From assembly GCA_017441825.1 (NCBI GenBank), contig JAFRVD010000092.1:1-38900 (forward strand): a stretch of DNA of 38,900 bases. Direction: 5' to 3'. The position numbers were made by a program, and so were the translations under genes. Each line of letters begins with the position of its first letter. Position 1 is the first letter of the stretch. The DNA comes from Lachnospiraceae bacterium. GTDB taxonomy: Bacteria; Bacillota; Clostridia; Lachnospirales; Lachnospiraceae. Of the stretch, positions 1 to 38,900 are shown piece after piece. The notes under the pieces were generated by a model. It did not search any database. It was not told the DNA's origin and saw only the letters and a list, made by a program, of their open reading frames with translations.

Positions 1-331
1 CTTCTTCCTCTTCCTCGTCTTTTTCTTCTGCCTCTTCTATTGTCAGGATATCTGCGAATCCTGTCATTTCCAATACTTCCATAACCGAAGGCGTAACGTT
101 TGTGAGGATCATCTCGCCCTTCTTCATCATGATCTTCTGCGCGGAAAGAAGCACGCGGAGACCCGCGGATGAAATATATTCGAGGTCGGAAAGATCCAGC
201 GTCAGCTTCTCTATGCTTTCGATCTCATCCAGTAAGGCTTCCTCCAGCTCCGGCGCGGTGGTCGTGTCCAGTCTTCCGGAGACCTTCACGGTCAGTTCAT
301 TTTCAATTTCTTTAATGAGTTCAAGTTCCAA
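1..331 (-). CDS. STAS-domain protein, anti-sigma factor antagonist-like (3' end outside window)
   Basis: The visible 110 residues form a STAS domain, the fold of SpoIIAA/RsbV anti-anti-sigma factors, which bind an anti-sigma kinase when unphosphorylated. The pattern LDLSDLEYISSAGLRVLLS at about residues 45-63 is the family signature, and the serine pair at 54-55 is where these proteins are phosphorylated. After the domain comes a very acidic Glu/Asp-rich tail that runs out of the window, so the C-terminus is unknown. I start it at a TTG (331-329) because an AGGAAGG ribosome binding site lies 7 bases upstream and no ATG is suitably placed. No cognate anti-sigma kinase or sigma factor gene is seen next to it within the window, although the ATPase domain of the MATE fusion at 18.9-20.7 kb is of the kinase type such proteins bind. 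Family assignment is firm; the pathway it serves is unknown. Confidence 0.85.
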   Translation of the reverse strand, partial: MELELIKEIENELTVKVSGRLDTTTAPELEEALLDEIESIEKLTLDLSDLEYISSAGLRVLLSAQKIMMKKGEMILTNVTPSVMEVLEMTGFADILTIEEAEEKDEEEEE

Positions 332-389
332 CGGTATACCTTCCTTTCTTCCCGTCTTACTAGAGCCGTATTCATACGTCTCCAATATA

Positions 390-417
390 ACTATAACAGA
401 CTTCGTAAAAAAAGCAA
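390..417 (-). promoter_or_regulatory. Possible promoter of the STAS gene
   Basis: On the minus strand TTGCTT (417-412) and TATAGT (395-390) are separated by 16 bases, about 55 bases upstream of the TTG start. The -10 box is good but the -35 box matches only in its TTG, so this is tentative. Confidence 0.35.
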
Positions 418-434
418 CCGCGATTCCCCGTATT

Positions 435-821
435 CTAGCGCAGCCCGAGGTCTCTTCGCTCGATCTCCTTCCTGTGAAGCTTCTCAGCTTTTCTTAAAGC
501 CTTCTCTGCGGTTTTCTTTGCCCTCCTCTCCCTCCTCTTCTTCTCCTTCGGAAACGCCTGATAAATAAAATCCGTCCCGTACATCGCTTCTAAAGTATGG
601 ATCTCTCGCCGGTAAAAGATCCAGCCGGCAGCAAAAATGAGAAGGCCCGTGTAAGCCGCAAACAGGACGATCCATAAGATCCCGAGATCCTCCGAATAAT
701 AAAACAGGAGTACCGGTGCAAGAAGCTGCAGGACGCAGTATACCGACCCGATCAGGAGGATCTGGCTCATCGGCTTCATGCTGTTGAATTTTCTCTCAAA
801 AAACAATAGCAGCTTTTCCAT
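435..821 (-). CDS. Small membrane protein with a basic cytoplasmic tail, function unknown
   Basis: A 128-residue protein I do not recognise. Two hydrophobic segments are visible, at about residues 20-42 and 47-68, followed by a strongly charged Lys/Arg/Glu tail (from about 90 to the end) that could form a coiled coil or contact RNA or membrane lipids. The ATG at 821 is preferred over an in-frame TTG two codons upstream because AGGGG sits 6 bases before the ATG. It lies about 100 bases upstream of the STAS gene on the same strand; the STAS gene appears to have its own promoter in that gap. No catalytic motif is visible, and no function can be assigned. Confidence 0.65.
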   Translation of the reverse strand: MEKLLLFFERKFNSMKPMSQILLIGSVYCVLQLLAPVLLFYYSEDLGILWIVLFAAYTGLLIFAAGWIFYRREIHTLEAMYGTDFIYQAFPKEKKRRERRAKKTAEKALRKAEKLHRKEIERRDLGLR

Positions 822-856
822 TAGCAACCCCTTTCAGTGCCTTCTTCTCCGCCGGA

Positions 857-885
857 TTGACACGGCGCGCTGAAACCGCTACAAT
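857..885 (+). promoter_or_regulatory. Promoter of the esterase/MFS pair
   Basis: Perfect -35 TTGACA (857-862) and -10 TACAAT (880-885) with an optimal 17-base spacer. Predicted start is near 892, giving a leader of about 38 bases before the ATG at 930. Confidence 0.78.
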
Positions 886-929
886 AAGACCCGACCGGAC
901 TTTCATTAAGCCCGGAGAAAGGAGAACTC

Positions 930-1697
930 ATGAGGACCATTACACATCTGTTTTACAGTGATCTTCCTTCAAAGGAGCATGAGCTTTGTATCTACCTCCC
1001 GGAATATACGAGCATGGAGGTGGAGTGTCCGGTTTTCCTGTATTTCCACGGAGGCGGCCTGGAAGCCGGAGACCTTTCCGACATTCAGACGGCGGCTGAA
1101 TACCTGACCTCGAAAAACATCGCGGTGGTATCCGCAAACTACAGGATGTATCCGGAAGCGGTCTATCCGGAATACATTCGGGACGCCGCAGCTGCCTGCG
1201 GCTTTGTGAAGACCAGGCTCACGGATTACATCCGGCCCGGCAGGATCTTCGTGGGCGGCACCTCGGCCGGCGGATACATCTCCATGATGCTCTGCTTCGA
1301 TCCGAAGTATCTCGCGCCGTACCATCTCACGCCGATGGACTTCGCAGGCTTCGTCCATGACGCCGGACAGCCCACAGTCCACTACAACGTCTGCAGGGAA
1401 AGGGGCCTCGACCCGAGACGCGTCGTGATCGACGAAGCGGCGCCCATCTACCACATCGGCTGCTCGGAGAACTACCCGCCCATGCTGTTCATCATCTCGG
1501 ATCAGGACATGCAGAACCGCCCGGAGCAGACCACTCTCGCGATCTCGACTCTTAAGCATTTCGGCATGGACATGGACAAGGTCCATCTTACGGAGATGCA
1601 CGGGACGCACTGCCATTACGTAAACCTCCGCGATGAAGAAGGCGTAAGCGTCTTCGGAAAGATCATCGCAGGCTTTATCGACCGGTACAAAGGATAA
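930..1697 (+). CDS. Alpha/beta hydrolase of the HSL/acetyl-esterase type
   Basis: A 255-residue cytoplasmic alpha/beta hydrolase. It has the HGGG oxyanion-hole motif at residues 40-43 and the nucleophile elbow GTSAGG with Ser112, both typical of the hormone-sensitive-lipase branch of esterases. The acid is probably Asp191 or Asp193 (ISDQD) and the base one of the histidines in MHGTHCHY (224-229). Such enzymes deacetylate sugars or cleave small carboxylic esters. The start is set by AAAGGAG five bases upstream and by the strong promoter at 857-885. The MFS transporter follows after only 15 bases, so the pair probably imports and trims an esterified small molecule; the substrate is not evident. 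Reaction class is well supported, specificity is not. Confidence 0.85.
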   Translation: MRTITHLFYSDLPSKEHELCIYLPEYTSMEVECPVFLYFHGGGLEAGDLSDIQTAAEYLTSKNIAVVSANYRMYPEAVYPEYIRDAAAACGFVKTRLTDYIRPGRIFVGGTSAGGYISMMLCFDPKYLAPYHLTPMDFAGFVHDAGQPTVHYNVCRERGLDPRRVVIDEAAPIYHIGCSENYPPMLFIISDQDMQNRPEQTTLAISTLKHFGMDMDKVHLTEMHGTHCHYVNLRDEEGVSVFGKIIAGFIDRYKG

Positions 1698-1712
1698 CAC
1701 GGACTAATCATC

Positions 1713-2888
1713 ATGGCTCAGACTGAAAGCAGCCGGACGCTGAACCTGTTCGGCTTTATGATCCTGCTTTTCTGGATGGCGCTCTACGCCTACCAGCCGC
1801 AGCTCTCCGTCTATGCGGGGACCCTGGGCGCCGGCATCAGTATGACCGGCGTCATATTGAGCTCCTACGGGCTCACTCAGATGTTGCTCCGGCTCCCCAC
1901 GGGGATCCTCTCGGACATGATGAAAAAGCGGAAGCTCTTCATCCTGTTCGGGAACATCTTTGCTGTGCTTTCCGCCCTCGGGCTTTTCTTCGCGAAAACG
2001 CCCGTCATGCTTCTCATATTCCGCATGCTTTCCGGCGCCGCCGCAAGCCTCTGGGTCGTCATGACGGTCACGTTCTCGGGCTACTACCCGAAGGAAGACG
2101 CGCCGAAGGCGATGTCCCGGCTCATGATCTTCAATAAATGCGGGTGCCTTCTCGGAATGGTCCTGGGCGGCGTGCTTTCCGATACGTTTTCAGTGAAGGC
2201 ATCGTTCATCATGTCGATCGCCGCGGCCGGGGCCGCCCTCGTCCTCGGGCTCTACATTAAGGAGCCTGACATGACGGGCGTCACTCCCTTAAGGCTCCGC
2301 GAATTTCCGTCCGTCCTCGGAAACAGGTCCCTGATCCTCTTCAGCATCATGGCACTCATGGTCCAGGTGGTCGAACAGGGCACCACGCTCGGGTTCGTCC
2401 CGAAGTACGCATCCGAACTCGGTGCTTCCGGATCCGCGCTCGGGATCCTTTCAGGCGCTTCCATCTTCGGCGGAATGTGCGCGTCCTACGCGCTGTCCGG
2501 GTGGCTGCTCCGGCGCTTCAAGGCCGGGACCATCGTGACGGCGGGCTGCATTGTTTTTACACTCACGGCCGTGCTGCTTCCGTTCCTCGCAAAAACAGTG
2601 TCCGTGATCATTGTGTTCCAGTTCCTGGCGGGCTTCGGGAATACCCTCTGCTTCGCGCTCTTAAACGGCTTCGCCATCTCCGGCTTTGACGGAAGGCTCC
2701 GCGGCGCGGCGATGGGTGTTTTCCAGTCCGTATACGCTCTCGGGATGTTTTTGGGCCCGCTTCTTACCGGCGTCCTTTCGGACCACTTCTCGATCGCTTC
2801 CGGGATCGCCGTTTCCGGGCTTCTGGGGGGCATCCCTCTTATTCTCTTAAGCCTTTTCGCGTTCAGAAGAAAAAACGCGGATTCATAA
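1713..2888 (+). CDS. Major facilitator superfamily transporter
   Basis: A 391-residue membrane protein with about 12 hydrophobic segments. It carries the MFS loop 2-3 signature in degenerate form (RLPTGILSDMMKKRK, about residues 60-74) and a second half beginning near residue 200. Length and layout fit a single MFS permease or exporter of the drug/sugar type. It is co-oriented with the esterase at 930 and begins 15 bases after its stop; its own ribosome binding site is weak, which suggests translational coupling to the upstream gene. A hairpin terminator follows at once. The substrate cannot be read from sequence; import of the ester handled by the neighbour, or export, are both possible. Confidence 0.85.
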   Translation: MAQTESSRTLNLFGFMILLFWMALYAYQPQLSVYAGTLGAGISMTGVILSSYGLTQMLLRLPTGILSDMMKKRKLFILFGNIFAVLSALGLFFAKTPVMLLIFRMLSGAAASLWVVMTVTFSGYYPKEDAPKAMSRLMIFNKCGCLLGMVLGGVLSDTFSVKASFIMSIAAAGAALVLGLYIKEPDMTGVTPLRLREFPSVLGNRSLILFSIMALMVQVVEQGTTLGFVPKYASELGASGSALGILSGASIFGGMCASYALSGWLLRRFKAGTIVTAGCIVFTLTAVLLPFLAKTVSVIIVFQFLAGFGNTLCFALLNGFAISGFDGRLRGAAMGVFQSVYALGMFLGPLLTGVLSDHFSIASGIAVSGLLGGIPLILLSLFAFRRKNADS

Positions 2889-2898
2889 CCCTCTGGTC

Positions 2899-2930
2899 AC
2901 GGGCTGCAAAAAAGCGGCCCGTTTTCATTT
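2899..2930 (+). terminator. Rho-independent terminator after the MFS gene
   Basis: Nine-base-pair stem ACGGGCTGC / GCGGCCCGT (2899-2907 with 2914-2922, one G-U pair) around an A6 loop, followed by a T-rich run (TTTTCATTT). It overlaps the last codon of the convergent isomerase gene. Confidence 0.7.
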
Positions 2931-3771
2931 ATTCGACAAAGCCTGTTTCTTTCATATTATAATAAGCGCCGCGGACGGCGTCCTTAAACGGAAGGATCCG
3001 CTCGCGGTCCTGTTCGACGATCGCCCACTCCTGGCCGATCTCGAGCGCCTTTTCAAAGATCTTCGGCAGGTCGAGCGTCCCGGTTCCCACGGTGCAGAAG
3101 CCGAAATCGTGCTCCTTGTCCGCGTTCACCAGCATCCGGCCCTTCATCATGTCGTTGAAGTCCTTGATGTGAAGGAGCGCGATGCGGTCCTTCGCCTTTT
3201 CCATGAATTCCACGGGATCCACGCCGCCCACATAGACCCAGCCGAGGTCCGCCTTCAGCATGAGCCTCGGGTCGCACTGCGTAAGATAGTAGTCCATAAC
3301 GGACACGCCCTTAAAGACCGTAGTGAATTCCTGGTAGTGGTTGTGGTAGATCGGGATGAAGCCGGCGTCCGCAACTTTTCGCACCGCAAAGTCAAGCTCC
3401 TCGATGTCCCTCATCATTTCATCGTACGTGCAGACGTCGCCGTAGAACGTCCCGAAGGACTTGATGGCGCTCGTCCAGGACAGGTTCACGTATTTCACGT
3501 CATAGAATTCCGCGCGTCTCTTCACTTCATCGATGACGGGTACGGGGTCCTCCATGACCTTTCTGTGACTGTTTCCGAATCCAAGGCCCGTACAGAGGAC
3601 CTTAAGTCCCACGTCCTTAAAACGCTTCCAGTTCTCCACGGGATCTCCCGGGATCCTGGAAAGGTCTCCGTCCTGCGCCTGATAGCCGATCTCCGCGTAC
3701 TCCCGGAATACGTCAAACGGGTCGCGGTCGGGCTGGCGGAAGCCGGTCCATGCTGCTTTCAGCTTCTTCAT
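2929..3771 (-). CDS. Sugar phosphate isomerase/epimerase (xylose isomerase-like TIM barrel)
   Basis: A 280-residue protein of the AP endonuclease 2 / xylose-isomerase-like TIM barrel family, which interconverts keto and aldo sugars or epimerises them with a divalent metal. Visible family features are the metal-binding and substrate region IYHNHYQEF (about 140-148), KADLGWVYVGG (about 178-188), LLHIKDF (about 203-209) and the late glutamate in WAIVEQDRE. The reading frame extends further upstream, but I start at the ATG at 3771 because GGAGA lies six bases before it and because the extension would overlap the AraC gene. It follows the AraC regulator by 13 bases and is probably co-transcribed with it. 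Which sugar it acts on is unknown; inosose and sugar-acid pathways are the usual settings. Confidence 0.82.
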   Translation of the reverse strand: MKKLKAAWTGFRQPDRDPFDVFREYAEIGYQAQDGDLSRIPGDPVENWKRFKDVGLKVLCTGLGFGNSHRKVMEDPVPVIDEVKRRAEFYDVKYVNLSWTSAIKSFGTFYGDVCTYDEMMRDIEELDFAVRKVADAGFIPIYHNHYQEFTTVFKGVSVMDYYLTQCDPRLMLKADLGWVYVGGVDPVEFMEKAKDRIALLHIKDFNDMMKGRMLVNADKEHDFGFCTVGTGTLDLPKIFEKALEIGQEWAIVEQDRERILPFKDAVRGAYYNMKETGFVE

Positions 3772-3784
3772 AATGTCTCCTTTC

Positions 3785-4621
3785 TCAGCTGTTGTGCTTT
3801 CTGAAAACGATGGGCGAAACCCCCTTGTATTTCCTGAAGATCCGTGAGAAATAGCTGCTGTCGTTAAAGCCGCACTTGTATGCAATGTCCGTCACGGAGA
3901 CAGAGCTTTCCGTAAGGAGCCCGCACGCCTTGTTGACGCGGAACAGGTTGACGTAATCGAGCGGCGACATGGTGGTCACGGACTTGAAGAGGGACGAAAA
4001 GTACCTGGGCGACATCCTGACGATGCCCGCAAGCGTATCCACGTAGATCGGATGCATGTAGTTGTCCTTGATGTATTCGATGACCGGGTCGATCTTCTGC
4101 ATCTTGCGGATGGAGACAGACTGGGTTTCCCGGTCCGCCATGAAGAAGTGATGTTCTCCGGCGATCATGTACAGCTTATAAAGGAAGCCCGTGATCATGA
4201 ACTCTTCCCCGGGAGGATTGTTCCTGATGACCGGGAAGAATTCCGAGGCGTATTTCCGAAGCCCGAAGTCCTCCTTAGGGAACGTCGTGAAGATCTGCAG
4301 CCCGGCGTCCGGCGTGGTCTGCCCGGAGGCACCCATGAAGATCCTCATGGGATCGAACACCATCACGTCATATCTCCCGCTGTAGAAGATCCTGTCGTGG
4401 GGAACACATGAATTGACGAACAGGATGTCCCCCTGAGAGGCGGCGTACCGGGTCCCGCCGATGGTACATACGTAGCTCCCGCTCTCCACGTATACGATCT
4501 CGCACGCCTTGTGCCAATGGAGCGCAAGGAAGGGGTTCGAATTGATGCGGTTTTCATACGAGTGCTTTGCCGGAAACGCTTCCGGAAACTGGATGTCTTC
4601 ATTATAAAGGATAGTATCCAT
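3785..4621 (-). CDS. AraC-family transcriptional regulator
   Basis: A 278-residue regulator. The N-terminal half is a cupin-like sensor domain (FLALHWHKACEIVYVESG at about residues 30-47), and the C-terminal 100 residues hold two helix-turn-helix motifs, with the characteristic DIAYKCGFNDSSYFSRIFRK stretch near residues 245-264. Such proteins activate nearby sugar-utilisation genes when the cupin binds a sugar. The ATG at 4621 is chosen over an upstream in-frame ATG at 4684 because AGGAAAGG lies seven bases before it. A strong promoter lies upstream at 4726-4754. The isomerase follows after 13 bases; the divergent position opposite a GH5 remnant suggests it once controlled that glycosidase. 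Confidence 0.9.
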   Translation of the reverse strand: MDTILYNEDIQFPEAFPAKHSYENRINSNPFLALHWHKACEIVYVESGSYVCTIGGTRYAASQGDILFVNSCVPHDRIFYSGRYDVMVFDPMRIFMGASGQTTPDAGLQIFTTFPKEDFGLRKYASEFFPVIRNNPPGEEFMITGFLYKLYMIAGEHHFFMADRETQSVSIRKMQKIDPVIEYIKDNYMHPIYVDTLAGIVRMSPRYFSSLFKSVTTMSPLDYVNLFRVNKACGLLTESSVSVTDIAYKCGFNDSSYFSRIFRKYKGVSPIVFRKHNS

Positions 4622-4725
4622 GTCTGTGCCTTTCCTGTTCCTCGTGAAGAGCCCGTGACCCGGGCAATGTGCAGAAAAATACATTCTCCGTGAAAAATAC
4701 CGCTGTTCTACAGCACTTTTGTTCT

Positions 4726-4754
4726 ATTCTATGAGGATTTTAATATTTTGTCAA
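4726..4754 (-). promoter_or_regulatory. Promoter of the AraC-isomerase operon
   Basis: On the minus strand, consensus TTGACA (4754-4749), 17-base spacer, then TAGAAT (4731-4726). The surroundings are AT-rich. It ends only 12 bases from the start of the divergent GH5 remnant frame. Confidence 0.8.
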
Positions 4755-4765
4755 GCAGTTAACAC

Positions 4766-5032
4766 GTGATTATTCCGCTGAAATTGCACAAAAATACTCT
4801 TGACCCGAAGGCGAACGTCTACTGCGGCGAATTCGGCGTCATCAAGAGCACAGACCCGGATTCCCGGCGGAACTGGCACAGGGACATCGTTTCGATCTTC
4901 AACGAGCTTGACATCGGCCGCGCCGTGTGGGACTATAAAGACGGTCCGTACGAACACTTTGCTCTGGTGGACATTCCGAACAGCAAGCCTTATGATGAGG
5001 AAACGCTTCGGATCTGTGCGAGCAGGAAGTGA
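4766..5032 (+). pseudogene. 3' remnant of a GH5 (cellulase-family) glycoside hydrolase
   Basis: Eighty-eight codons that read as the last quarter of a glycoside hydrolase family 5 enzyme. The segment VYCGEFGVI contains the family's catalytic nucleophile glutamate (residue 22 of this fragment), and DIGRAVWDYKD followed by ALVD is the usual last beta-strand/loop. A full GH5 is 300-400 residues; the barrel with the acid/base glutamate (NEP motif) is absent, and the frame is closed by a TAA at 4760-4762. There is no credible ribosome binding site at the GTG that opens it. It lies directly downstream of the divergent AraC promoter, so the 5' part was probably lost by deletion or replaced. I call it a pseudogene. 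The 350 bases from 4755 to 5104 hold nothing else I can identify. Confidence 0.75.
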
Positions 5033-5104
5033 GCTTTTTGATATGAACTTTGAAGAGCTGTGCGTACGAAAGTGCGGCGCAGCTTTGTAATTGGAGGGAA
5101 AGAT

Positions 5105-6247
5105 ATGAAGGTCGTGATCGCAGTCGATTCGTTTAAGGGCAGCATGACGTCCATGGAGGCAGGGGAAGCCGTAAAGCGGGGTGTGCTTGCTGCGGGGCCC
5201 GCCGATGTCATTGTGAAGCCCCTCGCAGACGGCGGGGAAGGCACCACTGAGGCATTAGTTACCGGGCTCGGCGGCGAGTTTCGTGAGGTCACGGTACAGG
5301 GGCCTTTAGGAGTTCCTGTGACTGCCCGCTACGGAGTACTTCCGGACGGGAAGACCGCTGTCATGGAGATGGCGGAGGCAGCCGGGATCGTTCTGGTTCC
5401 GCGGGACCTACTGGACCCTTGGCATGCCAGTACTTTCGGTGTGGGCGAGATGATCCTGGACGCCGTGAACGCGGGGTACCGCGAGTTTATCATGGGGATC
5501 GGCGGATCCGCAACCACAGAGGGCGGTATCGGTATGCTTTCGGCCCTAGGCTTCGTCTTTTACGACAGTAACGGGCGGAAGCTTCCGCCCGTATTCGAAA
5601 GCCTCGGAAAGGTCGCCCGGATCTCCGCGGAAAACGTCCCTGATGCGCTCCTCTCCTGCCGGTTCCGGGTGGCCTGTGACGTCGAAAATCCCCTGTTTGG
5701 GGAGCGCGGCGCTGTGGCGGTATTCGGCCCGCAGAAGGGGGTAAAACCCTCGGAAATCGCTGAAATGGACGACTGCATGCGGCATTACGCTTCTATAGCG
5801 GAAAGCTTCAGCAAAAAAGCCTGCGCGGACGTTCCCGGCGCAGGGGCCGCCGGCGGCCTGGGCTTCGCTTTCTTAAATTTCCTACCCAGCACTGAGCTCC
5901 GCTCCGGCATCGGGATCGTACTGGACGCGGTCGGCCTTGAGGACGCCGTCCGCGATGCGGATTATGTGATCACCGGCGAGGGTCGCCTCGACGGCCAGAC
6001 CGCCATGGGCAAGGTCCCCGTGGGCGTCGCCCGCCTCGCGAAGCAGTACGGATGCACAGTGCTCGCCTTCGCGGGGAGCATCGGGGACGGCGCCGCCCTC
6101 TGCAACGCGGCGGGCATCGACGCGTATTTCCCGATCCTCCGCGGCATCACTACCTTGGACGCCGCGATGGACCCGGGTACGGCGCAGCGGAACATGGCGC
6201 TTGCGGTGGAGCAGGTGTTCCGGCTGCTTCACTGCGAGCGCCTTTAA
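5105..6247 (+). CDS. glxK: Glycerate kinase (type I)
   Basis: A 380-residue glycerate kinase of the GarK/GlxK family, which phosphorylates D-glycerate (2-phosphoglycerate in the best-studied members) and feeds lower glycolysis. Family features are the N-terminal KVVIAVDSFKGSMTS, the glycine-rich PLADGGEGTTEAL near residue 40, IGGSATTEGGIG near 137-148, and GAGAAGGLGFAF near 243-254. Length is exactly typical. The frame is open further upstream, but the ATG at 5105 has GGAGGG six bases before it and matches the family N-terminus. In sugar-acid catabolism this enzyme follows tartronate semialdehyde reductase, which is not in the window. No clear promoter or terminator is visible, so transcription from upstream is possible. 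Confidence 0.93.
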   Translation: MKVVIAVDSFKGSMTSMEAGEAVKRGVLAAGPADVIVKPLADGGEGTTEALVTGLGGEFREVTVQGPLGVPVTARYGVLPDGKTAVMEMAEAAGIVLVPRDLLDPWHASTFGVGEMILDAVNAGYREFIMGIGGSATTEGGIGMLSALGFVFYDSNGRKLPPVFESLGKVARISAENVPDALLSCRFRVACDVENPLFGERGAVAVFGPQKGVKPSEIAEMDDCMRHYASIAESFSKKACADVPGAGAAGGLGFAFLNFLPSTELRSGIGIVLDAVGLEDAVRDADYVITGEGRLDGQTAMGKVPVGVARLAKQYGCTVLAFAGSIGDGAALCNAAGIDAYFPILRGITTLDAAMDPGTAQRNMALAVEQVFRLLHCERL

Positions 6248-6316
6248 CGGCGGACTGCGGGATCCATATGGCCTCCCTTGCCCGCCTGTGTGAGACACAT
6301 TTTCCTGCCGCTGCGT

Positions 6317-6348
6317 CAAAAAGGGGCCCGGCCATCTGGCCGGGCCCT
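6317..6348 (-). terminator. Terminator of the large lipoprotein gene
   Basis: Perfect ten-base-pair GC stem (6324-6333 with 6338-6347) around a four-base loop; on the minus strand it runs into TTTTT (6322-6318). It lies 20 bases beyond the lipoprotein stop codon. Confidence 0.85.
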
Positions 6349-6367
6349 GCTGTATGCTTGCCGTCAC

Positions 6368-9300
6368 TTACGGCTCCTCTTCGCCCTCTGGTTCCTCGGA
6401 AGGCGCCGTGTCCGCAAGCTGCGTGAATCTCAGTATCACCTTCGTCGTGCCGTCCTCGCTCACCGTGATCACGTCCTCGAGCGTCCGGCCGGAAGCATCC
6501 GGCGAATAAGTATAGCCCTCAGGTGTGCCTGCAAGGTTCAGGATCTGCTGGACCGTGATTTCGTAGCTGTCAAGGACGAGTTCCTGTGTCAGGACCGTCT
6601 TCCACATGTACGTCATGCCCCAGCTCTTCTCCTTCACCTGCTCCTCCACCGTCATGGTGGGCGGGATCATCTCCCAGACCGCAGTGAAGCGGGCGTCTCC
6701 CGAGCAGACGACCGGACCGGTCACAATGTTTCCGGCTTCGTCCATCCAGCCCGCGAAGCGGTAGCCCTGGCGCGAGACGGACGGGAAGTCGATCTCAATA
6801 CCCTCGACCACCTTCGCAGTCGACGTCTCACCGTTCCCGTGGTCAAACGTGATCGTGCATGCATCCCACTCAAGGCAGATCTTAAAGGTCGTCGTACCGT
6901 CCTTATTGACGCTCTCCGTGGAAAGCTCGGAGTCCTGCTCATTCACCTTATAGTGCATGAACCAGTCCTTGCCCTCAACAACGTGGTCCGGCTCCGTCCG
7001 AAGAAGCTTGTTCTCCCGGAGGGTCTCCGCCGCATTCCCGACCGGGTCGCCCGGATAGAAAATACCGACGATATTATCCGCATCCGCGAGATAATACTGC
7101 GTGCTCCAGCCGCTGGTATCGTACGGCAGGTAGTATTCCACAATGACGTCCGCGTGATACCTGTACCAGGACGCCGTGTAGACCGTGTTCTCATCGGGCA
7201 TTCTGGTGGGCAGCTCCGTGATCAGGTTTCCGTCCTGATCGAGCCAGCCCAGGAATTTGTAGCCTTCCTTGACAGGCTCCGGGAACTCGAAGTCTTCAGG
7301 AACGAGAACATTCCCCTTGGTATCGACGTAGAGATAATACTCCGTCCCGTCTTCATCCATAAAGGTAATGGTCGCCAGGTTGCACTCCCAGTCAAGCTTC
7401 ACCGTCCGGTAAAGCCGCTCGGACAGCGTCTCAAAGCTGCTGCCGAGCCAGGTGATCGTCATTTCGACGGTACCCGAACCGCTCTCCTGGCTGTTCCGCA
7501 CGATGTAGTGCTTTCCGTCCTTAAACTCGTAAGAGAAGTCGGGATCGTCAAAGCTGATCTCATAGAGGTCATATGCACTCCGCCCGCTGTAATCCACGGA
7601 AACGGTGCTGGCGTCCTTGATGCTCATGGCCGACATCTTGAAGAGATTTCCGGGCAGCTGTACCCTGTTGCTGTCCTTCGTGAATTCCGTGGTCAGCTTC
7701 GTGAGATCGGCACCCTGCTCGTAGTTGAAATCACTGGTCACAGAGTCCACGCCGAGTCCGAAGAACGGGTATTCTTCTCCCCGGAGCCACTTTCTGTAGG
7801 CGATCGCCCCGTCCCCTGCCTGTATCACAAAGGTGACGTTATAATACGCGCCGACCTCCCATCGGAGTGCTCCGTTATAGTAAGCATCCACATTTTCCGT
7901 TGCCCGGCCCACGTCGTTGATCTTCACGCCGGCGTAGAAGAAGCCCCAGAAGCGTGTGTACAATCCGCCTTCCACCTCGAAGCCCACACTGTCGAGCCGT
8001 GCGTCAAACAAACCGACTCCTATAGTCAGGCGTACGCCGGCACGCAGGCCGATCGCGCCGAAAATGTAGGCATCTGCCTGGAATTCCGACTTGTCGGTCT
8101 CTTCCGACTGATTGCTTTCATTGGTTCCGTGGATCAGCAGGAAACTGAAGGTCTCACGGTACGAACGCTCATAATTCACGCTGACGCCTATGGCCGCGTT
8201 CAGCTGGGCGGAAACGATGAAGTCCGCCTTGATCCGGAACGCAAAGACATGGAAGGGATCTAAGCATCCGTTCCAGTCAAAGATATTCGGATTCAGAAGG
8301 TCCACAAAGCTGTTGCTCGCGCCCATGATGAACGACTTGTATTTCTGGGCGAGCGACCCCCCTCCGGTGGTCTGGTTCGGGAAGATCGCATTATGAACTT
8401 CCCTGAGGTCCTTGATATAATTCGCGAGGTCCAGGATGACCTCTCCGCCGCCCGTATGCTTCACGCCCTCCGGCCAGTCGATGCCCGCCGCCTTCTCTTC
8501 GGCCGTCTTCTCCTTCTCATTCTTGATGAGCGTCACGGAAGCCGTAAAGCCTGCGCCTACGTAGACGCCGTAAGAAGTACTGCCGGAGATCGTATAGTCG
8601 TAGATATACGGGAAGATCCATTTCCATCTCCAGACAGAGGTCGCGTCCACTGTGAGGCCTACAACAACTTCCGTCTCGAAGAAGAAAACGATGTTGACCC
8701 TGATGGCCGCTTTTGTCGCATCCGAGCCCCGGATCGTAATAATGAACTTGCAGTAGGCTTCTGCACGGACGCCTAAGCCGTATCCGGTCTTCCCTGCAAA
8801 ATGAACGATATTCGGGGAGATCTTGATGTCCGGATCGCCCTTCACGTCCACAGTGTTCGCCACGGCGCCGTTAGCGACTCTCTCAAAATCCCTGCCGCTC
8901 ATATGGTTTTCTTCGTTCGCACCGTAATAGAACGTCAGCTGGTCTATAGGCGTGTCCGCGATCGCTTCCTGCACCTCCTCGGACTCGAGCGCAAGCTCGG
9001 CCAGGTTATAGGTCGACTGCATGAGATAGCCGTTGTTGGTCAGTTCCTCGGCCACGCTGGCTTTGATAGCCTCTTCACTGTAGGCCGAACGGATCTGCGC
9101 CTCGTTAAGGCTCTGATAATGGTAGACGTCGATGCTCTCCATCATCTCGTCCATGCTGACGATCCTGTAGCTGACCTCTGCAGAATCGCTGCCGTCTTCT
9201 TCCTCAACGTACACGACGTCCATGACTTCAGCGTAGGCCGTGACCTCGCCGTCTTCAGGCGAACCGGTATAGAACGCCAGGTAATCGCCGGGCTCGACCT

Positions 9301-10339
9301 CCGTATTTTCGTCAAGCCTCATCTCCTTAAGCTCGTTGTCCGAAGAGAACTGGAGTGTTGAGCTTTCGAGCGTCACGCTGCTCTCCGCTCCCGCTGCCAT
9401 AAGCAATGCCTGCTCCTGATGAACCGGGATGACGTCCGGAATGAAGAGCACTTCGTCCTGCTCCGCCTGGATATAGCTGTAGTCCGAAAGGCCGTCGCCA
9501 CGCGGAGTCACAGCTGTAACCTTGACGTAGGATACCGCCGATTCCGTATCCGTGGCGGCACGTTGATCGGGCCGAACGCCATCATAGATCGCGATCACGT
9601 CGCCGATGACGTACGCGCCGTCATGATAGGCGAAGCTTCCGTTTCCGCCGGTCTTGAGCAGAGAGTTCGAATTATCGAGCCGGTACATGCCGTCCAACTG
9701 GAACGCCCTGCCTGCTTCAGCTGCGTTGATCTCGGCAGAAGAAAGGAACTGCACGTCCCTGTCGAGCTTCATGTTGTTGACTTCACGTCCGGCAATAGTC
9801 AGGTTATAGAGCCGTACGCTGCCCTGCTCGCCCACAAAGGCAAGATTCGGGTCCGTGAGCTCGATCTGGTAGACGTGGCCTTCATGAAATCCGCCCGCAC
9901 ACGTGACGTTGAACGTCCCGTTTCCTCCGTCCGCCACAAGGCGGTCCGGGTCGACCAGGTCTGTCTCGTTAAGATCCGTGAGAAGCGGGTTTGAAAAGTT
10001 TGAGAACTTCATGCCGGCAAGAACACTTTCCGCGCTGTACCCGGCGGGCGCTGCAACACGAATCACATGGCCGGGGTCTGCGCCCTTGACGGCCACAAAA
10101 TCATCGTCGTGGGTCGGGACTGACGTCAGTCCGTTTCCGGCGCCGAGCATGCCGACCTGGTTCACGCTGCTGTCCACATAGCCGCTGTTATCGGGCTCCT
10201 CCGGTACTTCAGGCTCAGCTTCAGTCTCCTTCGGCACTTCCTCCGGGCTGCCGGTGAAGTTTTCGACGTGCACACAGCCCGTGATGAGAACCAGGCACAG
10301 GATGAGGCACAGCAGTTTTTTGAGTTTACTCTGTTGCAT
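6368..10339 (-). CDS. Very large surface lipoprotein with InlB-type B-repeats
   Basis: A 1323-residue protein. Residues 1-20 form a lipoprotein signal ending in the lipobox LITGC, so it should be anchored by Cys21 to the outer face of the membrane; a Pro/Glu-rich linker follows. Residues of about 60-470 look like irregular beta-rich repeats (VNNMKLDRDVQFLS and later ELKEMRLDENTEVEPGDY share a layout). Residues of about 500-900 are rich in alternating hydrophobic/aromatic strands. Two Listeria-Bacteroides (InlB B) repeats lie at about 988-1058 (ending in YKFLGWLDQDGN..YTASW) and 1159-1223 (ending in YRFAGWMDEAGN..FTAVW), each followed by a domain reminiscent of mucin-binding repeats. The tail is acidic. 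The ATG at 10339 is preferred to a TTG two codons upstream because GAGGGG is eight bases before it. Probable adhesion or surface-layer role; function unproven. Confidence 0.85.
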   Translation of the reverse strand: MQQSKLKKLLCLILCLVLITGCVHVENFTGSPEEVPKETEAEPEVPEEPDNSGYVDSSVNQVGMLGAGNGLTSVPTHDDDFVAVKGADPGHVIRVAAPAGYSAESVLAGMKFSNFSNPLLTDLNETDLVDPDRLVADGGNGTFNVTCAGGFHEGHVYQIELTDPNLAFVGEQGSVRLYNLTIAGREVNNMKLDRDVQFLSSAEINAAEAGRAFQLDGMYRLDNSNSLLKTGGNGSFAYHDGAYVIGDVIAIYDGVRPDQRAATDTESAVSYVKVTAVTPRGDGLSDYSYIQAEQDEVLFIPDVIPVHQEQALLMAAGAESSVTLESSTLQFSSDNELKEMRLDENTEVEPGDYLAFYTGSPEDGEVTAYAEVMDVVYVEEEDGSDSAEVSYRIVSMDEMMESIDVYHYQSLNEAQIRSAYSEEAIKASVAEELTNNGYLMQSTYNLAELALESEEVQEAIADTPIDQLTFYYGANEENHMSGRDFERVANGAVANTVDVKGDPDIKISPNIVHFAGKTGYGLGVRAEAYCKFIITIRGSDATKAAIRVNIVFFFETEVVVGLTVDATSVWRWKWIFPYIYDYTISGSTSYGVYVGAGFTASVTLIKNEKEKTAEEKAAGIDWPEGVKHTGGGEVILDLANYIKDLREVHNAIFPNQTTGGGSLAQKYKSFIMGASNSFVDLLNPNIFDWNGCLDPFHVFAFRIKADFIVSAQLNAAIGVSVNYERSYRETFSFLLIHGTNESNQSEETDKSEFQADAYIFGAIGLRAGVRLTIGVGLFDARLDSVGFEVEGGLYTRFWGFFYAGVKINDVGRATENVDAYYNGALRWEVGAYYNVTFVIQAGDGAIAYRKWLRGEEYPFFGLGVDSVTSDFNYEQGADLTKLTTEFTKDSNRVQLPGNLFKMSAMSIKDASTVSVDYSGRSAYDLYEISFDDPDFSYEFKDGKHYIVRNSQESGSGTVEMTITWLGSSFETLSERLYRTVKLDWECNLATITFMDEDGTEYYLYVDTKGNVLVPEDFEFPEPVKEGYKFLGWLDQDGNLITELPTRMPDENTVYTASWYRYHADVIVEYYLPYDTSGWSTQYYLADADNIVGIFYPGDPVGNAAETLRENKLLRTEPDHVVEGKDWFMHYKVNEQDSELSTESVNKDGTTTFKICLEWDACTITFDHGNGETSTAKVVEGIEIDFPSVSRQGYRFAGWMDEAGNIVTGPVVCSGDARFTAVWEMIPPTMTVEEQVKEKSWGMTYMWKTVLTQELVLDSYEITVQQILNLAGTPEGYTYSPDASGRTLEDVITVSEDGTTKVILRFTQLADTAPSEEPEGEEEP

Positions 10340-10427
10340 GCACAATTCCCCTCATATCTTTATTGATCCCGAAGGACCATCCTCATGATGCCGGACGGCC
10401 CTCCGGTAATTCACTGAACTTCGTAAA

Positions 10428-13037
10428 TTACAGCCCGACTTCATTGCTCACGCGTTCGTCAAGGCAGCATCCGCCCGCGTACACAAGGTACCTGCCGGGC
10501 TCGACGAGCTTCTTTCCTTCACATTCCATGTAGATCTCAAGATCGCACGGGTTCACGGTGAACTCTGCCTTCCGGCACTCGCCCGGGGCGATATCGTGAA
10601 GGCGCTCGAAGCCGATGAGGCGCCTTAAAGGATGCACGGTCTTCGACTCGGACACGCGCTTTAAATAGAGCTGCGGGACTTCATCGCCGGATACTTCGCC
10701 GGTATTCGTGACGTTTACGGAGACCTTAAGGCCGCCGCACTCACATTTTTCAACTGTGAGATCACTGTAGTCAAACGTGGTGTAGGACAGGCCGTAGCCG
10801 AACGGGTACAGCACCGGCTTGTCAAAGTAGCGGTACGTCCTCGGGTTCGCGATGAGGTCGTAGTCCTCAAGAGGCGGCAGGTCCGCGTCGCTCTTATACC
10901 AGGTCATCGGCAGGCGGCCTGCGGGATTCGCTTCGCCGAAGATGGCGGCGGCCAGGCCGTTTCCAAGGTCCTGTGAGCCCGTGGCGTTCGTGAGAATGGC
11001 GGGCACGTGCTCCTGCATCCAGTTGATCGCGTAGGGGTAGTTTGCGATGAGGACCACTGCGACGTTCGGGTTCGCCTCATAGACTGCCTCCACCAGCTTC
11101 TCCTGAAGCGGGATCATCTCGATGGTGCTCCGGTCGATCTCTTCCTTCGCGTTGACCACGGGGTTGCAGCCCACAGCCACGATGACCTTCTTCACCTTCT
11201 TCGCAAGCTCCTTCGCACGTTCCACAGCGCTCGAAACGATCTCTACGGTGATGGCCACCGCTTCCTCTTCGGAACCTGCCCAGGCGGACACGTCGTTGCC
11301 GCCTTCCTTCGTGTTGCTCTCGTCCTTCCGTCTTGCGAGCGGGTCGGTCACGAGCTTCCCGTCCTTCAGGTAGACGTTGCGGTTTCCGAAGCAGTACAGG
11401 CGGATCTCGCCCTCTTCGTCGTTCCAGTACTTGTCAAGCTCCACGCTGTTCGCGTTTCTGGGACCCGGCGTCCTTTTCGCGTCCGCGAGGCCGATGGTAA
11501 AGCTTTCGAAAATGTACCAGAAGAACGGGTCGTCCGACGCAAGGCTGATCTTGCCGTCCGGGCCTACCGTCAGGAACTTCTTGTACGCAGGCGCGTAAAG
11601 GAAGTTCGAGCCTGAGCCCCAGTTGGTCTGCTCGAAGAGCACCGCGTCCTCCGCGTTATCCACAAGAACGAGCTCCGCAGGCTCCGGCTCACCGAGGCCG
11701 CGCGGCACAATTGCGGGCCGGGAGCCGCCCAGATATTTATCTCCGATCCTGAATCTCACGACGTTCAGGCCGTTGTCATAAGGCACCTTCCGGTGCATCT
11801 TCTTCTCGAGTCCGGCCTTCAGTGTGCTCTTATAGATCGGCTTGCCGCCGTACCAGTCCATGTACCAGCTGTCCGCCACATGCCCGATCACGGCGATATC
11901 GTCGTCCTTCTTAAACGGCAGGAAACCGTTCTCGTTCTTTAAGAGGACGTTCGATTCCTTGCTCATTTCAAGGGAAATTCTCTTCGCTTCGTCCGTCCCG
12001 ACGTCCGCCATGTCGAGCTCGATGTACGGATCCTCCGGGTCGAACACGCCCTGGCGGATCAGCTCGGTCATCGTGCAGATCACGGATTTGTCGATCTCTT
12101 CTTCCGTAATGAGGCCGCGCTCGTACGCTTCCTTCGCCGCCTTCCCGACCTCCACCGGGCTGTCGAGCATCGCGTCCACGCCGGCCTTCACGCCTTCCGC
12201 GAAGGACTCCGCATGGGTCTCGTAATAGTGATGAAAATTCACGGTCTGCAGGAAATCGCCGCCGTCGGTCATCGCGTACTGGATGCCCCACCGGTCCTTC
12301 AGGATGTCCTGGACCTCATGGTTCAGCATGGCCGGCAGATGGTTGATCTCGTTGTAGGAGGTCATGACGCCTTCCGCGTGGCCCTCTAAAGAACAGTAGC
12401 GGTACGGCTCGAGCTCGTAGTCGTATTTGACCTTGTCGCTTATATCGAAGTTGTCGTAGCAGCGCCGCCACTCCTGGTTGTTCGCGTAGAAATGCTTGAG
12501 CACCGCGCCGGTCCGGACACGGTCTCCGCGTTCGCCGGGGGCCAGAGGCGTGCCGTCGTAGTTGTGCTCATCCTGCATGCCGATAATGTACTGGGAAGCC
12601 ATCTTGCCGGTCAGGTACGGGTCTTCGCCGTAGCCCTCCTCGTTCCGGCCCCACCGCGGGTCGCGGCAGAGGTCGATGGTCGGACCTAGGCGGCTGTGTC
12701 CGCCGCCGCTTACGGCGTTCCCGAAAGCACGGGACTCCTTGCCGGTAACGTCGCCGGCCTTCCGGATCAGGTCCTTGTCGAAGGTGGCCACCATGCCGAT
12801 GGGCTGGGTAAACGAGGTCGTGGGCGTGGGCGGATAGGCTTCCCGCTGGCCAGCTCTCGCCTGGACGCCGTGCGCGCCTTCTCCGCCGCAGGTGGACGCC
12901 ATGATCCCGAGCCGCTCGTTATGGACGCCGAACGTAAAGCAGCCGAACTTCTCTTCGATGGTCATCTGGGAGACCGCCCATTTCGCGCGTTCTGCGATTG
13001 AAAGACTTGTGTCGTACAATGGTGTGTTCCTGTCCAT
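10428..13037 (-). CDS. Glycoside hydrolase family 3 (beta-glucosidase/beta-xylosidase type) with inserted domain
   Basis: An 869-residue GH3 enzyme that removes terminal beta-linked sugars from oligosaccharides; it has no signal peptide and is likely cytoplasmic. The N-terminal barrel shows DPRWGRNEEGYGEDPYLTG (126-144), KHFYANNQ (181-188) and the nucleophile in YAMTDGGD (Asp258). The second domain begins near 355 and resumes with EEIDRSTIEMIPLQ (632-645), where the general acid/base usually lies. Between them, at about 430-575, is an extra segment with NFLYAPAYKKFLTV that resembles a ricin/fascin-type beta-trefoil. A fibronectin III-like domain closes the protein (about 768-860). Start: ATG with GGAAGGA seven bases upstream. 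It follows the feruloyl esterase gene by 35 bases and probably shares its message. Whether glucose, xylose or arabinose is released cannot be decided here. Confidence 0.92.
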   Translation of the reverse strand: MDRNTPLYDTSLSIAERAKWAVSQMTIEEKFGCFTFGVHNERLGIMASTCGGEGAHGVQARAGQREAYPPTPTTSFTQPIGMVATFDKDLIRKAGDVTGKESRAFGNAVSGGGHSRLGPTIDLCRDPRWGRNEEGYGEDPYLTGKMASQYIIGMQDEHNYDGTPLAPGERGDRVRTGAVLKHFYANNQEWRRCYDNFDISDKVKYDYELEPYRYCSLEGHAEGVMTSYNEINHLPAMLNHEVQDILKDRWGIQYAMTDGGDFLQTVNFHHYYETHAESFAEGVKAGVDAMLDSPVEVGKAAKEAYERGLITEEEIDKSVICTMTELIRQGVFDPEDPYIELDMADVGTDEAKRISLEMSKESNVLLKNENGFLPFKKDDDIAVIGHVADSWYMDWYGGKPIYKSTLKAGLEKKMHRKVPYDNGLNVVRFRIGDKYLGGSRPAIVPRGLGEPEPAELVLVDNAEDAVLFEQTNWGSGSNFLYAPAYKKFLTVGPDGKISLASDDPFFWYIFESFTIGLADAKRTPGPRNANSVELDKYWNDEEGEIRLYCFGNRNVYLKDGKLVTDPLARRKDESNTKEGGNDVSAWAGSEEEAVAITVEIVSSAVERAKELAKKVKKVIVAVGCNPVVNAKEEIDRSTIEMIPLQEKLVEAVYEANPNVAVVLIANYPYAINWMQEHVPAILTNATGSQDLGNGLAAAIFGEANPAGRLPMTWYKSDADLPPLEDYDLIANPRTYRYFDKPVLYPFGYGLSYTTFDYSDLTVEKCECGGLKVSVNVTNTGEVSGDEVPQLYLKRVSESKTVHPLRRLIGFERLHDIAPGECRKAEFTVNPCDLEIYMECEGKKLVEPGRYLVYAGGCCLDERVSNEVGL

Positions 13038-13072
13038 TCAGTGTTCCTTCCCTTTCTCTAGTTGTCCTGTCT

Positions 13073-13813
13073 TCAGTGTTTTTTCAGGTATTCCTTTACG
13101 GCCTCCGTTACCATTTCAAGGTGATGGTCATAGCAGTGGGTGTCCCCCGGGATCGTCACAAGATGGGCGTCCGCGTAAAGCTCCGCCGCCTTCACGGCGT
13201 ATGCGTACGGTACAGCCTCGTCTTTGTCACCGTGAACGATCAGGACCGGGCCCCGGTAGCGCGCGATCTCCTCCTCGGGGTGGATGGTCTGCGCGACCCG
13301 GACGTAGTTTCCGCGAAGCTCTCTGTCACCGAAGGAAAGCATCTCCGGGATGTGCATAGGATCAAACGGGGTGCCCAGCACCTGCCCCGCACGGGCGGCT
13401 TCCGGTATCATCCAGGCCGGGGAAAGCGGCAGGACCGCCTTGAAGCTGTCCGGGCACATGCCGGCGATCAGCATGGTCAGGAGCCCGCCCTGCGAATGCC
13501 CCGTGATGTAGAGATCCGTCACAAAATCAAGCGTCTTCACGTGGTCCACCACAGCCAGCGCATTCGTGACCCACTTGTACAGCGTATGGTCGCGGAACTC
13601 GCCGTCGCTCTGCCCGTGGCCGTACATTTCGACCCGGAGCGACGCGATCCCGATCTCATTGAGCGCCTCCTGTACGGCGATGATATGCCGCTCCTCCATA
13701 TGGCCCGTGAACCCGTGGATCACGATGCATAAGGGGCATTTTTCCTTTCCCTCCGGCATGTCAAGCTTCGCGTGAAGCTTTATGCCGTCGCAGTCGATGT
13801 AATACTCTTTCAT
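13073..13813 (-). CDS. Feruloyl/cinnamoyl esterase, Est1E-like alpha/beta hydrolase
   Basis: A 246-residue esterase closely resembling, along its whole length, Est1E of Butyrivibrio proteoclasticus and lactobacillus cinnamoyl esterases, which cut ferulic acid from arabinoxylan side chains. Shared landmarks are the oxyanion region HGFTGHMEERH (33-43), EMYGHGQSDG (62-71), the nucleophile elbow GHSQGG with Ser107, LIVHGDKDEAVPY with Asp198, and IPGDTHCYDHH with His226. The insertion over the active site (about 130-180) that binds the phenolic ring in Est1E is present. There is no signal peptide, so it would act on imported feruloylated oligosaccharides. Start: AAGGAGGG just before the ATG. Eighteen bases separate it from the uridine kinase gene upstream, and the GH3 gene follows; the two hydrolases fit one pathway. 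Confidence 0.9.
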   Translation of the reverse strand: MKEYYIDCDGIKLHAKLDMPEGKEKCPLCIVIHGFTGHMEERHIIAVQEALNEIGIASLRVEMYGHGQSDGEFRDHTLYKWVTNALAVVDHVKTLDFVTDLYITGHSQGGLLTMLIAGMCPDSFKAVLPLSPAWMIPEAARAGQVLGTPFDPMHIPEMLSFGDRELRGNYVRVAQTIHPEEEIARYRGPVLIVHGDKDEAVPYAYAVKAAELYADAHLVTIPGDTHCYDHHLEMVTEAVKEYLKKH

Positions 13814-13831
13814 ATTCCCTCCTTCGCGTGT

Positions 13832-14452
13832 TTATATGCTTCCCGTCTCCTGCAGGGTATTTTTCACGTAGCCCGCCAGGATCGGGACGATCTTCGTATC
13901 GATCCCGCCCTTCATGACCACCACGTCCGCGTCATGGATGTAATTCTTGATATAGCGGTCGTACATGGGCTTTACCGTATTCAGGTACTGGGCGGAAATG
14001 TTGTCGATGGCCCTTCCCCGTTCGTTGATATCGCGCGTGATGCGGCGGAGCAGACAGATGTCCGGCTCCACGTTGATGTAAAGCTTTAAGAACATCTTCT
14101 CCCGGAGCCTTTCATCATAAAACGCGTGGATCCCCTCCAGGATCACGACCGGGACCGGCCGGATCTCTCCGTCTGACGGCGCCCTCCGGTGCTGCGAAAA
14201 GTCGTACACTCTCCGTTCAATGCTTTTTCCTTCAAACAGGTCGCAGATATCCCGGTACAAAAGGTCGTGGTCGAATATGCCGGGCTCGTCGTAGTTTAAG
14301 TGCACGCGCTCTTCAAACGTGAGCTCCGGATGGTCGATGTAATACGCGTCCTGGCTGATCACCACGGCCGGGACGCCCATGTCCCGTACGAGCTCCTCAG
14401 CAAGCGTCGTTTTGCCGGAGCCGCTGGCTCCGCAGATCCCTATGAACAGCAT
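13832..14452 (-). CDS. udk: Uridine kinase
   Basis: A 206-residue P-loop kinase of the uridine kinase / phosphoribulokinase family, converting uridine and cytidine to their monophosphates in pyrimidine salvage. The Walker A motif GASGSGKTTL is at residues 8-17, DAYYID (35-40) and the YDFSQHRR stretch (118-125 region) are the usual nucleoside-site elements, and RRITRDINERGR is the lid. Length is typical. Start: ATG with AAGGGG five bases upstream. It lies 18 bases upstream of the feruloyl esterase, so co-transcription is likely although no metabolic link is obvious. The preceding phosphatase gene ends in a terminator; I see no clear promoter between that terminator and this gene. A paralogous kinase of another small substrate is an alternative. 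Confidence 0.88.
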   Translation of the reverse strand: MLFIGICGASGSGKTTLAEELVRDMGVPAVVISQDAYYIDHPELTFEERVHLNYDEPGIFDHDLLYRDICDLFEGKSIERRVYDFSQHRRAPSDGEIRPVPVVILEGIHAFYDERLREKMFLKLYINVEPDICLLRRITRDINERGRAIDNISAQYLNTVKPMYDRYIKNYIHDADVVVMKGGIDTKIVPILAGYVKNTLQETGSI

Positions 14453-14491
14453 CTTGTCCCCTTCTGTGCTTCAATCTTTCGAACGGCTTCG

Positions 14492-14530
14492 GAAAACGAA
14501 AAGCCGGGCGGGCATAAACGCCCGCCCGGT
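14492..14530 (-). terminator. Terminator of the phosphatase lipoprotein gene
   Basis: Ten-base-pair GC stem (14504-14513 with 14520-14529), six-base loop, and TTTTCGTTTT on the minus strand just beyond. It starts four bases after the phosphatase stop codon. Confidence 0.8.
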
Positions 14531-14533
14531 CTC

Positions 14534-15796
14534 TTACCGGATCTTCTCAAGCAATGTGTCGATCGCAGTCTCCTCCATGCCGCAGTCAATGAGGTACTGC
14601 CTTGCGTACGCGGCAAGGTCCGCCGTCGTAAGGTCGGCTTCATCGTCGCCCACAACGGTCTTCATCATTGCGATCAGGTTCTTGTCCAGAATGATGTCGT
14701 ACTTCTGCTTGTCCTTCTCTTCAGTAATCTCATAATAGTTATCGTACGTGACCATGTAGTCGTCCACGATCTCCTGGTACGACGCGCCGGCCAGCATTTC
14801 CACAAGCATGCAGACAAAGCCCGTCCGGTCCTTGCCTTCCGTGCAGTGGATGAGATACGGCCCGTCCGCTTCAGACATGGCAGTGAGCCCGTACGCGAGC
14901 TTCTCCTTGAATTCGTCCGAGAAGAAATTCATGTTCATGGCGAGCGGGATCACCTTCCCGTCATCATAGAGGGACTGGAAATAAGGCGAATTGAAATCGT
15001 CCGCCGCCATATACCGGTTGATCTTGACGTCGTTGTCCGCGAGGTCCAGGATGCAGTTCACGCCGGCGTCCGCAATAAGCGCGTCCACGTACGGCGCGCG
15101 GTTGTGCTGGTTGTCGCAGGGGGAAGCGGAACGGTAGACTGCGCCTTCCCGGAGGTCGCCCACGGTCATGTTCCGGAAGTTCGCGAAGACTTCGTCGCTT
15201 GGGAACAGGTTGCGCTCATCCTTATAGTGGATGTCCCGCGCGATCTGGATGTCCTTGTATTTGCCCCGCTCCCGGAGGACGACTGTCGCCGTGTCGTGCT
15301 CTTCAAGATCAAGACTCTGGAACAGGGTCACCACAGGCTCCGCATCCTCTCCGAGCTTGAGCTCAGCGGTCTCCCAGAGGTCCTCTCCGTAGTTGACCGC
15401 GGCCTTGATATAGTCGTAGCCGGGGTATGCAATGAGCAGCGGGTCGCCCGCGTCCACGTAGTATCCGTTGTAATAGGGAATGTCTTCGAGTGCGTAGCCG
15501 TTAGAGAAGATCACGTCCACGCTGTCCCCGTACTCAAAGCCCTTTTCGTTGAAGTCTTCAATGGTCATCTCGATGTACACGCCGCCGAATTCCGGCTCGT
15601 GCTGGATCGCGATATTTTCGATCATGGGGATGATCTCTTCGTCCTCCGCCGTATTATCCCGCGCCTCTTCCTCCGGAGCCGCCGATTCCTCTTCCGGCAC
15701 CGGGGTGACGGTGATATCGACGCACGACGCAAACACGATGCACGCCATGATGAGTGCGAGAATGAGCGCCATTGTCCGTCTCATGTTCTTTGCCAA
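14534..15796 (-). CDS. Lipoprotein tyrosine phosphatase with an N-terminal accessory domain
   Basis: A 420-residue exported protein. The signal peptide (1-24) ends in VFASC, so Cys25 should be lipidated. An acidic low-complexity linker (30-58) leads to a domain at about 60-190 whose pattern (FEYGDSVDVIF, then LLIAYPGYDYIKAAVNYGE) resembles the C-terminal domain of SAM hydroxide adenosyltransferases; this is inference from layout. The C-terminal half is a dual-specificity/tyrosine phosphatase: the loop HCTEGKDRTGF holds Cys318 and Arg324 of the CX5R motif, and LDLADND near 250 fits the upstream strand. I start at TTG 15796, nine bases after AGGAGG; the first ATG is too far from that site. Same strand as the amidotransferase-like gene 55 bases upstream. 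It would act outside the membrane on phosphorylated proteins, lipids or small molecules. Confidence 0.85.
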   Translation of the reverse strand: MAKNMRRTMALILALIMACIVFASCVDITVTPVPEEESAAPEEEARDNTAEDEEIIPMIENIAIQHEPEFGGVYIEMTIEDFNEKGFEYGDSVDVIFSNGYALEDIPYYNGYYVDAGDPLLIAYPGYDYIKAAVNYGEDLWETAELKLGEDAEPVVTLFQSLDLEEHDTATVVLRERGKYKDIQIARDIHYKDERNLFPSDEVFANFRNMTVGDLREGAVYRSASPCDNQHNRAPYVDALIADAGVNCILDLADNDVKINRYMAADDFNSPYFQSLYDDGKVIPLAMNMNFFSDEFKEKLAYGLTAMSEADGPYLIHCTEGKDRTGFVCMLVEMLAGASYQEIVDDYMVTYDNYYEITEEKDKQKYDIILDKNLIAMMKTVVGDDEADLTTADLAAYARQYLIDCGMEETAIDTLLEKIR

Positions 15797-15851
15797 TTTG
15801 CATTACCTCCTCTTATTCTTCAGAAAAATGACCGCGCCTCGCGCTTTCGCG

Positions 15852-16580
15852 TTACAGCTCTCTGCATTTTTCGATAAACCATAAAAAGACCGGAAGCATC
15901 CCTTCATCAATAAGCCGCTCCGGGTGCCATTGGGTCAGCAGGATCCGGTCTCCCGAAGCGCATGCTTCGATCACCCCGTCCGGGCTCATGGCGTTCACCG
16001 TGAGCCCCGGCGCCGGGACCTTAACGGCCTGGTGATGAGTGGAATTCACATTAAGCATCTCCTGGCCGGGGAAGATGGACGCAAGAAGTGTTCCCGGGAC
16101 CACCGTGACGGGATGCCGGGTCTCCTTCGAGCGGTGATTAATGTTCACTTCCTCCCGGTCGAATATGTGCTGGTCGTGCTTTCCGCCCATGGCCACGTTC
16201 ACCACCTGGGCGCCGCGGCAGATCCCGAGGACCGGCTTGCCGCCTTCTATAAAGCGCTTCGCGAGCCGGAATTCGGTTTCGTCACGCTCGGGAGGCACCG
16301 GATCCGCCTCTTTATGAAGAGGCTCCCCTAAATACGCCTCGCCGATGTCCGCGCCTCCCGCAAGGATCAGCCCGTCAAAGCTCTCAAACACGACGTCCTC
16401 GTCTTCATCGGAAAGCACCGGCCCCAAAAGGCAGCCAAGTCCCCCTGCAGCGTGGACTGCCGCAAGGTATGTGGGCGCCGGCCGCGCCGGGTCGGGCTCG
16501 CCCAGAATGTATGATGCCACGGCGATCCGCGGCTTCTTTTTTTCCGGAATCACGTCCGGAGCCATAACTCTTTTTTCCAT
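15852..16580 (-). CDS. Class I glutamine-amidotransferase-like hydrolase (peptidase C26, PuuD-like)
   Basis: A 242-residue enzyme of the gamma-glutamyl-gamma-aminobutyrate hydrolase family, which cuts gamma-glutamyl amide bonds, for example in putrescine degradation. The oxyanion strand FDGLILAGGADI (68-79), the nucleophile elbow GICRGAQ with its Cys at about residue 119, and the His-Glu pair in TQWHPERL (about 217-224) are all present. The start is uncertain: ATG at 16580 has no ribosome binding site, and the best promoter's -10 box ends six bases before it, so a leaderless message is likely; an in-frame ATG at 16565 is the alternative. It is divergent from a MATE exporter and precedes the phosphatase lipoprotein on the same strand. 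No putrescine pathway partners are seen, so the substrate is open. Confidence 0.87.
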   Translation of the reverse strand: MEKRVMAPDVIPEKKKPRIAVASYILGEPDPARPAPTYLAAVHAAGGLGCLLGPVLSDEDEDVVFESFDGLILAGGADIGEAYLGEPLHKEADPVPPERDETEFRLAKRFIEGGKPVLGICRGAQVVNVAMGGKHDQHIFDREEVNINHRSKETRHPVTVVPGTLLASIFPGQEMLNVNSTHHQAVKVPAPGLTVNAMSPDGVIEACASGDRILLTQWHPERLIDEGMLPVFLWFIEKCREL

Positions 16581-16586
16581 AGGGAA

Positions 16587-16615
16587 AGCATATCACAAAA
16601 GCATGTTTTTCTCAA
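16587..16615 (-). promoter_or_regulatory. Promoter of the amidotransferase-like gene
   Basis: Minus strand TTGAGA (16615-16610), 17-base spacer, TATGCT (16592-16587) with an extended TG one base upstream. Only TTCCCT separates the -10 box from the ATG at 16580, placing the transcription start at or next to the start codon. Its -35 box touches the -35 box of the divergent MATE promoter. Confidence 0.6.
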
Positions 16616-16644
16616 TTGAATAATGAGGAAATCAATGGTACAAT
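16616..16644 (+). promoter_or_regulatory. Promoter of the MATE exporter gene
   Basis: TTGAAT (16616-16621), 17-base spacer, TACAAT (16639-16644). Predicted start near 16651, about 26 bases before the ATG and just ahead of the AAGGAG ribosome binding site. Confidence 0.72.
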
Positions 16645-16676
16645 GAGGCTGTAATTTTGTACATCAAGGAGCAACT

Positions 16677-18056
16677 ATGGCAGGAAACGGAAAGGCACGC
16701 ATGGATCTCACCAGGGGCCCGGTATTCAGGACCCTTTTTGTGTTTTCGCTGCCCATTCTGGCAGGCTCCGTCGTGACCCAGCTCTATAACGTGGCCGATT
16801 CCATCGTGGTCGGCCAGGTGGTAGGCGCCGATGCCCTCGCCGCAGTCTCCGCCGCAACACCTGCCATGAGCCTCATCAACATGTTCCTGATCGGTCTGTC
16901 CACGGGCTCGAACGTCGTGATCGCGCACCGCGCGGGCTCGCAGGACAACGCAAGGCTTCAGAAAGCGGTCGGGACGGTCGCGGCGCTCACGCTCGCGATC
17001 TCCCTTTTCGTGACAGTGGCAGGCTCGCTCCTCTCGCGGCCGCTTCTTCGCGCGATGCAGACCCCGGAAAACGTGCTGTCCGACGCGGTCCTCTACCTTA
17101 CGGTGATCTTCATCGGCACCTCGGGAAATCTGATCTACAACATGGGGAGCGGCGCGCTCCGCGGCATGGGAGACAGCCTCTGGCCGTTTTTATTCCTCAC
17201 GTTCTGCTCCGTACTCAATGTGATCCTGGACGTTCTGTTCGTAGCTGTGTTCGGGATGGGCGTTTTGGGCGCCGCCGTGGCCACTGCCATTGCACAGCTC
17301 ATATCCGGGATCGGGATCGTGCTCCGCTTAAACCGCGGGAACTACGGAGTGAAGCTCAGGCTTTCGGATATCCGGTTCGATCCTCTCGAGGCAAAGTCAG
17401 TCATCAGCATCGGGCTTCCGGCGTCCATCCAGAACGTGGGAAACGCCATCGCGAACATCTGCTGCCAGACCTTCTACAACGGCTTCGGCTCGACCTTCAT
17501 TGCAGGCAACAGCATCGTGACAAAGATCGAGGATTTCTCGTACATCCCGGCGGTCGCGCTGTCCACGGCGGTGTGTACCTTCGTGGGCCAGAACATTGCC
17601 GCAATGAAGATGGACCGGCTGAAAAAGGGCGTCAATTCTGCCATGCTGGTCCTGTTCGGGATCGGGACTGCCATGTGCGGCGTCATGCTGGGCCTTCGGG
17701 ACGTACTGCCGCTCGCCTTTACGAAGGACGCCGACGTTATCCTGATCGCGTCCGAAGGACTTTCGGTCCTCGCCTTCGTCTCCGTCTTTCACGGTATCGA
17801 CCGCGTGCTCGTCAATGCAATGCGCGGCGCGGGGAAGTCCGTGGTGCCGATGGTCACCGCCCAGTTCGGGGCTTTCTCAAGGATCCCGCTGGTCTGGCTC
17901 CTTGCGGTCCGCACCGGAAACTACCACGGCGTGTTCTACGCGATGCTGATCGCGTCTCTTCTCCGGACCCTCGCCATCATGGCCTACTATTTCTTCGGCG
18001 GCTGGAAAAATACGGTCCGCCAGTATCTCGAAAAACACGAAGGACCGTCCTCCTAG
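16677..18056 (+). CDS. MATE family efflux transporter
   Basis: A 459-residue exporter of the multidrug and toxic compound extrusion family, which expels organic cations using a Na+ or H+ gradient. It begins with the family pattern LTRGPVFRTLFVFSLPILAGSVVTQLYNVADSIVVGQVVG (shown in parts at 11-30 and 31-50) and has 12 hydrophobic segments in two related halves, the second opening near residue 240 with SIGLPASIQNVGNAIANI. Start: ATG with AAGGAG six bases upstream, behind its own promoter. The stop codon lies inside the loop of its terminator. It is divergent from the amidotransferase-like gene, with abutting -35 boxes, which suggests joint control. The exported compound is unknown. Confidence 0.92.
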   Translation: MAGNGKARMDLTRGPVFRTLFVFSLPILAGSVVTQLYNVADSIVVGQVVGADALAAVSAATPAMSLINMFLIGLSTGSNVVIAHRAGSQDNARLQKAVGTVAALTLAISLFVTVAGSLLSRPLLRAMQTPENVLSDAVLYLTVIFIGTSGNLIYNMGSGALRGMGDSLWPFLFLTFCSVLNVILDVLFVAVFGMGVLGAAVATAIAQLISGIGIVLRLNRGNYGVKLRLSDIRFDPLEAKSVISIGLPASIQNVGNAIANICCQTFYNGFGSTFIAGNSIVTKIEDFSYIPAVALSTAVCTFVGQNIAAMKMDRLKKGVNSAMLVLFGIGTAMCGVMLGLRDVLPLAFTKDADVILIASEGLSVLAFVSVFHGIDRVLVNAMRGAGKSVVPMVTAQFGAFSRIPLVWLLAVRTGNYHGVFYAMLIASLLRTLAIMAYYFFGGWKNTVRQYLEKHEGPSS

Positions 18057-18068
18057 GACGGTCCTTTT
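18042..18068 (+). terminator. Terminator containing the MATE stop codon
   Basis: Nine-base-pair stem GGACCGTCC / GGACGGTCC (18042-18050 with 18056-18064), loop TCCTA, then TTTT. The TAG stop (18054-18056) lies in the loop and first stem base, so the last four codons form the 5' arm. Confidence 0.85.
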
Positions 18069-18070
18069 AT

Positions 18071-18178
18071 ACACGTCATCAGTCAGTCCTTCGGACTGAC
18101 AGCTTCCCCTCAAGGGGAAGCCTTTTTATGCCTTCCCCCCAAGGGGGAAGGTGGATAGAAGGGCCGGATGAGGGGCCT
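18071..18178 (+). repeat. Intergenic palindromic repeat element (three tandem hairpins)
   Basis: Three consecutive perfect eight-base-pair hairpins: GTCAGTCC/GGACTGAC (18082-18100), GCTTCCCC/GGGGAAGC (18102-18121) and CTTCCCCC/GGGGGAAG (18132-18150), followed by a GGGCCGGATGAGGGG tail. This combination, with a TCAGTC hairpin, two CTTCCCC hairpins and a GGATGAGGGG tail, is one I recognise as a recurrent intergenic repeat in gut Bacillota genomes; only one copy is in this window. It sits between convergent genes and could also end transcription of the HAD gene from the other side. Orientation is arbitrary. Confidence 0.7.
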
Positions 18179-18191
18179 CTCATTTAACTAT

Positions 18192-18848
18192 TCACCCAAG
18201 CAAAAACTCCCTGAACTCCCCCACAGTCCCGAAATACCAGTCCGCATGCTCCGTCATGTATTCCCGCACCTCCGGCACGGGGTTTCCCCAGCCTGCCGCT
18301 GCAAAATCGATCCCGGCAGAATGCGCCATGTCGAGGCCGGGCTTCATATCGTCGAGCATCAGGCACTCCGCCGGCTTAAGATCAAATGCGGAAAGGATCT
18401 CGAAAACAGTGTCCGGGTGCGGCTTCCGCTTTTCCCGGGGCACCTCCCAGCCGAACGCAAGCTCAGGCTCCGGGAGATCGTTTTCCCGGTAATCCCGGAG
18501 AAGGTTTTCCTTGTAGGAATGCGAGATCACAGTAATGATCCCGCCCGCCGCACGGAAGTCATTGAGAAGCTCACGGATCCCGGGATAGGCCTCCGGCACG
18601 TGCTTCTTCACGTACGCGTTCCAGTACGCCGACTCCCGGAGCGACTCCTCTTCGCTGAGTCCCACTATATTCCGGAAAAACTCCACTACGCCCGGATGGA
18701 AATTGTAGCGGATGTAGTCCTCAAAGGACACTACCGGCTTCTCCGGATAGAATTTCCGGACAAACTCCGCGTAGCAGGGATAGTGGACCGTTTTCGTGCT
18801 GTTTACAACGGTGTCGTCGTGATCCAGGATCACACAGCGGTATCTCAT
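18192..18848 (-). CDS. HAD-superfamily phosphatase
   Basis: A 218-residue haloacid dehalogenase-type hydrolase, close in layout to phosphoglycolate phosphatase and beta-phosphoglucomutase. Motif I is ILDHDDTVVNS (about 7-17; the nucleophile is the first Asp), motif II VISHS (about 108-112), motif III the lysine of RKPHPD (about 142-147), and motif IV LDDMKPG (about 165-171). The alpha-helical cap lies between motifs I and II. I start at the ATG at 18848, eleven bases after GGAGG; the upstream TTG would overlap that ribosome binding site. It follows the MATE-ATPase fusion by 42 bases on the same strand and probably ends that operon. Its substrate is a small phosphorylated metabolite that cannot be named. 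Confidence 0.85.
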   Translation of the reverse strand: MRYRCVILDHDDTVVNSTKTVHYPCYAEFVRKFYPEKPVVSFEDYIRYNFHPGVVEFFRNIVGLSEEESLRESAYWNAYVKKHVPEAYPGIRELLNDFRAAGGIITVISHSYKENLLRDYRENDLPEPELAFGWEVPREKRKPHPDTVFEILSAFDLKPAECLMLDDMKPGLDMAHSAGIDFAAAGWGNPVPEVREYMTEHADWYFGTVGEFREFLLG

Positions 18849-18889
18849 GTCAGAAGGTTCCTCCAAATCCGGCTCGGAAAGCTCTGCGT

Positions 18890-20656
18890 TTAAATTTTCA
18901 TGGACAGGACGTTCAGGCCCAGAAGGTTCTGGTAGCTGATGTCCCTGATCATCCGGTAGATCATCCGGATGCCGATGTTCTTCGCAGGGTCGTCGCCCGC
19001 AAGGATCTTTGTCCGGGCCTCCGGGTCGAACGGCACGCAGTCGTCCTTGATCCGCAGCATGACGCTATCATCCTTGTGGATCACGCGGACATCCACCGAA
19101 TGCCTCTTCTTATCCTTTGTGAAGCCGTGCTCCACAATGTTCCCGGCCATCTCCTCCATTGCAAGTGCCGCATAGTACGCACGCCGTTCGTCGATCCCCC
19201 GGCTGCGCGCAAAATGCTGCACCTGCTCCGCGACCCGGACCACCTCCTCGGAAGTCCTGACGCTCAAGTCAAGCCGCTCCTCCGGCGGCACGCCGAAGCC
19301 CTCCGGGATCGCGAGAAGCTTCTCCATATTGTTCGGGAACGCCTTGCCTCTGACCCAGGAATACCCGATAAAGCACAGGCAGATCACGATGCCGTTCAGG
19401 ACGTTTGCAACGTACACCCCCGTTACGCCCATACCCGGTGTAAGGAGCGCGGAAAATGCGGACACACAGACCACGCCGTCCAAAACAGCCAGCACGTTCA
19501 CGAGGACCTGCCTGCCCATCAGCTGTGAATAGCAGTTGAAATGCATGGTGAAGATGCTGAGCGCCATGCAGAACGGCAGGATCCTGAGGCCCGTCTGCAT
19601 GAGTTCATGGACTTCAGGCTCCGAATCCCGGAAGAAGACCGAGGACAGGGGATCCGAAAAGACGATGATGAGGCCGATCACCGCAAGCATTATCGGTATG
19701 AAAACGCGCATCATGACGCGCATGATATCGGCAATGGTCTGCCGGTCCTCCTCTCCTACGCTCACGCTTAAGAGAAGCCTGGACACCGCGATCATACCGC
19801 CCGGGATCGCCCAGAAGATGCCGAGGACGCTTCCCGCCGCGGAAAACGCGGGCAGCCCGACGCTCCCCGCATACGTGATGAGGAGCTTGTTCACGATGAT
19901 CCCGCGCAGCGTCTGATAGAGGTTCGTGGCCGCACCGGGGAAGCCGATCACGAAAACCGGCCTGATCTCCCTGAACGGAAGGTCCTTCACGGTAAATTTC
20001 AGCGACGATCTCTTCGTCAGGAAGTACTGGGCCTGTACGCCCATGAACACCCACATGCCGATGGATGAGGACAGCGCGACGCCCATCTCCTGCATGTCAA
20101 GCACCATCACAAACACGACGTTCAGGATCAGGTTCGTAATGATGTACACGATGCTTGCCGCAAACGTCCGCCGCGGCCTGTTTTCCATCGCGAGGAACGG
20201 CGCGAGCTGGGCGCCTAATACGAGCGGCAGGACGCCGATTGCCTGGCCCATCAGGTAGCGGTTGAAGATCGGCCTGAGTGTCTCGTCCTTCGTAAAGAAG
20301 CCTGTCAGGTCAAACGCGCCCATTGCAAGGAACAGGACCGTAAATAAGATGCCGATCCCGGCGGCCAGAAGCATGACCAGGGAAAACGTCCCCTGTAGCT
20401 TCTTCTGCTCGTTCTGCCCGAGGTACTTTCCGCAGATGATGGCGGCACCTCCCACAAGGATCGTGCCGATGGAAGTCACGAGCATGTTGGCGGGGCTGTA
20501 AAGCCCCACCGCGCTCATTGCGTCTACACCTACATAGTTGCTGGCAAAATAGCCGGACACCAGTCCGTTGACTGCTCCCACGGCGGCTAAAAGGACCTGT
20601 ACCGGAAGCAGGCGCAGCATCAGTCTCGTAATCATCCGTAAATTGCTTTGCGGCAT
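18890..20656 (-). CDS. MATE transporter fused to an RsbW/SpoIIAB-like ATPase domain
   Basis: A 588-residue fusion. Residues 1 to about 440 form a MATE exporter with 12 hydrophobic segments (early landmarks GLVSGYFASNYVGVDAMSAVG and KYLGQNEQKKLQG). After a linker, residues of about 459-588 form a GHKL ATPase of the anti-sigma-factor/HATPase_c_2 type: N box AMEEMAGNIVEHGF, G1-like RIKDDCVPFDPEA, G2-like DPAKNIGIRMIYRM, and the closing NLLGLNVLSMKI. The usual DxGxG of G1 is altered to DDCVPF. Such domains bind ATP and either phosphorylate STAS antagonists or hold sigma factors. The ATG at 20656 is preferred because AAAGGA lies just upstream; an in-frame ATG at 20704 with GGAG nearby would add 16 basic residues. 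Third or later gene of the dgoD-region operon. Both domains are clear; how they work together is unknown. Confidence 0.88.
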   Translation of the reverse strand: MPQSNLRMITRLMLRLLPVQVLLAAVGAVNGLVSGYFASNYVGVDAMSAVGLYSPANMLVTSIGTILVGGAAIICGKYLGQNEQKKLQGTFSLVMLLAAGIGILFTVLFLAMGAFDLTGFFTKDETLRPIFNRYLMGQAIGVLPLVLGAQLAPFLAMENRPRRTFAASIVYIITNLILNVVFVMVLDMQEMGVALSSSIGMWVFMGVQAQYFLTKRSSLKFTVKDLPFREIRPVFVIGFPGAATNLYQTLRGIIVNKLLITYAGSVGLPAFSAAGSVLGIFWAIPGGMIAVSRLLLSVSVGEEDRQTIADIMRVMMRVFIPIMLAVIGLIIVFSDPLSSVFFRDSEPEVHELMQTGLRILPFCMALSIFTMHFNCYSQLMGRQVLVNVLAVLDGVVCVSAFSALLTPGMGVTGVYVANVLNGIVICLCFIGYSWVRGKAFPNNMEKLLAIPEGFGVPPEERLDLSVRTSEEVVRVAEQVQHFARSRGIDERRAYYAALAMEEMAGNIVEHGFTKDKKRHSVDVRVIHKDDSVMLRIKDDCVPFDPEARTKILAGDDPAKNIGIRMIYRMIRDISYQNLLGLNVLSMKI

Positions 20657-20716
20657 AAGTTTCCTTTCTCCGGCTCTCAGGCGGCGCCGCCGGAAGACGT
20701 TCATAAAACTCCCGGG

Positions 20717-21916
20717 TTATCTGCAGGCCTTGTAGATCGCGACAATGTCGTCGTAATCCAGGGATTTGAACGATCCGATCTTTCTCGTGCGGTCATACGT
20801 GCACTCCGTCGCGATCTTTTCGATCGTCTCATCGTCGGGAGTGAAGCCGAGAAGCTCGGTCAGGGACAGCGGCATGCCGAGACTCCTGAAGAACGCGTTG
20901 GTCCTTTCGATGCCTTCTTCAGACGCCTTGAGATCGTCCTCTTCCGTGATCCCGTAGACCTTACGGGCGAACTGCGCGAACCGCGCAAGGTTCTCGCCCC
21001 GCACATACCGGCACCAGGCGGCCCAGACCGCGGTCAGCGTCGCGCCGTGAGTGGAATCATAGAGCGCGGACATCGCCATGCCGAGCTGATGGCAGGACCA
21101 GTCGCCTTCTCTTGCGGTGTCGCCCTTCGCGCCCACACCCGTGAGGCCCACGTGGGAAACGCTTCCGCACCACATGATCTCGCTCATCGCTTCATAATCT
21201 GTGGGATCCTGAACGCCCTTCGGCCCGTATTCGATAATATCCCGGAACAGGCCCTCCGCGATCTCATCCGTCAGGTGATTGCCGAGGATGGCCGCGAAAT
21301 ACCGTTCGGACGTGTGCATGAAGATGTCCGCAGCGCCTGCGCCGATCTGGTACTTCGGAAGCGTCATCGTAAGCTCCGGATTCATGATCGCGAAGCGGCA
21401 GCGGTTGAAGTCCGTGGTAATGCCGCGCTTTGTGGGCGGGACCTTCGCGTCGTTCGTTAAAACGGCCGAATTGCTGGTCTCGGACCCTGCCGCGGAAATG
21501 GTCAGGATGGTGCCGATCGGCAGGCTTTTTTTCACAGGCGTGCCGGTCCAGTATTCCCAGATGTCATGCGAAGGATCCGCCGTTGCATGCGCAACACCCT
21601 TTGCCGTGTCGATCACGGAGCCGCCGCCAACGGCTAAAATGAAGTCCGCCTTGAACTCAAGCGCCGCTTTCACCATTTCGCGCGCGGTGGAAACCAGCGG
21701 ATTCGGGACCACGCCGCCCATCGCGAGCGCGTCGACCCCGTTCTCCCGAAGGTTATTCATGACCCGGTCGAGAAGCCCGCTTTTCACTGCCGACTTGCCG
21801 CCGTAGACCACAAAGACCCGGCTTCCGCCGTTTTTCTTCACGAGTGCTGCAGTCTGAAGCTCCGTATCCTTGCCGAACACGATCTCCGTAGGTGCGTAGT
21901 AAACAAATTTCTTCAT
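20717..21916 (-). CDS. Iron-containing alcohol dehydrogenase
   Basis: A 399-residue group III alcohol dehydrogenase of the butanol dehydrogenase/YqhD branch, reducing aldehydes or oxidising alcohols with NAD(P)H. The nucleotide site VGGGSVIDTAKG is at 96-107. The four metal ligands expected from the family are Asp197 and His201 (GAADIFMHTSE), His276 (SCHQLG) and His290 (STHGATL). The second histidine of the common HxxxH pattern after His276 is replaced by Met280. Start: ATG with GGAGG five bases before. It lies 33 bases after dgoD, which suggests a role in disposing of reducing power or an aldehyde from sugar-acid breakdown. A shortened relative lies at 25.4 kb. Substrate unknown. Confidence 0.9.
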   Translation of the reverse strand: MKKFVYYAPTEIVFGKDTELQTAALVKKNGGSRVFVVYGGKSAVKSGLLDRVMNNLRENGVDALAMGGVVPNPLVSTAREMVKAALEFKADFILAVGGGSVIDTAKGVAHATADPSHDIWEYWTGTPVKKSLPIGTILTISAAGSETSNSAVLTNDAKVPPTKRGITTDFNRCRFAIMNPELTMTLPKYQIGAGAADIFMHTSERYFAAILGNHLTDEIAEGLFRDIIEYGPKGVQDPTDYEAMSEIMWCGSVSHVGLTGVGAKGDTAREGDWSCHQLGMAMSALYDSTHGATLTAVWAAWCRYVRGENLARFAQFARKVYGITEEDDLKASEEGIERTNAFFRSLGMPLSLTELLGFTPDDETIEKIATECTYDRTRKIGSFKSLDYDDIVAIYKACR

Positions 21917-21949
21917 ACTTTCCTCCTGTTCATCTATGTTGTTTTATGA

Positions 21950-23098
21950 TCACCACTCCGCAACGGTACCGTCAAAGTTCCGCCACTGCGGGTTCTTCCA
22001 AGAGTGCCCGACTGCCGCAGCCTCAAGCACCTTTTCTTCATTGACCTCAATACCGAGGCCCGGCCCCGGCATCGCGTCGATAAAGCCTTCGTGATATTTG
22101 AACGCTTCCGTGTTCTTCATGTAGTCCAGGAGATCGCCGCCCTTGTTGTAGTGGATCCCCAGGCTCTGCTCCTGGATGAACGCGTTGGGCGTGCAGAAAT
22201 CGAGCTGGACGCACGCGGAAAGCGCGATGGGGCCTAAAGGACAGTGCGGCGCGACGGCCACGTCATAGGCCTCCGCCATGGCCGCGATCTTTTTGCATTC
22301 GCTGATGCCGCCCGCGTGGGACAGGTCGGGCTGGACGATGTCCACGATCCCCTGCTCGAACAGCGGCCGGAACTGCCACCTGCTGAACATCCGCTCGCCG
22401 GTCGCGATGGGGGTCTCCGTGTACTTCGCGATCTCCCGGAGCGCGTCGTTGTTCTCCGGAAGCACCGGCTCTTCAATAAACATGAGGTGGAACTGCGAAA
22501 GCTCCTTCGCAAGCACCTTCGCCATGGTCTTGTGGACACGGCCGTGGAAATCCACGGCAACGTCCAGTTTCATGCCGAGGGTGTCCCGGATGGCCTGAAT
22601 ACGCTCAGAGACCTTCTCGATCTTTTCGAAGGAATCCACGTAATGAATTTCCTCTGTCGCGTTCATTTTGACGGCGCGGTAGCCTTCATCGTAGGCCTGC
22701 CGGGCGCCGCGCGCAACGTCGTCGGGCCGGTCCCCGCCGATCCACCGGTAAACCTTGAGCTTATCGCGGACGGAGCCGCCCAGAAGCTCATAGACCGGCG
22801 CATCGTAGTACTTCCCCTTGATGTCCCAGAGCGCCTGGTCCACACCGGAGATCGCGCTCATGAGCACCGGGCCGCCCCTGTAAAAGAACGTCCGGTACAT
22901 CTGCTGCCAGAGGTCCTCGATCCTTAAGGGGTCGCTCCCGATGAGCATGGGCTTAAGTTCCTCCACTGCGGCCTTCACTGTGGCGGAGTGGCCCTCCACT
23001 ATGGGCTCGCCCCAGCCCGTGATGCCCTCGTCAGTCGTGATCTTCAGGAAGAGCCAGCGCGGCGGAACTTCGTAAAGCGTCATATTGGTGATCTTCAT
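21950..23098 (-). CDS. dgoD: D-galactonate dehydratase
   Basis: A 382-residue enolase-superfamily enzyme that removes water from D-galactonate to give 2-keto-3-deoxy-galactonate, with Mg2+. It resembles E. coli DgoD along its whole length and in numbering: metal ligands Asp183, Glu209 and Glu235, the acid His185 (AVDFHGRVH) and the base His285 (VAPHCPLGP). The N-terminus (VPPRWLFLKITTDEGITGWGEP in part) and the C-terminal VAEW also match. Start: ATG with AGGAGG seven bases upstream. It is 24 bases after the AEC transporter gene and 33 bases before the alcohol dehydrogenase. The kinase and aldolase that complete the De Ley-Doudoroff route are not in the window. Activity on a related sugar acid cannot be excluded. 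Confidence 0.93.
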   Translation of the reverse strand: MKITNMTLYEVPPRWLFLKITTDEGITGWGEPIVEGHSATVKAAVEELKPMLIGSDPLRIEDLWQQMYRTFFYRGGPVLMSAISGVDQALWDIKGKYYDAPVYELLGGSVRDKLKVYRWIGGDRPDDVARGARQAYDEGYRAVKMNATEEIHYVDSFEKIEKVSERIQAIRDTLGMKLDVAVDFHGRVHKTMAKVLAKELSQFHLMFIEEPVLPENNDALREIAKYTETPIATGERMFSRWQFRPLFEQGIVDIVQPDLSHAGGISECKKIAAMAEAYDVAVAPHCPLGPIALSACVQLDFCTPNAFIQEQSLGIHYNKGGDLLDYMKNTEAFKYHEGFIDAMPGPGLGIEVNEEKVLEAAAVGHSWKNPQWRNFDGTVAEW

Positions 23099-23122
23099 AA
23101 TTTGGCCTCCTTGGCTTAAATT

Positions 23123-24028
23123 CTATTTCAGGATCATGCTCCAGATCATGATGGCCGGGATCGAGCACAGTGTGGAAAAGACCACGAGCCGCGTCGCGAA
23201 TCCGGGGTCGCGGCCGTACTTCAGCGCCAGCATGCTGGTGGTCGCGCCGGCGGGCATGGCCGCAAGGAGCACGCTCACGCCGCGGACAACAGAACTCACG
23301 GGAAGCAAAAGGCACACGCCGTATACCAGAAGCGGAATGATCACAAGGCGGTTCACCGTATACCAGACGACCGTTCTGTCAAGGATCGTTTTTAAATCGA
23401 TGTCCGCGAGGATCATGCCGATCACAAACATGGACAGCGCCGTGTTGCACCGGCCGATGGTCGAAAGCGGCGTCTTGATAAGCTCCGGGAGCTCCGCCCC
23501 TGTGAGCATCAGGATGATGCCTATCACGCACGCGATCACGCAGGGGTGCGTCACTACCTTTTTCAGGGTCCCCTTCCGGTCCTTTTCCCCGGAAAAGATC
23601 GCGAGGCCTTCAGACCACATCATGATCCTCTGCGGGATCAGGTACACGCTCGCGTACATGAGCCCGGTCGCTCCGAAGACGCCTTCCGCAATGGGGTTCC
23701 CGAGGAAGCCCGCGTTTGAGCAGATAATGGCGTACGTCAGGCTTTTCTTCCGGTCCTCGGGCTGGTTCCTGTAAAGGAGCTTCCCGTAGATCACGCCGAA
23801 CACCTGTATTCCGATGGAAATCAGAAGGATCGTGAGACAGTCCCGAAGCGTGTCCCGGGTCATCCCGGAGAGGAAGCTCAGGACGATATTGCACGGCAGC
23901 ACCACGTAGATCACGAGGTCAGTGATGTTCCGCTGGCCCTCTGCTCCCACGATTCGGATCTTTTTAACAAGGAATCCGACCGCAAGGAGAACGAATATGG
24001 TAAACTGCAGCGACAGTAACTCTTTCAT
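23123..24028 (-). CDS. AEC (auxin efflux carrier) family transporter
   Basis: A 301-residue membrane protein with about ten hydrophobic segments in two halves, of the AEC family, whose bacterial members move malate, malonate and other carboxylates. Landmarks are LVIYVVLPCNIVLSFLSG near residues 40-57 and VIACVIGIILMLTGAELPE near 160-180, the place where AEC proteins carry their repeated half. The ATG at 24028 has GGAGG eight bases before it and is preferred over upstream in-frame codons that overlap the promoter. It is the first gene of an apparent operon with dgoD, so I infer that it carries a sugar acid such as galactonate or an end-product acid. Confidence 0.87.
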   Translation of the reverse strand: MKELLSLQFTIFVLLAVGFLVKKIRIVGAEGQRNITDLVIYVVLPCNIVLSFLSGMTRDTLRDCLTILLISIGIQVFGVIYGKLLYRNQPEDRKKSLTYAIICSNAGFLGNPIAEGVFGATGLMYASVYLIPQRIMMWSEGLAIFSGEKDRKGTLKKVVTHPCVIACVIGIILMLTGAELPELIKTPLSTIGRCNTALSMFVIGMILADIDLKTILDRTVVWYTVNRLVIIPLLVYGVCLLLPVSSVVRGVSVLLAAMPAGATTSMLALKYGRDPGFATRLVVFSTLCSIPAIMIWSMILK

Positions 24029-24055
24029 GGCCAGGGCCTCCGATGTCTTTCCACT

Positions 24056-24083
24056 ATCATAGCACATTCCGGCAAAATGTACA
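24056..24083 (-). promoter_or_regulatory. Promoter of the AEC-dgoD operon
   Basis: Minus strand TGTACA (24083-24078), 16-base spacer, TATGAT (24061-24056) with an extended TG. Start expected near 24049, about 21 bases before the AEC start codon. Confidence 0.5.
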
Positions 24084-24124
24084 CTACCTCAAGCGGTGCT
24101 TTCGCAGGAACACGTAAGGTGAAA

Positions 24125-24153
24125 TTTACAAACCTTGGGTTGTATGCTAAGAT
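24125..24153 (+). promoter_or_regulatory. Promoter of the MFS transporter gene
   Basis: TTTACA (24125-24130), 17-base spacer, TAAGAT (24148-24153) with an extended TG. Start near 24160, which rules out the upstream in-frame ATG at 24135 and supports the ATG at 24201. Confidence 0.5.
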
Positions 24154-24200
24154 GGCCCTGTAGCTGCAGTATCATAACCCCTGAGAGAGACCTGAGACCC

Positions 24201-25400
24201 ATGCAGAAAGAACGCTTCCCGATCCGGCTGATCCTTCCATATCTCATCTACTACGCAGGACAGGCCCTGTTCAATTCCTACCGCAATCTGTATCTGAAGA
24301 GCATCGGCCTTTCCACAGGGAAGATCGGCGTGCTGGCGTCCGTCGGGATCATCACGGCGCTTCTGTTCCAACCGGTCCTCGGAATCGCGAGCGACCGCGC
24401 AAAGATGCGCTCGCACGTCCTCATCATGATCTTCCTCATGGGCGGACTGACCGCCCTCGGGTTTTACGTCAGTGAAGCTTATTGGGTGCTCCTTCTCGCA
24501 AACGCGGTGTTCTATATCTTTTTCCAGCCGATCGTCGCGCTCCTTGACGGCTTCACTCTCGAGATGCTGGAGACCCGGAAGAGCCGCTATTCGTTCGGCA
24601 CCATACGGACCTTCGGGTCAGTCGGCTATGCGGTGTCCATGCTTGTGGTCGGGTATTTCATCGGCACAAAGTACAGAAGCATGTTCTGGATCTACAGCCT
24701 GTTTATGGCGTCTTCCGCGCTTTCGATGGCCGGTCTCCGCTCCGGAAGGACGGACCGCGCGCCAAGAGAAAAGCGCCGGGGCGGCGAGCTCGGCATCGTA
24801 AAGGAGCTTCTCAGGCGGAAGACGTTCCTCCTCGTGATCTCCATGCAGGTCATCCTGATGCTCGCAATGACCTTCTATTCCCAGTTCTATACACTCTATT
24901 TCACCGAATTTGCCGGCGGTGAGCTCGTAGGCCTCCTGGTCTTCGTGATGGCCATGTCCGAGGTTCCCTTCTGGCCGTTTGCGGACAGGTTCTACAAAGC
25001 CTTCGGCGTCCGTAAGGCACTTGCACTCGGAATGTTTCTGGAGGGCGTCCGGTTTATCGTGATGGCGCTCACAAGAAACGCCTGGGTCGCCATCGGCATG
25101 AACCTGATCTCGGGTTTCTGCCTGATCCTCGTGTACGGCACCGTGATCCTCTATACAGACCATACCGTCCCGCCGGAGATCCGCGCCACGGGACAGAGCA
25201 TCTACAGCATCGCGTCCACTGTGTTCTGCGCAGTGATAGGCGGAGCGGTCTTCGGGTATGTGGCCGAATGGGCCGGCATCCCGAAGACGTTTGCGGCTAT
25301 CGCAGTGATCCTTATGGCGGTGGGCATCCTCATGTTCCTGTTTGCCCGGGCGCTCGACCGTGAGCCCGGCATTCAAAAAGACGCCGGAAAAGCCGGCTGA
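24201..25400 (+). CDS. Major facilitator transporter, LacY/NupG-like (MFS_1-like) branch
   Basis: A 399-residue permease with 12 hydrophobic segments. The N-terminus (LPYLIYYAGQALFNSYRNLYLKS in part), FQPVLGIASDRAKMR at about 60-74, and SFGTIRTFGSVGYAV at about 133-147 are typical of the oligosaccharide/nucleoside proton symporter branch (PF12832), where the RxxGSxGY pattern is conserved. Start: ATG at 24201, downstream of the promoter; the upstream bases GAGAGA give only a weak ribosome binding site. Divergent from the AEC-dgoD operon; the deleted alcohol dehydrogenase gene follows after 32 bases. Likely sugar or nucleoside import by proton symport; exact substrate unknown. Confidence 0.85.
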   Translation: MQKERFPIRLILPYLIYYAGQALFNSYRNLYLKSIGLSTGKIGVLASVGIITALLFQPVLGIASDRAKMRSHVLIMIFLMGGLTALGFYVSEAYWVLLLANAVFYIFFQPIVALLDGFTLEMLETRKSRYSFGTIRTFGSVGYAVSMLVVGYFIGTKYRSMFWIYSLFMASSALSMAGLRSGRTDRAPREKRRGGELGIVKELLRRKTFLLVISMQVILMLAMTFYSQFYTLYFTEFAGGELVGLLVFVMAMSEVPFWPFADRFYKAFGVRKALALGMFLEGVRFIVMALTRNAWVAIGMNLISGFCLILVYGTVILYTDHTVPPEIRATGQSIYSIASTVFCAVIGGAVFGYVAEWAGIPKTFAAIAVILMAVGILMFLFARALDREPGIQKDAGKAG

Positions 25401-25432
25401 TATCACAGTATTTCTTTAAAAGGAGAAGCATC

Positions 25433-25816
25433 ATGAACAACTTCACATTTTACTCCCCCACTTATTTCGCGTTTGGCAAGGACACGGAAAACGACGCCGG
25501 AAAGTACGTAAAGCGCTTCGGCGGCACGAAGGTCCTGATCCATTACGGCGGCGGCTCGGTCGTAAGGAGCGGCTTGCTCGGCCGCGTGAAAAAGTCGCTC
25601 GATGACTGCGGGATCAGCTATATAGAGTTAGGCGGCGTACGCCCGAATCCGAGGAGCGGCCTCGTATACGAAGGCATTGAGCTTGGCGCGAAGGAAGAAG
25701 ACATCGAACGGATGGCTGAATCCTGCGTATACGGCGACGGACGTCCCGGCACCATCAGCGGCTTTGTGACGCTTGACAAAGAGGACGTCATGAATATCTA
25801 CCGGATGATGCTTTAA
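25433..25816 (+). pseudogene. Internally deleted iron-containing alcohol dehydrogenase
   Basis: A 127-codon frame in which the first 84 or so residues are the N-terminus of an iron alcohol dehydrogenase (FYSPTYFAFGKDTEN, YGGGSVVRSGLLGRV, GGVRPNPRSGLVYEGIEL) and the last 43 are its C-terminus (GAKEEDIERMAESCVYGDG, ISGFVTLDKEDVMNIYRMM). The nucleotide-binding GGGS segment, all metal ligands and about 260 residues between are missing, joined in frame. Both pieces align with the full-length enzyme at 20.7-21.9 kb but are not copied from it (clearly different sequence). The ribosome binding site AAAGGAG and start are intact, so a small protein could still be made, but it cannot be a dehydrogenase. 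A bidirectional terminator follows. Confidence 0.8.
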
Positions 25817-25863
25817 TTTTCCGGGCTCCCGCCCCCTTCATAAGGCCCCTGCCGGGGCCGCGC

Positions 25864-25904
25864 AAAAACCCGCGGAAACAGACGGTCTGCTTCCGCGGGT
25901 TTTT
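25864..25904. terminator. Bidirectional terminator between convergent genes
   Basis: A 14-base perfect stem (25864-25877 with 25891-25904) with A5 and T5 at its ends, so it has a T-tract on both strands; the inner bases can extend the stem. It serves the deleted dehydrogenase gene and the GH13 gene. A smaller GGCCCC/GGGGCC hairpin lies just before it at about 25844-25859. Confidence 0.88.
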
Positions 25905-25908
25905 CTGT

Positions 25909-27612
25909 TTATGAATCAAAATGGAACACATAGGCCCCATATGGCGGCATCCTGAGGACCCCGGTCTCCCGGAATCCGGCTTCCTGCTCCCCGGAAAGGG
26001 CCCCCAGAAGCAGATTTGCCTTCCCGGCGTCAAACCCCTTCGGGAGTTTCATTTCCTGCGGCTTTTTCGAAAAGGACGCGATCACGAGAAGCCGCCCCGG
26101 ATCCGGCGCATTCGAGCTTCTCTTCTTCATGTACCGTTCGTAGACGTAGAGCTTTCCGGAGCGCTTCCGGTACTCCCGGTACTTCCCGTCCCGGACCACC
26201 GGAAGGCTCTTCCTGAGCGCCACGGCCTTCCTGTAGAAATTGAGGAGGGACTCCGGATCCTGTTCCTCCGCTTCCACGTTGATCTCCTGATAGTTTTCGT
26301 TCACGTAGAACCACGGCTCATGGTCCGAAAAGCCCGCGTTCTTTCCGGCATTCCACTGGACAGGCGTCCGCGCGGAATCCCGGGACGCGCGGTGGTAGAG
26401 CTTAAGCCGCTTCTTTTCCCGGTCGTTCACGTGCTGGTTCACCGTCTGCACGTCCTCGTACATCGACGTACTCTCCGGGCGCCAGTTGATCATGCCGATC
26501 TCCTGCCCCTGGTAGATAAACGGCGTACCCTGCTGGAAGAGATAAGACACGGCCAGCGCCTTGCCGGATTCCGTGCGGTATTTCTCCGACCCGTAGCGCG
26601 AGATCACGCGCGGATGGTCGTGGTTTTCGAGGTACAGCATGTTCCAGGCACGGCCGTAGAGCTTTGTCTGCCACTTCCGGAACGCGCGCTTCAGGCGGCG
26701 GAGCGAAAACCTGAGCGGCACATAGTCGGTAAAGAGGCAGTCCGCGCACATGCACTGGAACTGGATCATCATGTCGATGTCGTGCTTTTTCGGGTTCTTC
26801 TCCGAGATATACCGGAGTGCCTTCCGCGGAGAGACCATCGGCGCTTCCGCAAGCGTCATGCAGTCGTAATGGGATAGCACGTCCCGGCGGAATTCCTGGA
26901 GGTATTCATGGATGTGAGGGCCGTGGTTGTATTTCAGGATGCCCGCGGCGCCGGGGATCGGCAGGTCGTTCGGCAGGCCCTCAGCCTTGCTGATAAACGT
27001 GATCACGTCCTCGCGGAAGCCGTCCACTCCCTGGTCGAGCCAGAACTTCAGAACTTTCTTCACTTCCTCGCGGACCAGCGGGTTGTCCATGTTGAGGTCC
27101 GGCTGCTTGATCGCAAAGAGATGCAGGTAGTACTCCTGCCGCACGTCGTCCCACTGCCAGGCCGTGCCGCCCTCGAACATGGAATTCCAGTTGTTCGGGA
27201 GCTTCCCGTCCGGCTTTTCCGGCCGCCAGATGTAGTAATCCGTGTAGGGGTCGATCCGCTGCCGGGACTTCTGAAACCACTCGTGTTCGTCGCTCGTGTG
27301 GTTTACCACGAGGTCCATGATGATCCGAAGCCCGCGCGCGTGCGCTTCATAAAGAAGCGTCTTAAACGCCTCCATTCCGCCGAATTCCGCGGCGATATCC
27401 ATGTAGTCCGAAATATCGTAGCCGCAGTCCGCGCCGGGCGAAGGATACAGCGGGGAGAACCAGATGCCGTCCACGTTGAGGCTCTTGATGTAATCGAGCT
27501 TTTCGATAACGCCGTAAAGGTCTCCCATGCCGTCATCGTTTCCGTCCTTGAAGCTCCTGGGCCAGATCTGATAGAACACGCCATCCTTGTACCACTGAGT
27601 CTGCACTGCCAT
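25909..27612 (-). CDS. GH13 alpha-glucosidase (oligo-1,6-glucosidase type)
   Basis: A 567-residue glycoside hydrolase family 13 enzyme that cuts terminal alpha-glucosyl bonds of isomalto- or malto-oligosaccharides in the cytoplasm. The conserved regions are MDLVVNHTSDEH (99-110), the nucleophile Asp202 in GFREDV, the acid/base Glu256 in TLAEAP, and the stabiliser Asp332 in LENHDHPR. Most relatives have GFRMDV, so Glu201 is a variation beside the nucleophile. A beta-sandwich C-terminal domain closes it. Start: ATG with GGGAGGG six bases upstream. It lies 59 bases after the alpha/beta hydrolase gene and may share its message. Specificity between sucrose, trehalose-phosphate and isomaltose cannot be fixed, but the oligo-1,6-glucosidase branch fits best. 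Confidence 0.92.
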   Translation of the reverse strand: MAVQTQWYKDGVFYQIWPRSFKDGNDDGMGDLYGVIEKLDYIKSLNVDGIWFSPLYPSPGADCGYDISDYMDIAAEFGGMEAFKTLLYEAHARGLRIIMDLVVNHTSDEHEWFQKSRQRIDPYTDYYIWRPEKPDGKLPNNWNSMFEGGTAWQWDDVRQEYYLHLFAIKQPDLNMDNPLVREEVKKVLKFWLDQGVDGFREDVITFISKAEGLPNDLPIPGAAGILKYNHGPHIHEYLQEFRRDVLSHYDCMTLAEAPMVSPRKALRYISEKNPKKHDIDMMIQFQCMCADCLFTDYVPLRFSLRRLKRAFRKWQTKLYGRAWNMLYLENHDHPRVISRYGSEKYRTESGKALAVSYLFQQGTPFIYQGQEIGMINWRPESTSMYEDVQTVNQHVNDREKKRLKLYHRASRDSARTPVQWNAGKNAGFSDHEPWFYVNENYQEINVEAEEQDPESLLNFYRKAVALRKSLPVVRDGKYREYRKRSGKLYVYERYMKKRSSNAPDPGRLLVIASFSKKPQEMKLPKGFDAGKANLLLGALSGEQEAGFRETGVLRMPPYGAYVFHFDS

Positions 27613-27671
27613 GCCTTACCCTCCCTGAGTTAAATTACCATGCCAATATCCTGAGAGCAAAATCTGAAATG

Positions 27672-28622
27672 TTATGCAAATACCTTGAGCGCGAAATCCG
27701 AAACGATCTGCAGGATCCTGGGCGCAAAGAATTCCGGTCCGCCGTGGTCGGAGCCCTTGAGAAGGTAGAGCGACACGTCCTTGCCGCATTCCTTCAGCTT
27801 CCGATACAGGTTCACGCTGCATTTGCAGTTCACCACCCGGTCTGCTGTTCCGTGGAAGATCAGCATGGGGACGATGTCCGTCTCTTTCGTGATATTGCAC
27901 GCGACGGTGAGCTTATCCCGGAGGTCCGGATTCTCATCGAGGTCCACGCCGCCCATCTCCATGCCTTCCGGGCTGTCGGGCTTGTTGTGCTTCTCCGCGG
28001 TGATCGGGTTGCTGTCCGGGAACGTGAAATCCGTGGAGCCGTAGAAATTGATGATGCCGTTCACCTCGGCGGAGACGCCGGGGTAAAGGTTCGTGTCTTC
28101 ATCGTCGTCATGGAAGATGCCCGCATAAGCCGCCGTATGGCCGCCCGAGGAATTCCCCGCGAGGATGATCCTGCCGGGATCCACCGCGAACTGCTTCGCG
28201 TTCTTTCTCATGAAGCGCACAGCGTTCCGCGCGTCCACGATGGGCGCCGGGAACGGCGCCAGCGTATAATCCCTGTACTCGACTACAGCGACAGCGAAGC
28301 CCCTGTCCACATAGCGGGAAAGATCGGCGATCTCGCCGTACACGTTCTGCTTTGCCCAGGCCGAGCCCGGAACGTAAACGATGAGCGGGAAGCTCCAGTC
28401 CGGCGTAAACTCCGGGAGCCCGAACTGCTTTCTAAGCTCCTCCGGCATGGGCGGCATCATCCTTTTTGCCGGGCTTGTGGGCAGCAGGATCTGAAGGTGG
28501 AGCTCAAGCTCCCCGTATGCCGCGTACACCACGTCCTTGATATATAAAGTACTCTGTTCTTCTCCGGTCATCGGAAGGACGATGCTGCCTTCCACTTTTT
28601 CGATAAATTCCGTGAAATCCAT
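27672..28622 (-). CDS. Alpha/beta hydrolase (BD-FAE-like esterase)
   Basis: A 316-residue alpha/beta hydrolase resembling the carbohydrate/feruloyl esterase clan. The nucleophile elbow is AGNSSGGHTA (Ser at about 162), the acid lies in FHGTADRVV (about 264-272) and the base in KGSDHGG (about 293-299). The oxyanion-hole stretch, HGGGW in most relatives, reads VPGSAWAK here, a variant I have seen in clostridial homologues. No signal peptide. ATG at 28622 is chosen because GGAG lies six bases before it; an upstream in-frame extension of 14 codons has no such site. It precedes the GH13 gene on the same strand and is divergent from the ABC transporter locus. Likely deacetylates or de-esterifies a sugar. 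Confidence 0.82.
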   Translation of the reverse strand: MDFTEFIEKVEGSIVLPMTGEEQSTLYIKDVVYAAYGELELHLQILLPTSPAKRMMPPMPEELRKQFGLPEFTPDWSFPLIVYVPGSAWAKQNVYGEIADLSRYVDRGFAVAVVEYRDYTLAPFPAPIVDARNAVRFMRKNAKQFAVDPGRIILAGNSSGGHTAAYAGIFHDDDEDTNLYPGVSAEVNGIINFYGSTDFTFPDSNPITAEKHNKPDSPEGMEMGGVDLDENPDLRDKLTVACNITKETDIVPMLIFHGTADRVVNCKCSVNLYRKLKECGKDVSLYLLKGSDHGGPEFFAPRILQIVSDFALKVFA

Positions 28623-28764
28623 TCTCTTCTCCACTCCTTTTCTGACGTCTGTTTCTATAGACATATCATCCTTGTCCCTGATCCGCGGAAAGACGCAAAT
28701 GCTTTCCGGTCACAGACGGGGTCTCCTCCGGGAGACTCTCCGGTATATAACAAACTTACCCTAA

Positions 28765-28781
28765 TTGACATATTTCGTCAA
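28765..28781. promoter_or_regulatory. Possible operator, inverted repeat
   Basis: Perfect five-base arms TTGAC and GTCAA separated by seven bases, placed between the two divergent start sites and just upstream of the possible minus-strand -10 box. The size is typical of a dimeric repressor site, but only one copy is seen. Confidence 0.3.
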
Positions 28782-28863
28782 GGTTCCGCATATGGACGGA
28801 TCCGGCCGCGGCAGCCGGAAAAGCGGCTCGCCCGCTGCCGTCATGATTCGGTTTTTATTGTAC

Positions 28864-28892
28864 TTGACCAGCACGCAAAACCCATTTATAAT
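28864..28892 (+). promoter_or_regulatory. Promoter of the ABC transporter locus
   Basis: TTGACC (28864-28869), 17-base spacer, consensus TATAAT (28887-28892). Start near 28899, giving a leader of about 34 bases before the first permease. Confidence 0.82.
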
Positions 28893-28932
28893 AAAAAAAG
28901 TACCAGTTGTCTTTACAAGTCGGAGTGCAGAT

Positions 28933-29919
28933 ATGGCTGAAATAAACAAAAAAGGCAAGAAAAAAACAGATAAGAAACAGTACAGAGGATACATCGTCGG
29001 CAAGCATGCGTTTTTCCATAACCTCTGGGTGGATATCCGCCGCAACAAAGTTCTTTACATCTTCCTGGTCATCATCCTGGTCTATTTCGGGATCTTCCAT
29101 TATGCGCCTATGGTCGGCCTGGTCATGGCTTTCGAAAAGTTTACGCCCATCAAAGGCTTTTTCGGAAGCAAATGGATCGGTCTCCAGAATTTCAGGCAGT
29201 TCTTTACCGGTCCCTATATCGGACGTCTCATCAAAAACACGGTCATCATCGGCGTTCTGGACCTTCTCGTGAATTTCCCCGCGCCCATCATTTTCGCGCT
29301 TCTTCTGAACGAGATCCGTCTGAAGGCGTTCAAGCGTTCGGTCCAGACCATCAGCTACATGCCCTACTTTATCTCTTCGGTAGTCGCAATGGGCCTGGTG
29401 GTCGGGTTCACCAAGTCCGGCGGCTTTATTTCGGAATGGGTCGCGCGCATGACCGGCGGCTCTTCCCAGAATCTTCTGAACAGCTCCAAATGGTTCCGGC
29501 CGATCTACATCCTGTCCGGCACCTGGCAGTCTGTCGGGTATGGCTCCATCATTTATCTTGCCGCTCTCAGTTCCGTGGATCAGGAGCTCTATGACGCGGC
29601 CAAGGTGGACGGCGCAGGCCGTGTCCGCCAGTGTCTGCACGTCACGATCCCCGGGATCACCCCCATGATCATCATGATGTTCATCATGCGGATGGGTATG
29701 GTCTTCTCCGTTGGCGCAGACAAGATCCTGCTTCTCTATAACGCTTCCAACTATGACGTTTCGGACGTGATCAATACCTACGTGTACCGGGTCGGCATGC
29801 TGGATTCGAACTTCGGCCTCGCCACGGCGGTAGGCCTGTTCAATTCCATCATCGGGACCATCATGCTGATGACTTCCAATTTCATACTGAAAAAAACTAC
29901 GGAAGTCTCCATGTTCTGA
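28933..29919 (+). CDS. ABC transporter permease, LplB/YteP type
   Basis: A 328-residue inner membrane permease of the carbohydrate uptake-1 ABC class. It opens with a basic cytoplasmic stretch, then the family pattern FGIFHYAPMVGLVMAFEKF (about 57-75) and a second block with QELYDAAKVDGAGRVRQCLH (about 216-235), the EAA loop that contacts the ATPase. Six hydrophobic segments are visible. The ATG at 28933 is chosen because GGAG lies seven bases upstream and the promoter starts transcription near 28899; the in-frame extension upstream would overlap that promoter. It is followed by the partner permease and the binding protein. No ATPase gene is nearby, so a shared MsmX-type ATPase is expected. 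Confidence 0.9.
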   Translation: MAEINKKGKKKTDKKQYRGYIVGKHAFFHNLWVDIRRNKVLYIFLVIILVYFGIFHYAPMVGLVMAFEKFTPIKGFFGSKWIGLQNFRQFFTGPYIGRLIKNTVIIGVLDLLVNFPAPIIFALLLNEIRLKAFKRSVQTISYMPYFISSVVAMGLVVGFTKSGGFISEWVARMTGGSSQNLLNSSKWFRPIYILSGTWQSVGYGSIIYLAALSSVDQELYDAAKVDGAGRVRQCLHVTIPGITPMIIMMFIMRMGMVFSVGADKILLLYNASNYDVSDVINTYVYRVGMLDSNFGLATAVGLFNSIIGTIMLMTSNFILKKTTEVSMF

Positions 29920-29974
29920 CGCCTTATTCGAAGGCTTTACCCGATGTTTTCCGAAATACGCAGAGGATAACCGA

Positions 29975-30862
29975 ATGAAATACAAAATCACCCCCGGCAG
30001 AGTCATATTCCTGATCATCGACGTCATCATCCTGCTCTTAGTGGCCTTTGTCTGCGTGGCGCCCATCATCCACATCATCATGGGCTCCATCAGCAGTCCC
30101 GAAAAGCTGAACGTCTATACGAAACTGATATTCCGGCCTCTTGGCAAGGTGGACCTTACGCCCTACCGCATCATTCTGAAGTACAAGAAGCTGTGGATGG
30201 CTTACAGGAATACCCTGATCTATATCGTTTCCACCTGTGCGCTGACGGCTGTGCTCACATCCATCGCAGGTTATGTGTTCTCCAGAAAGCGGATGTTCAT
30301 GCGGAATTTCTTCATGCTGCTCATCTCCTTTACGATGCTCTTCAACGGCGGCATGATCCCGACCTATATCATCATCAGGAAGATCGGCCTGGTCGATACG
30401 CCTTATTCCATGATCATCCCCGGCGCGCTCAGCGTATTCAATATCATCCTGATGCGTACCTCCATGCAGAATGTGCCTCAGGAGCTGGAGGAAGCAGCCA
30501 GGATCGACGGCGCGACGGATATCAAGGTGCTGTTCCACGTGATCCTGCCGCTCTGCAAGGCGACCTTTGCCGTCATCATGCTGTTCACGGCGGTCGCAAA
30601 GTGGAACGATTACTTCTCGGCGCTTTTATATCTGCCGAACAAGCAGCAGTATTATCCGCTGCAGATGGTGCTCAGGGAGATCCTGATCACCACCACTTCT
30701 GACATCACAAACACACAGAGTCTTCAGAACAGCGCGACAATGTACAAAAAGGCGATCGAGTACGCCTGTATCGTGGTATCTACTCTTCCGATCCTCTGCA
30801 TATACCCGTTCGTACAGAAGTATTTCGTTACGGGTATGACGCTGGGAGCGGTGAAGAGCTGA
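29975..30862 (+). CDS. ABC transporter permease, LplC/YtcP type
   Basis: A 295-residue partner permease of the same ABC system. It has six hydrophobic segments; the EAA loop reads EEAARIDGATDIKVLFHVILP (about 171-191), and the end VQKYFVTGMTLGAVKS is the standard ending of this branch. Start: ATG with AGAGGA seven bases upstream. It lies 55 bases after the first permease and 40 before the solute-binding protein, the usual order for LplB-LplC-LplA systems that import plant polysaccharide fragments such as rhamnogalacturonan or xylan oligosaccharides. Confidence 0.92.
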   Translation: MKYKITPGRVIFLIIDVIILLLVAFVCVAPIIHIIMGSISSPEKLNVYTKLIFRPLGKVDLTPYRIILKYKKLWMAYRNTLIYIVSTCALTAVLTSIAGYVFSRKRMFMRNFFMLLISFTMLFNGGMIPTYIIIRKIGLVDTPYSMIIPGALSVFNIILMRTSMQNVPQELEEAARIDGATDIKVLFHVILPLCKATFAVIMLFTAVAKWNDYFSALLYLPNKQQYYPLQMVLREILITTTSDITNTQSLQNSATMYKKAIEYACIVVSTLPILCIYPFVQKYFVTGMTLGAVKS

Positions 30863-30902
30863 GATATAGTGTAATGTTAATCTAAAAAGGGAGGAAAATT
30901 GC

Positions 30903-32576
30903 ATGAAGAAGTATCTTGCAATGCTGCTTGCGCTTGCGCTCGTCCTCGGCATGCTGGCCGGCTGTACCGCCGCGCCCGGCGGAACCCAGGACAGCACGCC
31001 CCAGGCAGAACAGGAAGCAGAGAATGAAGAAGGCGGAGAAGAAACAGCCAAGGAAAACATCAACGGCCTTGAGCTCCCGCTGACAGATGAGAAGAAGACC
31101 CTGACGGTCCTGACAGTGTGGGAATCCGCACTGCTTTCAGACCCCAATGAGATCAAGGGTATTCAGGCCATGGAAGAACGGACAGGCGTGCACATCGAGT
31201 GGCAGACCTGCGGCCAGACTGAAATGCTGGACCGTTTCCATCTGTTATTCAGTACCGGAGAATATCCGGACATCATCATCCAGGGCGGCACGGAGACCTA
31301 TACCGGTGGCTATGAGCAGGGTATCGAGGACGGCGTTCTGGTCGATATGGATGAGCTGATGGAATACATGCCGAACTACAGCGCTCTCGTCCATTCCGAT
31401 CCGAAGATCGAAAAAGAAGCGGCTTACGACGACGGCAAGTTCCACGGCATCCGTACGATCCTCGGAACCGACACGGAAGTCAGAGGCGAAGGCCCCGCTT
31501 ACGGTATCTCCTACCGGAAAGACATTCTGGACGAAATGGGTGAAGAGCTTCCGACCACGGTCGAGGGTTGGCATGATCTTCTCGTGAAATGCCGCGACAA
31601 CGGAATGTCCGCACCCATGACTCTGGAGTCCGACGGCGGCACCGCCCTTTCTCTCGCATGGGGCGTCAATACCGACTGGTCAAACAACTACTGGCAGTAC
31701 GATTATGAAACCGGAAAAGTCGGCTACGGCCCGCTGATGCCCGGTTTTGAAGACTGGCTCAATACCATGCGCGACTGGTATGCGGAAGACCTGGTCGACA
31801 AGAACTTCACGGCAGGCAACCCCGTCATCACCGGCGACTACTCCAACATCGAAAACAACCAGACCATGCTGTATGACATCTGGTTCGGATTCATGAGCGG
31901 CAGCTTCCTGACGGATGCAGGCTACATCTCCAACAGCGTTTACTTCCAGGGCTTCCCGGGTGTCGTTCTGAATGAAGGCGACGAATTCACCAAATGCGTG
32001 GGCGAAGGCACCGTCGGCCAGGAGATCTACGTTACCACTGCCTGTGAGGATCCGGTCCTTGCAGCTAAGTGGCTGGACTACCTGTTCACGGAGGAAGGCA
32101 CCAATTTCCGTTATTACGGTATCGAAGGCGAGTCCTATACCGTGGAAGACGGCGTCATTACCTATACGGATAAGATCCTTCATCCGGAAGGCGACCTGAC
32201 ACCTTCGGACGAACTCGGCTACTACGCGATGCGGGCGTACGGCAACGGCTTTACGAACTTTGAAGCAGGCAACAAGCTTCAGATCGCGACCTCTCCGGAA
32301 GGAAGAAGCTCGCAGATCGAGTGCATCGAGCTCTGGGCCAGCCCCACAAAGAATGTCGCGCTTCCGAGCGGCGTTAAGCTGAATACCGAGGAGAACGAGA
32401 CCATCGCCATGTACATGACCGATATCAAGACTCTTGTACAGGAATATATGGTCAAGTACATCATCGGCGAAGACAACACTCCGTACGCGGATTTCGCGCA
32501 GAAGCTGAAAGATTATCATATCGAAGACTGCATCGCATGCTATCAGGCTGCTGTAGACCGTTACAACGCGAAGTAA
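30903..32576 (+). CDS. Extracellular solute-binding lipoprotein of the ABC system
   Basis: A 557-residue binding protein. The signal peptide ends in the lipobox LAGC, with lipidated Cys21, followed by an acidic Gln/Glu-rich linker to about residue 50. The body has the two-lobed periplasmic-binding fold of the LplA/YtcQ type: LTVLTVWESALLSDPNEIKG near 63-82, FSTGEYPDIIIQGG near 115-128, and many aromatic residues suited to stacking sugars. The size of about 550 residues is typical for binding proteins that take long oligosaccharides. Start: ATG with GGGAGG eight bases upstream. It ends in a hairpin terminator at 32590, so it may be made in excess over downstream genes. The ligand is unknown. 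Confidence 0.92.
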   Translation: MKKYLAMLLALALVLGMLAGCTAAPGGTQDSTPQAEQEAENEEGGEETAKENINGLELPLTDEKKTLTVLTVWESALLSDPNEIKGIQAMEERTGVHIEWQTCGQTEMLDRFHLLFSTGEYPDIIIQGGTETYTGGYEQGIEDGVLVDMDELMEYMPNYSALVHSDPKIEKEAAYDDGKFHGIRTILGTDTEVRGEGPAYGISYRKDILDEMGEELPTTVEGWHDLLVKCRDNGMSAPMTLESDGGTALSLAWGVNTDWSNNYWQYDYETGKVGYGPLMPGFEDWLNTMRDWYAEDLVDKNFTAGNPVITGDYSNIENNQTMLYDIWFGFMSGSFLTDAGYISNSVYFQGFPGVVLNEGDEFTKCVGEGTVGQEIYVTTACEDPVLAAKWLDYLFTEEGTNFRYYGIEGESYTVEDGVITYTDKILHPEGDLTPSDELGYYAMRAYGNGFTNFEAGNKLQIATSPEGRSSQIECIELWASPTKNVALPSGVKLNTEENETIAMYMTDIKTLVQEYMVKYIIGEDNTPYADFAQKLKDYHIEDCIACYQAAVDRYNAK

Positions 32577-32589
32577 GCTTCTCCATACC

Positions 32590-32626
32590 GGGGGATGTCT
32601 GCAGTTTTGCAGGCATCCCCTTTTTT
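32590..32626 (+). terminator. Terminator or attenuator after the binding-protein gene
   Basis: Stem GGGGATGTCTGCA / TGCAGGCATCCCC (32591-32603 with 32608-32620, one G-U pair), four-base loop, then TTTTTT. Fifty bases later the MFS gene begins on the same strand without a clear promoter, so partial read-through is likely. Confidence 0.85.
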
Positions 32627-32678
32627 GAGAATAACAGCAGTGATCCTGCTGTCTGTATAAACTGCGGAAGGAGCCTTC

Positions 32679-33875
32679 ATGGAACCCGTAAGTACAAAAA
32701 CCGGCGGCAAGGCGCCGCTGTTTACGATCCCCTTTATTACCGTCGTCATTCTTTATATGCTGGACGGCGGCATCGGCATGATGACGACCTCTCTGGTCAC
32801 CGAATACGCAAGGACGCTGGGCGCGGACCTCAAGCTGGCATCTACGGCTGCGGGTCTCATGTCTCTCGCTTCTCTCTTTGTCTGCCCGTTCGCGGGCGTG
32901 ATCTCTGACAGGATCGACCGAAAACGCCTTCTCATCTATATCAACATCGGCTACGGTATCTGCCTGATCCTGCATTTCTTTGTCAAAAGCATCGGGATGC
33001 TGATGGCGCTCCGGCTTCTGACCGGCGTCTTCTTTTCCTTTGTCAGCGTCACCTGCATGGCATATATTTCTTCGTTTATCCCGAAAGAACGCATGGGGGA
33101 AGGCATGGGCTACGCGGCAATGGCCAGCGTGCTCTCCCAGGCATTCGGTCCCGGGATCGGCTTCGCTATCGCGGACAACGTCAGTTACCGCGCCGCCTTT
33201 CTCGTGGCGGGACTGATCGCTTTCGGCTGCATCCTGGGCTATCTGCTGGTGCCCTATCACGAAGAGCCAAAACCGAAAGTTCAAAAAGGACAATTCCGGC
33301 TTTCCAATCTGTTTGCTGTGGAATTCACGAGCTTCATGCTCCTGGCGGCAATATTCTCCGCCGGAAACAGCCTGGTCACGACCTATCTGAAGAGCATTGC
33401 GGCGGAACGCGGCATTGAACGGATCGCCTTATTCTATACGTTATATTCTGTTGTAATGATCGTTCTGAAGCCCATCTCCGGGAAGCTGCAGGACCGTTTT
33501 GGCGTCTATCCGATCCTGATCCCCTCCGTGTTCTTCGCGGCAGCGGGAATGGCGCTCATTGGGATCGGCGGATCGCTGCCCTTCTTCCTGGGTGCCGCCG
33601 TCTGCAAGGCGTTCGGTCAGGGAAACGGCACGCCGTCCGTGCAGGCCAACGCGGTAAAGGCCCTGGACAGATCCCGCGCAGGCGTTGCGGTCAGCACCAT
33701 CCAGATCGGCCAGAACATCGGAAACGCGCTTGCGCCCATCATCGGCGGGTTCGTCGTGACCCGCTTCGGCTATGAAGCTACGTTCGTCGGAGACGGCGTA
33801 CTGATCCTGGCTGCGGGACTGTTTCTCGTCACGCTCCAGTATATGCAGGAAAAGAAAAGGAAGGTATCTGTATGA
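32679..33875 (+). CDS. Major facilitator transporter
   Basis: A 398-residue MFS protein with 12 hydrophobic segments. The loop signature FAGVISDRIDRKRLLIYINI (about 70-89) and the motif-C-like LSQAFGPGIGFAI (about 150-162) suggest a drug:H+ antiporter-like layout, though sugar and aromatic-acid carriers share it. Start: ATG with AAGGAG five bases upstream. The stop overlaps the carboxylesterase start by four bases (ATGA at 33872-33875), so the two are translationally coupled and almost certainly work together: import of an ester for cleavage, or export of a product. Confidence 0.87.
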   Translation: MEPVSTKTGGKAPLFTIPFITVVILYMLDGGIGMMTTSLVTEYARTLGADLKLASTAAGLMSLASLFVCPFAGVISDRIDRKRLLIYINIGYGICLILHFFVKSIGMLMALRLLTGVFFSFVSVTCMAYISSFIPKERMGEGMGYAAMASVLSQAFGPGIGFAIADNVSYRAAFLVAGLIAFGCILGYLLVPYHEEPKPKVQKGQFRLSNLFAVEFTSFMLLAAIFSAGNSLVTTYLKSIAAERGIERIALFYTLYSVVMIVLKPISGKLQDRFGVYPILIPSVFFAAAGMALIGIGGSLPFFLGAAVCKAFGQGNGTPSVQANAVKALDRSRAGVAVSTIQIGQNIGNALAPIIGGFVVTRFGYEATFVGDGVLILAAGLFLVTLQYMQEKKRKVSV

Positions 33876-35425
33876 CCAAGTATTTTCGTTATGATGACGA
33901 GGCTGTCTTTGTCTCTACGACCTGCGGCACCGTGCATGGCTACGAGTATGACGGCCTGTCGGTTTTCAAAGGCATCCCCTACGCGAAGGCGAAACGTTTT
34001 CAGGATCCGGAACCGGTATCCTGGGACGGCGTTTTTGAAGCGACCGGCTACGGCTACGGCTGTGCCGCCGTGGACACCGGAGGGCCGCCCAGCAAGGGCC
34101 TGACAGACGTATCCAGGTACACGCCTCTCAGCGAGGACTGCCAGAACCTGAATATCTGGACACCCGGCTGCGACGGTGAAAAGCGGCCGGTCATGGTCTG
34201 GCTCCACGGCGGCGCCATGTCCTTCGGCTCCTCTTCCGCCGATGATATCTGCGAAGGCGACGAGATGGCCCGGTACGGCAATGTGGTCGTGGTCTCCCTG
34301 AACCACCGGCTGAATGTGCTCGGCTTCTGCGATCTTTCCGAATTCGGCGAAAAGTACCGGAATTCCGGAAACCAGGGCATCGCGGATATGGTCGCTGCCC
34401 TCCGCTGGGTCCGGGACAACATCGAACGTTTCGGCGGAGATCCCGGAAATGTGACCCTCTTCGGCCAGTCCGGCGGCGGAATGAAGGTCACCGCCCTCAT
34501 CCAGACGCCTGCGGCGGACGGACTGTTCCATAAAGGCATCATCATGTCCGGCGTCCAGGGCGGCGCACTGGTCGACTGCGTGGGCAGCGGACGCCTGATG
34601 GGCGAGTTCCTCCTGAAAGAGCTCTCTCTTTCCTCCGTGGACGAGCTTTCGGAAGTACCTTTCGGCGTTCTCTCGGCAGCCTTTAAAAAGATGCGGACGA
34701 AATACCGTTTCCACGGTGTGAACGCCGGTGAAATGCCCTTCCGCGGAAACTATTATCTCGGAGATCCGCTGGAAGTGCCTTTCCGTAAAGAGACCGCAGG
34801 GATCCCGCTCCTCGTGGGCAGCACCTTCGGCGAGTTCGACGCCTTCCGTGCGATGTCGTACAGGAAATACCGGATGAGCGAAGAAGAAATGAATGAAAGG
34901 CTGCTGCAGGAATTCGGGAAGGATGACCTGGACCGTCTGCTCCCGCTTTTCAGAGAAGCATACCCGGACAGGAAGATCGTGGACCTCATCGCTCTCGATG
35001 CCATGTTCCGGAATTATATCATTTCCTACATGACGAGGAGATCCGCCCTGAACGACTGCACCTGGGAGTATATGTTCGATCTCGATATGCCCTCCTACGG
35101 CGGCATCGTTCCCGCGCACGGGAATGATCTCGGCTTCATTTTCCACACCACGGACCGTGCGCCGGGCCTTCAGGAACCCGGCGTCACAGAAAAGGCCGAG
35201 GCGGAGTTTTTCAACGCTGCCATGGCCTTCGCAAGGACAGGGGACCCGAACCACGGCGGCATTCCCCGCTGGGAACCTTCAAAACCGGACAGGATGAATA
35301 CGCTCGTACTCAATAAAAACACCTGCATCCGGGTGAATTATGATCAGAAACTGAACGCGCTGCTGTCCGAAGTCAAGCTTCCGAAGCAGCTGGAAGGACT
35401 GTATGTTTCGGTAGCAAAAGAATAA
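33872..35425 (+). CDS. Type B carboxylesterase
   Basis: A 517-residue carboxylesterase of the para-nitrobenzyl esterase family, which hydrolyses aromatic and aliphatic esters. The oxyanion motif is LHGGAMSFGS (111-120), the nucleophile Ser200 in GQSGGG, the acid Glu321 in GSTFGEFDAF, and the base His416 in AHGNDLGF. FKGIPYAKAKRFQDPEP (32-48) is the usual N-terminal pattern. Length is standard. There is no signal peptide, so it acts in the cytoplasm. It begins inside the stop codon of the MFS gene, with GGAAGG upstream, and the amidohydrolase follows after 31 bases. The substrate is probably a small ester brought in by a neighbouring transporter. Confidence 0.92.
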   Translation: MTKYFRYDDEAVFVSTTCGTVHGYEYDGLSVFKGIPYAKAKRFQDPEPVSWDGVFEATGYGYGCAAVDTGGPPSKGLTDVSRYTPLSEDCQNLNIWTPGCDGEKRPVMVWLHGGAMSFGSSSADDICEGDEMARYGNVVVVSLNHRLNVLGFCDLSEFGEKYRNSGNQGIADMVAALRWVRDNIERFGGDPGNVTLFGQSGGGMKVTALIQTPAADGLFHKGIIMSGVQGGALVDCVGSGRLMGEFLLKELSLSSVDELSEVPFGVLSAAFKKMRTKYRFHGVNAGEMPFRGNYYLGDPLEVPFRKETAGIPLLVGSTFGEFDAFRAMSYRKYRMSEEEMNERLLQEFGKDDLDRLLPLFREAYPDRKIVDLIALDAMFRNYIISYMTRRSALNDCTWEYMFDLDMPSYGGIVPAHGNDLGFIFHTTDRAPGLQEPGVTEKAEAEFFNAAMAFARTGDPNHGGIPRWEPSKPDRMNTLVLNKNTCIRVNYDQKLNALLSEVKLPKQLEGLYVSVAKE

Positions 35426-35456
35426 AGATCAGGAACAGAATCAAGGAGGGATCCAT

Positions 35457-36560
35457 ATGCGATTTAATCACGGAATGATCGATGCACATGTACATGGCCA
35501 CGGCGGACCCGGCGTGGACCAGTTCCTCAGGAACGCCCATGACCATTACCTGGCATCCGGACTGGATGCAGAGTGCATCTTAAGCGTCCGGCACGGACGC
35601 TCCGGCTGCATCACCGACGCAGAAGCGCTGCTCATGAAGGCTGAAATGCCGGACTGGTTCAGGATCTACTGCAACCCGGCCTGGCGGATCGAGGGCTTTG
35701 ACGGTTCTCCGGAGGGCGTGCGGGAACAGATCCGGCTTTTGACGGAAGCCGGTTCCGACGGCGTTAAACTGGGCGACGGAGAAGCCGGTCCGGAAACAAA
35801 GCGGGATGATCCGATGTACGACCCGCTTTTTTCCTATTGCGAAGCAAACAATGTCCCGGTGCTTTATCATGTGGGCGGCGCCGTTACGCTTCCCGCAAGG
35901 CGCGTTTTCCAGAAGAGCCGCGAATTTGTGGAAGGGCCGCCGTATCTCCGCTATACGGAAGGAATCGACGATGATAAACCGGCCCGGGACAATGTACCTC
36001 TTGAAGTGATGGAGAGCAAGTGGGATGAGGTCGACCGGATCCTTGCAAGGCATCCGAACCTCAAAGTGACCTTTGCGCATTTCCTATTCCTCTACGATCA
36101 CTTTGACCGTCTGTCCGCTCTGTTTGACAAATATCCGTGCATGAAGGTGGATCTGACGCCCTGCTTCGATATCTATTACAGCCTTTCCCAGCATCCGGAC
36201 CGGAGCCGCGAATTCATCTGCGATTATAAGGACCGCTTTATTTTCGGCACTGACAACGAAATGGAGCAGGATCCGATCCCGCACCTCATCTATCAGCGTG
36301 CCTTCCTGGAAACGGACGGACCGTTCTTCTCCGTCAAATGGGGCATAGACCTTCATGGGATCATGCTTCCGGAGGAAGTGCTTAAGCTTATCTACAGAGA
36401 CAATTTCCTGGAACGGGTAAACATGGAACGCAGGATCGATCCCAAAAAGGCTGCGGAATATGCGGAATGGCTGTATGAAACGGTGAAAGACTTCCCGGAG
36501 CTTCCCGAAAGCCATAAGGAACAGGTCCGGGAGGTCGCAAGGCGCTTCCGGGCAAAATAA
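35457..36560 (+). CDS. Amidohydrolase-family metal-dependent hydrolase or decarboxylase
   Basis: A 367-residue TIM-barrel protein of the amidohydrolase 2 type (the group holding aromatic-acid decarboxylases, lactonases and 4-oxalomesaconate hydratase). Metal-binding HxH is at residues 11-13 (DAHVHGHG); later conserved positions are GVKLGD near 102, LYHVGG near 137, TFAHFLF near 201 and FIFGTDNE near 261, the last being the catalytic aspartate region. No cyclic imide or dihydroorotase motif is seen. Start: ATG with AGGAGGG six bases before it. It is the last gene of the locus and is followed by a strong terminator. Its link with the carboxylesterase suggests that the acid or alcohol set free is processed further; the actual reaction is unknown. 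Confidence 0.82.
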   Translation: MRFNHGMIDAHVHGHGGPGVDQFLRNAHDHYLASGLDAECILSVRHGRSGCITDAEALLMKAEMPDWFRIYCNPAWRIEGFDGSPEGVREQIRLLTEAGSDGVKLGDGEAGPETKRDDPMYDPLFSYCEANNVPVLYHVGGAVTLPARRVFQKSREFVEGPPYLRYTEGIDDDKPARDNVPLEVMESKWDEVDRILARHPNLKVTFAHFLFLYDHFDRLSALFDKYPCMKVDLTPCFDIYYSLSQHPDRSREFICDYKDRFIFGTDNEMEQDPIPHLIYQRAFLETDGPFFSVKWGIDLHGIMLPEEVLKLIYRDNFLERVNMERRIDPKKAAEYAEWLYETVKDFPELPESHKEQVREVARRFRAK

Positions 36561-36593
36561 AAAGGCTTTCTGTTATACAAGATCCGCAGCAGT

Positions 36594-36660
36594 AACGGCG
36601 GGATCACCGGTCTTTCCCATAACGGAAATAACCGGCGATCCCGCCGTTTACGTTTTATTA
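36594..36660 (+). terminator. Terminator of the esterase/amidohydrolase operon
   Basis: An 18-base stem (36594-36611 with 36631-36648, one mismatch) around a 19-base loop, followed by a T-rich stretch to 36660. Confidence 0.8.
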
Positions 36661-36676
36661 ACTCTTTCCGGCGGAT

Positions 36677-36720
36677 AAAATATGATCGTTTTCTCTGAGG
36701 ATCTTCTGTGATCATATTTT
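36677..36720. repeat. AT-rich inverted repeat
   Basis: Perfect 11-base arms AAAATATGATC (36677-36687) and GATCATATTTT (36710-36720) around a 22-base spacer, placed between the operon terminator and the next promoter. It could be a second terminator or a regulator site; nothing distinguishes these. Confidence 0.55.
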
Positions 36721-36761
36721 TATACGTGTCGTTGAATTCGTTTAATTATTCTTAACCATTC

Positions 36762-36791
36762 TTGACAACCGCCTTTTAGCGCCCTTATACT
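36762..36791 (+). promoter_or_regulatory. Promoter of the transglutaminase-like protein gene
   Basis: Consensus TTGACA (36762-36767), 18-base spacer, TATACT (36786-36791). Start near 36798, about 32 bases before the ATG, which is preceded by AAGGAGG. Confidence 0.75.
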
Positions 36792-36829
36792 GACTCACAG
36801 AAAACATTCGCACAAGGAGGCGACCGTAA

Positions 36830-38842
36830 ATGAAAAGGCTGTCATTTTTATTTGCGCTTCTTCTCATGTTCTGTCTCGTGCCTGCACTATCCGTACGTGC
36901 CGGAGAAGAGCTCTCCACCGAACAGCAGGTGGTGGACCTCTTCCTTGAGGAGAAGGAAAAGGGTTCGGAGGAATTTGAGTTTGACTGTGATAAACAGCTG
37001 TTTGACAAGCTGATGGCGGATAACGCGAACCGGCTGTTTATCCTGGAGATCAAGGGAGGCATTGCCGACTCCAGCATCCGCTACTATGAAGATACCCACG
37101 TGATCAAGCTGTCCCGGGTCGAATATACGGACGACCCGTGGGCGGAATGCTCCACGGAGAAAAAGGCGGGCAAAGCGGTCCGCGACATGCTTAAAGAGGG
37201 ATACACGAAGTTCACGCTCATCGCGACGCCTGCCCTGTCTCAGAAGCTGGCCGGCTCCGGCAACCTGAAAAACTACGCGGCCCAGGAAGGCTATATCAGC
37301 GCGTACTTCAGCTACTACCAGAGCGGCATCATCACGATGAGCGGCGCGGAAAAGATGGAATATCCTTACGCCGCAGTGGAAGACGCGGCGCAGTTCGACG
37401 CGGCCATCGAAGTGTTTGCGGCGGATGAGACCGAAGAATTCTACATCGTCTTCAAGCCTTCCTTCTATGAAGAGCTTTCCGAGGACGACGGCCTCGATAT
37501 CCTGAACGAGACCAGCATGCTGGATTCGTTCGGCTGGGTCACGGCGGGTGTGCCGGCCATGCTGGACTACTACAGGGTCACTTATACGGACGAGCCCTGC
37601 CTGGTCTGCCGGAGCGACGAAGACATGATCGAAGCGATCTCCCGCATGGGGGCCGTAGGCATCACGGATTTCCGGCTCTACATGGTCGGAGACGAATTCC
37701 GGGAGGCAGTGCTTGCGGATTCGCTTCAGCACCTTCATGAGCTGGAGGTACAGGCCGGCATGAGCAGCGCCTCGACCGCCTACAGCAGAACGACCATCTA
37801 CTATTCGGACGCAAAGATCGTCTCGGATGCGGTGTCGCTCGAAACGCTTGAAGACGCGATCGGCTACATGACGGAAAAGACCTCGGAAGCTGCGGAAGAC
37901 ATCACTCTTTTCTGCACGGAAGACCTGTTTACGACGCTGATCGGCAAGGCCGGCGGCTTCTCATTCCAGCAGGACGGCATGGACCCGATCTATGACCTTT
38001 TAGCCCAGTCCGGCATCTATGACTATGACGTCTCCACCAACCGGACCACCGGCGCGGTCGTGATCCATGTAAACAGCTACTACCCGGGTCAGGAGATCCT
38101 TCGCGCCCTCGAAAACGAAACTGAAGACGAGCTCCCCGAAAGGCTTCAGGAAACGCTGGAAAGCGCCCGGGAGCTTGCGGAAGCCTGCGAAAACGAAGAT
38201 CCTGTGGAGACCGCCCGCGCGATCCACGACGCGCTCTGCGAACGGATCGTCTACACCGACGATGACGAAACGGACGAGGACGATACCGCGATCGGCGCAC
38301 TTCTTAACGGTGAAGCGAACTGCGACGGCTACTCGGACGCGTTCCTCCTTGCGGGGACACTGGCAGGACTTGACGTCCGCTATCAGCACGGCGACAGCCT
38401 GGTCCAGGGCAGCTCGATCATCTCCTTCGGCGATTCCGTAACGCACATGTGGAACCTGATCCTTGTTGACGACACCTGGCGCATGGTGGACGTCACCTGG
38501 GACGACGATGAAGAAGGCATTGATTACACCTGGTTCAACATCGGCGCGGACCGTGCGTCACGCACGCACACCTGGAACGAGGAAATGACCGTGGAAATGC
38601 TGGAAGAGACCGATCTCTCCGGCCGGCCCGACACCGAATTCCGGATCCTCTCGGAAGAGGACCTCAATGACGCGCTGAACACCGTATTCTCGAACGGAAT
38701 GACGTACGCGAGCCTGATCTTTGATGACGAAGAATACACCGACTACGAGGCGGCCCTCGACTACGTCCGGAACCATATCGACCACCAGTACTACTATTCC
38801 TGGGGCAAGGAAATGAGGCAGCTCAGGCTGTATCTGGACTGA
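36830..38842 (+). CDS. Secreted transglutaminase-like protein with flanking degenerate repeats
   Basis: A 670-residue exported protein. The signal peptide (1-24) ends near VRAGEE with no lipobox, so it is released or held by its repeats. Residues of about 460-575 form a transglutaminase-like domain with the cysteine-histidine-aspartate triad in GEANCDGYSD (Cys498), SVTHMWNLI (His539) and WRMVDVTW (Asp554). Around it are about six weakly similar modules of 70-80 residues, at about 31-108, 109-180, 183-255, 262-328, 337-418 and, after the domain, 609-670; each has a helix, then a beta-strand pair and an aromatic strand such as ISAYFSYYQSG. Such enzymes act as extracellular proteases or cross-linkers. 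Start: ATG with AAGGAGG seven bases before. Single gene with its own promoter and terminator. Function in the cell is unknown. Confidence 0.87.
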   Translation: MKRLSFLFALLLMFCLVPALSVRAGEELSTEQQVVDLFLEEKEKGSEEFEFDCDKQLFDKLMADNANRLFILEIKGGIADSSIRYYEDTHVIKLSRVEYTDDPWAECSTEKKAGKAVRDMLKEGYTKFTLIATPALSQKLAGSGNLKNYAAQEGYISAYFSYYQSGIITMSGAEKMEYPYAAVEDAAQFDAAIEVFAADETEEFYIVFKPSFYEELSEDDGLDILNETSMLDSFGWVTAGVPAMLDYYRVTYTDEPCLVCRSDEDMIEAISRMGAVGITDFRLYMVGDEFREAVLADSLQHLHELEVQAGMSSASTAYSRTTIYYSDAKIVSDAVSLETLEDAIGYMTEKTSEAAEDITLFCTEDLFTTLIGKAGGFSFQQDGMDPIYDLLAQSGIYDYDVSTNRTTGAVVIHVNSYYPGQEILRALENETEDELPERLQETLESARELAEACENEDPVETARAIHDALCERIVYTDDDETDEDDTAIGALLNGEANCDGYSDAFLLAGTLAGLDVRYQHGDSLVQGSSIISFGDSVTHMWNLILVDDTWRMVDVTWDDDEEGIDYTWFNIGADRASRTHTWNEEMTVEMLEETDLSGRPDTEFRILSEEDLNDALNTVFSNGMTYASLIFDDEEYTDYEAALDYVRNHIDHQYYYSWGKEMRQLRLYLD

Positions 38843-38845
38843 CCC

Positions 38846-38895
38846 ATGGAAAAAAGCGCGGCCGGCACGAAGTGCACGGCCGCGCTTTTTTCCAT
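38846..38895. terminator. Bidirectional palindromic terminator
   Basis: A perfect 19-base palindromic stem (38846-38864 with 38077+800 i.e. 38877-38895) with A6 and T6 near the outer ends, closed by an inner GCAC/GTGC hairpin. It has a T-tract on either strand, so it would also stop a convergent gene beyond the window. Confidence 0.85.
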
Positions 38896-38900
38896 CCTCA

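Follow-up and report, generated by a model that had tools for sequence, protein, structure and literature searches.

The window analysed here, a stretch of 38,900 nucleotides from a Lachnospiraceae bacterium, encodes a MATE-fold protein joined in one reading frame to a C-terminal domain predicted to adopt the RsbW/SpoIIAB fold. The fusion is conserved across many relatives, its tail carries altered glycine boxes beside neighbouring HATPases whose boxes are intact, and in part of the relatives partner-switching genes lie close to it. This gene context, namely STAS, SpoIIE-type PP2C and STAS-APH-HATPase genes near the fusion, is newly described here. Sigma-factor control is the role for which partner switching is best known. 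We read the fusion as a MATE-fold transporter that is itself under partner-switching control, with the tail serving as a STAS docking site, a reading that we consider about evenly poised between right and wrong.

A single frame joins a MATE protein to an RsbW/SpoIIAB-fold domain

The open reading frame list gives the fusion as 18890..20704 on the minus strand (604 aa). The start at 20656 sits after AGAAAGGAAACTT, which by eye resembles a ribosome site, and yields a protein of 588 aa (Table 1). Its layout is that of a 12-helix MATE protein followed by the RsbW/SpoIIAB-fold domain, with no stop codon between the two in the 588-aa frame. Pfam matches MatE in two stretches (75.4 bits, cut-off 24.9), and the AF2 model predicts a MATE fold whose best solved match in Foldseek is the inward-facing PfMATE structure 6fhz (TM-score 0.85 by target length). 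The protein misses the NCBIfam TIGR00797 cut-off (92.2 versus 147.4 bits); fold and Pfam place it among the MATEs, the Asp pair and TIGR00797 do not.

The tail matches Pfam HATPase_c_2 at 53.3 bits (cut-off 27.4), and its predicted fold is that of SpoIIAB/RsbW. It stays below the NCBIfam RsbW equivalog cut-offs (PRK04069, 17.1 versus 145 bits; TIGR01924, 12.3 versus 155 bits) and is a HATPase_c_2 member by fold and Pfam, not an RsbW by the NCBIfam cut-offs. A single-sequence search of the tail against solved chains gave nothing useful (best E 0.45), so that a fold search was required; the AF2 models were built from 52 and 21 sequences. The original prediction, that a MATE transporter runs into an RsbW/SpoIIAB-type GHKL domain, is borne out by Pfam, the predicted fold and the single 588-aa frame.

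Table 1. Coordinates of the fusion gene, its parts and the STAS-domain gene in the window
Feature	Position	Strand	Remarks
MATE-HATPase_c_2 fusion gene	18890..20656	minus	588 aa + stop; alternative start 20704
MATE part	19346..20650	minus	residues 3-437, transmembrane helices; AF2 model, Foldseek, Pfam
Predicted RsbW/SpoIIAB-fold domain	18893..19276	minus	residues 461-588
N box MEEMAGNIVEHGF	19121..19159	minus	residues 500-512; E502 and N506 kept
G1 box DDCVPFDP	19022..19045	minus	residues 538-545; Asp kept, Gly replaced by Cys
G2 remnant KNIGI	18968..18982	minus	residues 559-563; first Gly replaced by Asn
Ser34	20555..20557	minus	aligns with TM1 Asp of DinF-BH and PfMATE
Asn179	20120..20122	minus	aligns with second N-lobe Asp of DinF-BH and PfMATE
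STAS-domain gene	2..385	minus	PF01740, 7.9e-20; runs off contig edge

The fusion recurs in gut and rumen Clostridia

A scan of genome contigs identified 80 loci, whose titles point mainly to Clostridia of gut and rumen and to Erysipelotrichaceae, together with two spirochaetes and two Coriobacteriaceae. A single frame extends over at least 480 aa in 74 of them. Rows with stops in range or short frames (L036, L062, L070, L071, L076 and L079) were left out of the counts; L036 later proved to be an open fusion of 590 aa. Since the same two-domain frame stands in 74 of the 80 loci, the fusion is the product of neither chance nor a missed stop, and an assembly error is likewise ruled out.

The class set, unlike the word-based scan set, was drawn by profile. 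At E 1e-8 the tail profile has matches in 36 of 391 class genomes, and at 1e-20 a match was found in 11 of 61 relatives, the own genome being included in both counts. Among 32 scanned proteins (30 class-profile loci, L005 and L008), 25 contain MatE and 4 contain SpoIIE. The occurrence of such fusions in Lachnospiraceae, as held by the original prediction, agrees with the Butyrivibrio, Frisingicoccus and Lachnospiraceae titles among the scan loci. A survey of 150 family genomes with PF13581 returned mostly short free frames and was of no use for counting fusions.

The fused tail is a distinct version of the HATPase domain

The N box MEEMAGNIVEHGF, the G1-like DDCVPFDP and the G2-like NIGIRM are all present as first described. 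In the window protein the Gly of G1 (DxG) is Cys540 and the first Gly of G2 (GxG) is Asn560, while the last, Gly562, is kept; the tail lacks the G1 and G2 glycine pattern of RsbW/SpoIIAB-type GHKL domains. We examined these positions in a joint alignment of 99 fusions (74 scan loci, the window, 23 class loci and L005; L129 repeats L049). The G1 glycine place is occupied by Cys in 83 fusions (71 of 75 in the scan set, 12 of 24 in the class set with L005) and by Gly in 10. The altered G1 box, for which the original prediction had suggested altered ATP binding, is thus a family trait, and the conservation of Cys540 rules out random decay of G1. At the first G2 glycine place we found Asn in 77 fusions and Gly in 3.

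HATPase domains without a MATE part retain both motifs, with GG[LV]G and DxG intact in 19 of 19. These domains, found by a profile of fused tails with the motifs sought by pattern over the whole protein, comprise 18 near fusions (that of L162 repeating that of L049) and one from a gene row on contig C39 of the own genome. Because the glycines are altered in fused tails and intact in the nearby HATPases, the fused domain represents a distinct version.

Other residues of the tail are retained: E502 and N582 in all 99 fusions, D538 in 95 and N506 in 93, N-box conservation in the scan set being biased by the use of MEEMAGNI among the search words. In RsbW/SpoIIAB-type domains, binding of ATP and transfer of phosphate depend on the N-box Glu and Asn and the G1 Asp. 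Their conservation suggests nucleotide binding or even kinase activity rather than mere docking, and in the main clade the tail may therefore still act as a kinase. This would suit a reading in which the fusion is input and not output, the MATE part being a membrane sensor (transceptor) that steers the kinase activity of the tail on a STAS protein acting elsewhere. E502, N506 and D538 are kept as it would predict; against it stand the replaced glycines of G1 and G2, which other nearby HATPases retain, and the decay of catalytic residues in divergent fusions whose MATE part and neighbours persist. The PP2C neighbours of fusions, moreover, have long N-terminal regions that look sensor-like by eye. 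We judge this reading rather unlikely.

The decay in question concerns a few divergent fusions in which Asn or Asp is lost as well. Two of them, L147 and L148 (regions L179 and L180), have as neighbours STAS, PP2C and a free HATPase whose motifs are intact. Of all observations, this one hints most strongly that the fused domain acts as receiver while the kinase resides elsewhere. Decayed motifs in some divergent members might also point to an inert leftover, a tail retained only for folding or stability. This is highly improbable given that the tail contributes 12 of 17 invariant columns in alignment A1, a number partly biased by the search word MEEMAGNI.

The window's clade has lost the N-lobe aspartate pair

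The MATE part of the window protein resembles PfMATE and DinF-BH in fold and sequence profile, and differs from them in having both N-lobe aspartates replaced and an extra C-terminal domain. Profile alignments to these two proteins place their TM1 Asp and second N-lobe Asp on Ser34 and Asn179, and by this alignment the N-lobe Asp pair of the ordinary MATE ion site is absent. We take the two places to be equivalent to the ion-site pair of VcmN and ClbM. That pair is D35/D178 in VcmN and Asp53/Asp199 in ClbM, according to excerpts of the source (PMC7949106).

The scan set has Ser/Asn at places 34 and 179 in 47 of 75 proteins and Asp/Asp in 14, and the class set with L005 has Ser/Asn in 3 of 24 and Asp/Asp in 17. 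In a quick tree, with support by SH-aLRT only, the window's clade comprises 54 rows (SH-aLRT 98), none of which has Asp at place 34 (Ser in 51, another residue in 3). Within the 54 rows that have Ser, Ala or Thr at this place, Arg251 and Arg293 are kept in all 54 and Asp393 in 53. With the N-lobe pair lost in the window's clade, the usual coupling to protons or sodium by way of the N-lobe appears doubtful there; the MATE part may be a facilitator, an anion carrier or a sensor. Doubt over ordinary ion-coupled export, given Ser34/Asn179 and no D34 in the 54-row clade, also lends some weight to a membrane sensor. Sorted by the residue at place 34, partner genes accompany 20 of the 49 scan loci that have Ser, Ala or Thr, 2 of the 17 that have Asp and 2 of the 7 that have Asn; one further locus with partners (L036) is outside the alignment behind these counts.

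Partner-switching genes lie near the fusion in part of the relatives

Neighbours were called with local profiles built from the STAS and PP2C genes of the own genome, applied to 770 greedily chosen flank ORFs. Within about 6 kb of the fusion, 17 of the 80 scan loci have a STAS gene, 17 a PP2C gene and 25 either (the PP2C match in L087 is weak, 3.8e-6); the remaining 55 have no STAS or PP2C gene in that range, some of their flanks being short. When both flanks reach about 5 kb or more, such a gene is present in 18 of 51 loci and absent from 33. Almost all partner ORFs (45 of 47) share the fusion's strand; only 8 of the 47, in 6 loci, lie less than 150 bases from its frame. As a control, STAS has 146 matches in 99.5 Mb of 40 genomes, from which 0.70 STAS genes are expected in the flanks of 40 loci (477.6 kb); we observed at least one in 11 of the 40, 17 ORFs in all. 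SSAG is kept in 28 of 28 STAS domains of the scan loci.

Partner genes also lie nearby in 12 of 20 class-sample regions, with no STAS or PP2C gene nearby in the other 8. The L162 fusion is none other than that of L049, and L163 and L164 carry near copies (numbered L129 to L131 in the tree), which brings the figure nearer to 10 of 18 distinct regions. The clearest cluster is L170, where 4327-9541 holds STAS, PP2C, the fusion and STAS-APH-HATPase; L174 has its STAS gene about 4.6 kb from the fusion and on the opposite strand. Ten further regions (8 from the own genus, 2 from the family, several on short contigs) have no partner gene nearby in 9 cases, the sole exception being L198, where a STAS gene lies 26 bases from the fusion's frame. 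Their absence would favour a stand-alone energy gate, in which a tail that binds ATP or ADP gates the transporter by energy charge with no STAS partner, and the conserved N box and G1 Asp would fit this as well. Such a gate leaves the clustering with STAS and PP2C genes unexplained, and the first G2 glycine is lost; we regard it as quite improbable. The proposal that the tail could sense or gate transport finds support in kind only, in that partner-switching genes cluster with the fusion in part of the relatives.

Grouped by number of loci, the neighbours are PP2C (16), STAS-APH with or without HATPase (16), STAS (14), an ABC-ATPase-like group (13, never adjacent to the fusion), VanX-like M15 peptidase (7), PHP (7), HAD (5), ClC channel (4) and a second MATE-HATPase gene (4); several groups of 4-7 loci resemble shadow frames or chance neighbours. 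Clusters differ in what the HATPase is joined to, STAS-APH or PP2C. For Pfam assignment, 92 of the 770 flank ORFs were picked near fusions in loci with partners, and these gave 25 STAS, 12 APH, 9 SpoIIE and 8 HATPase_c_2. Sigma70_r2 is not among the 25 commonest of the 50 Pfam families of these 92 chosen neighbours, a result that speaks against the earlier suggestion of a sigma regulator tethered to the membrane, though a lone sigma gene may lie hidden among the 25 rarer families. The corresponding model, a membrane-tethered anti-sigma factor whose tail holds a sigma factor while the MATE part is anchor or sensor, draws on the predicted SpoIIAB/RsbW fold. It is opposed by the lack of a sigma family among the 25 commonest and by the own genome's Sigma70_r2 matches, all 12 of which lie on contigs other than those of its two fusions, although they may still act in trans. 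We hold it to be very unlikely.

Three further kinds of neighbour were seen. A gene for a VanX-like D-Ala-D-Ala dipeptidase (Peptidase_M15) directly follows the fusion at L009:7803-8456, L010:5073-5729 and L013:7800-8453, and may hint at a cell-wall-related substrate. A ClC-type channel gene is immediately downstream at L021:7808-9058, L016:7778-9028 and L022:6976-8226. Second, divergent MATE-HATPase genes on the fusion's strand, at L060:1904-3679 and L067:2606-4381, perhaps form a heterodimer with the first.

The window's own genome carries candidate partners away from its fusions

Upstream of the window fusion, on the same strand, are genes for a Mem_trans (auxin-carrier-type) transporter, an enolase-superfamily enzyme and an iron alcohol dehydrogenase, and the fusion gene precedes a HAD hydrolase gene. 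Neither of the two fusions in this genome has STAS or PP2C close by. The second, L005 (L159:4986-6743, minus strand, contig C91), is 26% identical to the window's and keeps the TM1 Asp. The STAS gene that the original prediction had named is real by PF01740, but lies 18.5 kb from the fusion at the contig edge. Its product shares 50-61% identity with 14 of the 15 free STAS ORFs that lie near fusions (in 13 loci) and 34% with the remaining one, of L039, and is a possible partner acting in trans. Contig C39 (L158:2377-6952) has STAS, STAS-APH-HATPase, PHP and SpoIIE-PP2C in a row with no MATE gene among them; the same gene kinds occur near fusions in relatives, and the two STAS domains of the row reach 67% and 66% identity to STAS domains near fusions. 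From the STAS gene at the contig edge and the C39 row, we infer that partners act in trans in this genome.

Other genes were recorded alongside. A MATE gene without a HATPase domain (window 16677-18053, plus strand, 171 bits, TM1 Asp kept) lies 0.8 kb from the fusion on the opposite strand and is a distant relative only. At 6371-10345 on the minus strand, a 1325-aa frame with Listeria-Bacteroides repeat domains overlaps an opposite 661-aa frame with no Pfam match, and at 14537-15796 (minus) a gene with a lipoprotein-like start (by eye) carries a tyrosine-phosphatase-like domain (Y_phosphatase3). On contig C28, L008:1483-3078 (plus) encodes an SDF sodium:dicarboxylate symporter whose N-terminus carries a degenerate HATPase_c_2-like domain. 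The first 152 residues have no match in 290 other class genomes at E 1e-6 (own genome only, 1 of 291), and we therefore do not take this SDF fusion as support.

Discussion

In the partner-switching reading that we prefer, the transporter would occupy the place of the sigma factor in the classical circuit. The STAS protein would be phosphorylated by a separate RsbW-like kinase domain, either free or fused to STAS-APH or PP2C, and phospho-STAS would be dephosphorylated by the SpoIIE-type PP2C phosphatase. Unphosphorylated STAS would then dock on the transporter's RsbW-fold tail in the way SpoIIAA docks on SpoIIAB, and this docking would open or close transport. We infer the docking, the direction of the switch, the role of the neighbouring HATPases as kinases and transport itself.

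Like the SpoIIAB/SpoIIAA/SpoIIE and RsbW/RsbV/RsbU systems, the fusion has a predicted RsbW-fold domain, and in part of the relatives STAS and PP2C genes are its neighbours. Unlike them, it has this domain joined to a transporter and the G1 and G2 glycines altered, and no sigma family is found among the 25 commonest neighbour Pfam families of 50. The output of SiaABCD in Pseudomonas aeruginosa, as far as excerpts of the reports go, is a diguanylate cyclase (PMC7647112, PMC8457831), whereas the output proposed here is the transporter itself, bearing the RsbW-fold domain. In the excerpted account of MlaB, as in the proposed circuit, a STAS protein acts on a transporter, and phosphorylation at the interface has been proposed (PMC7367683); MlaB binds the ABC ATPase subunit, whereas here the RsbW-fold domain would be the STAS site. 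SLC26/SulP transporters carry a STAS domain (PMC8256260) and, like the fusion, join a secondary transporter to a domain of the partner-switching type, the STAS half being fused there and the anti-sigma half in MATE-HATPase_c_2. These three are the closest precedents known to us, and in the parts of the sources consulted none has the anti-sigma half on a secondary transporter. We found no description of a MATE-HATPase_c_2 fusion in the open-licence PMC literature searched; one may be in print elsewhere.

A fuller version of the partner-switching reading can be put forward tentatively, and as a whole is more doubtful than probable. The tail would be a pseudokinase-like STAS receiver, the window's clade would have given up the ion-coupling Asp pair, and docking of unphosphorylated STAS, not transcription, would gate the channel or carrier. 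Parts of partner switching would thereby have found a second use as a direct post-translational valve in Clostridia of the rumen and gut, and a few spirochaetes and Coriobacteriaceae would have it too, apparently through transfer.

For annotators, the fusion is a caution that a HATPase_c_2 domain does not necessarily denote an anti-sigma factor. The altered glycine boxes and the missing Asp pair yield clear predictions, and some relatives carry natural, testable sets of STAS protein, phosphatase, HATPase and target. Partner genes lie close to the fusion in a good part of the relatives, and the cell may therefore use the switch on the transporter itself. If the STAS, PP2C and RsbW-type parts act directly on the exporter, a phospho-switch would toggle transport without new transcription.
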